Shown here one piece after another: positions 1 through 64,000 of a DNA stretch of 64,000 bases (position 1 is its first letter; every line of letters begins with the position of its first letter). The position numbers and the translations under genes were made by a program. Under the pieces are notes generated by a model. That model did not search any database. It was given only the letters and a program-made list of their open reading frames with translations, and was not told where the DNA came from. Origin of the DNA: Verrucomicrobiia bacterium (GTDB lineage: Bacteria > Verrucomicrobiota > Verrucomicrobiia > Verrucomicrobiales > Akkermansiaceae); contig JAUIJD010000011.1 of NCBI GenBank assembly GCA_030431475.1, positions 1 through 64,000 on the forward strand, in the 5' to 3' direction.

Positions 1-67
1 AGTCGCGAAGGTCGGGCGGAAGAAGAAGCGGGGTGTCGTGGTCAACGTTGACGAACCGGGCGGCCAT
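1..67 (-). CDS. IS1182-type transposase, N-terminal fragment cut by window edge
   Basis: Reading leftward from an ATG at 67-65, the frame stays open to base 1 and gives a protein starting MAAR then FVNVDHDTPLLLPPDLRD. That opening (a short lead, then VDxDTPxLLPPDLxDW) is the characteristic N-terminus of IS1182/DUF772 transposases, DDE enzymes that move small insertion sequences. Only 22 codons are visible, so integrity of the element cannot be judged. The space between this start and the next gene (68-131) would hold the outer end of the IS; no inverted repeat can be tested because the other end lies outside the window. Family recognition is from memory of the N-terminal signature. Confidence 0.72.
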   Translation of the reverse strand, partial: MAARFVNVDHDTPLLLPPDLRD

Positions 68-131
68 GCGCGGATCATGCCAGCGCGAAACGGATTTGTC
101 GCTGTCCTAAGTCCGACAGGCTGCTAGACCC

Positions 132-3100
132 ATGAGAAAAACCCTGGAAACCCCATGGCGGGTGGCGCTTGGCGTGTCCGCCCTGCTCGCCTTTGCAGCG
201 ACTCCGGCCCACGCGGGACTGTTTGCGAAGTATCACGGCAAGGACGGTGACTTCCTCACCGACGAGTCCGGCAACGGCCGCAATCTTGCGGAGAAGTTCA
301 ACGGCGACGGCATTGTCAGCTATCACCCGGCCGGGTTTTTCCGGTTTCCCGGAAACGAGGGCGCTGACCGGGCATGGGTGGATTGGACCGGCGGCGGTGG
401 TGCCGGCTCGTTCACCGTCTCGTTCTGGGCGCGCCTCCCCGCGTGGAGCCAGGGGGGCTTCCAAGGCCTCTACACCAACGTCGAACCGGGCTCTTTCGAT
501 TACCAGCTCGACATCGATGGCGGAAATATCCGCCTGCTTTCCGACTCCGGAGTGAACGCCTCCACCTCGGCGGCCGGGCTTGCGGTCGATACGTGGCATC
601 ACATCGTGATCCGCAAGAACAGCAGCTCGAGTTGCGAACTCTATGTCACCGAGCTGGGCCAGCCGCTGGGCGCCCCGCTTCTCACCGGCACGTCCAATCT
701 CGGCGGCATCCAGGCCATCCGGCTCGGCGCCAACCGCAACCGGGACAGCTTCCCGGAGATGGATATGGCCAACATCCAGGTCTATGATGACAACACCGTC
801 GACCTGAACACCCTGCTCGCCGAGGGCCCCGACCTGAATCCCACCCTCGAATGGGATCCGGCCGACGACGATGCCGGCGGCGCCGGCGACTGGGACACGA
901 CCTCCAACTCCTGGCACAACCTCCCGGGAGAAACACCCAACACCAACTGGTCCCCCAACGACGGAACCAACAGCGCGTTCTTTGCCGGAACCGCCGAGAC
1001 GGTCACGCTCACCGAGCCGATCAGTGTCGACATCCTCCGTGCCGACACCCTCGGTTACCTCTTCGACAGCGCGACGCCTGCGGATACGCTGACGATTTCC
1101 GAAGCGATCTCGAACCGCTACATTGCCACCATTTCCGCCCCTCTGGCGGGCAGTGCCGACGTCGACAAGCGGGACAGTGGTTGGCTCTACCTCGACGGCG
1201 ACGGCTCGGGTTTCTCGGGGTCGCTGACGACCTCCGGAGGCAGGATCTTCGTCAACTCGCCCGACTGGGGATCGGCGACCTTCAACACCGTCGGCGGCTT
1301 GATCCATTTCGACACGGGCGGAGTGGTTTCGGTCGACACCGTCACCATGAGCACCGGCCTCCGCATCGACAACGGCACCGTGCTCGACGTACTCTCCGGA
1401 ACCCTCAGCCAGACGGGCACCGGTGGCTGGATCTCCACGGAAACGGGCGATCTCGGCACGCTGACCTCGTCCACCGGCAGTCTGAGCCTCGACTACCTCG
1501 AGGATGTCGGTGGCAACCAGCGGGCCAACGTCCTGCTCGCCGATTTCGATGGTTCGACCCCGCTGGCGGTCAGCGTCACCGGATTCAGCGACGCCTCCTA
1601 CCAGGAGTTCCACTTCACCCAGGCCAACACCTACACCGGGGGCACCACCCTCGACGATATCCGGCTCTACGCCAGTGACCCCGATGCCTTCGGCACCGGA
1701 GCGGTGGACGTGCTGGAAGGGGGACAGGTCTGGCTGGCGGCGAACACCACCCTGGCCAACGATTTCACCCTCACCGGAATCGGCTGGCCTGAGGGCACCC
1801 CGTTCGGCGCCCTCCGCTTCTTCAACAATGCCGAGATCTCCGGCGACATCACCATCAGCGATCCGCTCGGCGTCCGCATCGGCGCGCCCACCGGCATCAC
1901 CGCCACCCTCTCCGGAAGCCTGATCGGCAGCGATCCGCTCGAGATCAACGCGCCCGGCGTGACGCGCGACAGCGTGATCCGCTACACCGGCGATGGCAGC
2001 GGTTACACCGGCGAGGTGCTGGTTTCCGACGGCGGCCTTGAGCTGCTCGGCAGTCTCGGTGGCGACCTCTTCATCGACGACGGCTCCGAGGTCGGAGGAA
2101 ACGGGAGCGTCGCCGGCACCCTCACGCTCGGCACCACCGGCGGGGCGATCCTCAATGCCGATGCGGCCGGCGGACTGACCACCGGCGACCTCGTCCTCAA
2201 CGGGGTCACCACCGTGAGCTTCACCGGGTTCCCCGCGGGCACGGGACCGATCAGCTTCCTCGACTACACCGGGACGCTGACCGACGACGGCACGCCGGCG
2301 GACGTCACGGACAACTTCGCGGTCGCCAACATCGGCGACTTCCGCAGCCCGCCGGTCTTCACCGACAACGCGATGTCGCTGGAGGTCGAACTCGACCGCA
2401 AGAGCCTGGTCTTCGACGGCACCACGCCCGATTGGGACATCAACACCTCCTTCAACTGGAACAACGGGGTCGACCGCTACTACAACGGCGACTCCGTGAC
2501 CTTCGACGATACCGTCGACCTCGCCTTTGCCGGAACGGTCGCCATCACCGGCACGCCGAATCCCGCCGCGATCACCGTCGACAACTCGCTGGTCGACTAC
2601 GTTTTCGATGGGGAGCTCGGCGGCATCGCGGGCGACCTGACCAAGACCGGCAGCGGCGTCCTGACCCTGCTCGCTCCCGACGACAACATGCCCTACACCG
2701 GGTCGATCGCGGTCAACGACGGCACCCTCGAACTCGCCGGTGACAGCCAGGCCCTGCGCAACTCCGCCGGCATCGCGGTGAATTCCGGGGCCACCTTCCT
2801 CGTGGCGAACGGCAACGCCGGGCAGGACAACCTGCCCGCGATCCTGCTCTCCGGCGGAACCCTGGAGATGAACGACAACGTCTTCCTCTTCCCCGAGTCA
2901 TCGACGCTGACGCTCGACACCGGAACGGACAACACCCTCACCGGCACCGGGATTCTCTACAGCTACACCAACCCCGTCGAAGGGGCCGGCAACCTGATCA
3001 AGGATGGGAGCGGCACCCTCGATTGCACCTTCTTCAGTGGCGACAGCCTGACCCATACCGGCACGACGACGCTGAACGACGGCCTGATCCTGTTCGGCGG

Positions 3101-5759
3101 AGACAACTCGGCGCTCTCCGAAACGTGGAACGTCAGCGGGGGCACGCTGAGGCTTCAGGATGATTCGGCCTCGCCCATCGAGAACCTCCCGGCGACGGCC
3201 ACCGTCACCATGACCGGCGGCACCTTCGATCTGCCGGGGAACACCGAAGCCCTCGATACCCTCGCGATGGACTCGACCTCCGGCACGCCGCTCCTGAGCA
3301 TCGATCCCGCCACCACCGCGCTGACCGTCGACACGCTCGACCTGACGGGCACGGACAACCTCGTCCGCCTTCCGGGCGCCCTCGCCGGACCGGGCCCGCA
3401 CCCGGTGCTGAGCTACACCTCCGCGCTGAACGGCACTCCGGGCACCAACCTGGTTCTGGACCCGTTGCAGTACCGCGCGGGCACCTGGAACGACAATGCG
3501 GGCACCCTCGAGGTGACGCTCAATCCGGTCGCCATCACCTGGACCGGAGCGACCAGCACGTTCTGGGAAGTCGGCGGCCCCGACGCCAACTGGACCGGCC
3601 CCGACAACTTCTTCTACAACCTCGACCCGGTGACCTTCGGCGACACGGGGGCGGGCACGGTGACGATCTCCGACCTCGATGGCGACCCGGTCGTCTCGGG
3701 CGGCATCACCTTCTCGAACACCGTCGGCAACAACTACGTCCTCGACGGCTCCGGCACCGACATCACCGGTGACCTCATCGTCAACGGCGGAGGTGTCGTC
3801 GAGCTTCAGTCCACCCACGATCTGTCCGGCTCGGTCACGGTCACCAACGGCTCGACCCTCGTGGTGAATGCCGAGCAAAGTGATACGATCAACGACGAGG
3901 CTCCGGTGACCGTCGAAGCCGGCGCCACGCTCGACATCGCCTCGACCAACGCCTACCGCCGGGACGCCCCGGCCAGCGGCGGCGGGACCGACGGCGGCAC
4001 CCTGATCGACGGCGGCACGCTGCTCCACAGCGGCGGCAACCACTCGCACATCGACGACATCACGCTCCGCAACGGAGCGACCTGGACCGCCACCAGCCCC
4101 GGTTCCTTCAACGACGAGAACACGCTGCTCGTCGGCAACGTGACCGTCGATGGCACTTCGCCCTCGACCATCGGACCGATGACCTTCGGCATGGCGCTGC
4201 AGGGTCTCCGGGTCTTCGAGGTCACGGACGTCACCGGCGACGACGCCTCCGACCTGATCCTCTCCGCCGAGGCCGAGAACGGCGGCGGCGCCGGTGGCAT
4301 CGACAAGACCGGTGCCGGGACGCTCGAGTTTGACTTCGTCAACACCTACACCGGTCAGACGCGGGTCAAGGACGGCGTGGTCACGGTCAACGGCTCCTCG
4401 CAGCTCTACTCGACCGGCGGGTTTTTCGGAAATAACGACACCACCTATGTCTTCATCGAGGGGGGCGTGCTGGAAACCGACCGCTTCGGCTACGGGCCCA
4501 CTCGCGGGTTCAGCGAGCTGCGCAACAACTACTACTCCATCCTGATCGACGGCGGCACGCTGCGTCTGATCGGGACCGACGTGGCCAACGAAACCCCCCG
4601 CGCCTTCAGCATCGGCGCCGGCGGGGCGACGCTCGAAGTCGCGGCCGGCGGGTTCTACCGCAAGATCGCCGGCGACGTGCCGAGCCAGAACATCATCTAC
4701 AACGACAATGCGGGCGACCTGACGCTGACCGGCGAGGGCACCGGGGTCATCGAGGATGATCTCGGCGCCTACGGCGCCGACTGGTCGACGACCACCCTGA
4801 CGAAGAATGGCACCGGCACCTGGTTCCTCAACGGTGCCAACACCTATGGTGGCGACACGATCGTCAACGACGGCCTCCTCGGTGGCACTGGATTGGTGGC
4901 TTCGAACGTGACCGTCGCTGCAACCGGCGGACTCGCGCCCGGCGCCTCGGTGGGAACGTTCACCATCACCGGTGATCTCGACCTTTCGGCCATGGCCGGC
5001 GGTGCGGGAACCCTCGACTTCGAGCTCGATGCCATCGGCGCCAGCGACCAGGTCGTCGTTTCCGGCACGACCGGGATCGGCAGCGGCCTGCTCGGGTTCT
5101 CCGACTTTGCCTTCTCCAATCTCGGCGGCCTGGAGGACGGCACCTACGTGCTCATCACCTCCGGCACCCTGAGCGGCACGCTCGACGGCGCCGACCTCTC
5201 CGGTTCGATCGGGCCGGCCAGCGCCACGCTGCAGTTGAATGGCAACGACATCGAGCTCGTCGTCACCGGCGCCGCCACCGAGTTCGATCTCTGGGTCGGC
5301 GGCAGCTTCGCCAACGGCACCCTCGATCCCGCCGATCAGGATCCGACCGACGATCCCGATGGGGACGGCGTCGACAACCTCACCGAGTTCGGCCTCGACG
5401 GGGACCCGACCGACGGCTCGAACAGCGGCAAGGTCTATCTGGTGATCGCCGACGGCGACGACAATCCGGACACCGACGACGAGCTGATCCTCACCATGGC
5501 GGTTCGCACCGGCGCCTCGTTCGGGGCGAGCGGTTCGCCGCTGACCTCGGCCGCCATCGACGGCATCGTCTACAGCGTCGAGGGCAGTCTGGATCTCGCG
5601 ACCTTCGCGACGCCGGTGAACCTCGAGTCCGCCGCGATCCCGCCGGCCGGAGCCCCCGCTCCGAGCAGCGGCTGGGAATACCGCAGCTTCAACCTCGAAG
5701 GCTCCGACGGACTGCCGGACAAGGGCTTCATGCGCGCCGGCGTCGCCCCCGCGCCGTAG
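132..5759 (+). CDS. Giant secreted LamG / autotransporter-associated beta-strand-repeat protein
   Basis: 1875 residues. Residues 1-28 form a signal peptide ending AHA. Residues ~30-235 look like a LamG/concanavalin-like lectin domain (FTVSFWARLP, TWHHIVIRK, AIRLGANRN). From ~240 to ~1700 the chain is made of repeated short beta strands rich in G, T, D and N, with repeated 'LTKxGxGTxxLxGxNTYxGxT'-like units near 865, 1400 and 1560, typical of autotransporter-associated (PATR) repeats. No outer-membrane beta-barrel follows. Instead there is a D-rich segment (DPDGDGVDNLTEF, ~1738) and a terminal beta domain ending GFMRAG. It is probably a surface or extracellular adhesin or carbohydrate-binding protein; the substrate is unknown. 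A strong terminator follows. The long antisense frames across it are GC-driven shadows. Confidence 0.9.
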   Translation: MRKTLETPWRVALGVSALLAFAATPAHAGLFAKYHGKDGDFLTDESGNGRNLAEKFNGDGIVSYHPAGFFRFPGNEGADRAWVDWTGGGGAGSFTVSFWARLPAWSQGGFQGLYTNVEPGSFDYQLDIDGGNIRLLSDSGVNASTSAAGLAVDTWHHIVIRKNSSSSCELYVTELGQPLGAPLLTGTSNLGGIQAIRLGANRNRDSFPEMDMANIQVYDDNTVDLNTLLAEGPDLNPTLEWDPADDDAGGAGDWDTTSNSWHNLPGETPNTNWSPNDGTNSAFFAGTAETVTLTEPISVDILRADTLGYLFDSATPADTLTISEAISNRYIATISAPLAGSADVDKRDSGWLYLDGDGSGFSGSLTTSGGRIFVNSPDWGSATFNTVGGLIHFDTGGVVSVDTVTMSTGLRIDNGTVLDVLSGTLSQTGTGGWISTETGDLGTLTSSTGSLSLDYLEDVGGNQRANVLLADFDGSTPLAVSVTGFSDASYQEFHFTQANTYTGGTTLDDIRLYASDPDAFGTGAVDVLEGGQVWLAANTTLANDFTLTGIGWPEGTPFGALRFFNNAEISGDITISDPLGVRIGAPTGITATLSGSLIGSDPLEINAPGVTRDSVIRYTGDGSGYTGEVLVSDGGLELLGSLGGDLFIDDGSEVGGNGSVAGTLTLGTTGGAILNADAAGGLTTGDLVLNGVTTVSFTGFPAGTGPISFLDYTGTLTDDGTPADVTDNFAVANIGDFRSPPVFTDNAMSLEVELDRKSLVFDGTTPDWDINTSFNWNNGVDRYYNGDSVTFDDTVDLAFAGTVAITGTPNPAAITVDNSLVDYVFDGELGGIAGDLTKTGSGVLTLLAPDDNMPYTGSIAVNDGTLELAGDSQALRNSAGIAVNSGATFLVANGNAGQDNLPAILLSGGTLEMNDNVFLFPESSTLTLDTGTDNTLTGTGILYSYTNPVEGAGNLIKDGSGTLDCTFFSGDSLTHTGTTTLNDGLILFGGDNSALSETWNVSGGTLRLQDDSASPIENLPATATVTMTGGTFDLPGNTEALDTLAMDSTSGTPLLSIDPATTALTVDTLDLTGTDNLVRLPGALAGPGPHPVLSYTSALNGTPGTNLVLDPLQYRAGTWNDNAGTLEVTLNPVAITWTGATSTFWEVGGPDANWTGPDNFFYNLDPVTFGDTGAGTVTISDLDGDPVVSGGITFSNTVGNNYVLDGSGTDITGDLIVNGGGVVELQSTHDLSGSVTVTNGSTLVVNAEQSDTINDEAPVTVEAGATLDIASTNAYRRDAPASGGGTDGGTLIDGGTLLHSGGNHSHIDDITLRNGATWTATSPGSFNDENTLLVGNVTVDGTSPSTIGPMTFGMALQGLRVFEVTDVTGDDASDLILSAEAENGGGAGGIDKTGAGTLEFDFVNTYTGQTRVKDGVVTVNGSSQLYSTGGFFGNNDTTYVFIEGGVLETDRFGYGPTRGFSELRNNYYSILIDGGTLRLIGTDVANETPRAFSIGAGGATLEVAAGGFYRKIAGDVPSQNIIYNDNAGDLTLTGEGTGVIEDDLGAYGADWSTTTLTKNGTGTWFLNGANTYGGDTIVNDGLLGGTGLVASNVTVAATGGLAPGASVGTFTITGDLDLSAMAGGAGTLDFELDAIGASDQVVVSGTTGIGSGLLGFSDFAFSNLGGLEDGTYVLITSGTLSGTLDGADLSGSIGPASATLQLNGNDIELVVTGAATEFDLWVGGSFANGTLDPADQDPTDDPDGDGVDNLTEFGLDGDPTDGSNSGKVYLVIADGDDNPDTDDELILTMAVRTGASFGASGSPLTSAAIDGIVYSVEGSLDLATFATPVNLESAAIPPAGAPAPSSGWEYRSFNLEGSDGLPDKGFMRAGVAPAP

Positions 5760-5779
5760 GCCTCGAGGCTCCAATTCCC

Positions 5780-5820
5780 AGGGCGCCGCCGGATTTCCGG
5801 CAGGCGCCCTTTCTTGTCTT
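5780..5820 (+). terminator. Rho-independent terminator after the giant beta-repeat gene
   Basis: The outer arms agggcgcc / ggcgccct enclose an inner gccgga-ttt-ccggc stem and are followed by ttcttgtctt. It lies 20 bp after the stop codon. Confidence 0.8.
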
Positions 5821-5848
5821 CGGGGGAAGAAGCACTCAAGGTCGGACC

Positions 5849-6388
5849 ATGAAGCGACTTCTGCTCCTCCTTGCTCCGCTGGCCCTGCTGCCGTCCTGCG
5901 CCCTGAAGACGACGTGCTGGTCCGGCGGCATTCCGCTGCGCGACATCGAGGAACGCGCCCGGGCCAAGGCGGTTTCCGATTTCGGCGATACCTCGGGCGC
6001 GGTCGTCTACCGCGGCCTCGCCCACCCGGAGGCCCAGACGTCCCGCTACCAGAAGCAGGTCGATGCCGGCGGCTGGGTCGAGATCGAGGACTTCAAGTTC
6101 TTCGAGGAGCCCGTCGACGTCCCGCGTGAGGACATCGACAAGGTGCTCGCCCTCTACGCCGAGTCGGACTCGCACCAGGCATGGGGGCCGAAGACGAAGT
6201 GCGCCGGCTTCCACCCGGACTACGCGATCGTCTGGACCGATGGCGGCACGCGGCGGGTGCTGCAGCTCTGCTACGGCTGCCACGAGTGGAAGTTCTTCGG
6301 TCCCGGCGGCATGCTGCTCACCGATATCTCCGAGAAGGCATACTTCGGTCCGCTCACCCGGCGCTGGCTGAAAAAGGAGGGCGACTAG
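5849..6388 (+). CDS. Small lipoprotein with a CYGCH motif, unknown function
   Basis: 179 residues. The N-terminus is a lipoprotein signal with lipobox LLPSC (cleavage before Cys17), so the mature protein is probably anchored to a membrane. The body has no domain I can name. Near residue 145 is LCYGCHEWKFFG, which matches the CxxCH haem-c pattern. However, with one motif, no distal ligand evident and no cytochrome maturation genes nearby, a structural or metal-binding Cys pair is equally possible. It sits alone between a terminator upstream and the PAS/phosphatase gene 50 bp downstream, and could be co-transcribed with the latter. Confidence 0.75.
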   Translation: MKRLLLLLAPLALLPSCALKTTCWSGGIPLRDIEERARAKAVSDFGDTSGAVVYRGLAHPEAQTSRYQKQVDAGGWVEIEDFKFFEEPVDVPREDIDKVLALYAESDSHQAWGPKTKCAGFHPDYAIVWTDGGTRRVLQLCYGCHEWKFFGPGGMLLTDISEKAYFGPLTRRWLKKEGD

Positions 6389-6437
6389 CGCGGGAAACGA
6401 TTTGCCCCGGCCGCACGGGGCTGATTCATTGGTGGCA

Positions 6438-8039
6438 ATGACCCAGCCCGCCGAAGGCAGCGATCGGGCCGACCACGACGATGGCCGGCTCGAGCTCGCC
6501 CTGCGTGCCTCCAACGAGGGTCTCTGGGACTGGTGGACCGACCAGCGGGAAATCTACTATTCCCGCCGTATTCTCGAGTTTCTCGAGTGCGGCGACCGCC
6601 GCGCGCCGAACTTCTTCCTCGCTCCCCACGAGTCCGTCCACGAGGAGGACCGCGGAAACTTCACCGCGGCCCTGGCGAACGCCCTGGATGCCGGGGGGCC
6701 TGAGTTCCTCGCGATCGACTGCCGCGTCCACACCGGCAGCGACGGCTGGATCTGGCTGCGCATCCGCGGCAGCGTGGTCCGCGACCGCGCCGGCAAGGCG
6801 ACCCGCATCGCCGGGTCGATGATCGACATTTCCCGCCGCAAGGCGGCCGAGGAGCAGATCGAGGAGGAGCGGCACCGCCTCCGCATGCTCATCGATCACG
6901 TGCCGCTGATGGTCTATTTCAAGGACCTCGATTCGCGCTTCGTGGTGGTGAACCAGAAGATGGCGGCCTGGAGTCACCAGGCCAGTCCCGCGGCGATGAT
7001 CGGCAAGCACGACCGCGACCTCTTCGCCGAGGCCCACTGGAAGGAGGCCTTCGAGGACGAGAAGAAGATCATCGAGACCGGCGAGGCGATCACCGGCAAG
7101 CTCGAGCACGAGATCCGCGACAAGGAGGCCGACACCTGGGTGCTGACCTCGAAGTTTCCGTGGATCGATCGCGCCGGGAAGATCAGGGGGACCTTCGGCG
7201 TGTCGAGCGACGTCACCGAACTGGTCGAGGCCCAGCAGCAGGCGGCCGACCTGGCCGGTGAGCTGGCCTTGCGCAACCGCGCCTACGAGGAGGAGGTCCA
7301 GCTCGCCCGCGAGATCCAGCAGGCGCTGGCGTCGAGCGCGTTCCCCAAGATCACCGCCGGCCGCCATGCGCTCCAGTTCGGCTCCCGCTACCTGCCGATT
7401 TCGGGGCTCGCGGGGGACTTCTTCGAGGTCGTCCGGGTCGGTGATTCCTCGGTCGGACTGCTCATCTGCGACGTGATGGGGCACGGCGTTCGCGCGGCCC
7501 TGGTGGTCGCCATGCTGCGCGGCCTGCTCGAGAAGCAGCGTCACGACGCCCGTCATCCGGGCGCCTTCCTCAAGGGCCTGAACCAGGGGCTGAGCGCGAT
7601 TCTCCAGCGGGCCGATTCGACGGTGTTCGCGACGGCCTTCTACGTCCTCATCGACCTCGAGAAGAAGGTGCTCCGCTATGCCTGCGCCGGGCACCCGGGG
7701 GCGATCGTCTCCGGGTCGGACGGGGTGCACCAGATCGCGTGCGATCGCGACATGCGCGGCCCGGGCCTCGGGATCGTCGCCAAGGCCGAGTTCCCCGAGA
7801 GCGAGATCCCCCTGGCCGAGATCCGGCGCCTGCTGCTCTTCACCGACGGCATCCTCGAGGCCGAGAACGACTCCGGGGAGGCCTTCTTCGAGAAGCGGTT
7901 GATGGAGGTCGTCGAGAAACGGGACGCCGAGCCACTTGAGGAGATGCTCGACGGCATCATCGCCACCGTCCTCGACTTCGCCGACGGCGATCACTTCGAC
8001 GACGACGTCTGCCTGCTCGCCGCCGAGATCCCGTCCTGA
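6438..8039 (+). CDS. PAS-PAS-SpoIIE (RsbU-type) protein serine phosphatase
   Basis: 533 residues from the ATG at 6438; an in-frame TTG at 6402 would add 12 residues of low complexity and is less likely. Two PAS/PAC sensor domains (about 10-130 and 140-265) precede a short helical linker with the RsbU signature VQLAREIQQAL. A PP2C-type SpoIIE domain (~310-530) follows, with metal-site motifs DVMGHG, FTDGILEAEN and DDDVCLL. Such proteins dephosphorylate an anti-sigma-factor antagonist in partner-switching stress responses. No kinase or antagonist (RsbW/RsbV) is encoded nearby, so the partner is elsewhere. No membrane segment is visible, so it is a cytoplasmic sensor with unknown ligand. Confidence 0.9.
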   Translation: MTQPAEGSDRADHDDGRLELALRASNEGLWDWWTDQREIYYSRRILEFLECGDRRAPNFFLAPHESVHEEDRGNFTAALANALDAGGPEFLAIDCRVHTGSDGWIWLRIRGSVVRDRAGKATRIAGSMIDISRRKAAEEQIEEERHRLRMLIDHVPLMVYFKDLDSRFVVVNQKMAAWSHQASPAAMIGKHDRDLFAEAHWKEAFEDEKKIIETGEAITGKLEHEIRDKEADTWVLTSKFPWIDRAGKIRGTFGVSSDVTELVEAQQQAADLAGELALRNRAYEEEVQLAREIQQALASSAFPKITAGRHALQFGSRYLPISGLAGDFFEVVRVGDSSVGLLICDVMGHGVRAALVVAMLRGLLEKQRHDARHPGAFLKGLNQGLSAILQRADSTVFATAFYVLIDLEKKVLRYACAGHPGAIVSGSDGVHQIACDRDMRGPGLGIVAKAEFPESEIPLAEIRRLLLFTDGILEAENDSGEAFFEKRLMEVVEKRDAEPLEEMLDGIIATVLDFADGDHFDDDVCLLAAEIPS

Positions 8040-8168
8040 ACGCGCTGCTCCGCGCGGTCGAAGGTCGGAAGGTGAAAAAGTCGAAAGTCCGAATTGCCGG
8101 ATTGGAAGCCCGGATCGGCAGCCCCGATGGAGAGGACCTTCGACCTGCGACGCTTACATCTTCCGCCT

Positions 8169-8696
8169 TCAGGCTTCGAGCGCGGCGAGGATGTCGGCGA
8201 CCTCCGCCATGCGTCCGACGCCTTCGTAGCCGCAGGCCAGCTGGCCTTCCGCCGGACCGACGAAGCGGGCGCCGTCGGCCTCGAGTTGCTCGACGTTGCG
8301 CCGCGTCGCCGGGTGGTCCCACATCTTCCCGTTCATCGCGGGAGCGAGTACGACAGGCGTCGTACGGGGCAGGGCGAGGTAGACCGACGAGAGGGAATCC
8401 GGCGCGAGTCCGCAGGCGAAGTTCGCCAGGGTGTTCGCGGTTGCCGGGGCGACGAGCAGCCGGTCGGCGTTGTCGGCCAGGTCGATGTGCCCCGGCTTCC
8501 ACGAGCTCTTCTCGTCCTCGAGCCCGAGCAGCACCGGGCGGCGGGTCAGCGTCTGCAGCGTCAGCGGCGAGATGAACTCGGTCGCCGCGGCGGTCATCAC
8601 GACGTGCACCTCGTGGCCGGCCTTGACGAGTTGCGAGGCCAGCTCGGCCGCCTTGTAGGCGGCGATGGATCCACTGATGCCGAGGACGATGTTCAT
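8169..8696 (-). CDS. coaC: Phosphopantothenoylcysteine decarboxylase (CoaC), stand-alone
   Basis: 175 residues, matching only the N-terminal flavoprotein half of the usual bifunctional CoaBC/Dfp. It carries the FMN-binding opening GISGSIAAYKAAEL, the NTLANFACGLAPD segment, the PAMNGKMW motif and the catalytic-loop LACGYEGVGRM with the active-site Cys. It decarboxylates phosphopantothenoylcysteine to phosphopantetheine in coenzyme A synthesis. The chain ends right after the decarboxylase fold, so the CoaB synthetase must be a separate gene outside this window. Its ATG overlaps the gmk stop codon (ATGA, 8693-8696), showing translational coupling with gmk. Confidence 0.93.
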   Translation of the reverse strand: MNIVLGISGSIAAYKAAELASQLVKAGHEVHVVMTAAATEFISPLTLQTLTRRPVLLGLEDEKSSWKPGHIDLADNADRLLVAPATANTLANFACGLAPDSLSSVYLALPRTTPVVLAPAMNGKMWDHPATRRNVEQLEADGARFVGPAEGQLACGYEGVGRMAEVADILAALEA

Positions 8697-9289
8697 GACT
8701 CGTTGAGACGGGAAACCCTCATCCGTTCCGCGACGAGAAGCGATTTGAATTTCGAGTAGTCCTCCTCGCGGGTGGCCGAGACGAGACGATACTGGTAGTC
8801 CGGCCAGTGCGACATCTCGTCGATCGCGTTGCGCAGGCGGAGCTGGATCACCTCCTCACTGTCGGTGCCGCGCCCGCGCAGGCGGTCCTCGAGTTCCTGT
8901 TCGTCCGGGGGCATCACGAAGAGGTCGACGAAGGCGAGGCGGATCGCCGGGTCCTCGATCGCCCGGACCTGCGCCGCGCCCTGGACGTCGAGGTCCATCA
9001 CCACGTCGATGCCGGCGGCGAGGCGCTGCACGACCTCGCTGCGCAGCGTGCCGTAGAAGTTGCTGTGGACCTCGGCGTGCTCGAGGAACTCGCCCGCGGC
9101 GATCCGTCGCTCGAACTCGTCGCGGGTGAGGAAATGGTAGTCCCGGCCGTCGACTTCACCCTCACGCGGGGGGCGGGTGGTGCAGGAAACGGAAAACTCG
9201 GCCTCGCCCTCGGCCCGGAGACGACGGCACAAGGTCGATTTTCCCGAACCCGACGGACCCGAAACGAGGAAAAGAATGCCGCTGCGCAT
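8693..9289 (-). CDS. gmk: Guanylate kinase
   Basis: 198 residues, the usual length of bacterial guanylate kinase, from the ATG at 9289. A longer upstream frame exists only because the repeat DNA is open. It shows the P-loop GPSGSGKST at residues ~10-18, the GMP-binding stretch SCTTRPPREGEVDGRDYHF and the later DLDVQGAAQVR. It phosphorylates GMP to GDP. The gene overlaps coaC by four bases. In many bacteria rpoZ lies between gmk and coaBC; here there is no room for it. The 311 bp upstream contain only palindromic repeats. Confidence 0.96.
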   Translation of the reverse strand: MRSGILFLVSGPSGSGKSTLCRRLRAEGEAEFSVSCTTRPPREGEVDGRDYHFLTRDEFERRIAAGEFLEHAEVHSNFYGTLRSEVVQRLAAGIDVVMDLDVQGAAQVRAIEDPAIRLAFVDLFVMPPDEQELEDRLRGRGTDSEEVIQLRLRNAIDEMSHWPDYQYRLVSATREEDYSKFKSLLVAERMRVSRLNES

Positions 9290-9345
9290 GTCCCCGGCAG
9301 GGTCGGGGTCACGCGCCCCGGGGGCAAGCGAAAGGTCGGACAGGA

Positions 9346-9590
9346 GGGACGCGCGACGTTGTCGCGCCTCACCGGTCGTGAAGCTCGCCAGCACCGCGGA
9401 ATCGGGATGGGTGCCACCAACGGGACGCGCGACGCTGTCGCGCCGAGATGTGGGGAGAGCAGGCATGGCGACAAATCCCGTGCGGTCCGCTCCGGCCAGG
9501 CGTTGCGCGACAGCGTCGCGCGTCCCGATGCAAGGGCGTCGCGCCATGTCACCTGCGATCGCTCCCGGCGCGACCGCGTCGCGCGACCCG
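9346..9590. repeat. Four GC-rich palindromes upstream of gmk (REP-like family A)
   Basis: Cores lie at 9351-9367 and 9426-9442 (gcgcgacgytgtcgcgc, preceded by gggac), at 9505-9521 (inverted orientation, followed by gtccc) and, more degenerate, at 9568-9585. They fill the 311-bp space between prlC and gmk, which holds no gene. The direct and inverted orientations give the region a BIME-like look. Confidence 0.75.
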
Positions 9591-9600
9591 GAGCACGGGC

Positions 9601-11715
9601 CTACGCCACCATCTCGTCCAGCAGGCCCGAGCGCTCGAGCAGCGGCTCGAGCCTGGGGTCGCGGCCCATGAAATTGCGGAACAGCTCGTCCACCGGCCGC
9701 GAGTTGCCCTTCGAGAGGACGTGCTCGCGGAACTGGCGGCCGACCTCGCCGGAGATCACCCCGTCGTCGTGGAACTTCGTGAAGGCGTCGGCGTCGAGCA
9801 CCTCGGCCCACTTGTAGGAGTAGTAGCCGGCGGCGTAGCCGGTCGGCGAGCTGAACAGGTGGTTGAAGCGGCGCGCCATGCTCGGCGTCTTCGTCTTCAG
9901 CGCGACCTTGTAGCCGTCGAGGATCTGGTCGTCGACCTCGTCGAGGTCGCGGCCCTTGTAGCGCTCGAAGTGCAGGTGCAGCTCGAGGTCGAGCTTGCCG
10001 AAGGCAAGCTGCCGCATGAAGGCGGTCGCGCTCATGTAGTTGCGGGCCGCCAGCATGCGCTCGAACAGCTCGTCGGGGATGGTCTCGCCGGTCTCGTGGT
10101 GGCGGGCGAAGAGGTTCAGCGACTCGCGGTCCCAGCAGAAGTTCTCCATGATCTGCGACGGCAGCTCGACGAAGTCCCACGGGACGTTGGTGCCGGCCAG
10201 CGAGCGCACCGGCACGTCGCTCAGCAGCCCGTGCAGCAGGTGCCCGAACTCGTGGAAGATGGTCTCGACCTCGTTGTGGGTCAGCAGCGCCGGCTTGCCA
10301 TCGACCGGCGGGCTCATGTTGCCGGTGATCAGCCCGAGGTGCGGCTTGCGCGCCGCGCCATCGACCGGCGGCAGGCCGGTCTCGAGGCAGTTCATCCACG
10401 CGCCGCCGCGTTTCTCCTCGCGCGGATGCCAGTCGGCGTAGAACGACCCGAGATGCTCGCCGCTCTTGGCGTCGCGCAGGTCGTAGAATTTCACGTCCTC
10501 GGCCCACACTTCCGGGCGGTCGTCGGCGTCGGCCGGGCGCTTGCCGCGCTCGTAGTACACCGACTCGCGCTCCTCGATGCGGATGCCGAAAAGCTTCGAA
10601 CACAGCTCGAACAGACCCGCCATCACCCGGTCGACCGGGAAGTAGGGGCGCAGCACCTCGTCATCGAGCTCGTACTGCTCGTGGCGCCGCTTTTCGGCCC
10701 AGTAGGCGGTTTCCCACGGCTGCATCGGCTCGGCCTCGCCGCCGGTCTTGGTCGCCTTGTACTCGCACAGCTCGCGGTATTCCTCCCGGAAGCGATCCTC
10801 GATCCGGTCGTGCAGGTCCTCGACGAAGCCCAGCGCCTTCTCGCCGTCGCCGGCCATGCGGCGCTGCAGCGTGAGGTCGGGAAAATTCTCGTGACCGAGG
10901 ATCTCGGCCTTCTCCTGGCGCAGCTCGAGGATCTTGCCGATCAGTGCGGTGTTGTCCCAGTCGCCCTTCGCGCCGACCGCGGCCGACGCCTCCCACACCT
11001 GGCGCCGCAGCTCGTCGTCGTCGGCGTGCTGCATGACCGGGAACATCGAGGGAAACTGCAGCGTGAAGCGCCATTTCGGCTGGTCGTCGGTCGCCACGCC
11101 CTTGGCCTTGGCGTTGGCCAGCGCGCCGGCCTTGGCCGACTCCGGCAGCCCGGCCAGCCGCGATTCGTCGTCGATCACCAGCTCCCAGTCGTTGGTCGAG
11201 TCGAGCACGTTCTCGGCGAACTTCTTGGTCAGCTTCGACAGCTCGGCCTGCACCGAGGCCAGGCGGTTCTTCTTCGACGGCGGCAGCTCGGCGCCGGCCT
11301 GGATGAAGTCGAGCATGGTCTCCTCGACGAAGCGCTTGCGCACCGGGTCGAGGCCGTCCGAGGCGCCCGAGTCGCCGAAGGCGTGCAGCATCGACCACAG
11401 CTCGGCATTGAGCGGGATGGAGGAATGGAACTCCGAAACGGCCGGCAGCATCTCGTTGAGCGCCTCGCGCTGCGCCGGCTCGTCGCATACCGAGTCGAGG
11501 TGCTGCAGCCGGCCCCAGCCGCGGTCGAGCAGCTCGGTCGCCTCCTCCAGCGCGCCGAAGGTGGACTCGTAGTCGGCCTGCGCGGGGTCCTGGTCGCAGA
11601 TCTTCTGGATGCCTTCCTTCGCCACGTCGAGGGCGTGCCCGATGTCGTCGCGGATGGCGTCGGCCGTCAGGGTCGACCACTTGACCTCGAAATCGGGGGC
11701 GAGAAATGGATTCAT
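9601..11715 (-). CDS. prlC: Oligopeptidase A, M3 family metallopeptidase
   Basis: 704 residues, close to the ~680 of E. coli oligopeptidase A. The zinc-binding HEFGHLLHGLL motif near residue 486 (two His plus catalytic Glu), the downstream Glu in the GTNVPWDFVELPSQIMENF segment and the N-terminal helical domain are all typical of M3 peptidases. It is a cytoplasmic enzyme that degrades short peptides, including cleaved signal peptides. The gene is divergently oriented from the Nudix gene with 85 bp between starts, so the two promoters share that gap. Nothing looks degraded. Confidence 0.95.
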   Translation of the reverse strand: MNPFLAPDFEVKWSTLTADAIRDDIGHALDVAKEGIQKICDQDPAQADYESTFGALEEATELLDRGWGRLQHLDSVCDEPAQREALNEMLPAVSEFHSSIPLNAELWSMLHAFGDSGASDGLDPVRKRFVEETMLDFIQAGAELPPSKKNRLASVQAELSKLTKKFAENVLDSTNDWELVIDDESRLAGLPESAKAGALANAKAKGVATDDQPKWRFTLQFPSMFPVMQHADDDELRRQVWEASAAVGAKGDWDNTALIGKILELRQEKAEILGHENFPDLTLQRRMAGDGEKALGFVEDLHDRIEDRFREEYRELCEYKATKTGGEAEPMQPWETAYWAEKRRHEQYELDDEVLRPYFPVDRVMAGLFELCSKLFGIRIEERESVYYERGKRPADADDRPEVWAEDVKFYDLRDAKSGEHLGSFYADWHPREEKRGGAWMNCLETGLPPVDGAARKPHLGLITGNMSPPVDGKPALLTHNEVETIFHEFGHLLHGLLSDVPVRSLAGTNVPWDFVELPSQIMENFCWDRESLNLFARHHETGETIPDELFERMLAARNYMSATAFMRQLAFGKLDLELHLHFERYKGRDLDEVDDQILDGYKVALKTKTPSMARRFNHLFSSPTGYAAGYYSYKWAEVLDADAFTKFHDDGVISGEVGRQFREHVLSKGNSRPVDELFRNFMGRDPRLEPLLERSGLLDEMVA

Positions 11716-11800
11716 GGGGCCTTTCCTAAGGCATCAACGGCCGAATGGAATCGGAAATTCCCGCCCTTTCCCCGGCCCCTTCGGGGGTCCAGAGTCCGGC

Positions 11801-12400
11801 ATGCCGAACGACCTGCTCGCCCTCAGCCGCGAAATCAAGGGCATCGCCGAAACCGGCCTGCGCTATGGTGACAACGCCTTCGATCGCGACCGCTACCAGC
11901 GCCTCCACCAGATCGCCAGCGAGCTTGTCGCCAGCCACCTTCCCGACTTCCGCTGGCCGATGGAGCTCGGCTACCCGACGCCCAAGCTCGACACCCGCGC
12001 CGCGGTGATCGACGACGGCCGCGTCCTGCTCGTCCGCGAGGCCTGCAACGGCCTCTGGACGCTCCCCGGCGGCTGGACCGATGCCGGCCACACGCCGGCC
12101 GAAAATGCGGTTCGTGAAGTCGAGGAGGAGAGCGGCTACCGGGTCGAGGCGGTCAAGCTCGCCGGCATCTGGGACAAGGCCCGCCACGACCACCCGGCCG
12201 AGCCCGAGTACACCTACAAGATGGTCTTCGTCTGCAAGCTGCTCGGCGGCGAGCCGGACCCGGACCACGAGATCAGCGAGGTCGGCTGGTTCGCCCCCGA
12301 CGCCCTGCCCGAGATGTGCCCCCACCGCGCCTCGCCCGACTACGTCGCCCTCGCCTTCCGCCACCACGCCGACCCCACGCTCCCGACCGAGTTCGACTAG
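11801..12400 (+). CDS. Nudix hydrolase with N-terminal helical extension
   Basis: 199 residues from the ATG at 11801, which lies close behind the divergent prlC promoter region. The N-terminal ~60 residues (ALSREIKGIAETGLRYG onward) match the helical extension found in a Nudix subgroup assigned to ADP-ribose or CDP-choline type substrates. The Nudix box GGWTDAGHTPAENAVREVEE continuing to ESGY (about residues 90-113) has every conserved position (G, E, RE, EE, G). Hydrolysis of a nucleoside diphosphate linked to another group is expected; the exact substrate cannot be read from sequence. Confidence 0.9.
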   Translation: MPNDLLALSREIKGIAETGLRYGDNAFDRDRYQRLHQIASELVASHLPDFRWPMELGYPTPKLDTRAAVIDDGRVLLVREACNGLWTLPGGWTDAGHTPAENAVREVEEESGYRVEAVKLAGIWDKARHDHPAEPEYTYKMVFVCKLLGGEPDPDHEISEVGWFAPDALPEMCPHRASPDYVALAFRHHADPTLPTEFD

Positions 12401-12476
12401 CGCCGGGAAGGAGTCGGAAGGTCGGTAAGTCGAGGATCAAGAGTCCGAACCGGCGGGCCGGCCAGGGGGCTCGGAC

Positions 12477-12603
12477 GGGACGCGCGACGCCGTCGCGCCC
12501 GCCACGCCGACAGGTTCTCTCCGAGCGAACCCCTCCCGCCGCGTCACCCACTGGGGACCCACCTCCGCCAGAACTGCCTTTGCGCGACAGCGTCGCGCGC
12601 CCC
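12477..12603. repeat. Two inverted GC-rich palindromes (family A) between Nudix gene and dinB
   Basis: Cores are at 12482-12498 (with gggac in front) and 12582-12598 (opposite orientation). They sit in the 301-bp intergenic stretch 12401-12701, which otherwise holds a purine-rich 'aaggtcgg..aagtcga..gagtccgaa' string at 12411-12450. A similar string occurs at 8060-8098. Confidence 0.75.
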
Positions 12604-12701
12604 TTCAACGGACCAGCTCCCGAGACGCCGGCGCGAGAACCGTTCCGCTCCAGTCTTGCGTCTTCCGTCTCAACGTCTTCTGTCTCCGGTCGAAGGCCGG
12701 C

Positions 12702-13739
12702 ATGCGGAAGATCCTCCACATCGACATGGACTGCTTCTACGCGGCCATCGAGGAACGCGAGAACCCCGAGCTGCGCGGCAAGCCGGTCGGGGTCGGAGGG
12801 AGTTCGCGGCGCGGCGTGCTGACCACCGCCAACTACGAGGCGCGCCAGTACGGCTGCCACAGCGCCATGCCCGTCTTCAAGGCCCGCGAGAAGTGCCCGC
12901 ACCTCATCATCGTTCCGGTCCGCTTCGACCTTTACCGCGCCGAGTCGGCCCGCATCCGCGCGATCTTCGGACGCTTCACCGAGCTCATCGAGCCGCTCTC
13001 GCTCGACGAGGCCTACCTCGACGTTTCCCACCTGCGGACCTCGGGCGCGGCGGTTGCCCGCGAGATCCGCGCCCAGATCCGCGAGGAAACCGGCCTCACC
13101 GCCTCGGCCGGCATCGCGCCGAACAAGCTGCTCGCCAAGATCGCCAGCGACTGGAACAAGCCCGACGGCCAGAAGGAGGTCCGGCCCGACGAGATCGACG
13201 CCTTTCTCCAAGAACTCCCCGTCGGCAAGCTGTGGGGGATCGGCCCGAAAATGAAGGCCCGTCTCGCCCAGCTCGGCATCCACACCTGCGGCGAGCTGCG
13301 CGAGCTCGACAAGATCCAGCTCTCCCGCCGCTTCGGCTCGTGGGGGCTCGAGCTCCACGACCTCTGCCGCGGCATCGACCCCCGAGAGGTCCGCACCGAG
13401 CGCATCCGCAAGTCGGTCTCCAACGAGAACACCTTTTCCGAAAACGTCGAGACGCTCGCCGCGCTCAAGCCACTCATGCTCGGCCAGCTCGAAGGGATCC
13501 GGGAGGACCTCGTCCGCCGGCATTCCGACCGCGCCATCCGCTCGCTGGTGGTGAAGCTCAAGTTCGCCGACTTCACCCGCACCACCGCCGAGCGTGCCCA
13601 TCCCTCGCTCGAGCCCTCCATCTTCGAGGAGCTCCTCGCCGAGGCCTGGAAGCGGGGCCGCAACCGCCCGGTCCGCCTGCTCGGCGTCGGCGTCCGCTTC
13701 CGCGACCCCGAGGAAAAGCAGCAGCTCGACCTCTTCTAG
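12702..13739 (+). CDS. dinB: DNA polymerase IV (Y-family)
   Basis: 345 residues, normal for DinB. The catalytic palm motifs are complete: HIDMDCFYAAIEE at the N-terminus and SLDEAYLDV near residue 103, which supply the metal-binding acidic residues. The helix-hairpin-helix and little-finger regions follow, and the chain ends KQQLDLF, a clear beta-clamp-binding motif. It performs error-prone translesion synthesis. No LexA-type operator was recognised upstream; the leader instead carries two palindromic repeats and a low-complexity pyrimidine stretch. The start was chosen because it begins exactly at the conserved N-terminus. Confidence 0.96.
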   Translation: MRKILHIDMDCFYAAIEERENPELRGKPVGVGGSSRRGVLTTANYEARQYGCHSAMPVFKAREKCPHLIIVPVRFDLYRAESARIRAIFGRFTELIEPLSLDEAYLDVSHLRTSGAAVAREIRAQIREETGLTASAGIAPNKLLAKIASDWNKPDGQKEVRPDEIDAFLQELPVGKLWGIGPKMKARLAQLGIHTCGELRELDKIQLSRRFGSWGLELHDLCRGIDPREVRTERIRKSVSNENTFSENVETLAALKPLMLGQLEGIREDLVRRHSDRAIRSLVVKLKFADFTRTTAERAHPSLEPSIFEELLAEAWKRGRNRPVRLLGVGVRFRDPEEKQQLDLF

Positions 13740-13819
13740 GAGCTGGGAAGGAGCGCCGATTATGAAATCGGCATGACCCTGAGCCGCGAAAGCGCCGCCG
13801 TCGCGCCGCCCCTTCCCGG

Positions 13820-13842
13820 GACGCGCGACGCTGTCGCGCAAC
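13820..13842 (+). repeat. GC-rich palindrome (family A), seventh copy
   Basis: The core gcgcgacgctgtcgcgc lies at 13823-13839, preceded by ggga, 80 bp after dinB. It is identical to the 9426 copy. Confidence 0.75.
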
Positions 13843-13868
13843 GCCTTGCCGGAGCGGTCCGCCCCTCG

Positions 13869-14071
13869 GAGCCCCAACGGGGCGAGGTTCGACAGCCGGA
13901 GGCGCCAGCCTTGGGATTTCAGCCCCGCCTAGACCCGGGAGCCCTGAAGGGGCGATGGGGGATCCGGCGACACCCACCTCTCATCGCCCCCACGGGGCTC
14001 TGCGATCCAGAAACCACCCGATCCCGAAGGCTTGCGCCTCCGGCTGTCACCCATCGCCCTCTTGGGGCTCC
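13869..14071. repeat. Large imperfect inverted repeat (family B palindromes)
   Basis: The left arm pieces at 13894-13917 (agccggaggcgccagccttg) and 13939-13960 (ggagccctgaaggggcgatg) reappear inverted at 14021-14045 and 14050-14071. The arms are separated by ~100 bp. No open frame with coding character is present. It occupies most of the 426-bp gap between dinB and the cytochrome b562-like gene. Confidence 0.65.
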
Positions 14072-14084
14072 GAAGTCCGCCCGC

Positions 14085-14117
14085 AAAAAAGCCCGGACCG
14101 CTCCCACGGCCCGGGCT
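14085..14117 (-). terminator. Rho-independent terminator of the cytochrome b562-like gene
   Basis: On the minus strand the stem agcccgggcc / ggtccgggc is followed by a run of six T (14090-14085). It lies ~50 bp beyond the stop codon. Confidence 0.82.
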
Positions 14118-14165
14118 CTCAAAATCACAGCGGAACTTGTCCGCCGAAGCCTTGGCGAAAGCGGA

Positions 14166-14579
14166 TCACTCTTCCTCCATGAACTCGTCGTGGCCCTTTT
14201 TCTTCGAGTCGCGGATCGGGGTCACGAGTTCCTTCACCTTGTCGAAATCCTCAGCCAGGAAGGCTTCCTCGACCTCGCACAGCGTCACCAGCAGTTGGGC
14301 GGTCATCTTGCGGTAGCCCGCCATCGCCTTCTCCTTGCCGCCCGGGTGGCCGCCCTTTTCGACGAACTCCGGCGTCATCGCGAAGGCCTTCACCACCGCC
14401 GCCTGCGCCTCGCGGGCCAGCTTCGCGCCCTCGGCCGCGTCGTCGGTCCGACGGAAGGCCTTGTAGGCGTCGTTCAGGATCTCCATCTGCTCGGCCAGCG
14501 GCGTGTCGTCGGCCCGCACCGGGGTGGGGGTGAGCGCCACGAGACCGAGAGCCATTGCCGGAATGAGAAGTGTCTTCAT
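14166..14579 (-). CDS. Cytochrome b562-like periplasmic four-helix protein
   Basis: 137 residues with a Sec signal peptide (MKTLLIPAMALGLVALTPTP..RA) and a mature part of ~113 residues, close to the 106 of E. coli cytochrome b562. The first helix begins LAEQMEILNDAYKAF and the last contains PIRDSKKKGHDEF. Compared from memory with E. coli (NMETLNDNLK and TTRNAYHQKY), the haem-ligating Met near the start and His near the end are both kept. A b-type haem electron carrier in the periplasm is therefore plausible. There is no CxxCH, so haem would be non-covalent. The gene is monocistronic with its own terminator. Confidence 0.8.
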   Translation of the reverse strand: MKTLLIPAMALGLVALTPTPVRADDTPLAEQMEILNDAYKAFRRTDDAAEGAKLAREAQAAVVKAFAMTPEFVEKGGHPGGKEKAMAGYRKMTAQLLVTLCEVEEAFLAEDFDKVKELVTPIRDSKKKGHDEFMEEE

Positions 14580-15000
14580 ACGCACGCCGTTACAGCCGAT
14601 CCCGTGCCGACCTGTCAATCCGTAGCACGGCGGGGCGTCGTCCGGTCGAGCAGGTGGCGGAGTGGGAGAGCGGGTCGGGCCCTGTGGGGTCGGGGGCTGA
14701 GGGGCCGGGGGCCAGGCGAGGTGCGGCCATCCGGCGACCCTTCCAAAGGACCGCGTGGCTCCCGCCGCGCCCCGCACCCGTCCGGACCAGCAGCCACCTC
14801 AGCTCGCTCGACCCCAGCCCCAAAAGCCCGAACCAGCCCCCGGCCCCGCCTCGCCGTCCGTCCCCTTCGTTTCCTTCGCGTCCTTCTGTAAAAATCCAGC
14901 CCCAGCCCCCACCACCTCGGCACGGCCGCAAAGCGGCCAATCTCCCCCCGTTCAAAGTTCGATGTTGGACGTTCGATGTTGAATGTTCAGCGTAAGCGCA
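14580..15000. other. 421-bp intergenic region with low-complexity, repeat-like strings
   Basis: This is a divergent space between the b562-like gene and mutS. I see no gene. It contains a G/C-skewed stretch (14640-14735), a pyrimidine-rich 'cccttcgtttccttcgcgtc' string near 14873, and at 14951-14988 a run of related 'gttcgatgttggac' words ending at the start of mutS. Such strings look like interspersed intergenic filler. No promoter stands out. Confidence 0.5.
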
Positions 15001-17712
15001 ATGGCCGGCGGCAAGAAGCTCACCCCGATGATGGCGCAATACCAGCAGATGCGCCGCTCGCTGCCCGACGACGTCCTGCTCCTGTTCCGACTCGGCGACT
15101 TCTACGAGATGTTCTTCGAGGATGCCAACGTCGCCGCCCCGCTGCTCAACGTCGCCCTCACCCGCCGCAACTCCATCCCCATGTGCGGCGTCCCCTACCA
15201 CGCCGCCGACGCCTACATCGCCAAGCTCGTCAAGGCCGGCAAGCGCGTCGCCATCGCCGAGCAGACCACCGAGCCGCAGCCCGGGAAAATCGTCGAGCGT
15301 GAGATCACGCGCATCATTTCCGCCGGTTCGGTCATCGAGCACGCGCTGCTCGACGACGCCCGCCCGAACTTCCTCGCCGCCGTCTTCCAGCTCGGGAAAC
15401 GCTTCGGCCTCGCCTGCGTCGACCACACCACCGGCGAATTCACCGTCGCCGAGTTCGGCGCCCGCGGCTCGCTCGACGACGAACTCGCCCGCCTCACTCC
15501 CAGCGAGCTGCTCATCTCCGACGAACAACTCGAGGCCTTCGGCGCGCTGCCCGCGTCGCAGGCCTACGACGCCTTCGCCTTCCTCCCCGATCCCGCCGGC
15601 CAGCTGCTCAAGGATCACTTCGGCGTCCACTCGCTCGACGGCTACGGCTGCGCCGACATGGACGCCGCCGTCGGCGCCGCCGGGGCCGTCCTCCACTACC
15701 TCATCCACCAGCTCCGCCGCCCCTGCGAGCACCTCCGCTCGCTCAAGGTCCGCGAGGACGAAGGCATCGTCCTCATCGACGCCGCCTCGCAGGCCAACCT
15801 CGACCTCGTCGACTCCCGCTCCGGGCGAAAGCACACGCTGCTCGGCGTCCTCGACCGCACCCGCACCCCCATGGGCGCCCGGCTCCTGCGCGACTGGATC
15901 CTCCACCCCCTGCGCGACCTCGACCCCCTCGTCGCCCGCCAGGAATTCATCGCCGCCCTCCTCGCCGAGCCCTTCCTCCTCACCAAAATCCGGGAGTCCC
16001 TCCAGGGCATCCGCGACGTCGAACGCACCACCGCCCGCCTGAGCCAGGGCGCCGGCAACGCCCGCGACCTCCAGGCCCTCGCCACCTCCCTCGACCACAT
16101 CCCCGCTCTCAAGGAGGACCTCGCGAGCCTACCGATGGGAGAAGGGGTCAGGGGTCAGGGGTCAGGGGCCAGTAGCTCTCCAGATGGACCGCGAGCTTCA
16201 GCTCGCCCCGGAGCCCCAGCCGATCAACCCCAGTCCCCATTCCGCAATCCGCAATCCGCAATCCGCGATCGATTGCACGACTTCACGGAACTCACCCACC
16301 ACCTGACGACGTCGCTTTCTGAAGAACCCCCCGCCACATTGAAGGACGGCGGCCTCATCGCCGACGGCCACAGCGCCGAGCTCGACGAACTCCGCTCCGC
16401 CAGCCGCGACGGCAAGCAGTGGATCGCCAAGCTCCAGGAGGACGAGCGCAAGCGCACCGGCGTCGACAGCCTCAAGGTCAAGTTCAACAACGTCTTCGGC
16501 TACTTCATCGAGATCTCCGCCGCCAAGCTCGCCACCGCCACCCTGCCCGACGACTACACGCGCAAGCAGACCATGGCCAATGCCGAGCGCTTCATCACCC
16601 CCGCGCTCAAGGAGATGGAGAGCAAGGTCCTCGGTGCCGAAGAGCGCGCCAAGAAGCTCGAGTACGAACTCTTCCTCTCACTGCGCCAGGAAGTCTGCCA
16701 GCACCTCGACGCCCTCCAGCAGACCGCCGCCGCCATCGCCGAAATCGACGTCCTCGCCGGCCTCGCCGACACCGCCCAGACCCACCGCCACTGCCGCCCC
16801 GTCCTCGAAGAAACCCGCTACCTCGAAATCACCAACGGCCGCCACCCCGTCCTCGAGCAGACCCTCATCGACGAAAAGTTTGTCCCCAACGACACCACTT
16901 TCGTCCCGCCCCCGGATGGAGCGCCGGCTTCAGCCGGCACCACGGAGCCCGAGAGCACAACCCCAGCCACGGAGCCAGAGTCTTCACTTTCTACTTTTTA
17001 CTCGGCACTCGGCACTCCGCCGGAGGCGGCATCGCTCGTCCAAATCCTCACCGGCCCCAACATGGCGGGCAAATCCACCTACATCCGCCAGGTCGCCCTG
17101 ATCACCCTCATGGCCCAGATCGGCGCGTACGTCCCCGCCGAATCCGCCACCATCGGCCTGTGCGACCGCATCTTCTGCCGCGTCGGCGCCAGCGACGACC
17201 TCTCGCGCGGCCAGTCCACCTTCATGGTCGAGATGAACGAGACCGCGCTCATCCTCAACCACGCCACCGACCGCAGCCTCGTCATCCTCGACGAGATCGG
17301 CCGCGGCACCGCGACCTTCGACGGCCTCTCCATCGCCTGGGCCGTCGCCGAGCACCTCCACGACGAGATCCGCTGCCGCACCCTCTTCGCCACCCACTAC
17401 CACGAGCTCACCGACCTCGCCGAGACCCGCCCCGCCGTCGCCAACTTCAACGTCGCCGTCCGCGAGTGGAACGACGAGATCATCTTCCTAAGGAAGATCG
17501 TCGAAGGCGCCGCCGACAAGTCCTACGGCATCCAGGTCGCCCGCCTCGCCGGCCTCCCCAAGCCCATCATCGACCGCGCCAAGGACATCCTCAGCCACCT
17601 CGAGATGCACTCCGCCAAGCCCGACGCCAAGAAGCGCGGCCCCAAGGCGAAGAATACCAGACCCCGTGATCTCCCGGAACCGAACCCGCCTCAACTCGAT
17701 CTTTTTGATTAG
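15001..17712 (+). CDS. mutS: DNA mismatch repair protein MutS with two in-frame insertions
   Basis: 903 residues from the ATG at 15001; an in-frame ATG at 14983 lies inside repeat-like DNA and is less likely. The N-terminal mismatch-binding motif is present (LGDFYEMFFEDA, the F-x-E site). The Walker A TGPNMAGKST, Walker B VILDEIGRGT and FATHYHELT are all intact, and the tail ends PPQLDLFD, a beta-clamp-binding motif. Two extra segments are absent from E. coli MutS: ~45 residues at 16135-16269 (core domain, before RLHDFTEL) and ~42 residues at 16912-17034 (just before the P-loop strand). Both are low-complexity and their DNA looks like intergenic repeats. Every catalytic motif is kept, so the gene is probably functional. 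Confidence 0.95.
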   Translation: MAGGKKLTPMMAQYQQMRRSLPDDVLLLFRLGDFYEMFFEDANVAAPLLNVALTRRNSIPMCGVPYHAADAYIAKLVKAGKRVAIAEQTTEPQPGKIVEREITRIISAGSVIEHALLDDARPNFLAAVFQLGKRFGLACVDHTTGEFTVAEFGARGSLDDELARLTPSELLISDEQLEAFGALPASQAYDAFAFLPDPAGQLLKDHFGVHSLDGYGCADMDAAVGAAGAVLHYLIHQLRRPCEHLRSLKVREDEGIVLIDAASQANLDLVDSRSGRKHTLLGVLDRTRTPMGARLLRDWILHPLRDLDPLVARQEFIAALLAEPFLLTKIRESLQGIRDVERTTARLSQGAGNARDLQALATSLDHIPALKEDLASLPMGEGVRGQGSGASSSPDGPRASARPGAPADQPQSPFRNPQSAIRDRLHDFTELTHHLTTSLSEEPPATLKDGGLIADGHSAELDELRSASRDGKQWIAKLQEDERKRTGVDSLKVKFNNVFGYFIEISAAKLATATLPDDYTRKQTMANAERFITPALKEMESKVLGAEERAKKLEYELFLSLRQEVCQHLDALQQTAAAIAEIDVLAGLADTAQTHRHCRPVLEETRYLEITNGRHPVLEQTLIDEKFVPNDTTFVPPPDGAPASAGTTEPESTTPATEPESSLSTFYSALGTPPEAASLVQILTGPNMAGKSTYIRQVALITLMAQIGAYVPAESATIGLCDRIFCRVGASDDLSRGQSTFMVEMNETALILNHATDRSLVILDEIGRGTATFDGLSIAWAVAEHLHDEIRCRTLFATHYHELTDLAETRPAVANFNVAVREWNDEIIFLRKIVEGAADKSYGIQVARLAGLPKPIIDRAKDILSHLEMHSAKPDAKKRGPKAKNTRPRDLPEPNPPQLDLFD
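16135..16269 (+). repeat. Repeat-like insertion 1 inside mutS
   Basis: It contains three 'ggggtca' units (16145-16166), a palindrome gcgagc-ttca-gctcgc (16191-16206) followed by a 'cggagcc' tail, and three tandem 'atccgca' units (16249-16265). It is in frame throughout. Confidence 0.65.
16912..17034 (+). repeat. Repeat-like insertion 2 inside mutS
   Basis: It contains the palindrome gccggc-ttca-gccggc (16923-16938), preceded by 'ggatggagc' and followed by 'ccacggagccc'. This is the same layout as insertion 1. A 'cactttctactttttactcg' string and tandem 'cggcact' follow. Confidence 0.65.
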
Positions 17713-17720
17713 CGAGGGTC

Positions 17721-17766
17721 GCTGCGGCATCCTGCCGCAGGCCGTTTCCGGACCATCTTGGTCCGG
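17721..17766 (+). repeat. Palindromic repeat family C, copy upstream of fic
   Basis: It contains two adjacent hairpins: gctgcggcatcctgccgcag and ccggaccatcttggtccgg. A second copy lies downstream of the Fic gene. Confidence 0.7.
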
Positions 17767-17810
17767 TTCTACCCCGCCTCCGCTCACACCGCCCGTCGCG
17801 CCTCGCCTTC

Positions 17811-17876
17811 ACTTAAATAGTCACCCTGCTTATTTAAATATTTGTGGTATTTCTTAAATAAAGATCTCGCCAATTC
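17811..17876 (+). promoter_or_regulatory. AT-rich promoter/operator candidate of the Fic gene
   Basis: A sharp AT-rich island in GC-rich DNA, with three TTAAATA-type boxes. The pair cttatttaa (17829-17837) and ttaaataaag (17854-17863) form an inverted repeat with one extra base. The Fic protein has a C-terminal winged-helix domain, so autoregulation here is a reasonable guess. Confidence 0.4.
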
Positions 17877-17906
17877 AAATTCGGGCCCCTATTTCTTACT
17901 CCAGCC

Positions 17907-19031
17907 ATGGAGGGATTTCACGCCGGTTACTGGGTCAAGCGAGCGGGCTACCGCAGCTTCGAACCCAGCCCGATCAACCGAACTTGGAAGATCGATGATC
18001 CGCGAATCCTCGAAAGTCTCAGCCGTGCCGACCGCCAGCTCGGGCGCCTCGACATGTTTTCCGAGTACGTGCCGAACCTTGATCTGTTCATTCGGATGCA
18101 CGTCGCCAAGGAGGCGACCAAGTCCTCCCGCATCGAGGACACCCGCACCGAGATTGAGGAGGCGATCCTCCCGGAAGAGGAGATCGATCCGGAACGCCGC
18201 GACGACTGGAAAGAGGTCAACAATTACATCGATGCCCTCAACGACGCCCGGGCCTCGCTCGCCGATCTCCCCCTGTCTCTCCGCATGCTCTCTCAGGCCC
18301 ACGCCACGCTAATGACCGGCGTCCGCGGCCAAAGCAAACTCCCCGGCGAGTTCCGCCGCAGCCAGAACTGGATCGGCGGCTCGAACCCCGGGAACGCCCG
18401 CTTCGTTCCGCCCATCCATGACAACGTTCCGGAACTGATGGGCGATCTCGAGAACTTCGCCCACAACGACGAGCTCCATCTCCCGCCACTGATCCGCGCC
18501 GCGATCCTCCACTATCAGTTCGAGACCATCCACCCCTTCCTCGACGGCAACGGCCGGATCGGGCGCCTTCTGATACCCCTGTTCCTCATCTCCAGCGGCA
18601 TTCTCAAGGCCCCCGTCCTCTACCTCTCCGATTACCTCGAGCGCCACCGGGCGGAGTACTACGAGCGCCTTACCCTTGTCCGGGAAAAGAACGACATCGC
18701 CGGCTGGCTCCACTTCTTCCTCGATGGAGTCGCAGAAACCGCCGCCCAGGGCGTCACCACCTTCGATCAGATCCTCAAGTTCCGCCAACACTGGGAAACC
18801 GAGATCGCCCGCTGGCCGCGACACTCGAAGGCCGGTGCGATCCTGCTCCCCCACCTCTTCTCAAAACTCTGGGTCAACGCCGCCGGCGTCGCCGAAGTCA
18901 CCGGTGTCTCGACTCCAACCGCCTACAAGATCATCGAAACCTTCACCCAAGCCGGCCTCCTCCGCGAGATCACCGGCGCCCAACGCGGCCGACTCTACCT
19001 CTTCGAACCCTACCTCAACCTCTTCAAATGA
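17907..19031 (+). CDS. Fic family AMPylase with C-terminal winged-helix domain
   Basis: 374 residues. The N-terminal Fic_N-like domain (~1-110) carries the stretch EATKSSRIED, which resembles the (S/T)xxxE(G/N) inhibitory helix but has Asp after the Glu. The Fic core has a complete active-site motif HPFLDGNGRIGRLL (~residues 207-220), so transfer of AMP to a target hydroxyl is possible. Residues ~310-370 form a wHTH (VAEVTGVSTPTAYKIIETF). Such proteins are widespread single-gene regulators or toxin-like enzymes. No antitoxin gene is adjacent; the inhibitory helix would act in cis. The flanking family C repeats and AT-rich leader fit recent acquisition. Confidence 0.92.
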   Translation: MEGFHAGYWVKRAGYRSFEPSPINRTWKIDDPRILESLSRADRQLGRLDMFSEYVPNLDLFIRMHVAKEATKSSRIEDTRTEIEEAILPEEEIDPERRDDWKEVNNYIDALNDARASLADLPLSLRMLSQAHATLMTGVRGQSKLPGEFRRSQNWIGGSNPGNARFVPPIHDNVPELMGDLENFAHNDELHLPPLIRAAILHYQFETIHPFLDGNGRIGRLLIPLFLISSGILKAPVLYLSDYLERHRAEYYERLTLVREKNDIAGWLHFFLDGVAETAAQGVTTFDQILKFRQHWETEIARWPRHSKAGAILLPHLFSKLWVNAAGVAEVTGVSTPTAYKIIETFTQAGLLREITGAQRGRLYLFEPYLNLFK

Positions 19032-19096
19032 GCCGGAACGCAACGAATCACCGACTGACACCCCGTCAGGAGCGCGGGATGGCATCCCGCACCCGT

Positions 19097-19153
19097 GGCT
19101 GCGGCATCCTGCCCCGCAACTGCGGGGCCGTCTCCGGACCATCCTGGTCCGGC
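19097..19153 (+). repeat. Palindromic repeat family C, copy downstream of fic
   Basis: The hairpins ctgcggcatcctgccccgca..tgcgggg and ccggaccatcctggtccgg closely match the 17721-17766 copy, in the same orientation. Together the two bracket the Fic gene. Confidence 0.7.
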
Positions 19154-19234
19154 ATCAACCGCTTCCTCCGGTCCTCCTCAACTTCCCGCCCTGACCTCGT
19201 TCCCCAGCTTCCCTTCGATCCGGGAACCTGCTAG

Positions 19235-19468
19235 ACCGTGATCATGAACTCGCCGAACCACTCCGCCGAGCCAATGAAGGCAGCCCACCCAACGCTCGAA
19301 AAACGGGACTGACCCCTTCGAGGAGAGGTCGAGCGACCATTGGTAGGAACCGGTCACGTCGCTGAGGGCGGGCTCGGCCACCGGATGCTCAAAGATGAGT
19401 TGGTTTTCAAGACGCGCCACGGCGGTCAACCCGGCATTGCCCGCGCCCGGACCGGTTCCGAACCATCC
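19235..19468 (-). pseudogene. Decayed C-terminal fragment of a secreted protein (tentative)
   Basis: On the minus strand one frame reads VTGSYQWSLDLSS, resembling the 'sxDL' beta domain seen at the ends of other secreted proteins in this window. After a REP copy (19294-19324) another frame reads GSAEWFGEFMITV to a stop at ~19235. This fits a gene tail broken by a REP-type element. The parent protein is not identifiable. Confidence 0.3.
19294..19324 (+). repeat. REP (RAYT-associated family D), copy 1
   Basis: gctcgaaaaacgggactgac continuing ccccttcgagg. It shares over 25 consecutive bases with the copy at the end of the RAYT gene. Confidence 0.8.
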
Positions 19469-19472
19469 CTCG

Positions 19473-19901
19473 ACGATCGAAGAACTCGAGACCCACGGGC
19501 TTGTCACGGGCCAATACAACCGTCCCTCTTGGGACAACACGCGGGAAGGCTTTCGCCGATTTCTCGATTCACTCTTCGGGATCACGCCACCCAGCGCCCT
19601 GGTGATCGAGGAATCGAGACACGCGATCGCCGCATTGCAGTTCTGCAACCACCGGGGAATCCGCATTCCCGAGAACCTCTCCCTCGTTTGCTGCGAGTTC
19701 TCGCCAAGCTTGGCCCTGACCTTTCCTGCCATCTCCCATCTTCATTGGGACTATCAGTTCATCGTGAGGCGAATCTTGCGCTGGACCCGCAAGATTGACC
19801 GAGGCCAGAAGGACACACGTCAGGCACACATCGAGGCCAAGTTCTTCCGGGGTGGGACAATCGGACCGGTGCCGGCGGAGAAGGGCACCCGGCCGGAGTG
19901 A
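19473..19901 (+). pseudogene. Truncated LacI/XylR-type transcriptional regulator (C-terminal remnant)
   Basis: The frame encodes EELETHGLVTGQYNRPSW, then GITPPSALVIEESRHAIAAL, GIRIPENLSLVC and FRGGTIGPVP. These are recognisable stretches of the sugar-binding-like effector domain of a regulator family common in Verrucomicrobiota (GntR-type HTH plus periplasmic-binding fold). The DNA-binding domain and the first half of the effector domain are missing; upstream DNA in that frame is unrelated. About 140 residues remain of an expected ~370. It is presumably non-functional. Confidence 0.72.
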
Positions 19902-19957
19902 GTGTGGAGAGTTCGAAGGAGAGCCGCAGGGAGGCATGCCGAATCGGCTTCCTCGTC

Positions 19958-21835
19958 TTACGGTGCCCGGTCGCCGCAGATGATGGCGGAGAGCCGGCTC
20001 ATGGTGCCACACATGCAGCCGCCGCAGGGGGCGTGACCGCCGCCGTGGGGGTCGAGATGTCCACCCAGCTTCCGGATCGTGCGATGGAAGACCAGTTCGG
20101 TCGCTTTTCCAGAGTCGAGATCCACGCCCGACGTCTCCATCGCTGCGGCGTCGAAGACCGTGAGTCCTTCCTTGATCGTTTCGAGCACCTTGATCTGATC
20201 GAGCGTCTCCGGGTTCACGGCGGTGGGGTCCTTGTCGAGGACGACGAGGTCGGCCAGCTTGCCCGTCTCGATCGAGCCCTTGGTTCCTTCTTCAAAATGC
20301 TGCCATGCGGCCCAAAGGGTCATCGCCTTGAGCGCGGTCATCACATCCACCCGGTGCTCGGGCCCGATGATGTCGCCTGACCGGGAGCGGCGGGTGACCG
20401 TGGCGTCGAGCACCCGCATCGAATTGGGAAACGCCACCGGCGCGTCGTGATGGGAGGTGAAGCGCATGCCCCGCTTCATGCACCAGCCGGTGGGCGAAAT
20501 GTTGTTCGAGAGGACCGGACCGACGGTGTGCTCGCGGTGCCAGTCGCCCCAGTAGAACGTGTGCATCGGGAACAGGGAGGGGATGACATCCAGCTCATGG
20601 AAGGCATCCATCTGGTCCTCGCGCAGGAACTGCCCGTGGATGAGGACCGGCCGGCGGTCGGCCCTGCCGTGTTTTCCGGTCGCCTCGCGGATGAAGGCGA
20701 TCAACTGGTCCGAAGCGGCTTCACCGTTGGAATGGGTGATGATCTGGATGTTGTTCTCATAGGCCCAGTCGATCGCGCCACCGACCTGCTCGGGAGTGGC
20801 GGCGGCATATCCCACGTAGCCCGGCGGATAGTCACCCACCGGCTTGTAGTAGGGACGGTCGCGCCACGCGGTGAATCCCTGCGGCGAGCCGTCGATGGTC
20901 AGCTTGGCCCCCGCCACCCGGAAGCGGTTGTGATAGTTCGGACTGGCTTCCTGCTTGATCAGGTTGCGGTCCACCAGCACGTCCGGATAGCTCACCACGT
21001 CGATCTTCAGCCCGTCGGCGGCCGCGACTTCCTTGAGCGTTTTCACCCCGCCGGGCATGGTTCGTCCATCCTGCGCGGTGGTGTAGCCGAACCGCGCCCA
21101 CAACTCGGTGCCGGCCCGCACGAAGGTCTCGCCCCCCTCGGGGCCGACCCGGCCGAGCAGCTTGATCAGGAGCGGAAAAGCCGCCGTTTCCTCGAGCACG
21201 CCGTTCGGTTCGCTGCCTCCCGGCCGCCGCTGGATGACGCCACCCTGGGGGTTCGGCGTGTCGGCCGTGATGCCACCCAGCTCAAGGGCCTTGGAATTGG
21301 CGGCCACGATATGCCCGGACTGGTGAACGAGGACGATCGGCAGCTCCTTCGAGACCTCGTCCAGTTCTTCCCGCAGCGGATGCCTCAACTCGGCGAGCTG
21401 GGCATTGTCGTATCCGAATCCGACGACCAGCTGGATCTTGTCCACCGCCTTGCGGTTGCCCGCCATCCAGTCCCGCAGCGTCTGTTGCAGTGAGGCGACG
21501 TCGGTGACCTCGCCATCCGGCGGTGCGAGCAGGTTCGCGGAGAGCGCCTGCAGGCCGCCTCCCATGACGTGCCCGTGGGCATCGACGAAACCGGGCAGCA
21601 TCGTCTTTCCGGCGAGGTCGATCATCCGGGTGTCGGCACCCTTGCTCTTCAGAACCTCGTCCTCCGCGCCGACGGAGAGGATCTTGCCATCCTTCACGGC
21701 GACCGCCTCGGCCCGGGGCCGGGCATCGTCCATCGTCAGGATGGGGCCGTTTCGATAAATGATGTCGGCGGTGTCGCCTGACAGGGTGGACAGGCCGCCG
21801 CCGAGGAGGCCCAGGAGGATGAGGACGGGTTTCAT
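19958..21835 (-). CDS. Secreted amidohydrolase (YtcJ-like) with His/Cys-rich tail
   Basis: 625 residues with a signal peptide (MKPVLILLGLLGGGLSTLSG). It has a composite beta-sandwich plus TIM barrel of the amidohydrolase superfamily. The metal motif is GFVDAHGHV (~95); ITHSNGEA, VLIHGQFL and the C-terminal GSIETGKLADLVVLDKDP are typical of YtcJ-like enzymes. Hydrolysis of an amide, imide or related bond by a zinc enzyme in the periplasm is expected; the substrate is unknown. The tail is unusual: HGGGHAPCGGCMCGTMSRL, with His and four Cys. The adjacent gene on the same strand (start 23809) is a paralogue with a similar tail, 54 bp apart, so an operon is likely. Confidence 0.88.
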   Translation of the reverse strand: MKPVLILLGLLGGGLSTLSGDTADIIYRNGPILTMDDARPRAEAVAVKDGKILSVGAEDEVLKSKGADTRMIDLAGKTMLPGFVDAHGHVMGGGLQALSANLLAPPDGEVTDVASLQQTLRDWMAGNRKAVDKIQLVVGFGYDNAQLAELRHPLREELDEVSKELPIVLVHQSGHIVAANSKALELGGITADTPNPQGGVIQRRPGGSEPNGVLEETAAFPLLIKLLGRVGPEGGETFVRAGTELWARFGYTTAQDGRTMPGGVKTLKEVAAADGLKIDVVSYPDVLVDRNLIKQEASPNYHNRFRVAGAKLTIDGSPQGFTAWRDRPYYKPVGDYPPGYVGYAAATPEQVGGAIDWAYENNIQIITHSNGEAASDQLIAFIREATGKHGRADRRPVLIHGQFLREDQMDAFHELDVIPSLFPMHTFYWGDWHREHTVGPVLSNNISPTGWCMKRGMRFTSHHDAPVAFPNSMRVLDATVTRRSRSGDIIGPEHRVDVMTALKAMTLWAAWQHFEEGTKGSIETGKLADLVVLDKDPTAVNPETLDQIKVLETIKEGLTVFDAAAMETSGVDLDSGKATELVFHRTIRKLGGHLDPHGGGHAPCGGCMCGTMSRLSAIICGDRAP

Positions 21836-21889
21836 GGGGATTGCTGTGGGTTGCTTGGCTTCTTCCAGACCGGGGAGTACGCCCGTGAC

Positions 21890-23809
21890 TTACCGGCCGG
21901 CGGCGATTGCCGCGCCGAAGATGTGGTTGAGGGTGCAGACGTCGCACCCGGAATGCCCGTGATCCCCGTGCTCCAGCGCCGCCATGTCCATGGCCTTGAA
22001 GGTGGCGGCGTTGGGCTTCGGGCCGACCGCCGCGTTGCCGGCGGCCTTGCGCTCGACCGGCAGCTTGCGTCCTTCGTGCACCGTGCCCCAGATGCCGATG
22101 TCCTTGATTTTCCTGGCGGCACAGGTCAGCGGGCTTTCGTCGAGAATGGTGAAGTTCGCCAGCTTGCCCGGGACGATGCTCCCGATCTCCTTTTCAAGCT
22201 GCAGCGAATAGGCGGCCTCGAGGGTGACCGCCCGCAGCGCCCCCTCGCGGCTGTTGCGCTGGTCCGCCCCGGCCACCCGACCGGAGACCGTCGTCCGGTT
22301 CACCGCACAATCCATCAGGAACAACGGCTGCCCGGGCGCCATCGGCATGTCGGAGTGGTACGAATAGGATATGCCGGCACGCTCGATGTCACCCATGCGC
22401 ACCATCTGGTCGGCACGCTCCGGCCCGAGTCCGATCTCGCTGTATTTGTCGGCCAGCATCCGCACATAGTAGGGGTTGCCGCTGACGATCACGCCGAGGC
22501 GCTTGATGCGCTCGATCTGGTCCTTCTGCGAGCACGAGAAATGGACCAGCACGGTGCGGTGATCGTGGCGCGGGTGGCGGCGCATGTTCGCCTCGACATT
22601 GTCGAGCACCATGTCCACCCCGGCATCGCCGGTGACGTGGATGTGGATCTGGTAGCCGGCGTTCCAGTAGATCCGGAATGCGCTCGCGAACTCGTCGGGC
22701 GGCATGATCCAGGCTCCGTGGAAGTCGCCGAGGTAGGGTTCGCGCATCTGCATTGCCAGTGAGTAGATCGCGCCGTCGGCGAACAGCTTGATCTGGCCCG
22801 GCACCATGCTCGTCATGCCCTGCCCCCAATCGAGAACCTTCTCCGTCTCGGTGATGGTGGTGTCGGGGAACAACGCGTGGATCGACTTGCCGTCCGGGAT
22901 GAAATAGTAGCGGAACGGCGTCGCCGGATCGGAGAAAACCGCGTTTTGGGCGGCCTGCAGCTCCTTGGAGTAGAGGCCGCCCGGCTCGCAGCCGGCGGTC
23001 ACCCCGTTGGTGTGGAAATACCGCTCGGTGAACTCGAGCCCCTGCCGGAAGCGCTCGGGACTGGCCAGGAAGGGAAGGAGCTTGGGCGTGATGGCAAAAA
23101 GCCCGGCCTCGAAGAAGTGGCCTTCCCCGAGGTTCGACTGGCTGCGGGCCACCTCGCTCATCCCGGCGACCAACTCCTCGTCGATCCCGGCCATTTCAAG
23201 CGCCTTGGTGTTGAGGATGAACTCGTGGGCGGACCGGTGCCAGACGACGATCGGCCGGGTCGCGCTGATCTTGTCGAGTTCGGCGCGGGTCACCTTGCCA
23301 TGGAACGTGTGGTGGTAGCCCCACGTCAGCAGCAACTCGTCGGGGTCCTTGAGCCTGGCCTCCGCTTGGGTCAGCCGCTGGAGGTAATCTTCGCCATCCT
23401 TCGCCGCCGGCACCGTGCCGGAAGGCAGCACCCAGTCCTCGATGGCGATGATTTCCGAAGTCATCGTCAGGGCCGAGAGCAGCGGGTGGTCGTGTTGCGC
23501 GATGAATCCGGGCACCACGACCTTGTCGGCGAAGGTCTCATCGACCGTGAAGGGCTGGTCGCCGGCGGCCGCCTTCAATTGCTCGAGCGTGCCGGTGGCA
23601 AGGATCCGGTCACCGACCACGGCCACCGCTTCGACCGATGGCCGGTCGGGATCGAGGGTGATGACTTCCTTGGCGGCATAGATCGTCGCCGGGGGCAGCG
23701 GGGTGTTCATCCGGACGATGTCCTGAAGCGAAGGGCTCTCGGCAAGGCACGGGCCGCCGGTGAGTGCGGGACCAAGGAGCAAGGCGGCAGCGGCGTGCAC
23801 GGATTTCAT
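21890..23809 (-). CDS. Secreted amidohydrolase paralogue with His/Cys-rich tail
   Basis: 639 residues from the ATG at 23809, which begins the signal peptide MKSVHAAAALLLGPALTGGP; a 16-residue upstream extension has no signal character. It has the same fold as its downstream neighbour: metal motif GFIAQHDHP, then VVWHRSAHEFILNTKALE, HIHVTGDAGVD, VLVHFSCSQ and the final IGSIVPGKLANFTILDESP. GYHHTFHGKV and the HSDMPMAPGQP region fit the YtcJ-like group. The tail is HGDHGHSGCDVC, followed by a short hydrophobic segment. It is first gene of the pair, so the promoter is in 23810-23960. Substrate unknown. Confidence 0.88.
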   Translation of the reverse strand: MKSVHAAAALLLGPALTGGPCLAESPSLQDIVRMNTPLPPATIYAAKEVITLDPDRPSVEAVAVVGDRILATGTLEQLKAAAGDQPFTVDETFADKVVVPGFIAQHDHPLLSALTMTSEIIAIEDWVLPSGTVPAAKDGEDYLQRLTQAEARLKDPDELLLTWGYHHTFHGKVTRAELDKISATRPIVVWHRSAHEFILNTKALEMAGIDEELVAGMSEVARSQSNLGEGHFFEAGLFAITPKLLPFLASPERFRQGLEFTERYFHTNGVTAGCEPGGLYSKELQAAQNAVFSDPATPFRYYFIPDGKSIHALFPDTTITETEKVLDWGQGMTSMVPGQIKLFADGAIYSLAMQMREPYLGDFHGAWIMPPDEFASAFRIYWNAGYQIHIHVTGDAGVDMVLDNVEANMRRHPRHDHRTVLVHFSCSQKDQIERIKRLGVIVSGNPYYVRMLADKYSEIGLGPERADQMVRMGDIERAGISYSYHSDMPMAPGQPLFLMDCAVNRTTVSGRVAGADQRNSREGALRAVTLEAAYSLQLEKEIGSIVPGKLANFTILDESPLTCAARKIKDIGIWGTVHEGRKLPVERKAAGNAAVGPKPNAATFKAMDMAALEHGDHGHSGCDVCTLNHIFGAAIAAGR

Positions 23810-23962
23810 GAAGGTCGGGCTTGGATGCTTGGCGGGGCGGACCACGGCACAAACCACCCGCCATTGGGTGATATTCCTAGCGGAAGCCGGCTCCCATACA
23901 ATCCCTTTCTGGTGCGGACGGGTTCGACATCGCCGTCGAAGGGGTCTCGAAGGGGTCGGTCT

Positions 23963-23993
23963 CGAAGGGGTCAGTCCCGTTTTTCAAGCATTG
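23963..23993 (-). repeat. REP family D copy 2, upstream of RAYT
   Basis: cgaaggggtcagtcccgttt continuing ttcaagcattgac, the reverse complement of the copy at the RAYT 3' end. It is preceded by three tandem 'tcgaaggggtc' half-units (23937-23963). Confidence 0.85.
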
Positions 23994-24027
23994 ACGCTTT
24001 GTTCTCGGACTGACTAGCTTTCCGGCC

Positions 24028-25044
24028 ATGGCTCGTCCCGTCCGCTACGAAGCCGCTGGAGCGGTTTACCACGTGATGGCGCGTGGTGAGGGAGGCAAGG
24101 ACGTGTTCGAGGATGACACCGATCGGACCGTCTGGTTGGAGCGCCTGGGCGAGGTGTGCGGCAGCTATGGCTGGCGGATTCATGCGTGGGTGATGATGGG
24201 AAACCATTTCCACCTGTTGCTCGAAACGCCCGAACCGAATCTTGTGGCTGGAATGAAGTGGTTCATGGGCGTTTACGCCCAAGGGTGGAATCGACGGCGA
24301 AAGCGCCGCGGACACGTGTTCCAGGGCCGCTACAAGGCGGTGGTGGTCAATGGTGAGGGCAGCGGGGTGTATTTCCGGATTGTGGCGGACTACATTCATC
24401 TCAATCCAGTGCGTTCCGGTTGGGTGGGAGGAGCGACCGGCAAGCGCCTCATTGATTGGCGTTGGAGCAGTTTCCCGACCTATGCGGGAAGGAAGGCGCC
24501 GGAGTGGTTGGTCACAGGGCGGGTGCTTGAGGCCTTCGAGCTTGCGGAGGGCCGGCGAGGCCGGCGGGCCTATGCGCGCTATCTGGAGGCACGGGCGAAG
24601 GATCGCGATGGAGCGCTGAGCGATGATTCGCTGAAGGCCCTGCGCCGGGGATGGTATCTCGGAGATGCCGACTTTGGGGATCGACTGCTGGTGATGCTGA
24701 AACCCGACGTGACGAAGAGACGCCGCAAGGGAAGTCTGCGCGGCGCGGCGGCGCGGGCGCATGACGTCGCGGAGGCCGAACGGTTGGTACGGGCCGGACT
24801 GGAGTGGATGGGCCTGCCAGCGAAGCCGAAGGATCTGGCGGGGAGAGGGCGTTGGTTGGATGAGAAGGCGATCTTGGCGAGCCTAGTTCGGGCGCGGACG
24901 GGAGTGCGCAATGCCTGGGTGGCAGAGCGCCTGGCGATGGGAACCGAGGGAAACGTCACGCGGGCTCTGCGTCGGGTTCGTGAGGAGCAGGCATTGATCA
25001 GAAAACGGAAGAAGTGCGAGCAAATGCTCGAAAAACGGGACTGA
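24028..25044 (+). CDS. REP-associated tyrosine transposase (RAYT / TnpA-REP)
   Basis: 338 residues. It is a Y1-type HUH transposase: the N-terminus is VRYEAAGAVYHVMARG, the HUH motif GNHFHLLLE lies at ~71-79, and the nucleophilic Tyr is in GVYAQGWNRR (~96), followed by GHVFQGRYKAVVV. A C-terminal extension of ~150 residues is longer than the minimal family. These enzymes recognise REP hairpins. Here inverted REPs flank the gene (23963-23993 and 25018-25053), and the downstream REP supplies the last codons (MLEKRD and the TGA stop). The gene looks intact, so it may be responsible for the family D copies nearby. Confidence 0.92.
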   Translation: MARPVRYEAAGAVYHVMARGEGGKDVFEDDTDRTVWLERLGEVCGSYGWRIHAWVMMGNHFHLLLETPEPNLVAGMKWFMGVYAQGWNRRRKRRGHVFQGRYKAVVVNGEGSGVYFRIVADYIHLNPVRSGWVGGATGKRLIDWRWSSFPTYAGRKAPEWLVTGRVLEAFELAEGRRGRRAYARYLEARAKDRDGALSDDSLKALRRGWYLGDADFGDRLLVMLKPDVTKRRRKGSLRGAAARAHDVAEAERLVRAGLEWMGLPAKPKDLAGRGRWLDEKAILASLVRARTGVRNAWVAERLAMGTEGNVTRALRRVREEQALIRKRKKCEQMLEKRD

Positions 25045-25053
25045 CCCCTTTCG
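25018..25053 (+). repeat. REP family D copy 3, overlapping the RAYT stop codon
   Basis: A short hairpin gagcaaatgctc, followed by gaaaaacgggactgacccct. The TGA in 'gactgac' is the RAYT stop. A partial repeat 'ggacccctttcg' follows to 25066. Confidence 0.88.
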
Positions 25054-25072
25054 GACCCCTTTCGCGGACCCC

Positions 25073-26405
25073 GGTATGAGCTGGCACATGGGTTACACAG
25101 AAACCGACCACATGGGTGACACTTGGTGGTTAGGTTTCATCGGTCCGGGCCGCAAGCTTCTTCTCCCAACGCTCGGCGTAGGCCGGAGGCCGGAGCCGAG
25201 CGTTGGGACTTTGCTCCATCCACCCCAGCTTCACGTTGGCGTAGCGCACTGCGAGTAATCCAGTCTCCTCCGAGCGCTCGATCGCCACCTCCGCCCCGAC
25301 AAACGATTCCCCGACATAGCAGGTGTTTCCATTCAGCGCGATAAAGCCTCCGCTACTCACCCGTCGCGTCTCGGTCTCCGGATCGTAGAGCCTCGGTTTG
25401 ATGCGCCCGTCGAGCCGCCGCGCGGAAGGCTGATAGACATCGGCCGGCACTCTCATCCCCAACGACTCGTGCGGACGCTCCTCATTGAACTCCTTGCGCC
25501 ATCGATCAAAGCGCTGCTGCTGGGCGTAGCGATTCACGCTCGCAGGCTTGCAGCACTCATTCTTCATCGTCCGATGCATCCGCTCATGGCAACCGTTGTC
25601 CTGAGGGCATCCGGGGCGGCTGAACTGCACCTCGATCCCCAGCCCGATCCACCACACGCTCAGCTTGCTCAGGCCTCCAGGACCGCCCGAGGCGAATGGC
25701 GAACCGTTGTCCACCCGGATGATCTCGGGAATCCCGTTCTTCCGGAAAAGCGTCTTGAACGCCCCCTGCGTCCAGCGAACCGTCATGTCGGGCATCGCCT
25801 CCGCCTTGAGCAGGAAACGGCTGTGCAGATCGCTCACCGTCAGAGGATCGCATCTCTCGCCGTCGCCCAGCGCGAAGTTGCCCTTGAAATCCACGCCCAG
25901 CACATGGTTGCAGCGTTCCGGCGGTGTCAGCGTGCCACGCTCCACGGTGAACAACCCGCCCCGCCGCTTCCGCGCCTTCACCAAACCATGACGCTTGAGC
26001 ACCTCGCCCAACGTGCTCACCGCAGGCGGCCTCTCCATTCCATGCTTCGTTTCCAGAACCCATCTCAGCTTCTTCGGACCCCAGGTCGGATGCAGCCGTT
26101 TCTCGCTGACGATCAGGCGCTCCACCTCCGCCTCCGTCCGGTTCGCCACGCACTTCGGCGCCCGGCTACGGTCCGCCAGACCCTTGGCACCCTCCGCACG
26201 ATACCTCGCCAGCCATTTGTGGCCCGTCTTTCGCGAGATCCCGAAGCTCGCGCACAACTCCTTCACTTCGAACTGCCCGCTCTCCGCGAGGCTCGCAAAT
26301 CGTATTCTCTGTTCCATTGGTGACTCCGTTTCCCAGGGCATTCATCACCCTGGCCTGTCACCCATGTCCCCGGTCAACGTGTAACCCTTGTGCTCGGTTC
26401 ATACC
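25073..26405 (-). mobile_element. IS481-family insertion sequence, apparently complete
   Basis: About 1333 bp bounded by imperfect inverted repeats: the left end 25073-25123 (ggtatgagctggcacatggg then ttacac) and the right end 26355-26405 (reading gggttacacgttgacc inward, then ggtgacag). The ends share ggtatga, the gcaca.gggttacac block and acatgggtgaca. It holds one transposase gene. No clear target duplication was found; the element sits in C/T-rich REP-derived DNA. Confidence 0.82.
25130..26341 (-). CDS. IS481-family DDE transposase
   Basis: 403 residues starting MPWETESPMEQRIRF, the usual IS481 opening. An HTH (FGISRKTGHKWLARYR) and a second HTH-like region precede an rve/integrase core with the DDE residues in LGVDFKGNF, IRVDNGSPF and CHERMHRTMKNE. 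A C-terminal beta domain follows. All three catalytic acids are present and the frame is unbroken, so the element could be active. It fills almost the entire IS between the inverted repeats. Confidence 0.94.
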   Translation of the reverse strand: MPWETESPMEQRIRFASLAESGQFEVKELCASFGISRKTGHKWLARYRAEGAKGLADRSRAPKCVANRTEAEVERLIVSEKRLHPTWGPKKLRWVLETKHGMERPPAVSTLGEVLKRHGLVKARKRRGGLFTVERGTLTPPERCNHVLGVDFKGNFALGDGERCDPLTVSDLHSRFLLKAEAMPDMTVRWTQGAFKTLFRKNGIPEIIRVDNGSPFASGGPGGLSKLSVWWIGLGIEVQFSRPGCPQDNGCHERMHRTMKNECCKPASVNRYAQQQRFDRWRKEFNEERPHESLGMRVPADVYQPSARRLDGRIKPRLYDPETETRRVSSGGFIALNGNTCYVGESFVGAEVAIERSEETGLLAVRYANVKLGWMEQSPNARLRPPAYAERWEKKLAARTDET

Positions 26406-26417
26406 CCCTTTCGACGG

Positions 26418-26554
26418 GTTCCTGGGAGGCAAGCGACCCCGGGGTAAACCCCGGGGCTATGTCCCGACGTCCCGTTGGGACTGAAGATGGGGTTGAAGGT
26501 CGGTTCCGATTCTCGGAGGCCTCAGCGTGAAGATCGCGGGCGTCCTGCTGGTCC
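26418..26554 (+). repeat. Long repeat (family E) unit 1, tail part only
   Basis: It starts at 'gttcctgggaggcaagcgac' directly after the IS481 right end and runs through 'cgtcccgttgggactgaaga' and 'gattctcggaggcc'. The head of the unit is missing, possibly lost when the IS inserted. Confidence 0.85.
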
Positions 26555-26794
26555 GTCAGAGGAATCGGTCCTTGAAATGCGGCGTTGGGACACCGAGACC
26601 GTTTCCCTGCGCCCCTTCAGGGCTCGGGTTCCTGGGAGGCAAGCGACCCCGGGGTGAACCCCGGGGCTATGTCCCGACGTCCCGTTGGGACTGAAGATGG
26701 GGTTGAAGGTCGGTTCCGATTCTCGGAGGCCCCAAGCGTGAAGATCGCGGGCGTCCGGCTGATCCGGGCTGCCGGCTGCCTGATCGGCAAAAGT
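26555..26794 (+). repeat. Long repeat (family E) unit 2, full 240 bp
   Basis: It runs from gtcagaggaatcggtccttg to cctgatcggcaaaa. Internal hairpins are gaccccggggtgaaccccgg (plus ggc) and cgtcccgttgggac. It is almost identical to unit 4 at 30638. Short open frames through it have no coding character. Confidence 0.9.
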
Positions 26795-26972
26795 GTCAGA
26801 GGAATCGGTCCTTGAAATGCGGCGTTGGGACAACGAGCCCGTTTCCCTGCGCCCCTTCAGGGCTCGGGTTCCTGGGAGGCAAGCGACCCCGGGGTGAACC
26901 CCGGGGCTATGTCCCGACGTCCCGTTGGGACTGAAGATGGGGTTGAAGGTTGGTTCCGATTCTCGGAGGCCT
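26795..26972 (+). repeat. Long repeat (family E) unit 3, truncated tail
   Basis: It starts with the same head as unit 2 and stops at 'tctcggaggcc', where REP family D copy 4 begins. Confidence 0.88.
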
Positions 26973-26973
26973 C

Positions 26974-27016
26974 TCAAAGGGGCAGTCCCGTTTGTCGAGC
27001 ACTGACCCCTTCGACG
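26974..27016 (-). repeat. REP family D copy 4
   Basis: ctcaaaggggcagtcccgtt then tgtcgagcactgacccctt. The outer arms aaggggcagt and actgacccctt can pair into a hairpin. Confidence 0.8.
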
Positions 27017-27095
27017 GTACGGGGTAGATACCATTCCGTGACAGTCGCTGAAAGCCGCTGGACATTCGTGAGCCTCCGGAGGCTAAGATCGAACC

Positions 27096-28562
27096 ATGCC
27101 CTTCCCTATCCGGCTCCTGACCCTGTTTGCGGTCGTCCTTTCCGTCGAGTCGGTCGAGGCGGTGCGCGGTCGTCCTCCGTCCGGCTACCGGCCGCCGGTG
27201 ATCGAGAAGGTGCAGATCGTCTTCTCGATGGTGAGCCACTACAACCACATCGGCGATCGGGTGAATTTCTACAATACCCGGGGGATCCCCGAGGGAAACA
27301 GCAACTACGCGGTGCCGCATCTGGTCTACGAGCCGCTCATTACCCTCTACAATCCCTACCCCGATCCGCTCGTCCTGCCGCAGGTGAGGGTCAGGATCTG
27401 GGATCCGCCGGTGGGCTTCCGATTCAAGAAGAACGAACATTACCTGAGGAGCCACTGGACCGTGGGGGATTTCGATGGCCTGGCGCAGCTTCAGATCGCC
27501 AACGAGCTCAACCCGAGCGCCCGCAAGTCCTTCACCCTGTTGTTGCGGGAGACAAGCGCCAACGGGATGCCAGGGGACCCGGTTACGCTGCAACCCGGAG
27601 AGTCGAGGGTCTTCTCTGCCTGGACGGAGCCCCAATGGACCTGGGCGCTGGAGACGGGAGGTGGCTACTCGCCACGGAGCTTCTTCGATTGGAGTGCCCT
27701 CGAAGATTTCACCAACGTCGACAACCGCACCAACAACTTGATGGGGGTGGAGGCCGTCCCGGGCCTCGAATACCGGTCGGGCTTCCAGACCGACGGCCTG
27801 AGTCTTTCCTTCAACCGGCCGGCCTCGACCCGTTATGACTTCGAGTTGGCCAACAACTACTCGGGCAACTGGGTGGCGATCAAATTGACCGACACGGTTG
27901 CCGTCGAATGCCGGGCAATGCGGCGGGTTGACAGCAGCCGGGAGCCGGATTTCCGGGTGTCGCTCCTTGGCGGCTATGTCGTCGACCCCGAACGCGACAA
28001 TTACCAGGAGCTGTCCTTCAGCGTGGCACCGCTGGTGCAGCCGCCGCCCGTTTCCGATTCCAATGCCACGGTGGCGAGGGTGTTTCAGGTTGGAGACCTG
28101 TTGCAGGCACCCAACGATGTCACTCCCGGCGGGAAGACCCCGTTCGCGGTGCTGACGGTGGCGGCGAAGAACCGGTCGGTTCTCGATGGCTCGCTGACCG
28201 AATTGGCGGACCTCGATGGCAACGATCACTTCGACCTGCGCTTTGATCCCGTGGCGGGCTTCGAATCGATCACGGAGATCGGAAACTTCGAGACCGTCCC
28301 GGCCGTGGTCGAGCCGACCGTGCTGGGCATGGTCAGGGACGGGGACGAACTGAAGATCGACTTCGTCGTGCCGTCGGGAAGCCAGAACCTGCGGGTGATG
28401 GGTGGAACGAGCCCGGAGAGCTTTCCGGATGATCTCTCGGCGGTGAGCACGATCATTCCCGCGCCGTACGAGCCGAGCCCCTTCAACCGCAAGACCGCGA
28501 GCATCGACCTCACCGGACTCGGGCCGAACTACTTCCTCAGGATCGAGGAGATGCAGGAGTGA
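27096..28562 (+). CDS. Secreted protein of unknown function, Verrucomicrobial type
   Basis: 488 residues beginning MPFPIRLLTLFAVVLSVESV, a signal peptide probably cut near EA. The mature chain is mostly beta and aromatic-rich (YNHIGDRVNFYNTRG, PHLVYEPLITLYNPYPDPL). I recognise no catalytic motif. The last ~75 residues (SQNLRVMGGTSPESF to YFLRIEEMQE) match the pattern of the terminal beta domain seen in other secreted proteins here. It lies just after the cluster of long repeats and a REP, with the start ATG 80 bp downstream of that REP. Confidence 0.75.
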   Translation: MPFPIRLLTLFAVVLSVESVEAVRGRPPSGYRPPVIEKVQIVFSMVSHYNHIGDRVNFYNTRGIPEGNSNYAVPHLVYEPLITLYNPYPDPLVLPQVRVRIWDPPVGFRFKKNEHYLRSHWTVGDFDGLAQLQIANELNPSARKSFTLLLRETSANGMPGDPVTLQPGESRVFSAWTEPQWTWALETGGGYSPRSFFDWSALEDFTNVDNRTNNLMGVEAVPGLEYRSGFQTDGLSLSFNRPASTRYDFELANNYSGNWVAIKLTDTVAVECRAMRRVDSSREPDFRVSLLGGYVVDPERDNYQELSFSVAPLVQPPPVSDSNATVARVFQVGDLLQAPNDVTPGGKTPFAVLTVAAKNRSVLDGSLTELADLDGNDHFDLRFDPVAGFESITEIGNFETVPAVVEPTVLGMVRDGDELKIDFVVPSGSQNLRVMGGTSPESFPDDLSAVSTIIPAPYEPSPFNRKTASIDLTGLGPNYFLRIEEMQE

Positions 28563-28578
28563 GCCTGGCCGCCATTGT

Positions 28579-28653
28579 TCACCCCGCGGGTGCCGGTTCC
28601 TCGCGATGGCGCAGCCACCATGAGAACTTCAGGAGCTCCATGGCCCCCATGAT
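28579..28653 (-). pseudogene. Possible gene tail cut by an orphan IS481 end (tentative)
   Basis: On the minus strand a frame enters from the orphan IS end and reads MGAMELLKFSWWLRHREE, to a TGA at 28581-28579. Its composition looks protein-like (aromatic and basic), but the fragment is too short to assign. Confidence 0.25.
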
Positions 28654-28687
28654 GGTCAAGGTGTAACCCTTGTGCTCGGTTCATACC
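28654..28687 (-). mobile_element. Orphan right end of the IS481 element
   Basis: The string ggtcaaggtgtaacccttgt then gctcggttcatacc matches 33 of 34 bases of the right terminal repeat at 26372-26405. No transposase accompanies it. It is followed immediately by 'gaccccttca', a family D REP fragment. Confidence 0.85.
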
Positions 28688-28762
28688 GACCCCTTCAATG
28701 AGCCTGCGGCTGAAGCGGAAAAGGAGCGCAACCAGCCGGCCGGGGCGGAGTAGCCAGCCGTT

Positions 28763-30436
28763 TCACGGCGCGGTCACTTCGAGGCGGTAGAAGGCGTGGG
28801 GTGAAGGGGAGTCCTGGTCGGTGAAGACCGCCTCGGTGAAATCGTCCTCGAGGAGGGAGAATGAATTTCCCCCCTCCGTGTCGGTGAAGGAGCCGTCCGG
28901 ATGGAGCAGGAAGATCTCGGTGAAAGTGCCGGCGTCCAAGGTGGTGGAGCGCAGGATCCGGAGGATCGAGCCGACCGGGGCGCCGGCGTCGAGACCGAAC
29001 CGGAGGGTGGGTGTGGAGCCGGTGAGATGGATGCTCAGGTGGCGCGGGTTGATGCGGTCGGCCTGCCCGGGGTCGGTGCCGAGGAAGACTTCCACGCCAT
29101 AGGGAACGCCATCGTGGTCGGTGTCGGTGGGAAAGAGGGAGGCGAGGTCGAAGAGTTCGGCCGCCCCGATGTCGGGAATTCCGCTGACGGGAAGGCCGCG
29201 TTGGTCGACGGTGGCGGAGGACTGCGGGGCGGCGTCCACAGCGGGAGAGCCGTTGACGGGAGGGGCGGTGGCCGTTTCTCCGCCGTAGTCTCCGAGGGGG
29301 CTGAGCTGGGGGTCGGTGACGCCGGTCTGGTCGCCGGTCTGGTTGAAGGCACCGATCGGGCTGGAGACGGCGTAGGCGGTTCCGACGAGGTTGTCGCCCT
29401 GGCTCAGGAAGGTGTTGTTGATTCCGCCGAACTGGCCGATGTCGTCGCTCGTGTTTCCCGCCACGATGGTGGCGAAGAAGCGGACGCTCGCGTTGGAATC
29501 CCGGATGGAAGCCACTCCTCCGCCCGAGAAGGCGGTGTTGTCGGTGATGGTGCAGTGGACGAACTCGGTGACGCCGCGGTCGTTCGAGAATCCTCCGCCG
29601 CGGGAGAACGCGGAGTTGTTGGTGTTGCCGGCGATCGTGCAGCGCGTGAAGGTCGCGACCTGTGCCGCGATGTTGGTGGAGCGGTTCACGCCCCCTCCAT
29701 CCGTGAAGCTGCCCGACACCTCGTTCCCCGAGAAGGTGCACGAGTCGAAGGTGAGGGGGCCGCCGAAGGAGCTGAAGAAGTGGAGGCCGCCGCCGTGCGC
29801 ACTCCCGCCGGTGGTGAAGTTGTCGGAGATCGTGCAGTTCGTGAAGACGAGGTCGCACGAGTTGGCATAGATGCCGCCCCCGGTGGCACTCGAGCCGGAG
29901 GTGGCGTTGCCGGAAATGACACAGGAGTCGAGGGTGAGGCGGACCGCGGATGCGCAGTGGATGCCGCCCCCGCCGCCGCTGACGTCGTGGGTGCGGCCCC
30001 CGAGGATGCGGCAGTCCGTCATGACGAGGTCCTCGCGGTAGACATAGATGTTGCCTCCGCCGTCGAACGGGGCGGTTCCGTTCTGAAGGGTGAGGTTGTG
30101 AAGCGCGACGCTGATCCGTTCGGAGAAGTTTGCGATGAAGAGGCATTGCGACTCGCCGGGGTCCGACACGAAGTCGCCGTTGCCGCCCCCGTCGATCGTG
30201 ATCCCGGCCGGGAGGGCGGAGGCGTCGATGGTGAGGGACCGGTCCACCGTGAGGGCCGTGCCGAGGAGCTGGATGACCTGGCCGTCGAGACTTCCGTCGA
30301 AGGTGATGATGTCGCCCGGAGTGGCATCCGCGAGGGCCTGACGAAGGGAGCCGGGACCGGAGTCGGCCGTGGTGGTCACCTGGGCGGACACGGCAGTCGC
30401 CGAGGCCAGCATGCAGAGGAAGGTGCAAGCTTTCAT
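28763..30436 (-). CDS. Secreted right-handed beta-helix protein (choice-of-anchor Q type)
   Basis: 557 residues with signal peptide MKACTFLCMLASATAVSAQ. The N-terminal PGSLRQALADATPGDIITF and repeated 'G.GGGIxxxxxxLxxxxCxIxxN' turns (residues ~100-330) form a parallel beta-helix like polymorphic outer-membrane or pectate-lyase-fold proteins. The segment SPAVDAAPQSS then RGLPVSGIPDIGAAE is the family's conserved end of the helix. A D-rich stretch DTDHDGVPYGVEVFLGTDPG (~435) and a terminal domain ending AFYRLEVTAP follow. It is probably cell-surface or extracellular; no enzyme active site was identified. A second, longer frame overlapping it on the same strand is a shadow. Confidence 0.88.
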   Translation of the reverse strand: MKACTFLCMLASATAVSAQVTTTADSGPGSLRQALADATPGDIITFDGSLDGQVIQLLGTALTVDRSLTIDASALPAGITIDGGGNGDFVSDPGESQCLFIANFSERISVALHNLTLQNGTAPFDGGGNIYVYREDLVMTDCRILGGRTHDVSGGGGGIHCASAVRLTLDSCVISGNATSGSSATGGGIYANSCDLVFTNCTISDNFTTGGSAHGGGLHFFSSFGGPLTFDSCTFSGNEVSGSFTDGGGVNRSTNIAAQVATFTRCTIAGNTNNSAFSRGGGFSNDRGVTEFVHCTITDNTAFSGGGVASIRDSNASVRFFATIVAGNTSDDIGQFGGINNTFLSQGDNLVGTAYAVSSPIGAFNQTGDQTGVTDPQLSPLGDYGGETATAPPVNGSPAVDAAPQSSATVDQRGLPVSGIPDIGAAELFDLASLFPTDTDHDGVPYGVEVFLGTDPGQADRINPRHLSIHLTGSTPTLRFGLDAGAPVGSILRILRSTTLDAGTFTEIFLLHPDGSFTDTEGGNSFSLLEDDFTEAVFTDQDSPSPHAFYRLEVTAP

Positions 30437-30637
30437 GAATTGGGGGGAGGGGAGACGCGCTGGCCGACGCCTTTGTTAGAAGCTTGGGAAGGGGAGGATT
30501 TCATCGCTGCGCTAGAAATTTTAAGATCGGAATAGCGAAGAATTCGGTTGGTTGGCAAGCTTCGAGGCGAAATCCGCCGTTAACCTACAGGAACGTAAGG
30601 GTCAGTCCCGAATGGCGCTCACTTGAGCCGCGTTTCT
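30437..30637. other. Upstream region with partial REP family D
   Basis: A 200-bp divergent leader. At 30598-30612 'aagggtcagtcccgaa' is a truncated family D REP. At 30505-30560 an AT-richer patch could hold a promoter, but no clear -35/-10 pair is seen. Confidence 0.45.
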
Positions 30638-30877
30638 GTCAGAGGGGTCGGTCCTTGAAATGCGGCGTTGGGACAACGAGACCGTTTCCCTGCGCCCCTT
30701 CAGGGCTCGGGTTCCTGGGAGGCAAGCGACCCTGGGGTGAACCCCGGGGCTATGTCCCGACGTCCCGTTGGGACTGAAGATGGGGTTGAAGGTCGGTTCC
30801 GATTCTCGGAGGCCCCAAGCGTGAAGATCGCGGGCGTCCGGCTGATCCGGGCTGCCGGCTGCCTGATCGGCGAAAGT
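30638..30877 (+). repeat. Long repeat (family E) unit 4, full 240 bp, bounded by short inverted repeats
   Basis: It is near-identical to unit 2 at 26555-26794, the same 240-bp length and orientation. It is flanked by ccgcgtttc (30628-30636) and gaaacgcgg (30878-30886), a perfect 9-bp inverted repeat. Confidence 0.88.
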
Positions 30878-30926
30878 GAAACGCGGATTGAAATGGGAAG
30901 GCCGCTCGACTTGGATATCAGTTCCC

Positions 30927-31565
30927 ATGCGTCGCCTGATCCGATTGTTCCATCCCCTTCTGTTGCTGGGCACCGCGGCCTTGCTTGCCAGCTGCTCCTC
31001 CAGCCAGCTCCCTCCCGCCGAGCAACGACGGGTGAACAAGGGCGCCTCCCTCCGGGACTTTGCGGGCAGTTACCGGAACGGGGCGGCCCAGGAAGACAAC
31101 GTCACCCTTTGGTCCTACCTCGGGTCCGGCGCCTCGGGGCGATGGAGCCAGAAAATGGTCTGGAATCCACCCCGCGATCGCTATGGGAACCCGGCGAATG
31201 ACAGGGTCCGCTTCCTCATCACCAGGCGGCCGGATTCCCGGATCACCCTCGGCATCGAAGCGAACGGCGACCTGAGTTTCCGGAATCGGCTGAAGGACGG
31301 CACCGAGATCGGTCGCGGCCTCATCCGCGCCGGGGACTACCGCCTCAAGGATGGATGGATTGTGATCAAGGAGGAGACCACCGGCCATGGTCCCGGGCCC
31401 TACAACCCGGGGGTCGCGGTCACCCACCAGCGCTTCGCCCTCGGGCTGAATGCCGACCGATCCCTGCTGGTCGAGGAGAAGGGCTCGGTCACCGGCACCA
31501 CCATGGTCATTCTCCCCTGGATCCAATCCAATCACGAGATGGCCGTCTATCCGAGGATGGACTGA
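30927..31565 (+). CDS. Lipoprotein of unknown function
   Basis: 212 residues from the ATG at 30927 (MRRLIRLFHPLLLLGTAALL then ASCSSSQ), giving a lipobox LASC at Cys ~23. An in-frame ATG at 30876 lies in the end of repeat unit 4 and is rejected. The mature chain is beta-rich (LRDFAGSYRNGAA, ITLGIEANGDLSFRNRLKDG, IKEETTGHGPGPYNPGVAV), suggesting a small lipocalin-like or barrel fold, but no family is recognised. It is followed 36 bp later by a MITE-like element. Confidence 0.75.
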   Translation: MRRLIRLFHPLLLLGTAALLASCSSSQLPPAEQRRVNKGASLRDFAGSYRNGAAQEDNVTLWSYLGSGASGRWSQKMVWNPPRDRYGNPANDRVRFLITRRPDSRITLGIEANGDLSFRNRLKDGTEIGRGLIRAGDYRLKDGWIVIKEETTGHGPGPYNPGVAVTHQRFALGLNADRSLLVEEKGSVTGTTMVILPWIQSNHEMAVYPRMD

Positions 31566-31597
31566 GTTCTCTGGCGGCCGGCAAGAAGGGGATGGCA

Positions 31598-31802
31598 GGG
31601 CGATCAAGCTAGGGAAACGATCATGCGGAGTGCTGGGAATGGGGAGCCTGATGGACTTGATGGATAGGATGAATGGGATCCCTTTTCCGGCATCTCGCAG
31701 GACCTTCCGCGCACCGTCGGACCGGCAAATTTGAAATCTCATCATGGTCATCCTTGGAATCCTCACCATCAAGCAACCGATCTCTCCCTAGCTTGATCAC
31801 CC
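31598..31802. repeat. ~205-bp MITE-like element with 18-bp terminal inverted repeats
   Basis: The left end gggcgatcaagctaggga (31598-31615) and right end tccctagcttgatcaccc (31785-31802) are complementary at 17 of 18 positions. The interior (including 'gatggacttgatggatagg') has no gene. It fills most of the 305-bp gap between two genes. Confidence 0.7.
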
Positions 31803-31870
31803 TGAGGGGGATGGGGACGCTTTTGGGTTTGTTCGTTGGCTCCATCATGCATGATGTGGGCGTGAAAGTG

Positions 31871-32935
31871 ATGCGGTGTCTGGTGGTGTTCTTGCTCTGG
31901 GAATCGGCCACGGCCCGGGAATGGACGAATTCGGAGGGGCGTACGATCGAAGCGGAGTTCGTCGAGATCGAGGGTGACAAGGTCGTGCTCGAGATGAACG
32001 GCAAGACCTACAAGGTGGCGCTCGATTCCCTGACGGAGGACGACCGGGAGTTTGCCCGGAGCGCGGCGGAGGAGGGAGGGGCCAAGGAGGAGGTCGCCCC
32101 CGCGGAAGGGCTGAAGCTGGCCGACCAGGCCGTCGAGGCCGGCAAGACCCAGCAGCTCGACGTCGAGCTTTCGGCGGAGAATCAAGAGATCGCCCGGGAG
32201 GGCCTGCGGGGTTGGCGGGACAGCTACAAGGAGAACTACGCGGGCTCCGGGGGGTGGTTCAATACGATCAACGACGGGCACGAGGTCGCCCGCATGAACC
32301 TGACCGTCGGCCTGCCTCCCGGTTTCGATCCCGCCTCGGGCAAGGAATGGCCGATCTTCGTGTCCTTCTCGAATGTCCAGGCGGCCGGCGGCCACTGCCC
32401 GGGCTCGGGGATCTACTGGAATGCCTGCCGGGAGAAGGGCTGGGTGCTGCTGGCCTTCGATCCGAAGCCCGATGCCAAGAAGCTCTGCTCGACCCCGGTG
32501 ATGATGGCTTGCGCCAAGCAGGCCTTCGAGGAATTGCATGCCGCCTGGCCGGAGTCGAAGACCTGGCCGATCGTGGTCGGCGGTTCGTCCGGCGGCGCGA
32601 AGTTCTCGACCTGGATGGGTCCGTTGATCTCCGAGCTTCCCGAGACCGACGTCCGCGGCCTTTTTCTGTCGGCTTGCAACGAGGCTCACTTCTTCGACTA
32701 CGCGAAGGGCGATCTGAAGGTGGGCCGGAAGACCATCCGCGAGTTGAAGGTCGTGCTCAGCACCGGAACCAAGGACAACCTGGTCTCCGAAGCCCAGCGC
32801 GAGCAGGTCCTCGATCAAATCGACGGCAGCGGCATCCGCGAGGTCCATTCCCTTCTCCACGACGGGGGGCACGGCCTCAATCAGGAACAGCTCCGGGATG
32901 CGCTGGATTGGCTGGTCGCCGAGGACCCGGCGTGA
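31871..32935 (+). CDS. Secreted SHD1-domain alpha/beta hydrolase
   Basis: 354 residues from the ATG at 31871, which opens a signal peptide (MRCLVVFLLWESATA); longer in-frame starts lie in the MITE-like region. Residues ~16-60 (EWTNSEGRTIEAEFVEIEGD, then KVVLEMNGKTYKVALDSL) form an SHD1-like small beta domain common in Verrucomicrobial secreted enzymes. The rest is an alpha/beta hydrolase: the nucleophile elbow GGSSGGAKF (~219) supplies Ser, and the catalytic His is likely in LLHDGGHGLN near the end. Esterase or peptidase-like activity is probable; the substrate is unknown. Confidence 0.82.
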   Translation: MRCLVVFLLWESATAREWTNSEGRTIEAEFVEIEGDKVVLEMNGKTYKVALDSLTEDDREFARSAAEEGGAKEEVAPAEGLKLADQAVEAGKTQQLDVELSAENQEIAREGLRGWRDSYKENYAGSGGWFNTINDGHEVARMNLTVGLPPGFDPASGKEWPIFVSFSNVQAAGGHCPGSGIYWNACREKGWVLLAFDPKPDAKKLCSTPVMMACAKQAFEELHAAWPESKTWPIVVGGSSGGAKFSTWMGPLISELPETDVRGLFLSACNEAHFFDYAKGDLKVGRKTIRELKVVLSTGTKDNLVSEAQREQVLDQIDGSGIREVHSLLHDGGHGLNQEQLRDALDWLVAEDPA

Positions 32936-32980
32936 GCGTGCGTGACTCCCCTCCCACGGGGCCGCCCGCCCCAGCCTCTT

Positions 32981-33110
32981 CAGTCCCGAAGGGACGCCGG
33001 GCAATAGCCCCGGGGTTCACCCCGGGGTCGCTTGCTCCAAGAGACCCGAGCCCCGGAGGGGCGCAGGGAAACGGTCTCGTTGTCCGAACGCCGCATTTCG
33101 CGGACCGACT
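32981..33110 (-). repeat. Long repeat (family E), inverted partial copy
   Basis: The reverse complement of the middle and head of the 240-bp unit, including ggttcaccccggggtcgctt, gcgcagggaaacggtctcgt and ccgaacgccgcatttc. It is more diverged than units 1-4. Beyond it, 33111-33353 shows nothing recognisable except another 'gagacccctt' fragment. Confidence 0.78.
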
Positions 33111-33353
33111 CCTTAGAGACCCCTTAGACGGAAGGCCCGGGGGCCCGGCGGCTCGGGTGAAGAAGCCGGGAGAGCCCTTTTGTTGAGAAGCTCGGACTCC
33201 CCCCCTTGGAGACCCCGTGGGACAAGGTGAGGATCGGGCCACCGACGCGAGAGCGGGATCGGCAGCGACTCCATGGGTTCCAAGACAATTTGATTGGCGT
33301 CTGGTATGGATTGGGCTACCCGCCTCGTCGTGTTGGCGCGCTCCCGACAGACA

Positions 33354-34190
33354 ATGCTTCGAGCCATGGCGATCTCCTGCGTGGTGATGCCGCTGCTTTC
33401 CGCGCACGCCGCGACGGTGGTGTGGGGAGGGGGTGACGCGCTTTGGAGCGCTTCCAACTGGATCGTCGATGGCGTGGTGGGGCAGAGCATGCCAGACCAG
33501 CTCACCAACAACGACGACATCACCATCACCGGGGGTACGGTGACCTACGTTCCGGGCGGAGACATCGGCTACGATTGGGGTTCAACCAATCTCACCATCC
33601 TGTCCGACGGCGGGCTCACCCAGACGGCGACCAACTGGTGGCGTTTCAACGGCACCGGCACGCTCACCGTGGAGGGCACCGTGACGACCAATGCCTCCAA
33701 CATCGAGTTCGGCCTCAACGCGACCGATGGCGCGAACCTCGTCATCGACGGCGGAACCTTCAATCACACCGGCAGCGGCGAACTCAAGATCCGCACCGGG
33801 AACACCGGAGAGATCACCGGAGGCGGCACGTTGAACACGCGGTTCCTTTCGCTCGGCGATTTCGGCGACGGTGCCGGCGGGATCGTGACCACGCTGGATG
33901 TTTCCGACGGGACCTTGAACCTCACCGACGGCAGCGTCGCCCACAACGGGATCTTCGTGAGCGGCAGCAATCCGGGCGGCGGTGTGGTGGTGTCTCCCGG
34001 CGGTGTCTTCAACGCGGGCAATCTTTCCGACACCGATGCCTACGGCTCGAAGGTCACCGACGGCAGCAGCCCGCTGACGCTCTATGACGATGGGAGCGGT
34101 GGAGTGACTTCCGTACCCGAGTCCTCCGTGCCCCTGCTGTTCACGGGGCTGCTTCTTTCGGCATCCCTGGTTCGCCGGAGGGCCGCCTGA
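33354..34190 (+). CDS. PEP-CTERM secreted beta-repeat protein
   Basis: 278 residues from the ATG at 33354 (MLRAMAISCVVMPLLSAHAA signal peptide); upstream in-frame starts add a basic non-signal extension. The mature chain resembles autotransporter-associated beta strands (VWGGGDALWSASNWIVDG, LTVEGTVTTNASNIEFG, LVIDGGTFNHTGSGEL). The C-terminus is VPESSVPLLFTGLLL then SASLVRRRAA: a PEP-CTERM-like motif, one hydrophobic helix and an arginine cluster. This marks export and processing by an exosortase, which is not in this window. It is one of three such proteins within 2.6 kb. Confidence 0.85.
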   Translation: MLRAMAISCVVMPLLSAHAATVVWGGGDALWSASNWIVDGVVGQSMPDQLTNNDDITITGGTVTYVPGGDIGYDWGSTNLTILSDGGLTQTATNWWRFNGTGTLTVEGTVTTNASNIEFGLNATDGANLVIDGGTFNHTGSGELKIRTGNTGEITGGGTLNTRFLSLGDFGDGAGGIVTTLDVSDGTLNLTDGSVAHNGIFVSGSNPGGGVVVSPGGVFNAGNLSDTDAYGSKVTDGSSPLTLYDDGSGGVTSVPESSVPLLFTGLLLSASLVRRRAA

Positions 34191-34269
34191 GCTGCCGACC
34201 CGGCGGGTTGGTGGACGGGATTGGCCGGCGCGGTGGGAGAGGAAGCGGGGGAATCGAGGAACTTTCCTT

Positions 34270-35004
34270 TCAGGAACGAACCGGACGGCGGCGGACGACG
34301 AGACCGAGTCCCGCCACGCCGAGAAGGACGGCGGCCGAGGGTTCGGGAACGAGGTTGTGCTCCACGGTGACGGAGTAGTTGTCCATGAAGCCGTGGACGA
34401 AGGCCGAGGATCCCACGGTTGAGTTGAGCCGCATGTAGCCGAAGGTGATGGGCGCCCCGGAGGCGGAGAAGTCCGGCGTCTCGAAACCGCCGGCGGCCGC
34501 TTCGTCGCTCTCGCCGCCGTACACCCCCAGCTCCGCCGTGGTCAGACTGCTGTCGGAATAGGTGTTCCAGCTCGTCAGGTTGTTGGCGTTGTAGGTGTAG
34601 TAATGGATGCCGTTCTGGCGGAGAGCGATGCCGAATGCCTGGGCGTTGCCGGAGTTGTTCGAGGCGCCGCGCTTGGCATCGAAGCTGTAGCTGATGTTCG
34701 TGATGCCTCCGACCAGGGCGGGGGCGATGGTGAAGTCCTCGCGCCAGGAAAAGGTGCCGACGATCCGGTTGTTGCCGCCGATGTCCAGCCGGATGTCGAG
34801 GAAGGCGTCGGGATTGCCGCCGGTGGCACTGACGGTCGTGGTCTGGCTTCCGCCACCGCCCGAATCCGGATTGGTCGTCAGGCCGTTGGTCGGCATGACC
34901 GTGTTCCAGGTCGTCTCGAAGTCACCATCCGAGAAGACGGTCGTGACAGCCGTCAGAGGCGCGGCAGCGGAGGCAAATACCAGGACCAAAACGGGCTTCA
35001 GCAT
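34270..35004 (-). CDS. PEP-CTERM secreted protein
   Basis: 244 residues with signal peptide MLKPVLVLVFASAAAPLTAV. The body looks like a single jelly-roll or carbohydrate-binding-like domain (FSDGDFETTWNTVMPTNG, FSWREDFTIAPALVGG, GFMDNYSVTVEHN). The ending VPEPSAAVLLGVAGLG then LVVRRRPVRS is a textbook PEP-CTERM tail. The gene is convergent with the preceding PEP-CTERM gene (79 bp between stops). No enzymatic motif seen. Confidence 0.9.
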   Translation of the reverse strand: MLKPVLVLVFASAAAPLTAVTTVFSDGDFETTWNTVMPTNGLTTNPDSGGGGSQTTTVSATGGNPDAFLDIRLDIGGNNRIVGTFSWREDFTIAPALVGGITNISYSFDAKRGASNNSGNAQAFGIALRQNGIHYYTYNANNLTSWNTYSDSSLTTAELGVYGGESDEAAAGGFETPDFSASGAPITFGYMRLNSTVGSSAFVHGFMDNYSVTVEHNLVPEPSAAVLLGVAGLGLVVRRRPVRS

Positions 35005-35217
35005 GGCGGGACGCTAGCTTTCAGCCCATGGCTGGCAAGTTCATTGAGCCGCGGCTTCCCCGCGTCGCCTGGCCGGTCGGGATGATGGAGCGACAGGTGC
35101 CTTGCGGCACCAACGCATTGCGTGAACCGGTAGCGGAGTTCCGCCGGCTGTTTCGAGCCAACTCGTGCCGCTCCGATCCCTTGCCAGATCGATTGATGTT
35201 TTGCTAGGACTTCGGTC

Positions 35218-35928
35218 ATGCGTCCCCCCTCCCCCCGCTGGTTCCTGTCGCTGGTTCTGGTTCTTGCCATTGATCCGTCCCCGGCCGCCGTCGTCTTTTA
35301 TTCGGATGCCTTCGAGTGGAGGAACGCGGTCGAGGGTGAGGTGCGTTTCAACCTCGCCACGCCGGGCAATATCGCTCTGGCCGATGAAGTCGACAGCGTA
35401 CCCGGGCCGAACACCGGGCTGGGCAAGACCCTGACCTTCTCCGCGGCCAACACCGGGTTCGGAACCGATATCCAACTCCGTGCCCTGCAGCAGGGAGCGG
35501 GATTCACCTTCGACGACAACGAAGGCACGGGTCCGGAGTGGGCCGGACTTTCAGTGGGCGATATCAACGACTACCAGAACGACAACTGGCAGGCGACCTT
35601 CAGTCCCGCGACGGTCTCGGCCTTCGGCTGGTATCTCGGCGACAACGGGAACTCGAACAATGAGTCGTTCATGGTCTACAACGCCGCCGACGAACTGATC
35701 GCCACGCTGGAGGCCATTCCCGCCAGCGGCTTGTCGGACTTCATTGGCTTCATCTCGACCGAGCCCGTCGGGCGCGTGGTCTTCGATGAAGGCGCCGGGG
35801 GCGACGACATCGCGATCAACGAGATCTTCCTGGCCGTCACTCCCGAGCCGTCCGGCCTGCTGATGGCCGCGTTCGCCGTGCCGCTCGCGCTTCGGCGGCG
35901 TCGGCCCGGCGGCCGGCAGGCACGGTAG
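35218..35928 (+). CDS. PEP-CTERM secreted protein
   Basis: 236 residues. The signal peptide follows a short basic start (MRPPSPRWFLSLVLVLAIDP). The body (FNLATPGNIALADEVDSVPG, GWYLGDNGNSNNESFMVYN, EPVGRVVFDEGAGGDDIAIN) resembles the secreted proteins that PEP-CTERM bacteria make in large numbers, with a DDIAINEI motif typical of that type. The tail TPEPSGLLMAAFAVPLALRR is followed by more arginines. It is divergent from the previous gene; the 213 bp between them show no regulatory element I can name. Confidence 0.9.
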   Translation: MRPPSPRWFLSLVLVLAIDPSPAAVVFYSDAFEWRNAVEGEVRFNLATPGNIALADEVDSVPGPNTGLGKTLTFSAANTGFGTDIQLRALQQGAGFTFDDNEGTGPEWAGLSVGDINDYQNDNWQATFSPATVSAFGWYLGDNGNSNNESFMVYNAADELIATLEAIPASGLSDFIGFISTEPVGRVVFDEGAGGDDIAINEIFLAVTPEPSGLLMAAFAVPLALRRRRPGGRQAR

Positions 35929-35972
35929 GGAGCTGGCGGTGAAGGTGGCCCCCCGGGAGATGGTTCGAAGGG

Positions 35973-36197
35973 CTAGCGGGCGAAGAGTTTCTCGAAGAGC
36001 TGTCGTGAGCGGAGCAGGCCGTCGTCGGTGAGGACCACGGATTTGGCCTTGCCCACCGGATTGTGGATGAGGCCCTTCCCATGGAGGCGGTCGAGGACAT
36101 CCCAGTCGTGACCTTTCCAGGCCCGGCAGCCTTCGTGAAGGGTGAGCTGGAGCAGCGCGAGCACGGTGTCGTCGATCTTGTCGTGGTCGAGATCCAT
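35973..36197 (-). CDS. DUF6429 family small protein
   Basis: 74 residues: MDLDHDKIDDTVLALLQLTL, then HEGCRAWKGHDWDVLDRLHG, KGLIHNPVGKAKSVVLTDDG and LLRSRQLFEKLFAR. The pattern matches the DUF6429 family (usual length 75-80), small cytoplasmic proteins of unknown function with a winged-helix-like end. The start at 36197 gives the conserved N-terminus; the much longer open frame upstream is antisense shadow of the next gene. It is monocistronic and convergent with the PEP-CTERM gene (44 bp between stops). Confidence 0.85.
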   Translation of the reverse strand: MDLDHDKIDDTVLALLQLTLHEGCRAWKGHDWDVLDRLHGKGLIHNPVGKAKSVVLTDDGLLRSRQLFEKLFAR

Positions 36198-36354
36198 GAG
36201 GTCATGGTGGGCCGAAGGACGTTCCCATGCGAGCGGGAAGCGGGAGCGGGGATAGCAGGTCCGTGAATGGAATCTTCTTGCCCGGTCCGGTCGGGAAGGC
36301 GCTCCTGTATGAATGCTCGGGTCGAGTGTCCCGCCGAGTTTCCCCACTGTCGCC

Positions 36355-38487
36355 ATGTCTCCCGCCCCCCGCATCCTCCTCGCCTTCGCCTTCTCTCTCG
36401 GCGCCGCCTTGGCGGTGGAAACCGTGACCACCCTTGCCGATGACGGGCCCGGCAGCCTGCGCGAGGCGATCGACAGCGCTTCGGCGGGCGAGGCGATCGA
36501 GTTCGCTCCGGGACTGAATGGCGGGACGATCACGCTGGAGTCGAACCTCGTCCTCACCCGGGCGGTGACCATCGACGCGAGCGATCTCCCCGGCGGGGTA
36601 ATTCTTTCCGGAGGCGGCTCCACCCGGATTTTCGCGGTGACGACCGTCAGTCCCGTCGTTCTCAAGCGGCTCACCCTGCGCGACGGTGCCGAGGTCGGAG
36701 GCGCGGCGATCAGCAGCTTCGCCGCGATCGACCTCACGCTCGAGGAGTGCGAGATCCGCGACAACGTTTCGACCCGCAGCGGCTCGGGTGACAGCGGCGC
36801 GGTCTTCCTGGGAAGCGGGAGTTGCACGGCCGTGCGCAGTTCGTTCATCGGCAACAGCGCCACCTCGAGCGGCGGCAACGCCGACGGCGGGGCGCTGGTC
36901 GTGAGTCCCGGCGGGAGCTTCACCGGAACGAACTGCACCTTCGCCCACAACACCTGCGACGGCGAAGGCGGGGCGATCAAGAGCTGGGGGACCGTGAACC
37001 TTTTCCACTGCACCGTGAGCAAGAATGCCGCGGGCCCCGGACCGAACGCCGGCGGCGGGATTTACTGGAGCGGATCGCTCACCGCGCGCCACTGCATCCT
37101 GGCCGGCAACGTCGGCGACGACAACGTGTCGCCGCTCGCCGGGATGGGGGGAGGCGCCAACTGGTTCCTCGGCGACCCCGTGCTTTCCGACGCTGCGACC
37201 TTCGGCGGGCCGACCCGGACCCTGATGCCCCTGCCGGGTTCGCCGGTGATCGATGTTGCCGAGCTTTCGGCCGAAACCCCGGCCTCCGACCAGCGGGGCA
37301 CCGACCGGCCCGCCGCCTACTTTCCCGGCTACGACGTCCCGTTGTTGGATCACGACGAGGCGGTCGAGGGCGACCTTCCCGGGACGATCGGAACGAGCTT
37401 CGACCTCGGCCCCGGGACCAACGTGATCCGGGGAACGGTGGGCCCCACGGGAACCGGCGAAGCCCAGGATCAGTTCGCTCTGAACCTCGGAACGGGGTTG
37501 AAGATCAGCTCCGTCACGCTGGAGCTCGATGTGAGCGGCGGTACGACCGGCTTCGTGGATTTCGAGGGCAGCACGGTCTCGACTTCGGGAGGAGCGGTCA
37601 CCGAAACCTTCGATCCACCGCTGACCGCCGGCTCCTACAACGTGAATGTTGTCGTCAACTTCGCGATCGCCTCCAAGCCCTGGGAGGTGACGGTCGTCGT
37701 CGAGGATCCCCCGACCGGCAACGACGTCGGCGCGGTCGAGACGACCTGGGACGAGGGAATCGTCTTCAGCCCGCCGGCCGGCTACGCCTCGGCGACCGAC
37801 ATCACCGGCCCCCGGGATGCGGCGGTGGCGTATCCGTCGGAGGATCTGGTCGATGGTTTCACCTCCGCCGCGCAGGTGATCAACAACGCCGGCGGGCATC
37901 TCGCGGTGTACGCGCCACGCCGTGGCGGGCTCACCGTGTCGCCGCGGCTCGGTGCCTCGACGCTCTACGCGATGGTGCTGAGGAACCGCAACGACCTCGA
38001 CGACTCCAACGCCTTCGACCCCGCGTCCTTCGTGCTGCTGGGATCGATGGACGGCGTGCGCTTCGAGCCCATCGCCAGCGACTCCGTCCCGGCATTCTTC
38101 AGCCCCGGTGGAGGATGGATCTACTACTTCGATCCCCAGCCTCCCGCCTACCGCCACTTCCGGTTGCTGTTCACCAGTGTCATCGACGAGCCGAACTCCT
38201 TCGATACCGTCCAGATCGGCGAGGTCGAGTTGATCGGGATTCCCGAGGACACCTCGCTGCGCATCCTCGATTTTTCGGTGAATCCCACCACCAAGGTCTT
38301 CGACCTGACCTTCTGCTCGACGCCCGGCGTCGACCATACGATCGAGTACGACGCCGAGCTCGACTTTGTCGCACCGAACTACTTCGTCACGCCGATCAGC
38401 GGGTCATCGGTCACCGAGTGGAGCCATCGCGTGACCGGGATCGCCCTCGGCAGCGGCAGGGACTTCCTTCGGGTGAAGGACGAATGA
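36355..38487 (+). CDS. Secreted beta-helix protein with C-terminal discoidin-like region
   Basis: 710 residues from the ATG at 36355 (MSPAPRILLAFAFSLGAALA signal peptide; 14 upstream residues rejected). The N-terminal GPGSLREAIDSASAGEAIEF and helix coils to ~285, then SPVIDVAEL and SDQRGTDRPA, define the same beta-helix type as the 28763 gene. Residues ~330-450 form a beta-sandwich similar to a subtilisin-like pre-peptidase domain. Residues ~475-630 (LYAMVLRNRNDLDDSNAFDP, FVLLGSMDGVRFEPI, YRHFRLLFTSVID) suggest a discoidin/F5-8C-type module. The tail ends DFLRVKDE. Extracellular adhesion or binding is likely. Confidence 0.85.
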   Translation: MSPAPRILLAFAFSLGAALAVETVTTLADDGPGSLREAIDSASAGEAIEFAPGLNGGTITLESNLVLTRAVTIDASDLPGGVILSGGGSTRIFAVTTVSPVVLKRLTLRDGAEVGGAAISSFAAIDLTLEECEIRDNVSTRSGSGDSGAVFLGSGSCTAVRSSFIGNSATSSGGNADGGALVVSPGGSFTGTNCTFAHNTCDGEGGAIKSWGTVNLFHCTVSKNAAGPGPNAGGGIYWSGSLTARHCILAGNVGDDNVSPLAGMGGGANWFLGDPVLSDAATFGGPTRTLMPLPGSPVIDVAELSAETPASDQRGTDRPAAYFPGYDVPLLDHDEAVEGDLPGTIGTSFDLGPGTNVIRGTVGPTGTGEAQDQFALNLGTGLKISSVTLELDVSGGTTGFVDFEGSTVSTSGGAVTETFDPPLTAGSYNVNVVVNFAIASKPWEVTVVVEDPPTGNDVGAVETTWDEGIVFSPPAGYASATDITGPRDAAVAYPSEDLVDGFTSAAQVINNAGGHLAVYAPRRGGLTVSPRLGASTLYAMVLRNRNDLDDSNAFDPASFVLLGSMDGVRFEPIASDSVPAFFSPGGGWIYYFDPQPPAYRHFRLLFTSVIDEPNSFDTVQIGEVELIGIPEDTSLRILDFSVNPTTKVFDLTFCSTPGVDHTIEYDAELDFVAPNYFVTPISGSSVTEWSHRVTGIALGSGRDFLRVKDE

Positions 38488-38553
38488 CGCCGGCGGTGGA
38501 GGCTGGAGGGTTTCGATGTTGGGCGGAGACCCCGCGGGGGAAGCCCGTGGCCG

Positions 38554-38673
38554 TCACCCGTCCTTGTCCTTCTTGCGCTTCTTCGGGTCGCGCAGGAAGA
38601 GGACGAAGAGCGCGACGTGGGCAAGGATCACGACGGCGGTGACGCCGACGGCGATCCAGAACGCGGAGGGCAT
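38554..38673 (-). CDS. 39-residue single-span membrane protein downstream of arsM
   Basis: Short frame: MPSAFWIAVGVTAVVILAHV, then ALFVLFLRDPKKRKKDKDG. One transmembrane helix is followed by a strongly basic cytoplasmic tail, a typical small membrane protein layout. It starts 12 bp after the arsM stop on the same strand, so it is probably co-transcribed. No strong ribosome-binding site is visible. No named family. Confidence 0.55.
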   Translation of the reverse strand: MPSAFWIAVGVTAVVILAHVALFVLFLRDPKKRKKDKDG

Positions 38674-38685
38674 GGGGTGGACCGG

Positions 38686-39531
38686 TTAGAGGGGTTTGCG
38701 GGCGGAGATGCGGGCGCTGGCGACCTTGCCGACGAGCTTCGGCGCCCAGGTCTTCGCCAGTTCGGTCTCGGCCTGGCAGCGGGCCTCCGGATCGACCAGC
38801 TCGTGGCCGATGAAGGCCTCGATCTGGGCGGCGTCGTAGACCAGACGGTCGACCACCCGGACCTCCTCGAGGCCGGCGGCCCGCAGACTCTCGAGGTAGT
38901 CGTGTTCCGGGATCGCACCGGTCAGGCAGCACGAGTGAAGACGCGGATTGCCGGCGAGTTCCGGTGGCAGGCCCTCGGCGACGATGTCCGAGACAAGCAT
39001 CCGGCCTCCGGGTTTCAGCACCCGCGCGATCTCGGCGAAGACCCGTGGCTTTTCCGGCGAGAGGTTGATCACGCAGTTCGAGATCACCCAGTCGACGCTG
39101 GCGTCCTCGACCGGCAGTTCCTCGATGACGCCCTGGCGGACCTCGACGTTGTCCAGCCCGGCGGCGGCGATGTTCTCGCGGGCCCGGGCGAGCATCGCCT
39201 CGGTCATGTCGACCCCGATCACGCGTCCGGCGGCGCCGACCTTCTTCGCCGCGAGCAGCAGGTCGATGCCGGCGCCGGAGCCGAGGTCGAGCACCACGTC
39301 GCCCGGTTGCACCGCGGAGAAGGCGAGCGGGTTGCCGCAGCCGAAGGAGTTCACCACCGCGTCGCCCGGCAGCGCGGCGATGTCGTCGGAGTCGTAGTCG
39401 GCCAGCTTCGCCACCACGCCCTTGGGGGCGGGCGAGGAGCAGCAGCCGCTCTTGGCAAGGGGACGGCGGACGGCCGCGCCGTAGTCGAGCGCGACCCGGC
39501 GGCGTTGCGCGTCGCGGGGCTCGGGATTCAT
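38686..39531 (-). CDS. arsM: Arsenite S-adenosylmethionine methyltransferase
   Basis: 281 residues. The SAM-binding motif VLDLGSGAGIDLLLAAKKVG lies at ~79-98. The As(III)-binding cysteines expected of ArsM are present: a Cys pair near the N-terminus (SGCCSSPAP), NSFGCGNPLAFS, VISNCVINL and LHSCCLTGAIPEHDY. It methylates arsenite to volatile or exportable species in the cytoplasm. There is no arsR, arsB or arsC beside it; only a 39-residue membrane protein follows. This is a stand-alone resistance gene, common in soil and marine bacteria. Confidence 0.93.
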   Translation of the reverse strand: MNPEPRDAQRRRVALDYGAAVRRPLAKSGCCSSPAPKGVVAKLADYDSDDIAALPGDAVVNSFGCGNPLAFSAVQPGDVVLDLGSGAGIDLLLAAKKVGAAGRVIGVDMTEAMLARARENIAAAGLDNVEVRQGVIEELPVEDASVDWVISNCVINLSPEKPRVFAEIARVLKPGGRMLVSDIVAEGLPPELAGNPRLHSCCLTGAIPEHDYLESLRAAGLEEVRVVDRLVYDAAQIEAFIGHELVDPEARCQAETELAKTWAPKLVGKVASARISARKPL

Positions 39532-39612
39532 CGTCCCCCAATCAAGCGCGGGCGATCCCTTGTCGATACGCCCTCGTTCGGAAAGCCTGCGCGTTTCGTC
39601 GCGCCTTCCACC

Positions 39613-40737
39613 TCACGGGGCGAAGACCAGGCACATCGCGCCAGGGACGTCGGCGCGGTGGCCGGAGAAGGCCAGCTTGCCGTCGTCGGCGACGCGGAAG
39701 ACCGGCACGCCGCCGCCCTGCTGGCCGGCGACCAGCAGCCAGCGGCCGTCGGGCGCGAGCTGGATGTTGCGCGGGATGGAGACCTCGGCGGGGACGGTCT
39801 GCACCCGCTTGAGCTTCCCGTCCTCACCGACGGCAAGCATCGTCAGGGAATCCCGGCCCTTGCCGGCGGTGTCGCGGTTGGCGGTGTAGACGTGCCGGCC
39901 GTCCGGGCTGACGAGGATCTCCGAGCAGGTCATCCCGTCGCCGTCGGCATCGTCGGGCAGCACGCTCACGACCTGCGTTTGCGCGAGGCCGCCGCTTTCC
40001 GCGTCCCGGTCGTAGACGATGACCTCAAGGCTGAGTTCGCCGAGCACGTAGGCCTGTTTCCCGTCGCGGCCGAACTTCATGTGGCGCGGACCCGATCCCG
40101 GCGGCGTCTTCGCGGTGCCGGCGCGGGTGACCTTTCCGACGGCGGGGTCGAGGGCATAGATCACCACCTCGTCGATCCCGAGGTCGGGGGCGTAGGCGAA
40201 GCGGTTGTCGGGTCCGGCGTAGAAGGAGTGCGCGTGCGGGCCCTTCTGGCGTTGTTCGTTCACGCTCGAGCCCTCGTGGCGGAAATACGACGCGCGGGGG
40301 GCGAGGGAACCGTCGTCCTCGACCGGAAACGACGCGACCGAGCCGCCGCCGTAGTTGGCGGCGAGCAGCGTCCGGCCGGTGGCATCGAGCGCGACGAAGC
40401 AGGGTCCCTTGCCGCATTCGCGGCGGCCGAGTTCGCGCAGATCGCCGTCCTCTTCCACCGCGAAGGCGGCCACCGCTCCGACCGGTCGCTCCTGGCGGGC
40501 CGGGGGGATGGAGCTGGTGGCGTAGAGAAAGCGCCCGTCCTCCGCCAGGGTCAGAAAGCCGGGATTCGGCGCCTCGGCCGCGAGTTCGGGGGCGGAGAGC
40601 TCGCCCGATGACAGGTCGAACTCGGCGCGGTAGATCCCCTTGGCCTCCCCGCGTCCGGTGGTGCCGATGTAGAGCGGGCGGGTGTCGGCCGTGGCCACGG
40701 CGCCGAAGAAAACGAGGATTCCGAGGAGGATGCGCAT
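39613..40737 (-). CDS. Lactonase family seven-bladed beta-propeller (6-phosphogluconolactonase-like)
   Basis: 374 residues with signal peptide MRILLGILVFFGAVATADT. It has repeated propeller blades (LYIGTTGRGEAKGIYRAEFD, PCFVALDATGRTLLAANYGG, GPRHMKFGRDGKQAYVLGEL, SEILVSPDGRHVYTANR, PRNIQLAPDGRWLLVAGQQG) typical of the YbhE/lactonase family. Cytoplasmic members act as 6-phosphogluconolactonase. This one carries an export signal, so its natural substrate is more likely an extracellular lactone or it has another binding role. The gene is divergent from the thioredoxin-like gene (92 bp between starts). Confidence 0.88.
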   Translation of the reverse strand: MRILLGILVFFGAVATADTRPLYIGTTGRGEAKGIYRAEFDLSSGELSAPELAAEAPNPGFLTLAEDGRFLYATSSIPPARQERPVGAVAAFAVEEDGDLRELGRRECGKGPCFVALDATGRTLLAANYGGGSVASFPVEDDGSLAPRASYFRHEGSSVNEQRQKGPHAHSFYAGPDNRFAYAPDLGIDEVVIYALDPAVGKVTRAGTAKTPPGSGPRHMKFGRDGKQAYVLGELSLEVIVYDRDAESGGLAQTQVVSVLPDDADGDGMTCSEILVSPDGRHVYTANRDTAGKGRDSLTMLAVGEDGKLKRVQTVPAEVSIPRNIQLAPDGRWLLVAGQQGGGVPVFRVADDGKLAFSGHRADVPGAMCLVFAP

Positions 40738-40829
40738 GGGTCGAGGCTAGGGAGGGCGGCCCGGGCCCCGCAGGCTTTTTTTCCACCCGGATGCACGATT
40801 CCCGCAGCGCTCGACGTTTTCCTTTGGCC

Positions 40830-41321
40830 ATGAAGACGCTCCTGCTCACCGCCCTGTTCGCCTTTCCGCTGCTCGCCACCGCCAAGGACGAGGAGAAACC
40901 GGTGCCCGACGCCAAGCTCAGCCAGGTGCGCTGGGGCGAGGTCGTCAACGAGGTCGAGTTCGACCCGAAGGATCTCGAGGGCAAGGTGGTGGTGGTCGAG
41001 GAATGGGGCGTCAACTGCGGCCCGTGCATCGCCAGCCTGCCGGAGATGGCCAAGCTCCACCGCCGCAACAAGCGGAAGGGCCTGGAGGTGATCGGCCTCG
41101 AGGTGCAGGGGGGCGACAAGGACAAGATCCTCGACCTGATCAAGAAGCCCCGGGTGAAGTATCCGGTGACCAAAGGCGGGCGCGCGCCGGTTTCCACCGG
41201 TGGCATCCCGCACGCCTGTGTTTTCGACCACACCGGCAAGCTGGTGTGGCACGGCCATCCCGCGGCGGATGAGTTCGAGGACGCGGTCAAGGATGCGCTG
41301 AAGGCGATGCCGAAGTCCTGA
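40830..41321 (+). CDS. Secreted thioredoxin-like (TlpA-type) protein
   Basis: 163 residues from the ATG at 40830 (MKTLLLTALFAFPLLATAKD signal peptide). The thioredoxin fold has the redox motif VNCGPCIASLPEM (~65) and the cis-Pro region GGIPHACVFD (~128). This is the TlpA/ResA layout, a periplasmic thiol-disulfide exchanger that usually reduces disulfides for cytochrome or other envelope protein maturation. No DsbD/CcdA-like partner is adjacent. It is divergent from the lactonase gene. Confidence 0.88.
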   Translation: MKTLLLTALFAFPLLATAKDEEKPVPDAKLSQVRWGEVVNEVEFDPKDLEGKVVVVEEWGVNCGPCIASLPEMAKLHRRNKRKGLEVIGLEVQGGDKDKILDLIKKPRVKYPVTKGGRAPVSTGGIPHACVFDHTGKLVWHGHPAADEFEDAVKDALKAMPKS

Positions 41322-41487
41322 TAGGCTTCGCATCACGGTCCGCCCGCCGGGAAGTCGCCCGCCGGGCGTTTGAGCAGTGAGCGGTCCCGCCTCCCGTGCG
41401 GGGCGCCGGATCGTTCGTGGCCGCCAGGGGGGCTCCGTCCTTGGACGATGCAGGGTTTGTGGCTCGCCACCGATGGGGGCCGACCGT

Positions 41488-44436
41488 ATGAGATTCCCCA
41501 TCATGTTCCGGACGCTCCCCCTCTCCGCGCTGTTTCTCGCCCCGATTTCCCTCTTCGCGGCCAGCTCCATCCACGTCGATTCCAAGGCCGAAGGTGCCAA
41601 GGATGGCAGTTCCTGGGAGGACGCCTTCACCACGCTGCAGGCCGCGCTGGCGGTGGCCGGCAGCGGTGACGAGATCCGCATCGCCCAGGGGGCCTACTTT
41701 CCGGACGAGGGCCCCGGCCAGAGTGACGGGGATCCCTCCTCGGTCTTCGAGATCCCGGACGGCGTCACGGTGGTGGGCGGCTACGAATCGGGAGGCTCCG
41801 TCAGCCCCAACCCGCTGCTCCATCCGGTGGTGCTGTCCGGCGACCTCGATCAGGACGACGACGATCCGGATGGCGACGGCATCATCACCTCGGCCGCGGA
41901 CATCAACGGACAGAATGCCCATCATGTCGTGCGGATCGCCGACGGCGCCCAGGTGTTTCTCTACGGGGGAACGGTGACCGCGGGTCATGCCGGAGGCGGG
42001 GGATCCGACGACAACGGCGGGGGTGTCCTGGTCGGCGGCACGGGAGAGTTGACGATGGAGCGCTGCGTCGTGACGGGCTGCCGGGCCGACGGTTCGGGAG
42101 GAGGCGTGTGGGCGTCGAAAGGGGTCCTCGAGTTCGTGAACAGTCGCTTCTCGGGCAACCATGCCGACGCCCTCGGGGGCGGGATGGCCATCGACGTCGG
42201 CGACGCCGATCTGGTGAACGTGGTGCTGCTCGGAAACACGGCCTCGACCGGCGGGGGCATCGCGGTCGACGACCAGCCGCTGACCCTGACCAACGTCACC
42301 TTTTCCGGCAACGCCGCCAACAGCGGCGGCGGCGCGATCTTCGCCGACAACGGGGCGGTGCTGACGCTGGAGAACACCATCGCCTGGAACAACATGGAGG
42401 ATGGCGATGTGGGGGACCCGCCGTCGTCCCTCACGCTGGCGGGCGGCTCCTCCGCGAGCTTCAGCTCCTGCCTGCTGCAGGGTTACGATCTCGGCGGGCT
42501 TCCCCAGGGCTTCGACGGCACGAGTGCTTCGAACGCCCCCGATTTCCATCAGCCGGCCAACCCGGCCGCCGCGCCGACTTCGGACGGAGATCTCCGGCTG
42601 CTGCCGGAAAGCGTGGGCATCGACAAGGGGGTGAACGGATTGAACGGCGAACCGACGGACCTGGCGGCCGAGCCGCGGATCGTCGGGCTGATCGATCTCG
42701 GCGCCTACGAGTTCCAGGAGGTGCTCTACGTCGACGACACCGCGTCGGGTCTCGGCCACGGAGGCTCGTGGGAGAACGCCTTCACCCACCTGCAGGCAGC
42801 GCTGGCGGCGGTTCAGAGCGGCTGGACCATCCGCGTCGCGCGAGGCGACTACTACCCGGACGAAGGGCCGGGGCAGACCAACAACGACAACTCATCGACC
42901 TTCGAGCTGATCAACAACGTCGCCCTGCTCGGTGGCTATCCGAACGGGGGCGGAACCCGCAATCCCGCCTTCCATCCCACCGTGATCTCGGGCGACCTGC
43001 AGCAGGATGACGACGATCCGGACGGCGACGGCCTGACGAACGCCTTCTCGGAGCTGAACGGCATCAATGCGATCCACGTGGTGACGGCGCAGGGTGTCGG
43101 TTCGTCCGCGGTGCTCGACGGCTTCATCATCAACGCCGGCCGCGCGACCCTCGCCAGCGGATCGAACGACCGCGGTGCGGGGATGTGGATCGACGCGGCG
43201 AGTCCGACGATCCGGTCGTGTCGCTTCATCGGCAACTTCGCGCGGCAGTACGGGGGTGGGGTGTATCAGAGCGGCGCGGCGAGCCAGCCGACCTACGAGG
43301 ACTGCCGTTTCTTCGGGAACGGGGTGGACGGAGCCTCGGCCGCGACGCGCGGCGGGGCGGTGTCGGTCGTCGCGGGCGCCGGCGGGACGTTCCGGCGCTG
43401 TGAGTTCCGTGGCAACTCGTCCGAGGACCACGGGGGAGCGCTGGGGCTGGATGGCGGAACGGTCACCCTCGAGAACTGCCTTTTCGCCGGCAATCGAGCG
43501 GGCGTCTACGGAGGGGCGGTCTTCGCCTTCCAGCCGACGGGGACCGACATCACCGGATGCACCTTTTCCGCGAATGCCGCGGGCGATCCCGGCGGGGGCG
43601 GGGCGGTTTACAACGTCGACACCCACATCGACTTCACCAACACGGTGATGTGGAACAACCGGGCCGGCGGCTCGACGACCAACCAGTCCTCGTCCTACAC
43701 GACCAACTTCAACATCAGCGCCAGCCCGACGCAGACCTACGACCACTGCCTGATCCAGGGCCGGAACCTCAGCGGGATCGGCGTGGGCAACTTCAACGGC
43801 GTCCTCACCGCAAACGACCCCCTGTTCCACATCAACGCGACCCCCACCGGCGACGCCCATCTGGATGGCGACTTCCATCTCTCCACCGGCTCGCCGATCG
43901 CCAACCAGGGGAACAATGCGGCGGCCGGGGCGTCCGACGACCTCGACGGCGAAAGCCGCATCCAGGGCGGAACGATCGACCTGGGCGCCTACGAGGGCAC
44001 GTCCACCGACCCCGACCTCGACAACGACGGTCTGCCGAACAACTGGGAGTTCCTCCACACCAGCCCCAACTCCTTCACGTCGCTGGACCCGGCCTCGGAC
44101 GACGACCACGACGGCCTGACCGCGCTCTCCGAGTTCGCCCACGGCACCGACCCGAACGTGCCGAACGGCAGCGGCTCGGTCGTCTGGTGGACCGAGGTCG
44201 AGAGCGGCGGCACCGCCTACCCGGGCCTCACCTACAAGCGCGGTTCGGGAGTCGCGGAATTCGTGAGGTTCATCGTCGAGCACTCGTACGACCTCGGCGT
44301 GAGCGACGCCTGGGATGATGCCCCGGTGATGCTGCACGACCAGAACGGCAGCCTGTGGGTGCACCGCGGGAGTGCGGCGATTTCCGGACCCGCGCGGCAG
44401 TTCCTGCGGGTGCGCGTCGAGAAACGGGAGCCCTGA
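41488..44436 (+). CDS. Secreted double beta-helix protein (internally duplicated)
   Basis: 982 residues from the ATG at 41488; one at 41503 is also possible, both opening the signal peptide ending SLFAA. Two homologous halves each begin with an entry segment (IHVDSKAEGAKDGSSWEDAF at ~30; LYVDDTASGLGHGGSWENAF at ~412). Each continues with the same words: TLQAAL or HLQAAL, YFPDEGPGQ or YYPDEGPGQ, and SGDLxQDDDDPDGDG. Each half then forms a parallel beta-helix and closes with 'DLGAYE'. After the second half come a D-rich segment (DPDLDNDGLPNNWEFLHTSP, ~843) and a terminal domain ending RQFLRVRVEKREP. Probably surface-located; no catalytic residues identified. Confidence 0.87.
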   Translation: MRFPIMFRTLPLSALFLAPISLFAASSIHVDSKAEGAKDGSSWEDAFTTLQAALAVAGSGDEIRIAQGAYFPDEGPGQSDGDPSSVFEIPDGVTVVGGYESGGSVSPNPLLHPVVLSGDLDQDDDDPDGDGIITSAADINGQNAHHVVRIADGAQVFLYGGTVTAGHAGGGGSDDNGGGVLVGGTGELTMERCVVTGCRADGSGGGVWASKGVLEFVNSRFSGNHADALGGGMAIDVGDADLVNVVLLGNTASTGGGIAVDDQPLTLTNVTFSGNAANSGGGAIFADNGAVLTLENTIAWNNMEDGDVGDPPSSLTLAGGSSASFSSCLLQGYDLGGLPQGFDGTSASNAPDFHQPANPAAAPTSDGDLRLLPESVGIDKGVNGLNGEPTDLAAEPRIVGLIDLGAYEFQEVLYVDDTASGLGHGGSWENAFTHLQAALAAVQSGWTIRVARGDYYPDEGPGQTNNDNSSTFELINNVALLGGYPNGGGTRNPAFHPTVISGDLQQDDDDPDGDGLTNAFSELNGINAIHVVTAQGVGSSAVLDGFIINAGRATLASGSNDRGAGMWIDAASPTIRSCRFIGNFARQYGGGVYQSGAASQPTYEDCRFFGNGVDGASAATRGGAVSVVAGAGGTFRRCEFRGNSSEDHGGALGLDGGTVTLENCLFAGNRAGVYGGAVFAFQPTGTDITGCTFSANAAGDPGGGGAVYNVDTHIDFTNTVMWNNRAGGSTTNQSSSYTTNFNISASPTQTYDHCLIQGRNLSGIGVGNFNGVLTANDPLFHINATPTGDAHLDGDFHLSTGSPIANQGNNAAAGASDDLDGESRIQGGTIDLGAYEGTSTDPDLDNDGLPNNWEFLHTSPNSFTSLDPASDDDHDGLTALSEFAHGTDPNVPNGSGSVVWWTEVESGGTAYPGLTYKRGSGVAEFVRFIVEHSYDLGVSDAWDDAPVMLHDQNGSLWVHRGSAAISGPARQFLRVRVEKREP

Positions 44437-44455
44437 GGGCGACGGGCGGGGTTGG

Positions 44456-45433
44456 TCAGAGGATGGTCGCCGGGTCGGCGGTGCTGCGTCGGGCCTCATC
44501 CGGCCGCACACCGCGGATCTTCGCCATCTGGTCCTCGTCGAGTTCGAAGGAAAACAGGTCGAGATTCTCGTCGATGCGCTTCGCGTTGCCGCTCTTCGGC
44601 AGCACCACGCGGCCTTCCTGGAGGTGCCACTTCAGGATGGCCTGTCCGGTCGAGCAGCCGACCTGCTTCGCCACCTCGACGATGGCCGGGTCCTTGAGCA
44701 AGCCGAAGGCTCCGGAGGCGAAGGGAGCGTAGGCCTCGACGAGGATGCCGTGGTCCCGGCAGAACTCCATCAGCTCGGGATCCTGACAGTAGGGGTGATA
44801 CTCGATCTGGTTGACCATGGGCAGGGTCCGCCCGGCATCGATCAGGTCGCCGATGTGGTTCGCGGTGAAGTTGCACACGCCGATGGCCTTGGCGTCGCCC
44901 CTTTCGAGGAAGCCTTCGAAGCTTTCCCAGATCGCGAGCCGCGCCTCCCGGGCGAAGCCGGCGTCCTCGTTGTCGAAGTTGCCGGGCCAGTGCATCAGCA
45001 GCAGGTCCACGTGGCCCATGCCGAGCTTCTCCTTCGAGCGGTCGAAGTCGTCGGCAACCCGTCCCGCAAGATCCCCGACCTGGCGCCAGTCGAAGGTCAG
45101 CCGCGGCGAGATGGCGACGTGGGGCGGGGTCGGCGGATGGGCGAGCTTGGTCGTGATGAAGAGGTCGCGGCGTTCCATGTCGCCTTCCGCCAGGGCCCGC
45201 CCGACGACCTCGCCGAGGTGGCGCTCGGTGCCGTAGCAGTAGGCGCCGTCGAAGTGACGGTAGCCGGCCTCGAGCGCGAGCGTCAGGGGGCGCCACGCCT
45301 CTTCCGGCTGGAAGCCCTGCATGACGTCGCCGCCGGTCCAGTTGCCGAAGGCGCAGCCGAAGCCGACGGCGGGGATCTCGGTGCCGTTGCTCAGCGTAAA
45401 GGCGGGGATGGAAGAGGGGCGGGATTCGCTCAT
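44456..45433 (-). CDS. Aldo/keto reductase (AKR)
   Basis: 325 residues from the ATG at 45433. It has the complete catalytic tetrad: Asp and Tyr in YRHFDGAYCYGTE (~54), Lys in FITTKLAH (~95) and His in LLLMHWPGN (~141). The cofactor end motifs LPKSGNAKRIDENLDLF (~284) bind NADPH. It reduces a carbonyl substrate that cannot be inferred. The long upstream open frame overlapping the metallopeptidase gene is a GC shadow; 111 bp separate the divergent starts. The gene is convergent with the beta-helix gene (19 bp between stops). Confidence 0.93.
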   Translation of the reverse strand: MSESRPSSIPAFTLSNGTEIPAVGFGCAFGNWTGGDVMQGFQPEEAWRPLTLALEAGYRHFDGAYCYGTERHLGEVVGRALAEGDMERRDLFITTKLAHPPTPPHVAISPRLTFDWRQVGDLAGRVADDFDRSKEKLGMGHVDLLLMHWPGNFDNEDAGFAREARLAIWESFEGFLERGDAKAIGVCNFTANHIGDLIDAGRTLPMVNQIEYHPYCQDPELMEFCRDHGILVEAYAPFASGAFGLLKDPAIVEVAKQVGCSTGQAILKWHLQEGRVVLPKSGNAKRIDENLDLFSFELDEDQMAKIRGVRPDEARRSTADPATIL

Positions 45434-45544
45434 GTCCCAAGCTCCGGAGATTGGAGGGCTTTGCAAGCGGCGGCTCGCCGCGGAGACCGGAAAGCCGGGT
45501 CGCCTGCTTTCATTCAGCAGGAAGCCGTGTAGGTTCGACGGCGC

Positions 45545-46612
45545 ATGCAGACCTTCCACTGTGACGAGTGCTCGGCGGTCGTGTTCTTCGAGAACGACCA
45601 CTGCCTGACCTGTGGGGCCCGCCTTGCCTTTCTTCCGGAAGTCATGGCGGTCGGTGCGCTGCGGCCCGCCGGTGACGGCTTGTGGCGCTCGTCCCGGACC
45701 GGGGCGTGCGAGGCCGGCTACCGGCCATGCGGCAACGGGGTTGAATTCCAGCTTTGCAACGAGGTTGTTCCCGCGGACAGCGACTCGGTGCTCTGCCGCT
45801 GGTGTCTTTTCACCGAGATCATCCCGGACTTGTCCCTGCCGGAGAACCGGGATCGCTGGCGGAAGCTGCACGCCGCCCAGCGGCGGCTTCTCTACTCGCT
45901 GACGCGGCTCGGGCTCCCGCTGCGCAACCGGAAGGACGATCCGGACGCCGGACTCGGGTTCCGCTTCCTGGCCGACGCCACCGAGCCGGTGCTCACCGGT
46001 CATCGCGACGGTGTCGTCACGCTCAACATCGCCGAAGCCGACGATCCCGAGCGCGAGGATCGGCGCGAGAAGATGGGCGAGCGCTACCGCACGCTGCTCG
46101 GGCATTTCCGCCACGAGGTCGGGCACTACTACTGGGATGGCCTGATCCGGGACGGGGGGCGGCTCGACGAATTCCGCCAGCATTTCGGCGACGAGCGGGA
46201 GGACTATGCCACCGCGCTCCAGCGCCATTATGACGGCGGTGCGCCGGCCGATTGGCAGCAACGCCACATCAGTCGCTACGCCGCCTCCCACCCGTGGGAG
46301 GACTGGGCCGAGACCTGGGCCCACTACCTGCACATGACCGCGGTGCTCGATACCGCTGCCAGCTGTGGCCTTTCGCTCGACCCCGATCATCATCGCCAGC
46401 CCGCCGTCGATACCGACGACCTGCCGGATGAGATCGGCCGGGGGGACATCCGCCAACTGGCCGACGCCTGGCATGCCGTCACGTGTGCGCTGAACTCGCT
46501 CAATCGCAGCATCGGCCTGAACGACGCCTACCCGTTCGTGCTTTCCCAAACGGTGGTGGCGAAGCTTGGCTTCGTGCACGAGGTGATCCGCGCGGCCCGC
46601 GGCGGGCCCTGA
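45545..46612 (+). CDS. Zinc-ribbon putative zinc metallopeptidase
   Basis: 355 residues. The N-terminal zinc ribbon (FHCDECSAVVFFENDHCLTC, Cys pairs at ~6-9 and ~20-23) is followed by a body with HFRHEVGHYYWDGLI (~200), a gluzincin-type HExxH motif, then EDYATALQRHY and WEDWAETWAHYLHMT, whose Glu residues could be the third zinc ligand. This fits the 'putative zinc-binding metallopeptidase' family (PF15887, recalled), ~350 residues, of unknown substrate. No signal peptide, so it is cytoplasmic. Confidence 0.87.
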   Translation: MQTFHCDECSAVVFFENDHCLTCGARLAFLPEVMAVGALRPAGDGLWRSSRTGACEAGYRPCGNGVEFQLCNEVVPADSDSVLCRWCLFTEIIPDLSLPENRDRWRKLHAAQRRLLYSLTRLGLPLRNRKDDPDAGLGFRFLADATEPVLTGHRDGVVTLNIAEADDPEREDRREKMGERYRTLLGHFRHEVGHYYWDGLIRDGGRLDEFRQHFGDEREDYATALQRHYDGGAPADWQQRHISRYAASHPWEDWAETWAHYLHMTAVLDTAASCGLSLDPDHHRQPAVDTDDLPDEIGRGDIRQLADAWHAVTCALNSLNRSIGLNDAYPFVLSQTVVAKLGFVHEVIRAARGGP

Positions 46613-46703
46613 TGCGGTCCGGGCGTCGGTTTCCGCGAGGGGACGACGAGAGACGGAGGTGGACGCTCGACCTGACCCGCCCCGGCTTCCTACGCTCCCG
46701 GCC

Positions 46704-47684
46704 ATGAACTCCCGCACCTTCTCCCGCTCGTCGCGGGTCGTTTCGGAAATCGGGCTCGGCTGCTGGCAGCTCGGCGGCGCCGACTGGGGCGACCTCGACG
46801 ACGAGCGTGCCTCCGGGATCCTCCACGCGGCGGCCGATGCCGGGGTCACCTTCCTCGACACCGCCGACGTCTACGGTGCGGGTCGTAGTGAGTCGCTGAT
46901 CGGGTCCTTCCTGCGGGAGCGGGACGGCGGGTTCTTCGTCGCCACCAAGCTCGGGCGCATGCCTGACCTCTATCCCGACCGCTACACCGAGGCCGGCGTG
47001 CGTGCGGCCACCGAGGCCTCGCTGCAGCGCCTCGGGGTCGAGGCGCTCGACCTCACCCAGCTCCACTGCGTGCCACCCGCCGTGCTCGAGCGCGGCGAGA
47101 TCTTCGACTGGCTGCGGAAGCTGCGCGACGAGGGCAAGATCCGGAGTTTCGGCGCCAGCGTCGAGTCGATGGCCGAGGCGCGCACCTGCCTGGCGCAGGA
47201 CGGCCTGGCCTCGCTGCAGATCATCTTCAACGTGTTTCGCCAGAACCCCGCGGCCATCTTCGACACGTGCCGCGAAAAGCAGGTGTCGGTGATCGTCCGC
47301 CTGCCCCTGGCCAGCGGGCTGCTGGCGGGCAAGATGACCCGGGACCAGCGCTTCGCCGAGACCGACCACCGCCACTACAACCGCGACGGCCAGGCCTTCA
47401 ACGTCGGCGAGACCTTCGCCGGCCTGCCCTTCGAGAAGGGCGTCGAGCTGGCCGACTCGCTCCGCGGGATGGTGCCCGAGGGTCTGAGCATGGCGGACCT
47501 GGCGCAGCGTTGGATCCTCGACCACGAGGCGGTGACCACCGTCATCACCGGCGCCTCCCGCCCGGAGCAGGCCGCCGCCAACGCCCGCGTCTCGTCCCTC
47601 GATCCGCTGTCGGCGGAACTGCATGAACGGTTGGGCCGGTTCTTCACCGACGAGGTCGCCCCCCACATCCGCGGCGAGGTCTAG
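46704..47684 (+). CDS. Aldo/keto reductase (AKR), second type
   Basis: 326 residues from the ATG at 46704. The catalytic tetrad is present: VTFLDTADVYGAGRSE (~52), FFVATKLGR (~80) and DLTQLHCVPP (~116). The AKR11/13-like C-terminal segment TVITGASRPEQAAANARVSS binds the nucleotide. It belongs to a different AKR branch from the gene at 44456, since its closing motif has 'ITGASRPEQ' rather than 'LPKSGNAKR'. Cytoplasmic NAD(P)H-dependent oxidoreductase; substrate unknown. The next gene converges with 12 bp between stops. Confidence 0.92.
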   Translation: MNSRTFSRSSRVVSEIGLGCWQLGGADWGDLDDERASGILHAAADAGVTFLDTADVYGAGRSESLIGSFLRERDGGFFVATKLGRMPDLYPDRYTEAGVRAATEASLQRLGVEALDLTQLHCVPPAVLERGEIFDWLRKLRDEGKIRSFGASVESMAEARTCLAQDGLASLQIIFNVFRQNPAAIFDTCREKQVSVIVRLPLASGLLAGKMTRDQRFAETDHRHYNRDGQAFNVGETFAGLPFEKGVELADSLRGMVPEGLSMADLAQRWILDHEAVTTVITGASRPEQAAANARVSSLDPLSAELHERLGRFFTDEVAPHIRGEV

Positions 47685-47696
47685 GGGGCCGTCGGT

Positions 47697-48071
47697 TCAG
47701 AACCTCCCGGTCGCCAGCAGGACGAGTGTGCAGGCCCGCTGCACCGCGATCCCGGCGGCGGCGAGTTCGGCCTCCAGCTCCGGGTTCTCGGCGCCCGGGT
47801 TGACGAGGACGCGATCCGGCGCGAGAGCGGTCAGGGCCTCGCCCATATCCCGGGAAATCGCGGGACCGACGTAGAGGGTGACCGTGTCGATCGGTTGCGC
47901 CACCTCGCCGAGATCGGCCACGACCGGCTGCCCCTCGATCGCCTCGAGCCGCGGGTTGACGAGCACGACCTCATGCCCGGCCCGTTGGAGCGCCTTCATC
48001 GCCTGGTGGGCGTAGCGGTCCGGCTTGTCGCTGGCTCCGGCGATCACGACCCGCTGCGATTGGTTCTTCAT
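47697..48071 (-). CDS. CoA-binding domain protein (YccU-like)
   Basis: 124 residues from the ATG at 48071 (MKNQSQRVVIAGASDKPDRY). A single Rossmann CoA-binding domain: VVIAGAS at the start, GHEVVLVNPRLEAIEGQPVV in the middle and RVLVNPGAENPELEAELAAA near the end. Members of this family (CoA_binding_2) are small cytoplasmic proteins that bind coenzyme A derivatives; their physiological role is unclear. The chain is complete for the family. Confidence 0.88.
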   Translation of the reverse strand: MKNQSQRVVIAGASDKPDRYAHQAMKALQRAGHEVVLVNPRLEAIEGQPVVADLGEVAQPIDTVTLYVGPAISRDMGEALTALAPDRVLVNPGAENPELEAELAAAGIAVQRACTLVLLATGRF

Positions 48072-48192
48072 GGCGGGGTCATCCTCGACCGGAGCCGCCC
48101 CGGATCGCGAGTCGGGAATCCAGCTTCGGCAAGAGGGAGCGGCCCGCCCCGCCACGGGGGCATGCAGCTTCTGGTAAGGAAGGGGCCGTCGC

Positions 48193-49476
48193 GTGCGTTT
48201 GAGGGAGATTGCCGTGTCGTTCCCATTCCAGAATTCACGATCCCGGCCGGCTCCCTGGCTGGCGGGCGTCCTTTCGGTGTCGATGGGGTTCGTCGCCCGC
48301 GCCGAGGATCATTGGCCTCAGTTTCGTGGACCGACGGGGCGGGGCCACTCGACGGCGACGGAGGTGCCGCTGCAGTGGAATGGGGAGTCGGTGCTTTGGA
48401 AAACCCCGCTCAAGGGCGAGGGCCAGTCGTCGCCGGTGAGCTGGGGCGACCGGCTGTTCCTCACCGGCGCTTCGGACGACGGAGGGGAGCGGCACGTTAT
48501 CTGCCTGAGCCGGACCGACGGCACGATTTTGTGGGAGCGGACGGTTCCCTGCGGAGAGCCGGAGACGCCGCACGCCATGAATGGCTTCGCGACGCCGACC
48601 TGCGCCACCGATGGCGAGCGGGTGGTGGCCTTTTTCGGGCCGGCGGGAATCCACGCCTTCGATCTGGAGGGGGAGAAGCTGTGGTCGCGCGATCTCGGGT
48701 CGTTTCCGGGTCCGTGGGGCGTGGGAGCTTCGCCGGTGATCGTCGACGGGACGGTGATCCAGAACTGTGACCGGGAGGGGGCCTCGTCGCTGGTGGCGCT
48801 GGATCTGACGACCGGCGAGACGGTGTGGGAAACCGAACGCGAGCCGAAGCCGCGCGGCGGATGGAGCACGCCGATCGTGATCGAGGTGGCGGGCAAGCGG
48901 GAGCTGGTGCTCAACGGCGAGTTCGGCGTGCGCGGCTACGAGCTCGAAGCGGGGAAGGAGTTGTGGTTCTGCCAAGGCTTCAACGGGCGTGGGACGCCGG
49001 TTCCGGACTTCGCCGACGGGCGGCTGCACGTGGTCAACGGCAAGCGCGGCGACACCTATGCGGTTCGACCCGGTGGGCGCGGCGACGTGACGGCATCCCA
49101 CCGGCTCTGGCACACGCCGCGTCGGGTCGGCCGCGACCTGCCGTCGCCGGCGGTGGTCGACGGCTACGTGATCGTCGTTTCCATGAACGGCCGGGCGGCG
49201 TGCTACGAGGCGGAGACCGGCGAGCGCCTGTGGGAGGAGAAGCTGGGCGTGAAAGGCCAGTTCGCCGCCTCGCCCCTGGTGATCGACGGCCACGTGATGA
49301 TCCAGAATGTGTACGGGGGCGCCACGGTGGTCATCAAACCCGGACCGAAGCTGGAAATTGTCGGGATCAACGAACTCGGTGCCGAGGTGGACGAGGTGTT
49401 CCGCGCGACACTGGCGCCGATCCGGGGCCGGATCTTTTCGAGGTCGCTTTCGACGCTCTACTGCGTCGGCCGGTGA
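48193..49476 (+). CDS. Secreted PQQ-like beta-propeller protein
   Basis: 427 residues, starting at GTG 48193 with a purine-rich site (taaggaagggg, 48174-48184) about ten bases upstream. The signal peptide ends FVARA. The mature protein begins DHWPQFRGPTGRGHS, the signature opening of planctomycete/verrucomicrobial PQQ-binding-like propellers. Blades follow with 'GTILWERTVPCG', 'GEKLWSRDLG', 'GETVWETERE', 'GKELWFCQGF' and 'GERLWEEKLG' Trp motifs. It probably scaffolds or binds ligands in the periplasm; PQQ dehydrogenase activity cannot be claimed because catalytic residues were not traced. Confidence 0.9.
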   Translation: MRLREIAVSFPFQNSRSRPAPWLAGVLSVSMGFVARAEDHWPQFRGPTGRGHSTATEVPLQWNGESVLWKTPLKGEGQSSPVSWGDRLFLTGASDDGGERHVICLSRTDGTILWERTVPCGEPETPHAMNGFATPTCATDGERVVAFFGPAGIHAFDLEGEKLWSRDLGSFPGPWGVGASPVIVDGTVIQNCDREGASSLVALDLTTGETVWETEREPKPRGGWSTPIVIEVAGKRELVLNGEFGVRGYELEAGKELWFCQGFNGRGTPVPDFADGRLHVVNGKRGDTYAVRPGGRGDVTASHRLWHTPRRVGRDLPSPAVVDGYVIVVSMNGRAACYEAETGERLWEEKLGVKGQFAASPLVIDGHVMIQNVYGGATVVIKPGPKLEIVGINELGAEVDEVFRATLAPIRGRIFSRSLSTLYCVGR

Positions 49477-49525
49477 CCGGTCGTGGGAAAGGTTCTCGTA
49501 CGGCTCGACTCCCGGAGCGATGGAT

Positions 49526-50191
49526 CTACTCCCATTCCTCACGCTTGAGGATCTCCAGCAGGCAGCGGTTGTCGCAGTCGGTCATGCGGATCCAGCCGAG
49601 TTGCAACCCGAGCAGCCCGACGACGAGGCCGCCGAGCAGCCCGCCGATGTGGGCCCAGTAGGCGACCAGGCCGCCACCGGTGACCACGCCGAACAGGTCG
49701 AAGCCGAACCAGGCGAGGATGATCCAGAAGGCCTTGCAGGAAAAGGTGCCGCCGCGGATGAGGAAGAACCAGAAGACGTAGATCCGGTTGAGCGGATACA
49801 TCGCGAGCACGACTCCGACGATGCCGTTGATCGCGCCGCTCGCGCCGATGGCGAGGCTGCCGTCCATGAGGTTGTGGACGGTGGCGGAAAGCAGGGTGGC
49901 GGCGAGGAACACCGCGAGGTACTTGAGGTTGCCGATGTTGGCGCAGACGGCGTTTCCGAAGACCCAGAGGAAGATCATGTTGCCGGCGAGGTGGATCAGG
50001 TCGGCATGCAGCAGGACGTGGCCGAGCAGCCCCGGCATTGAGAACCCGTCGAGGACCAGCGGATCGACCCACGCCGCCTCGCCGCCGAACAGCGCGGCCA
50101 GCGACACCAGAGAACAGGAGGCGACGATGAGCCAGTTCGCCCACGGTCGTTCCTGGATGAGGGTTTCGATCTCGTAGGGGATCAGGAGCAT
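49526..50191 (-). CDS. Rhomboid family intramembrane serine protease
   Basis: 221 residues with about six transmembrane segments. The conserved HADLIHLAGNMIFLWVFG (His and Asn of the oxyanion region), GASGAINGIVGVVLAMYP with catalytic Ser in GxSG, and the catalytic His in YWAHIGGLLGGLVVG are all present. It should cleave transmembrane segments of other membrane proteins; the substrate is unknown. The tail (RMTDCDNRCLLEILKREEW) is a short cytoplasmic extension. The gene is divergent from the DUF2293 gene. Confidence 0.94.
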   Translation of the reverse strand: MLLIPYEIETLIQERPWANWLIVASCSLVSLAALFGGEAAWVDPLVLDGFSMPGLLGHVLLHADLIHLAGNMIFLWVFGNAVCANIGNLKYLAVFLAATLLSATVHNLMDGSLAIGASGAINGIVGVVLAMYPLNRIYVFWFFLIRGGTFSCKAFWIILAWFGFDLFGVVTGGGLVAYWAHIGGLLGGLVVGLLGLQLGWIRMTDCDNRCLLEILKREEWE

Positions 50192-50322
50192 GGATTCGAA
50201 ACTGGGCGGCGGGGGCTTCGATGGGAATGGGAAAGCGGGGGGCGGATTGGAACGAACGGCGGCGGGTGTGCCGTGATTCCGGACTTCCGCCGGGAATCGG
50301 ATGGCGGTGGAATGGGTGCGGG

Positions 50323-51006
50323 ATGGGCAGGACGGAGGATCCGACGGTATTCATCGCGCATCGCGAGGGGGCGTGCGCGGAGTGCGGGATGAAACTGGAC
50401 GGCGGCGAGTGGATCACACTGGTCGAGGGTGACGGCGGGGTGGCGGAGGCGTTCTGCCTGTCGTGCTCGGATCTGGATCACCTGGTGTTCCTGCCGCGTG
50501 GGGATGCCGCGCTGACGCGTCGGGCGGGGAAGCACTCGACGCTGCGGGCGGTGGTGGTGGAGTGGAACCGCCGGCGGAAGCGCTACGAACGGCAGGGGAC
50601 GTTGGTCGAGGAGGAGGCGCTGCGGCAGGCGGAGGAGGAATGCCTGGCGGATGCGGACGTGCGGGCGAGGACGGCGGAGCGGCGTCGGGAGCGGGACGCG
50701 GTGGCGGACCGCGAGTATGTGATCGATTTCACCCACGAGATCCTCAAGGCCTACCCGGGAGCGCCGCCGCCGCGGGCCGCCGAAATCGCGCTGCACGCGT
50801 GCCAGAAGCACAGTGGACGGGTCGGGCGCAGTGCGGCGGCCAAGGGCCTCGACCCGAAAACCATCACCCTGGCGGTGCGGGCGCACTTGCGGCACACGGC
50901 GACGAATTACGATGATCTCCTGATGGCCGGCGTGCCGCGCAAGGAGGCGCGGTGGCGGATCGCCGACGTGCTGGATGCGGCCGAGGCGGCGTGGAAGGCG
51001 GGCTGA
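50323..51006 (+). CDS. DUF2293 domain protein
   Basis: 227 residues from the ATG at 50323 (MGRTEDPTVFIAHREGACAE); longer upstream frames are low-complexity. The N-terminal part has CAECGMKLDGGEWITL and FCLSCSDLDH, a possible four-Cys zinc site. A charged helical stretch (~100-145) precedes the DUF2293 domain (FTHEILKAYPGAPPPRAAEI onward, with IRHT-like VRAHLRHTATNYDDLLMAGV). Function unknown; nucleic-acid binding is often suspected. No signal peptide. Downstream, 51013-51043 carries a 'ccgccaaggcgccaaggtcg' direct repeat. Confidence 0.85.
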   Translation: MGRTEDPTVFIAHREGACAECGMKLDGGEWITLVEGDGGVAEAFCLSCSDLDHLVFLPRGDAALTRRAGKHSTLRAVVVEWNRRRKRYERQGTLVEEEALRQAEEECLADADVRARTAERRRERDAVADREYVIDFTHEILKAYPGAPPPRAAEIALHACQKHSGRVGRSAAAKGLDPKTITLAVRAHLRHTATNYDDLLMAGVPRKEARWRIADVLDAAEAAWKAG

Positions 51007-51208
51007 AAGGGGATGGAACCGCCAAGGCGCCAAGGTCGCCAAGTCGGCATGGGAGGCTGGATCGTCTGAAAGGATGACGGCGGAGGATGTCGCCGACTTT
51101 TACCCGAGCTTAACCTGAAGGGCATGGGGGCTTAACGCGGTGGTCCCTTGATGGGGCACGACGAAGGATCCGGTTTCCCGAGTCGTGAGATCCAGAAAGG
51201 AGCCGAAC

Positions 51209-52954
51209 ATGAAACAACAAGCACCCATCCTCATCCTCATCGCCGCGACGGCGCTGCCCCTGCCCGCGCAGGAGCGCGGCGAACGGCGTCCGCCGATGGT
51301 GCCGCTGCCGCCGCGGCACCGCCTCGAGGCGGACCGACCGCCGCCCACTTCCGAGCAGGCCGCCGCGCCGGCCGGCTCGATCGAATTCCCCGCCGAGTTC
51401 CGCCGCATCGACGGCTACGGCAACCACCTCGATTTCCCCGACGTCGGCACACCGGGGCACCCGATGCGGAGACTGCTGCCGAACGACTATGCGGATGGGC
51501 TCGGCGAGCCGTCCGGCGGCGACCGTCCCTCCGCCCGGGCGATCAGCAATGCGGTCGCCTCCCAGGAGGTCACGGTCGAGAACGCCCGGGGGGCCACCGA
51601 CTTCCTGTGGCAGTGGGGACAGTTCGTCGATCACGACCTCGACGAGACGCCGGTGGCCGATCCGGCCGAGCCCCTCGACATCGGGGTGCCGGCGGGCGAC
51701 CCGTGGTTCGATCCCGACGGCAGCGGCCGGATCGTCATCGCCATGAACCGCTCGCATGGCGAGCCGGTCGACGGAGTGCGGCAGCAGATCAACGAGATCA
51801 CCGCCTTCATCGACGCCTCGAACGTCTACGGATCCGACGAGGAACGGGCCTACGCCTTGCGGCGGCTCGACGGCAGTGGCGGCCTGAAGACGACCGACAG
51901 CGTGCACGGCCCGCTGCTTCCCTACAACGACGGCGGCTTCGCCAACGCACCAGGCAGTTCGGCGGACTGGTTCCTGGCGGGGGACGTGCGGGCCAACGAG
52001 CAGGCCGGGCTGACGGCGATGCACACGCTCTTCGTGCGCGAGCACAACCACTGGGTGCGGGTGATGGGACGGGCGAACCCGGAGCTGTCCGAGGACGATC
52101 TCTATCAGTTCGCCCGGATGATCGTGGGCGCCGAGATGCAGCACATCACCTACACGGAGTTCCTGCCGCTGCTGCTCGGTCCGGAGGCGATCCGACCGTA
52201 TCGGGGTTTCCGCGACGAGGTCGACCCGACCATTGCCAACGAGTTCGCGACCGGCGCCTATCGGCTGGGTCACAGCCTGCTGCCGGAGATCGTGCGCCGC
52301 GTCGGTCCGGACGGAGAGACCATCGACGCCGGCGATCTGCCGCTGGCCGAGGCCTTCTTCGACCCGTCGTTGATCGAGGACCACGGCATCGATTCCATCC
52401 TGCGCGGGCTGGCATCGCAGCGCTGCTCGGAGCTCGACGGGATGCTGGTGGACGGCGTGCGCAATTTCCTCTTCGGCCCGCCGGGGGCGGGAGGCTTCGA
52501 TCTGGCGGCGTTGAACATCCAGCGCGGTCGTGACCACGGCCTGCCGTCCTACAACGCGACCCGGCGGGGCCTCGGGCTTCCTCCGGCGCGCGGCTGGCGA
52601 GACGTGAATCCGGATCCGGAGGTGCGCGCGCGTCTGGCGTCGGTCTACCGGTCGGTCGAAGAGATCGACCTGTGGGTCGGCGGCCTGTGTGAGCCGCATG
52701 TCCCCGGCGCGATGGTCGGGCCGGTGTTCCACCGCATCCTGGTGGACCAGTTCACCCGCCTGCGCGACGGCGACCGCTTCTGGTATGAGCAGGCGCTGCC
52801 GCCGGAGGTCCTGGAAATGGTCCGCCGCCAGCGGCTGTCCGACGTGATCCGCCGCAACACGCGGATCGGGGACGAGCTGCAGGACGACGTGTTCTTGATC
52901 GAAGTCCCCGGTGCGGCCGCGCCCCGGCGGCGCGTCCCGGGGAGGCGACGCTGA
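51209..52954 (+). CDS. Animal-type haem peroxidase, secreted
   Basis: 581 residues from the ATG at 51209, preceded by a good ribosome-binding site (aaaggag, 51196-51202). Signal peptide MKQQAPILILIAATALPLPA. The core matches the peroxidasin/myeloperoxidase superfamily: WQWGQFVDHDLDETPVADP with the distal His and Ca-binding Asp, SNVYGSDEERAYALR, MHTLFVREHNHWV, EMQHITYTEFLPLLLG, FATGAYRLGHSLLPE with the proximal His, and NIQRGRDHGLPSYN. It oxidises halides or phenols with peroxide outside the cell. The C-terminus is basic (RRRVPGRRR) with no extra domains. Confidence 0.94.
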   Translation: MKQQAPILILIAATALPLPAQERGERRPPMVPLPPRHRLEADRPPPTSEQAAAPAGSIEFPAEFRRIDGYGNHLDFPDVGTPGHPMRRLLPNDYADGLGEPSGGDRPSARAISNAVASQEVTVENARGATDFLWQWGQFVDHDLDETPVADPAEPLDIGVPAGDPWFDPDGSGRIVIAMNRSHGEPVDGVRQQINEITAFIDASNVYGSDEERAYALRRLDGSGGLKTTDSVHGPLLPYNDGGFANAPGSSADWFLAGDVRANEQAGLTAMHTLFVREHNHWVRVMGRANPELSEDDLYQFARMIVGAEMQHITYTEFLPLLLGPEAIRPYRGFRDEVDPTIANEFATGAYRLGHSLLPEIVRRVGPDGETIDAGDLPLAEAFFDPSLIEDHGIDSILRGLASQRCSELDGMLVDGVRNFLFGPPGAGGFDLAALNIQRGRDHGLPSYNATRRGLGLPPARGWRDVNPDPEVRARLASVYRSVEEIDLWVGGLCEPHVPGAMVGPVFHRILVDQFTRLRDGDRFWYEQALPPEVLEMVRRQRLSDVIRRNTRIGDELQDDVFLIEVPGAAAPRRRVPGRRR

Positions 52955-52993
52955 GTGCCTTGTCAGAGTGTGTGTAAGGGAGGCAGCCACAGG

Positions 52994-53026
52994 GGGCCGT
53001 CCGCGGGGTGCCGCGGGCGGTCCTTT
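52994..53026 (+). terminator. Possible terminator between convergent peroxidase and MFS genes
   Basis: An imperfect GC-rich hairpin (gggccgtccgcgg / ccgcgggcggtcc) followed by three T on the plus strand. Confidence 0.45.
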
Positions 53027-53042
53027 GGGGGGTGCGGCCCGG

Positions 53043-54413
53043 TCAGGCCGTGTCCTCGTCGAGGTGGATCTGCTTCGGTTTGACGAAGGGGATGATGAGG
53101 AGGAACAGCAGGCCGAGGCCGGAGTCGACGAGGAAGATCCTCCACAGCGACCAGTTCCACTTTTCGGTGTCCAGCGCCATGCCCTGCCAGAAGTAGGTGT
53201 AGGAGATGACCAGGTTGAGCATGGCCATGAGCGCGGTGAAATGGGTGCCGGCGATCTTCGGATTGACGATGTCCATGAAGAAGGCGGTGCGCACGCCGTA
53301 CATGAGTCCGTTGAAGACCGAGAAGACGATCCCGGCGATCCACCAGTAGTGGATGAGCTGTTCCTCGCGCGGCCATTGGCCGTCGACGGCCTCCGGCGGG
53401 TGGTCCCATCCGGCCTGCTTGAGCTGCCAGCCCATCCACAGGCCCGGGAGGATGGAGAGCACCGAGAAGGTGGCGAGCGTGACGCGGCGCCCGAGCCGGT
53501 CGGAGAGCCAGCCGCCGGAAAGGCAGGCGGGCACCCAGAAGGCGGTGCAGATGAGATTGAGGTTGGCCAGTTCGCCGTCGCCCATGCCGAGGCTGGGGGC
53601 GATGACAGTGGAGACGGTCATGCTCAGCGCCATGCCGCCGAAGGGAAGCAGGGCGAGGATGAAGCCGAGGAAGCCGCGGAGGGTGAGAAACACCGTGCGG
53701 AGCACCGTGAGAAGGTAGTCGACGATCTGGTCGCCGGCCGAGGTCAGGCCGGTGTCGCCGGGATCGGGCGCGGGGATCTCGCCCTCGGCCATTTCCCGGG
53801 CGGCGGACTTCTCGCAGATCAGGGTGATCACGCAGGTCAGGATCGCGAGCAGCAGGAAGGGGACGAGCAGGCTGGCCGTGCCGAAGCTGCCGGTCGCCTC
53901 CTTGAGCTTGAGCACGCCGGCGCCGCCGATGGCCTGCCCGGCCTGGGCCGCGCCGAACATGATGCCGTTCGCCAGGCCCCGTTCGTCCTTCTTGAGCACC
54001 GAGCAGGCGAGGGCGTCGATGGCGACGTCCTGCGTCGCGGCGAAGACGTTGTGGAGCAGCATCAGGGCGGTGAAGACACCGAGCCCGACGACCCCGGCCT
54101 CTGTGAATTCCGGCATCCGCAGCAGCGCCAGCGCGAGGCAGGCGAGCATGCCGGTCTGGGCGAAGACGATCCACTGCTTGCGGGCGCCGAAGCGGCGCAG
54201 GTGGAGGTTGTCGACCAGCGGCCCCATGACGAACTTCCACGACCACGGCAGCAGGATGGTGGCGGCGAAGGTCCCGAGGGCGGCGGCATCCATGCCGCGC
54301 CGCTTGAACTCGAGGGCCAGGGCGACGCCGGCGAAACCCTGTGGCAGGCCTTCGCTGAGGTAGAGTCCGCCGAAGGCGGTGAGGCGGCCGGTCTTGGTGC
54401 GGAGCAGGTTCAT
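53043..54413 (-). CDS. MFS transporter, AmpG-like (PAT family)
   Basis: 456 residues with about twelve membrane segments. The opening FGGLYLSEGLPQGFAGVALA, followed by ATILLPWSWKFVMGPLVDNL and HNVFAATQDVAIDALACSVL, matches the AmpG/acetyl-CoA transporter branch of the major facilitator superfamily. AmpG imports anhydromuropeptides for cell-wall recycling. The central loop (~195-225, PAPDPGDTGL) is acidic. Cargo is uncertain: muropeptide is the closest guess. It is convergent with the peroxidase gene. Confidence 0.87.
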   Translation of the reverse strand: MNLLRTKTGRLTAFGGLYLSEGLPQGFAGVALALEFKRRGMDAAALGTFAATILLPWSWKFVMGPLVDNLHLRRFGARKQWIVFAQTGMLACLALALLRMPEFTEAGVVGLGVFTALMLLHNVFAATQDVAIDALACSVLKKDERGLANGIMFGAAQAGQAIGGAGVLKLKEATGSFGTASLLVPFLLLAILTCVITLICEKSAAREMAEGEIPAPDPGDTGLTSAGDQIVDYLLTVLRTVFLTLRGFLGFILALLPFGGMALSMTVSTVIAPSLGMGDGELANLNLICTAFWVPACLSGGWLSDRLGRRVTLATFSVLSILPGLWMGWQLKQAGWDHPPEAVDGQWPREEQLIHYWWIAGIVFSVFNGLMYGVRTAFFMDIVNPKIAGTHFTALMAMLNLVISYTYFWQGMALDTEKWNWSLWRIFLVDSGLGLLFLLIIPFVKPKQIHLDEDTA

Positions 54414-54524
54414 GGAGATCGGATCGCCGTGGGGGCGATCGGGCGGTTCAAGCAGGTCGCGGTCCGTCTGTCACGATCGCGGCGCTCCTTTGCCGGATTT
54501 CCCACGCATCGCTGGGCAGCGCAC

Positions 54525-54555
54525 GGAAAAGCCCCTGCGGATTGCTCCGCAGGGG
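54525..54555 (-). terminator. Rho-independent terminator of the 54602 metalloprotease gene
   Basis: On the minus strand, gcccctgcggagcaatccgc then aggggc is followed by four T. It lies ~50 bp after the stop codon. Confidence 0.82.
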
Positions 54556-54601
54556 CCGGCCATGGCTGAAAGCCGTCAGCCTTTTCTTCGGGGGAGGAGC
54601 T

Positions 54602-57025
54602 TCAGGGCGTCTGGCCTTCGATGGTGTAGGCGCCGAGCGAACCGTAGTCGGTGTAGCCGCCGTTCTGCGGGTCGCCCTTGCCGGTGCCTTTCACGTGGAG
54701 GTAGTAGGTGCCGGCCGAAGGCAGCGTCGCGACCGGGTTGGCGCGGACGATGTCGGGGTGGTTGTCGCTGGCCAGCAGGTTGCCGTTCGCGTCGCGGATC
54801 TCGGCCTCGAGGTCGACGTTCCAGCTCGGGTAGCCGGGCAGGACGAGGATCCCGACCTGGCCGCCGCCGGTGACGGTGAAGCTGAAGACATCGACGTCGC
54901 CGGCCTGGCCGATGATGCCGCTGCCGCTGACGATCAGGCCGTTGCGGTCGAGCGCGGTGGCCGCGCCGGAGCTGTCGGCGTGGTCGTCGGCGCGGTAGCC
55001 GAAGCCATTCTGGCCGGTGATGATGGCGAGGTCGTCCTCGGGATTGTCGGCGTTGAGGTATTCGCCCTTCGACCACTGGGTGAGGTAGCGGTAGTAGCCG
55101 ACGCCCATGATCGGCGCCCAGCCGGTCTCGCCGCTGCCGTGGCCCTGGTAGTAGGCCTCGCTCGGGTTGGTGCGGCCGTCGTGGCGCAGGCCGAGCGTGT
55201 GGCCGATCTCGTGCGAGCAGGCCTCGGCGATGTAGCTGCCGCTGTTGGACAGCATGTTGGAGAACACCCAGCAGGGTGTGTCGCCGGTCCAGGTGAAGGA
55301 GTCGAGGTAGGCGACCCCGCCGGCGGTGCCGTACCAGGCGCTGTCCGGCGTGATGATGCAGCGGATGCGGCGGTCGGCCGGGGCGGCGAGGTAGGCCGAC
55401 TCGTCGGTGGTGACGTTGATCTCGAAGGGAAGGAAGTCCTCGGCGACGCGCTTCCAGATGTCGCTCATGGCCGCGCTGCTGAAGGTGCCCGCAATGCCGC
55501 CGGCGACGATGGGGTTTCCGCCGTTCCATGGGGTGCCGCTGACCGTTTCGCCGTCCATGTCGAGGTAGGCCACGGCGGTGGCGCCGGGCAGGCTCTCGTG
55601 TGCCGGGACGTTGGTCGGCGCGCTGTCGTCGTTGACGATCAGGCAGCCGGCCGAGGTGACGTCGATGGGCGCGCCGGACGCGTTGGAAAGCACCAGTGAG
55701 AAGACCTCGGCGGGCTCGTAGTCGGTGTCACCGATCACCTGGACGTCGACGGTCTTGTCGGTCTCGCCCGGCAGGAAGGTGAGCGTGCCGGTGGTGCCGA
55801 GGTAGTCGGAGCCGTCGAGCGCGCTGCCGTCGGCGGTGGCGTAGTCGACGCTCACCGGACCTGCCGTGGCGACGGTGAGGCCGACGTGGAAGGTGGCGGT
55901 GGTGAGGCCGCTGTCGCCTTCGTTGACGACCGTGTTGGCGGTGGTGATCGCCGGGCCGAGGTCGTCGTCGATCACGGTGCCGGTGGCGCTGGCGGTGCCG
56001 AGCGTGGCGCCGGCGGGATTGCTCAGGGTCACGGTGAAGGTCTCGTCGCTCTCCGCCGCGGTGTCGGGGACGATGGGGATAGAGACCGTCTGCTGGGTCG
56101 TCCGCTTGGGAAAGACCACGGTGCCGCTGGTGGCGGTGTAGTCGTCGGGCGCGATGGCCGAGCCGTCGGCGGTCGCGTAGTCGACGCGGATCGCGTTCTT
56201 CTTGTCCGACGAGCTGAGCGTGAGCGTGAAGGTGATGGCGTTCGAACCGCCGGTGCCTTCGGTGACCGAGGCATCGGAGATGGAGACCGTGCGCCCTCCT
56301 CCGCCTCCGCCGCCGTTTCCGCCTCCCCCCCCTCCATTGCCGCCGCCGCCATTGCCATTGCCATTGCCATTGCCATTGCCGCCACGGCCTTCGGCGACCT
56401 CGGGTCCCGGGAGTCCCATGGCGACCAGGTCGCCGTCGTTTCCGACCATCGAGCAAATCAGGTCGCTGACCGGATGGCGCCGGGCGACGAGCCCGTCGCC
56501 GGATCGCCGGAACTCGTAGGCGACCGGGTCGTTTTCGTAGTAGAGCTGGGCGAGAAAGAAACCGGCGGCCTCGTTCTGCTGGACGATCAGCTCACCGGCC
56601 GGATCGCCGTCGATCTGCAGGTGGGTGACGCGGGTGCCGTCGGCCTGCACCGCGTCGTTCGACACGGTCGCGTCGAGCGCCGGGATGCGATCGGAGAGGT
56701 CGAGCCGAAGGCGGGCGCCGGGCCGGGTGTCGCGCAGGGCGGCGAAGGCCCGGCGGCGCAGTGGCACGGACGTGCGGCGGGCTTCCTGGGGGGAGTTGGC
56801 GTGGGGCTCCCACAGGTGCCCTTGCGGCGCGAGCAGCTCGTCGAGCGGGGCGCTGCGGACGGCCGCGGCCTCGAGGCGCTGGCGGGCCGGCGGGTCGCCG
56901 GCCAGGGCGTCGGGCCGGGCCGGGTGGCCCGTGGTCGGCGCCTCGTCGGAGGGCTTGAGGAACAGGGCGAGACCGGTGGCCGCAAGCGCGGCGCCGGAGA
57001 ACCAGAGGGAAGGTCGGGTGTTCAT
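54602..57025 (-). CDS. Secreted metzincin protease with Calx-beta domains
   Basis: 807 residues. An N-terminal signal-anchor-like segment (MNTRPSLWFSGAALAATGLA) is followed by a pro-region to ~210 and a Gly/Asn linker encoded by a hexanucleotide repeat. Two Calx-beta domains follow (~245-350 and ~352-455; VDYATADGSA occurs in each). The catalytic domain has ACSHEIGHTLGLRHDG (~610), the HExxHxxGxxHD metzincin zinc site, and a Met-turn APIMGVGYY. It ends with a pre-peptidase C-terminal domain (~695-790; DVDVFSFTVTGGGQVGILVL). It is an extracellular zinc endopeptidase. It lies directly downstream of a second metzincin gene on the same strand, with 170 bp between. Confidence 0.9.
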   Translation of the reverse strand: MNTRPSLWFSGAALAATGLALFLKPSDEAPTTGHPARPDALAGDPPARQRLEAAAVRSAPLDELLAPQGHLWEPHANSPQEARRTSVPLRRRAFAALRDTRPGARLRLDLSDRIPALDATVSNDAVQADGTRVTHLQIDGDPAGELIVQQNEAAGFFLAQLYYENDPVAYEFRRSGDGLVARRHPVSDLICSMVGNDGDLVAMGLPGPEVAEGRGGNGNGNGNGNGGGGNGGGGGGNGGGGGGGRTVSISDASVTEGTGGSNAITFTLTLSSSDKKNAIRVDYATADGSAIAPDDYTATSGTVVFPKRTTQQTVSIPIVPDTAAESDETFTVTLSNPAGATLGTASATGTVIDDDLGPAITTANTVVNEGDSGLTTATFHVGLTVATAGPVSVDYATADGSALDGSDYLGTTGTLTFLPGETDKTVDVQVIGDTDYEPAEVFSLVLSNASGAPIDVTSAGCLIVNDDSAPTNVPAHESLPGATAVAYLDMDGETVSGTPWNGGNPIVAGGIAGTFSSAAMSDIWKRVAEDFLPFEINVTTDESAYLAAPADRRIRCIITPDSAWYGTAGGVAYLDSFTWTGDTPCWVFSNMLSNSGSYIAEACSHEIGHTLGLRHDGRTNPSEAYYQGHGSGETGWAPIMGVGYYRYLTQWSKGEYLNADNPEDDLAIITGQNGFGYRADDHADSSGAATALDRNGLIVSGSGIIGQAGDVDVFSFTVTGGGQVGILVLPGYPSWNVDLEAEIRDANGNLLASDNHPDIVRANPVATLPSAGTYYLHVKGTGKGDPQNGGYTDYGSLGAYTIEGQTP
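56350..56380 (-). repeat. Hexanucleotide tandem repeat (cattgc)5 in the protease linker
   Basis: Five in-frame copies encode alternating Gly-Asn. It is followed by Gly-rich degenerate units. Changes in copy number would alter linker length, not frame. Confidence 0.9.
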
Positions 57026-57195
57026 GATCGGGTCGGGGGCTGGGTCTGAAAGCCCGGATTCGCCGGACTTGCCCGATTCCTACACCGTCGCCATCGAAAG
57101 GATTCCCGCGGGCGGACGTTTTTCGGATGCCCGTGGCACGAAGCGTGTGCCAGCCGAACGTCGCTGCCCATGTCACCGGGGGCGCCCCCCTTCTC

Positions 57196-60100
57196 TCAAG
57201 GCGCCTGCAGCGAGAAGCGGAGCCGCAGGAATCGCTTCGGGTCGCTGCGGGGCACGCTGAAGCCGTCGGGCTCGGTCGTCACCCCGGTGGGGGTCCACCC
57301 GGAGAGGTCGGTGGAGGTCTCGCCGGTGACGGTCGCGTCGGGCCGCGAGGGGAGGGCCGGCAGGACGAGGCGCAGCTTGGTCGCCTCGAGCAGGGTGGTG
57401 ATCTGGGGCCGGCTCGCGGGATCGTCGGGCGAGGTGTCGAACAGATACTCGGCGAGCGCGGACCAGCCGTCGCCGTCGTTGTCGACCGCCGGGTCGGGGT
57501 CGAGGCCCGGGTAGCCGCTGCTCCACAGCGCGTAGCCGCTGAGCGACTCGGTGATGTCGAGCGTGATGGAGGCGGGCGCCACCGCGGCATAGCCCGGGGC
57601 GCTCGCCGGCACGGAGAGGATCAGGCTTTCGGTGCCTTCGGAAAGGCCGTCGTCGAGGGCCGCGACCGGGAAATCGAGCGAGGTGGCGCCGGCGGGCAGG
57701 ACCAGGGACAGCGGGGAGCCGAGGTCGGAGGCCCCGGCATCGCCGCCGGTCTCCAGCGTGCAGGCCACCGCCTCGGCCAGAGGCAGGGGCGTCGAGAGGG
57801 TGGCGGTGATGGAACCGGCCTCGCCGACTTCGGACGCCGTCGTGGCGAGCGACAGCGCGGGGCGGAAGTCGGTGCAGCCGGGTTGCTCGCTGGCGAGCAG
57901 GATGGAGTCGATCCGCCAGTCGTTCTCCGCCACGCTTTCGTCGGTCGCGAGGATCCAGCGGAGCTGGAGGTCGTCGCCGTCCCAGGCCGCGGGGAACTGG
58001 ACGCGGACGGTGTCGTAGCCGCTCGACGAGCCCGACCAGGCGTCGCGCCCGGCGATCGGTGAGTTGTAGTTGTTCGAGATGTCGTCGTTGTAGCCGCCTT
58101 CCAGAACCACCACGCCCGCGGGGAGCGGGTCGAGCAGGTCGGCCCAGGCGCCGCCGTTGCGGGAGTACTCGAGCACGGCGCCGTCGTAGCCGGCTTCAAA
58201 GTCGAACTGGTGCCGGAAGCTCAGCGTGGCGTCGGACCCGAGCGTGGCGACCGGTGAGCTCAGGAGGCTTTCGCCAATGCTCGCGACGCTGTCGGCGGTG
58301 GCGGCCCGGTCGCCGTCGTCGGCATTGCCGAAGGAGACACCCCACCCGGTGCCGCTGCCGCTGGTGGTGCCGCTCCATCCGGCCGGGAGGGTCGACGAGC
58401 CCTCGAATCCCTCGAGAAGGGCGGCGACCGAGACGATCCTTCCGAGCTCCAGCTCGAGAGTGGTGGAGAAGTCGTGGCCGCCGGACGCGGTCAGCGTGAG
58501 GTCGAGGGTGACCTCGTCCGTGCAGAGGCCGTCCTGGGCAAAGACGAAGCTGAAGGTGTGCGAGCCGGACGAGGCGATCGACGCGACGCTTTCCGACACC
58601 TCGAACCCGGTGAACCCCGCGGGGCCGGAGAGGGAGGCATCGACCGAATCGGCGGCGAGCGCTCCGACGTTGTCGACGACGACCTCGAGGCGGATCGTTT
58701 CGCCGGGATCGGCGAGGCCGTTGTTCGGCAGGTTCGATTCATCGACGAGGGTCTGGCTGGTGACGGTGAGGTAGGGGGCGTTCGGCGCGGTTTCCAGTTC
58801 GGCCTCGAGCTCGTAGAGTTGGGCGCTGTCGTTGCTGCCGCCGTCGATGCGGATCAGGAAATCCCCGGCCGAAGGAAGCACGTAGTCGAGGATCTCCTCG
58901 CTCTGGGCCGGTCCGCCGGAGACCGACTGGGCCAGCACGGTGCTGCCGGTGGCGTCGAGCAGCTCGAGGGTGAGGTCCTGGCGGTTGCGCGGGTCGAAGG
59001 CGGAACCCGACGAGCAGCTGCCGTTCGACAACTGCTCGCCCTCGAGGTAGGTGCCGCCCACCGGGTCGGAAGGGATGGCCCGCAGGGTGATCTGGCGGCC
59101 GGTCGGCACCGTGAAGCGCAGGTAGTCGACGTCGCTGTCGTCGTCGATGCTGAGCCAGCCGATCGTCTGGGTGCCGGGCACCAGGACGAGGGGGGTGGCG
59201 TCGGCGGCGCTGTCGTTGTTGCGGGCCGGGGAATGGGTCTCGAGCTCGTCGCCGTAGAGTCGCTGGAGCGAGTAGATGTCGTCGAACTGCGGGCCGGAGA
59301 ACGACGTGGTCACGTAGGGCTCCATCAGTTTCGTCTGGTTGATCGGGCAGACGTGGTCGAGCCCGAGCGAATGGCCGAGCTCGTGGGTGATGACGTTGAG
59401 CAGGCCCTCGGGATTGTTGTCGGCGTTGTCGAAGTAGCCGTCGCTCGAGTCGATCACCATGTCGCCCCAGTCGGGGAAGTAGGCGAAGGCGAGGGTGCCG
59501 TAGTCGCCGTCCATCGGGCGCGCCATCAGGCGGATGTCGCCGCGGGTGCCGAGAATCCCCCGGCTGGCGGACCCGCCGAAGTCGGCGCCGTCGTCGTTGG
59601 GCTCGTAAACGAAGGTGATGCCGTTCTGCGCACCGATGCGGTCGATCGCCTCCTGCAGCGGCGTGAACCACGGCTGCTGCGTCAGGTCGCCGGTGGTGCC
59701 GCCGCCGAAAATGCCGACGAGCCAGGCGCGCAGGTTGGACGGGCCGTCGTTGTTGTTGTGGTCCGGCGCCTGGGTGCCGTCGGGTGCGATGCTCCAGGTC
59801 AGGGTGACCGGCAGACCCTGGACGGAATTGCCGGTGCTGTTGGTGGCGGTGCGCGACCAGTGGTCGCCGAGGTCGAACTGGGTGGCCTGGATGCGGGCCT
59901 CGCCAGGCGCCAGGCCGCCCTCGATCTCGATGCGGCGGTAGGCCTCGACGACCGCCCGCGGGGTCCCGGGCGCCCAGCAGATGTAGCGGCGGAAGCGATC
60001 TTCGAAGGTGCCCAGCTCGCGGCGGTAGCGACGGGCGCGCTCGCGGTACTCCGGTGGGAGTGAATCGATCAGTTCGTCGGTGGACATCGCCGCGAGGCGG

Positions 60101-60405
60101 GGCTCCGGGCGGCGGTGCAGGGCGTCGTGATGGGCCTGGGCCCGGGCCAGCGCCTCGATCTCGGAGGCATCGATCCAGGTCTCGGCCGGGCCGGGCCGGG
60201 TTGCGGTCGGACGGCCGGGCGTCCCCCGGTCGCTTCGCCGCGGAATCTCCACCCATTCCGGCACCCGCGCGGACTCGCTGCGCACGACCCGCGGCGCCGT
60301 CAGGCCATCCGAGGGGCCCGGACTCGTCGACGGCGCCATCCGTTTCGCGGCGAACATCGCCGCGAAAAAGGCCATCGGGAGTAGCAGCGCGGCGGGGTTT
60401 TTCAT
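57196..60405 (-). CDS. Secreted matrixin-like (M10) metalloprotease, multidomain
   Basis: 1069 residues with signal peptide MKNPAALLLPMAFFAAMFAA. After a pro-region (~30-190) the catalytic domain has VITHELGHSLGLDHVCP (~345), the HExxHxxGxxH zinc site, with a Met-turn at KLMEPYV. A pre-peptidase C-terminal domain (DVDYLRFTVPTGRQITLRAI, ~420-530) and a CARDB-like domain (~545-650) follow. A MAM/jelly-roll-like domain (~665-815), a Calx-beta-like region (~825-915), a D-rich segment (DPAVDNDGDGWSALAEYLFD, ~965) and a terminal domain ending RFLRLRFSLQAP complete it. It is probably an extracellular or surface protease. It is first gene of a two-protease tandem. Confidence 0.9.
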   Translation of the reverse strand: MKNPAALLLPMAFFAAMFAAKRMAPSTSPGPSDGLTAPRVVRSESARVPEWVEIPRRSDRGTPGRPTATRPGPAETWIDASEIEALARAQAHHDALHRRPEPRLAAMSTDELIDSLPPEYRERARRYRRELGTFEDRFRRYICWAPGTPRAVVEAYRRIEIEGGLAPGEARIQATQFDLGDHWSRTATNSTGNSVQGLPVTLTWSIAPDGTQAPDHNNNDGPSNLRAWLVGIFGGGTTGDLTQQPWFTPLQEAIDRIGAQNGITFVYEPNDDGADFGGSASRGILGTRGDIRLMARPMDGDYGTLAFAYFPDWGDMVIDSSDGYFDNADNNPEGLLNVITHELGHSLGLDHVCPINQTKLMEPYVTTSFSGPQFDDIYSLQRLYGDELETHSPARNNDSAADATPLVLVPGTQTIGWLSIDDDSDVDYLRFTVPTGRQITLRAIPSDPVGGTYLEGEQLSNGSCSSGSAFDPRNRQDLTLELLDATGSTVLAQSVSGGPAQSEEILDYVLPSAGDFLIRIDGGSNDSAQLYELEAELETAPNAPYLTVTSQTLVDESNLPNNGLADPGETIRLEVVVDNVGALAADSVDASLSGPAGFTGFEVSESVASIASSGSHTFSFVFAQDGLCTDEVTLDLTLTASGGHDFSTTLELELGRIVSVAALLEGFEGSSTLPAGWSGTTSGSGTGWGVSFGNADDGDRAATADSVASIGESLLSSPVATLGSDATLSFRHQFDFEAGYDGAVLEYSRNGGAWADLLDPLPAGVVVLEGGYNDDISNNYNSPIAGRDAWSGSSSGYDTVRVQFPAAWDGDDLQLRWILATDESVAENDWRIDSILLASEQPGCTDFRPALSLATTASEVGEAGSITATLSTPLPLAEAVACTLETGGDAGASDLGSPLSLVLPAGATSLDFPVAALDDGLSEGTESLILSVPASAPGYAAVAPASITLDITESLSGYALWSSGYPGLDPDPAVDNDGDGWSALAEYLFDTSPDDPASRPQITTLLEATKLRLVLPALPSRPDATVTGETSTDLSGWTPTGVTTEPDGFSVPRSDPKRFLRLRFSLQAP

Positions 60406-60600
60406 CGCGAGAATCGGGGAAACCGTAGCCCGGAAAGCCGCTTCGGCAATCCAACAGTGGCTTCCGGATCTCCGGCGGGCTCCCCGTCAGGGGTGATCTA
60501 ACCGTGGCAGAATTCCATTGCGGATCCCTCGCGGTCCGCTTACAAACCCCACGCCGCTGAGATACAAACTCGCTGATATTCAACGCCTCTCAACGACCAC

Positions 60601-61251
60601 ATGCGCCCGCTTTTTTCCCTCCTCGCCCTGCCCGTCGTCTTCCTCTTCGCCAGCTGCGGAAATGATCTCTCGATCGTTTCCAAAGAGCGTGCCGCCAGTG
60701 GTGGCGGCTTCTTCCGCAGCGCCGGTAGCCACAGCATGACCTACCACTCGTCGGCGCCCAGTGCCTCGGTGGTGGCCAAGGGGCAGTCCAAGCCGAAGGA
60801 CAAGCACGGCATGCCGCTCTACAACGGCGACCGCGTCCGCCACGTGCGCACGACCGCCTACACCTGCTCCGAGGCCGATCACCTCGAGTATGGATCGATG
60901 AATGCCGCCGGCACGCCGCTCCGCTACTCGAACCGGGTCCGCAGCGCGGCCGCCGACTGGTCCGTCTATCCCGTCGGCACCACCTTCAAGATCAAGGGCA
61001 TGCCGCATCTCTACGTGGTCGACGACTACGGTTCGGCGCTGACCGGCACCGGCACCATCGATCTCTACAAGCCGAGCAAGGCCCACATGAACTCGTGGGG
61101 ACGGCGCAACGTCGAGGTCGCCATCGTCCGCTGGGGTTCCTATGAGCGCAGCGCGGCCCTGCTTTCGAAGCGCACCGGCTACTCCCATTGCCGCCAGATG
61201 TACGCGGCCATCCAGCGCAAGCTCGGAGGTCGCGCCACCGCGATGCGCTGA
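60601..61251 (+). CDS. 3D-domain lipoprotein
   Basis: 216 residues. Lipobox LFASC (Cys19) follows MRPLFSLLALPVVF. The 3D domain (three conserved Asp) covers ~75-185: VRTTAYTC at the start, YPVGTTFKIKG, then LYVVDDYGSALTGTGTIDLY and WGRRNVEVAIVRWGS. This domain is found in cell-wall lytic proteins such as MltA and YocH, so a peptidoglycan role at the membrane is likely. A weak promoter candidate TTGCGG-17 bp-TACAAA lies at ~60520. Small for the family but complete. Confidence 0.87.
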   Translation: MRPLFSLLALPVVFLFASCGNDLSIVSKERAASGGGFFRSAGSHSMTYHSSAPSASVVAKGQSKPKDKHGMPLYNGDRVRHVRTTAYTCSEADHLEYGSMNAAGTPLRYSNRVRSAAADWSVYPVGTTFKIKGMPHLYVVDDYGSALTGTGTIDLYKPSKAHMNSWGRRNVEVAIVRWGSYERSAALLSKRTGYSHCRQMYAAIQRKLGGRATAMR

Positions 61252-61429
61252 GTGCCTCGTGGCTCCGTCGTCGGGTCGGGAGCGCCGGGATTACCGGCCG
61301 GAGTCCGAGCCGTGGCGCCTGCACGAGTGCCGCCCTTCGATCGATGCCGACGGCTGAATCCGGCGCTCGTTCTCCGGGCCCGGCAAAGCCTGTCTTGAAC
61401 CGGACCGCGCGGACCCCGAAGCTGGCCTC

Positions 61430-62080
61430 ATGATCAAGGCCGAGCGCGCCGCGCACGTCGATCGACGTCTTGCCGAGCTGTATCCGGAAACCCCGGTGCC
61501 GCTGGACCATGTCGATGCCTTCACGCTGCTTGTCGCGGTGCTGCTCTCGGCGCAGTGCACCGACGCCCGCGTCAATCTCGTCACCCCGGAGCTTTTTTCA
61601 CGCGCCGCCACGCCGCAGGCGATGGCGAAGGTGCCCGTCGAGGAGATCCGCGAGATCATCCGTCCCTGCGGATTGTCGCCCCGCAAATCGAAGGCGATCT
61701 CCGAACTTTCGCGCATCCTGATCGAGCAGCACGGGGGTGAGGTGCCGGCGGACTTCGACGCGCTCGAGGCGCTGCCGGGTGTCGGCCACAAGACCGCCTC
61801 GGTGGTCATGGCCCAGGCCTTCGGGGTGCCGGCCTTTCCGGTGGACACCCACATCCATCGGCTCGCGCAACGGTGGAAGCTGACCGACGGGCGATCCGTC
61901 GAACAGACCGAGCGCGACCTCAAAAAACTCTTCCCCCGCGACCGCTGGAACGCCCTGCATCTGCAGATCATCTTCTACGGCCGGGAACACTGCACGGCCC
62001 GGGGGTGCGACGGCACGGTCTGCCCTCTTTGTCGCGAGCTGTTTCCGCGCCGGCGCCGTGCGGTGAGGACACGAAAATGA
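61430..62080 (+). CDS. nth: Endonuclease III, atypical iron-sulfur loop
   Basis: 216 residues, normal for Nth. The helix-hairpin-helix LPGVGHKTASVV (~118) supplies the catalytic Lys, and FPVDTHIHRLAQR (~137) the catalytic Asp. It removes oxidised pyrimidines and nicks at abasic sites. The C-terminal cysteine pattern is HCTARGCDGTVCPLC: spacing C-x4-C-x4-C-x2-C instead of the canonical C-x6-C-x2-C-x5-C. The 4Fe-4S cluster may therefore be altered or absent. It stands alone between the 3D lipoprotein and the exb operon. Confidence 0.93.
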   Translation: MIKAERAAHVDRRLAELYPETPVPLDHVDAFTLLVAVLLSAQCTDARVNLVTPELFSRAATPQAMAKVPVEEIREIIRPCGLSPRKSKAISELSRILIEQHGGEVPADFDALEALPGVGHKTASVVMAQAFGVPAFPVDTHIHRLAQRWKLTDGRSVEQTERDLKKLFPRDRWNALHLQIIFYGREHCTARGCDGTVCPLCRELFPRRRRAVRTRK

Positions 62081-62210
62081 GCTTTTGGAGGATTCCCCCA
62101 AAGATTCCTCGGGAAGCCGAAGTTTCTTTTTGAAATCTATCCTTGCGGGCGATGACGGGATTCTGAGAATGCCGTGCCTACACATCATCTTGTAAAACCT
62201 GAGTTCAATC

Positions 62211-62993
62211 ATGATCGATCAAATCGTCTCCCGTTCCCGCCGGATGCCGGCAGCCATCGTCACCACGGCACTCCTCACGGCGCCGGCGCTTTTCGCGCAG
62301 GATGCTCCGGCTGAGAAGAACGCCCTCCAGAAGTATGTCCTCGATGGTGGACCGACGATGATCTTCATCGGCCTCGCGGTGCTGGCGCTCATCGCGCTCT
62401 GCGTCTTCAACTTCATCAACCTCACCAAGTCGAAGTTCTGCCCCGAGGACCTCAAGATGGCGCTGATGGATCACATGACGAACTGCCGCGTGCGCTCCGC
62501 CATCGAACTCGCCGCCTCGCATCCCTCCTATCTCGGCCGCATGATGGCCTACTCGCTGCCGAACATCGACGCGACCCGCCCGGAAGACCTCGGCCGCGAC
62601 CAGATCGAGGACGCGATCGCCGACTTCTCGATCAACGAGAACCGCAAGTCGATGACCTGGGTCAACTACGTCTCGCTCGTCGCGCAGGCGGCCCCGATGC
62701 TCGGCCTTCTCGGTACCGTCATCGGTATGGTCCAGGCCTTCGGCATCCTGGCGGAGACCGGCAACGCCAACCCGACCCAGCTTGCGGGATCCATCTCGGT
62801 CGCCCTCCTCACCACCATGTGGGGCCTGATCACCGCGATTCCCTCGCTGCTCGCCTACTTCTTCTTCAAGAACCGCCTGAACAACCTCGTCGCCGAGTGC
62901 CACCACGCGGCCGAGGACCTGATCAACGCCTCGGTGCAAACCGTCAATCAGGACGCGTATCTTGCCAAGATTCCGGAAGGCGTCGCCGTTTGA
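62211..62993 (+). CDS. exbB: ExbB/TolQ-type proton channel protein
   Basis: 260 residues. A cleavable signal-like N-terminus (PAAIVTTALLTAPALFAQDA) precedes three transmembrane segments: GPTMIFIGLAVLALIALCVF (~47), the conserved LVAQAAPMLGLLGTVIGMVQ (~162) and LLTTMWGLITAIPSLLAYFF (~203). This is the MotA/TolQ/ExbB fold. With ExbD it forms the inner-membrane motor that couples the proton gradient to TonB-dependent outer-membrane transport. It is first gene of an operon; a GC-rich stem-loop lies between it and the next gene. The window ends before any TonB gene. Confidence 0.93.
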   Translation: MIDQIVSRSRRMPAAIVTTALLTAPALFAQDAPAEKNALQKYVLDGGPTMIFIGLAVLALIALCVFNFINLTKSKFCPEDLKMALMDHMTNCRVRSAIELAASHPSYLGRMMAYSLPNIDATRPEDLGRDQIEDAIADFSINENRKSMTWVNYVSLVAQAAPMLGLLGTVIGMVQAFGILAETGNANPTQLAGSISVALLTTMWGLITAIPSLLAYFFFKNRLNNLVAECHHAAEDLINASVQTVNQDAYLAKIPEGVAV

Positions 62994-63000
62994 TCCCGGG

Positions 63001-63021
63001 GAGGCGGGGTCGTCCCGCCTC
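63001..63021 (+). other. Intercistronic stem-loop between exbB and exbD
   Basis: A perfect hairpin gaggcggg-gtcgt-cccgcctc with no T run. It may stabilise the upstream message or tune relative expression of exbB and exbD. Confidence 0.5.
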
Positions 63022-63047
63022 CGCATCAACCCGACCAAACCCGAATC

Positions 63048-63512
63048 ATGGCTTCCACCCGACTCCGCAACGCCAAGGCGAACGAAGGCGACGATCTCGC
63101 GATCGACATGTCGCCGATGATCGACATGGTGTTCCTGCTCCTGATCTTCTTCCTCGTCAACGCGACGATGATCATCGTCGAGCAGGACCCCAACGTGAAG
63201 CCGCCCGTCGCCAGTCACGCCAAGGAGGCGGAGAACGGCAAGGGCCGCGTCGTCATCAACATCTACGACGACGGGTCCGTCTTCGATGCCGGCGGCCTCA
63301 AGAACGGCGTCAAGCTCAACGAGGACGAGGACATCTTCGACTACGTCAAGAAGGCGAAGGAGGAGGTCGATCTGCAGGGCTTCGAGCCGCGACTCCACCT
63401 CCGTGGGGACAAGGAGGCGGTCTTCAAGGAGTGCCGTCGCGTGATCCGCCTGGCCGCCAAGGCCGGCGTGGATCAGGTGATCTTCGCCACCTACGCCTTC
63501 GAGCCGAACTAA
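63048..63512 (+). CDS. exbD: ExbD/TolR-type biopolymer transport protein (first copy)
   Basis: 154 residues. One N-terminal transmembrane helix (IDMSPMIDMVFLLLIFFLVN) contains the conserved Asp that carries protons; the periplasmic domain follows (RVVINIYDDGSVFDAGG, then VIRLAAKAGVDQVIFATYAF). It partners with ExbB in the inner-membrane motor. It is followed 16 bp later by a second ExbD gene, so the three genes form one operon. Confidence 0.93.
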   Translation: MASTRLRNAKANEGDDLAIDMSPMIDMVFLLLIFFLVNATMIIVEQDPNVKPPVASHAKEAENGKGRVVINIYDDGSVFDAGGLKNGVKLNEDEDIFDYVKKAKEEVDLQGFEPRLHLRGDKEAVFKECRRVIRLAAKAGVDQVIFATYAFEPN

Positions 63513-63528
63513 GCCCGCCAAACCCGAT

Positions 63529-63993
63529 ATGGCCCGCCACAAGAGAGACGAAGCGATGGAGGAGGACCAGCCGAAGCTGGACATCTCCTCGCTCATCGAC
63601 GCCACCTTCCTGCTCCTCATCTACTTTCTGGTCACCACCACCATCGTGCCCCGGGAAAGCGACGTGCAGATGCAGCTCCCGGCCGCCGCGCCGAGCGAGA
63701 CGCCGCCCGAGATCGAGCCGAAGCTGATCCGCATCGACGCCGCCGGCGCGATCTATGTCGGCTCCGGTGCCGGACAGATCCCGATGGACGCCAACGCCGA
63801 CTCGCGCGACGTGCCGATGCTGTTCGAGGATCTCAAGGCCTACGCCGCCAGTGCCAAGTCGGCCAGCGCCGAGCCGCTGGTGCAGATCTACGTCGACGGC
63901 GGTGCCAAGCAGCAACGGGTGATCGACGTCCTCAACGCCCTCGCCGGTGTCGAGATCTCGAAGGTCACCTTCACCGATCTGGTCGACCCGTGA
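63529..63993 (+). CDS. ExbD/TolR-type biopolymer transport protein (second copy)
   Basis: 154 residues, complete, with the stop codon seven bases before the window end. The transmembrane segment LDISSLIDATFLLLIYFLVT again holds the conserved Asp. The periplasmic part (LIRIDAAGAIYVGSGAGQI, PLVQIYVDGGAKQQRVIDVL, VEISKVTFTDLVD) is longer in the middle and only distantly similar to the first copy. Two unlike ExbD subunits beside one ExbB suggest a heteromeric motor. It starts 16 bp after the first exbD stop. Confidence 0.92.
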   Translation: MARHKRDEAMEEDQPKLDISSLIDATFLLLIYFLVTTTIVPRESDVQMQLPAAAPSETPPEIEPKLIRIDAAGAIYVGSGAGQIPMDANADSRDVPMLFEDLKAYAASAKSASAEPLVQIYVDGGAKQQRVIDVLNALAGVEISKVTFTDLVDP

Positions 63994-64000
63994 CCGCTGC

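Follow-up and report, generated by a model that had tools for sequence, protein, structure and literature searches.

REPs lying in frame within repair genes have been published before. Passages of Di Nocera (2013; PMC3733652) describe REPs read in frame within genes, many of them serving replication or repair (uvrA, DnaE2, DNA ligase), and within RNA helicase genes; both uvrA genes of Opitutus terrae (Verrucomicrobia) were hit, and the REPs were associated with RAYTs. The mutS gene described here is similar in that short palindromes are read in frame and show a RAYT association, but it differs in their feet (GTAG or CGTC there, GGAG or GGAC here), in its mosaic of hairpins and heptads, and in that turnover at one site could be traced across species. 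In the main text of that article, whose gene lists are in Figure 7B and Additional file 3, the terms mutS, heptamer, GGAG, and GGAC do not occur.

Three further systems bear comparison. REPINs and RAYTs, as treated in parts of PMC3116915 and PMC6006769, likewise have hairpins in inverted pairs, several families in one genome, families that bracket their own RAYT, and RAYTs with HuH and Y..NP motifs; however, their foot is GT[AG]G as opposed to GGA[GC], and here several copies lie inside conserved genes. 'GGAG' does not occur in PMC6006769, part of which describes 'atypical' flanking structures in some RAYT classes, among them the CnGA foot of class 3, so unusual feet in themselves are not new. 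Rickettsia palindromic elements (PMC10969869, in part) are also palindromic DNA in frame in unrelated conserved genes, but they are about 150 bp long, encode a conserved peptide, and are found in Rickettsia, whereas in our case hairpins of 21-23 nt with heptads, no fixed peptide, and a linked transposase occur in Verrucomicrobiales. What is shared is the in-frame palindromic insert in conserved genes (the frame only); the CGTC foot and conserved peptide are absent, the foot being GGA[GC] and the peptides differing. Finally, the heptameric repeats of Xanthomonas and Nostoc (PMC4692102, in part) are, like those reported here, dispersed tandem 7-mers over-represented between genes, whereas the present units are others, several types lie adjacent, and they are fused to REP-like hairpins, in frame and mid-gene.

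Results

The window, i.e., the whole 64,000-nt stretch of Verrucomicrobiia DNA analysed (contig JAUIJD010000011.1), contains a mutS ORF that is open from 14983 or 15001 through 17712 (Table 1). Its product scored 979 bits against NCBIfam PRK05399 (cut-off 480) and 909 bits against TIGR01070 (cut-off 641.7), and an AF2 model of it matches E. coli MutS structures, e.g., 1ng9 and 1e3m. The initial annotation had described two extra in-frame segments in this protein, and our analysis confirmed both, with boundaries slightly wider than first given. Insert 1, flanked by LASL (codons 374-377) and LHDF (from 425), comprises 47 codons vs. 8 in the relative G016, and insert 2, flanked by TTFVP (632-636) and SLVQ (from 678), 41 vs. 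about 2, for a net gain of 39 residues at each site. The hairpins, CGGAGCC, the GGGGTCA and AATCCGC units, and the ACTTTCTACTTTTTACTCGGCACTCGGCACTC string that had been named were all found in mutS.

Table 1. Positions of mutS and of the repeat features in and next to it (window coordinates)
Feature	Position	Strand	Details
Weak heptad-like repeat	14957..14988	.	GTTCGAT GTTGGAC GTTCGAT GTTGAAT; immediately 5' of mutS
mutS CDS	15001..17712	+	903 codons from ATG at 15001; in-frame ATG also at 14983
Insert 1	16132..16272	+	codons 378-424; heptads + REP + heptads
Heptad array GGGGTCA	16143..16172	+	4.3 copies; TRF, lag-7 scan; insert 1
REP-like hairpin	16186..16206	+	GGACC-GCGAGC-TTCA-GCTCGC; insert 1; in-frame reading GPRASAR
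Heptad array AATCCGC	16241..16270	+	4.3 copies; TRF, lag-7 scan; insert 1
Insert 2	16909..17031	+	codons 637-677; REP + spacer + degenerate heptads
REP-like hairpin	16918..16938	+	GGAGC-GCCGGC-TTCA-GCCGGC; insert 2; in-frame reading GAPASAG
Degenerate heptads	16986..17017	+	ACTTTCT ACTTTTT ACTCGGC ACTCGGC ACTC; insert 2

A sequence search of the window placed ATGGACCGC at 16184, ATGGAGCGC at 16916, and CGGAGCC at 16209, 16943, and, as an additional copy, 16970. The pattern GATGGANCGCNNGCTTCAGCNNGC, with up to three mismatches allowed, had two matches in the window vs. 0.06 expected, both in mutS and without mismatch. By itself, CGGAGCC is frequent, occurring at 26 places in the window with both strands counted. 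The degenerate heptads of insert 2 showed lag-7 identity at 20/25 positions, although TRF reported their last 2.6 units only and the stricter scan missed them; the weak repeat upstream of mutS (TRF period 14, lag-7 identity at 18/25 positions) was also absent from the stricter scan. Each insert combines heptanucleotide repeats with hairpins of 21-23 nt that have a GGA[GC] foot.

The codon score, which is mostly +0.5 to +1.0 along mutS, dropped to -0.74 in insert 1 and -0.29 in insert 2. Among 25 long ORFs of the window, these two dips were the deepest beyond the first 15% of any ORF; some ORFs scored equally low at the 5' end, where the stop-to-stop frame extends past the gene. In the AlphaFold model, 537 of the 903 MutS residues had a pLDDT >= 90, while values <50 were obtained for residues 383-413 of insert 1, which are flanked by two predicted helices, and residues 641-675 of insert 2. 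As modelled, the inserts apparently form floppy loops, the second of which immediately precedes what we take, from E. coli MutS anatomy, to be the strand leading into Walker A.

MutS matches were found in 54 genomes including the window's own; 40 others were retrieved and 39 aligned, leaving out 13 as well as G052, whose retrieved stretch did not contain the motif. The genome search gave no MutS match in G001 and G006. Both inserts were present in 4 of the 40 aligned proteins, i.e., the window's and those of three species of the same genus. At site 2 the remaining 36 have one short loop; the loop at site 1 varies in length in any case, and G023 (another genus) carries an extension of its own there. 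Absence or variation in relatives had been predicted, and the inserts are indeed missing or different in close relatives and lack conservation across the order. The four carriers group together on one side of a branch of the MutS tree (support 79/60), so that a single gain at each site, with remodelling afterwards, is enough; the 'two independent insertions' of the initial annotation were thus not demonstrated. The content of the inserts varies among the four carriers, and hairpin types at one site have been swapped, both arms together. Between the window and G017, the mutS core shows 91.8% nucleotide identity (dS 0.256, dN 0.040) and, on this comparison, is under purifying selection; identity of the inserts was 62% over 79 aligned codons. 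Considering that the window genome is a draft of 109 contigs, intergenic DNA might have been placed in mutS by misassembly or contamination. However, three other genomes, including the single 5.68-Mb contig of G002, are filled at the same sites, all four carriers keep an open reading frame, and the MutS core appears constrained, making such an artefact extremely unlikely.

Both segments recur in the same genome, in line with the repeat-like DNA of the initial annotation; a test for single-copy DNA was negative. At E <= 0.01, insert 1 had at least 19 further same-genome matches (40 of 59 first-look candidates scored) and insert 2 at least 24 (40 of 74 scored), and the hairpin pattern matched 21 times in the genome vs. 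7 times for the reversed control. Most matches of insert 1 arise from its AATCCGC array, and dispersed relatives of the degenerate heptads are among those of insert 2. The insert modules were found between genes too: the units GGGGTCA, AATCCGC, and ACTCGGC are tandem, dispersed, and mostly intergenic, and none is of the GGGNATC type of Xanthomonas and Nostoc. Five genomes were searched with insert 2 of G017: G002 gave 63 matches, G017 28, and G014 23, mutS itself being counted, vs. none in G016 and G010, which lack mutS inserts, a contrast between carriers and non-carriers that is based on only these two negative genomes. Among the matches in G002, 19 pairs on opposite strands lie <80 bp apart (selected by eye, then checked), and several inverted doublets were seen in G000 as well.

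The same genome has comparable segments within uvrA, priA, dnaE2, hrpA, and further genes; in priA (15/18 genomes aligned) the same site varies, and the G017 gene has a GAPASAG hairpin. An initial sample of 20 stretches of G000 sat largely on known matches, biasing its rates upward. In 400 kb of the genome sampled independently of the matches, 9 of 14 tagged hairpins were intergenic and one was at a gene edge, while the four scored as interior resemble ordinary coding sequence matched by chance. Heptad arrays in this sample were intergenic in four of five cases, and the fifth (L328), scored as 'interior', is actually situated 5' of the conserved rpe region (ribulose-phosphate epimerase). Genuine intragenic copies are therefore rare. 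Flanks were scored for 47 genome matches, and in 17 of these strand and frame agreed between the two sides, some of which is expected by chance. Among the 17, candidate inserts were rejected because of an internal stop (C31:23767), a position at a gene start (C35:85917, C107:89620, and C63:31121), or an unconvincing context (C48:34336 and C42:38118). QueA (C17:16253) was also rejected: its loop varies in 18/18 genomes and that of the window genome is of similar length, indicating that heptads replaced a loop and did not add one.

The mutS inserts of the four species contain nine tagged hairpins, of which seven match hairpins bracketing RAYT genes of the genus exactly and two are one base off; therefore, we regard them as REP-like elements. 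Hairpins identical to those of inserts 1 and 2 of the window bracket a RAYT gene in G014 and G008, respectively, and a matching RAYT is present in the same genome for 2/2 mutS hairpins of G014 and 1/3 of G002. Like REPs, they are stem-loops within the 20-40 nt range, dispersed, and mostly between genes. Since their foot is GGAG or GGAC rather than the GTAG or GTGG of the GTAG super-family, we do not file them under that super-family and call them REP-like only. Among the 18 RAYTs nearest to that of G014, tagged hairpins lay within 300 bp on both sides of 12, on one side of 2, and on neither side of 4, the background density being 1.2-6.2 per 100 kb; in 11 of the 12 doubly bracketed cases, the same hairpin was on both sides. 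One of five more distant RAYTs was bracketed and four were not, with one truncated locus outside this count. All three RAYTs tested passed the cut-off of NF047646 (REP-associated tyrosine transposase) and contained PF01797, and NH[VI]H and Y[VI]xxNP motifs were present in 24/24 loci.

Ten RAYTs were matched in the window genome, and none of the nine with checked flanks was bracketed by either of its own mutS hairpin types. G008 has four RAYTs of the subfamily, of which both examined were bracketed, one by the insert 2 hairpin type; despite these RAYTs, its mutS has no tagged hairpin. Eight further genomes have such RAYTs although their MutS has neither insert, and RAYT presence and mutS inserts are thus not strictly linked. 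The hairpins within mutS are single and unpaired, and the data examined showed neither a transposition event nor a target-site footprint. The repeat DNA in mutS is probably mobile, and the matching RAYT flanks point to RAYTs as the likely means by which the hairpins were delivered; for the heptads we know of no mover. Alternatively, short tandem repeats and palindromes might have expanded inside mutS with no mobile element involved, as the heptad arrays are tandem and variable, and dispersed heptamers are known in unrelated bacteria (PMC4692102, in part). Local growth, however, accords poorly with hairpins identical to the dispersed ones that bracket RAYTs and with the joint change of both arms between species, and we consider it very unlikely.

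Discussion

It is highly probable that the mutS inserts consist of dispersed, mostly intergenic REP-like and heptad DNA that is tolerated in frame and refilled in each species. Repeat DNA would have come into mutS at two loops, and the simplest timing is the common ancestor of a small clade within one Haloferula/Luteolibacter-type genus. Surviving copies would have a length that is a multiple of three and a frame without stop, and may survive because their product is a flexible Ala/Ser/Pro/Gly/Arg-rich loop that spares the MutS fold and motifs; the loops are presumably translated and tolerated. Once occupied, a loop would stay permissive, with different RAYT-family hairpins and heptad types replacing or joining one another, hence a different insert in each species, and heptad arrays would grow by slippage or template switching. 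The description of the segments as 'non-coding filler' holds for their intergenic-type modules and non-coding codon signature, but not for the palindromes, which are REP-like elements and not anonymous.

The inserts could instead be disordered linkers, recruited from available repeats and selected because they tune MutS (DNA clamping, ATPase, MutL contact, or mutation rate). One insert adjoins Walker A, other DNA maintenance genes of the same genome (uvrA, priA, and dnaE2) are also hit, and all nine mutS hairpins share the same frame and strand. A similar gene bias was reported in other bacteria (PMC3733652, in part). However, the common frame may be inherited or least harmful (a TTCA-type hairpin has a stop in one reverse frame), the length and content of the inserts vary among close species, their codon signature is non-coding, and their codons diverge far faster than the MutS core. 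Selected linkers are therefore an unlikely explanation. It is similarly doubtful, though conceivable, that the loops of mutS, uvrA, priA, and dnaE2 are recurrent, preferred places for RAYT-borne repeats to land or be retained, because changed repair proteins would raise the mutation or recombination rate and so aid spread of the elements. If true, mobile repeats would retune host repair enzymes from within the protein.

The inserts had also been called unusual. They are real, but mutS is not the only such gene, comparable segments being present in uvrA, priA, dnaE2, hrpA, and others, and the general phenomenon has been in print since 2013 (PMC3733652, in part). A search of open-access text (figures, supplements, and subscription papers being outside its scope) found no earlier report of mutS inserts and, as far as seen, mutS as a target, the heptad and REP mosaic, the GGA[GC] foot, and turnover across species are new. 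The REP foot sequences found in print are thereby extended by GGA[GC]. In 2013, it was speculated that REP insertions in repair genes change the mutation rate (PMC3733652, in part). Since a natural series of close relatives, one with a single-contig genome, carries different repeats in the same two mismatch-repair loops, most of these repeats being traceable to a transposase family, it becomes testable whether REPs inserted in such genes act as neutral passengers or as modifiers of the mutation rate, and the case illustrates repeat DNA turning into protein sequence.

Inserts in mutS

The window's mutS codes for a full-length MutS (profile match), and an AF2 model of the protein (input of 29 MutS sequences; mean pLDDT 84.1) matches E. 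coli MutS structures across almost its entire length. The initial annotation had described two in-frame segments of mutS as resembling intergenic repeats, and the hairpins and tandem units that it named were present when the window sequence was rechecked. Scored by codon log-odds, with the window's other long ORFs as training set, mutS lay mostly at +0.5 to +1.0, dropping to -0.74 in insert 1 and -0.29 in insert 2; with the first 15% of each ORF set aside, equally deep dips occurred in no other of 25 long window ORFs. In the model, pLDDT fell below 50 at residues 383-413 and 641-675. Ten-residue blocks flanking insert 1 scored 89-97 on both sides, and those around insert 2 scored 73-77 immediately before and 82-93 after. 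The insert 1 loop is flanked by two predicted helices, and that of insert 2 lies between predicted strands 630-634 and 680-684, the latter running into Walker A.

Features in the window and in other genome stretches (L numbers)
Feature	Position	Observation
mutS	15001-17712 (+)	
Insert 1	16132-16272	in-frame extra segment of mutS
Insert 2	16909-17031	in-frame extra segment of mutS
Fic-family-like protein	17907-19031	directly downstream of mutS; HPFLDGNGRIGR motif
Y1_Tnp (IS200-like) transposase match	24064-24399	E 1.8e-9, in 349-codon frame
Short tandem repeat, period 17	26743-26778, 30826-30861	same repeat twice, ~4 kb apart
TAGCCCCGGGGTTCACCCCGGGG-like hairpin	33015, 37102	second hairpin type, TAG-containing foot
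GGAGCGCCGATTATGAAATCGGC hairpin	L258:19858 (G002)	near 5' end of helicase-like gene; of the type that brackets a RAYT in window genome
uvrA	L228:10807-16722 (G000 contig 34)	1972-codon double-length UvrA; three low-coding interior segments
priA		in-frame segment immediately before Walker A
dnaE2 (error-prone polymerase)		comparable in-frame segment
hrpA (RNA helicase)		comparable in-frame segment
purL/Q		comparable in-frame segment
Carboxynorspermidine decarboxylase gene		comparable in-frame segment
Ribokinase-like kinase gene		comparable in-frame segment; match below curated cut-off
PQQ-repeat-like protein gene		comparable in-frame segment; name from reading of sequence
Dehydrogenase-like protein gene		isolated 21 nt hairpin giving GAPASAG in frame; name from reading of sequence, no NCBIfam match

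MutS of relatives

The closest MutS relatives of the window protein came from genomes of the same GTDB genus. When MutS proteins were aligned as the initial annotation had proposed (the window's and 39 others), long inserts occupied both sites in 4 of the 40, i.e., the window, G017, G002, and G014 (G numbers denote compared genomes, G000 being the window's own), and their content differed between species. Site 2 was a single short loop in the other 36. The loop at site 1 was length-variable; G008 and G011 carried a short AATCAAC-type piece of heptads (tandem 7-nt units) there, G029, of the same family, a similar-looking piece, and G023, of another genus, its own extension. In a tree built on the nearly gap-free MutS core, a modestly supported branch (79/60) split the four carriers from the remaining proteins, with G014 and G016 unresolved beside the other three carriers. 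On this tree, a single change suffices to explain the distribution of inserts.

Window and G017 MutS cores differed by a dS of 0.256 and a dN of 0.040, and their insert codons showed just 62% identity, even with alignment forced. Insert 1 had left heptads and a hairpin common to both species; its right heptads were AATCCGC in one species and CACTTCT/CACTCGG in the other. For insert 2, the two species had different types of hairpin, the change affecting both arms together. No MutS match was obtained, even at E 1e-5, in the whole genomes of G001 and G006, which belong to the same genus, contain MutL and PriA, and have its highest numbers of Y1 transposase matches (21 and 28, respectively). The absence could stem from gaps in the assemblies or from genuine loss of MutS.

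Repeat DNA elsewhere

The genome search suggested in the initial annotation showed that insert DNA is multi-copy, with 19 further same-genome rows for insert 1 and 24 for insert 2 (E <= 0.01), many of them in non-coding surroundings. Among five genomes searched with G017 insert 2 DNA, matches (mutS included) numbered 63 in G002, 28 in G017, and 23 in G014, with 0 in G016 and G010, both of which lack mutS inserts. Perfect stems around TTCA occurred in 48 contexts, the dominant type being GGA[GC]CG followed by a 6 bp stem and TTCA; its stems vary between copies yet remain paired. Outside mutS, such tagged hairpins (21-23 nt, REP-like, with a GGA[GC] foot) frequently formed inverted pairs. In 400 kb samples (evenly spaced in G002 and G010, picked without regard to hits in G000), intergenic tagged hairpins numbered 17 in G002, 9 in G000, and 1 in G010, and intergenic heptad arrays 3, 4, and 1, respectively, with 0 in shuffled sequence. 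As the G000 sample yielded neither a hairpin nor a heptad array that lay convincingly within a gene, intragenic copies are rare, and mutS, with two, is exceptional.

RAYT transposases

A Y1 transposase gene of G014 had four tagged hairpins per side; three of these matched the insert 1 hairpin exactly, and the fourth had an altered loop base. Matches to this subfamily of REP-associated tyrosine transposases (RAYTs) at E <= 1e-15 numbered 10 in G000, 8 in G017, 5 in G002, 4 in G014, and 1 in G010, with none in G016, G012, and G005. They were also present in genomes that lack the two mutS inserts (e.g., 5 in G001; 4 each in G006, G008, and G015). All three RAYTs tested passed the NF047646 cut-off. 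The tag rule drew on mutS and dispersed copies of the hairpin and took no account of transposase flanks. By this rule, 12 of the 18 nearest RAYTs had tagged hairpins <=300 bp away on both sides and 2 on a single side, the other 4 having none at that distance, against a background density of 1.2-6.2 per 100 kb; 11 of the 12 doubly bracketed RAYTs had an identical hairpin on both flanks. Hairpins similar to the TAGCCCCGGGGTTCACCCCGGGG-like type adjoin other Y1 transposase genes (L303, L306).

The nine tagged hairpins in mutS inserts of the four species all lay in the same reading frame and on the same strand, and seven were identical to a RAYT-bracketing hairpin, two being one base off. Hairpin hits in mutS of G012 and G042, 11 and 9 bases off, were dismissed as chance. 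Both G014 hairpins matched that genome's own RAYTs, as did one of three in G002. Neither mutS hairpin of the window genome was found at the flanks of the 9 RAYTs checked there (of 10), so its source transposase may have been lost, be the tenth RAYT, or have acted in an ancestor. Very long heptad-like tandem arrays flank Y1 transposase genes in L302 and L306 (G000 contigs 36 and 47), hinting at a link between heptads and RAYT loci; we know of no agent of heptad spread.

Comparable segments in other genes

Genome-wide matches to the mutS segments, together with codon-score dips in a hit-centred sample, located further in-frame segments (see table), a small gene set found independently of function. 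One low-coding uvrA segment was matched twice by mutS insert DNA, and an ATCCGAA-type heptad array lies near the 3' end of the gene. Among the aligned priA sequences (15 of 18 genomes), those of the window genome, G017, G002, G013, and G008 held differing repeat-like material at the same site, that of G001 was of low complexity there, and those of G014, G010, G015, G003, G009, G012, G007, G004, and G016 had a short loop.

Precedents and proposed origin

Intragenic REPs leaning to replication and repair genes, including both Opitutus terrae uvrA genes, were described in 2013 in a paper that also speculates about mutators (PMC3733652), and the same leaning is apparent in the small set here. The main text of that paper makes no mention of mutS, GGAG, GGAC, or heptamers. 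Rickettsia palindromic elements are another precedent (PMC10969869). Given both, what is new is limited to variant features of the mutS case, i.e., hairpins with another foot, their combination with heptads, and mutS as target, together with a comparative series tying insert content to transposase families.

The best supported explanation of the mutS inserts is RAYT-linked spread followed by tolerance of in-frame loop copies. Hairpins, putatively delivered by RAYTs, and heptad arrays would spread mainly between genes; rare copies landing in a loop, in frame and stop-free, may be tolerated as disordered peptide, and loop copies once accepted would then act as permissive sites for further exchange.
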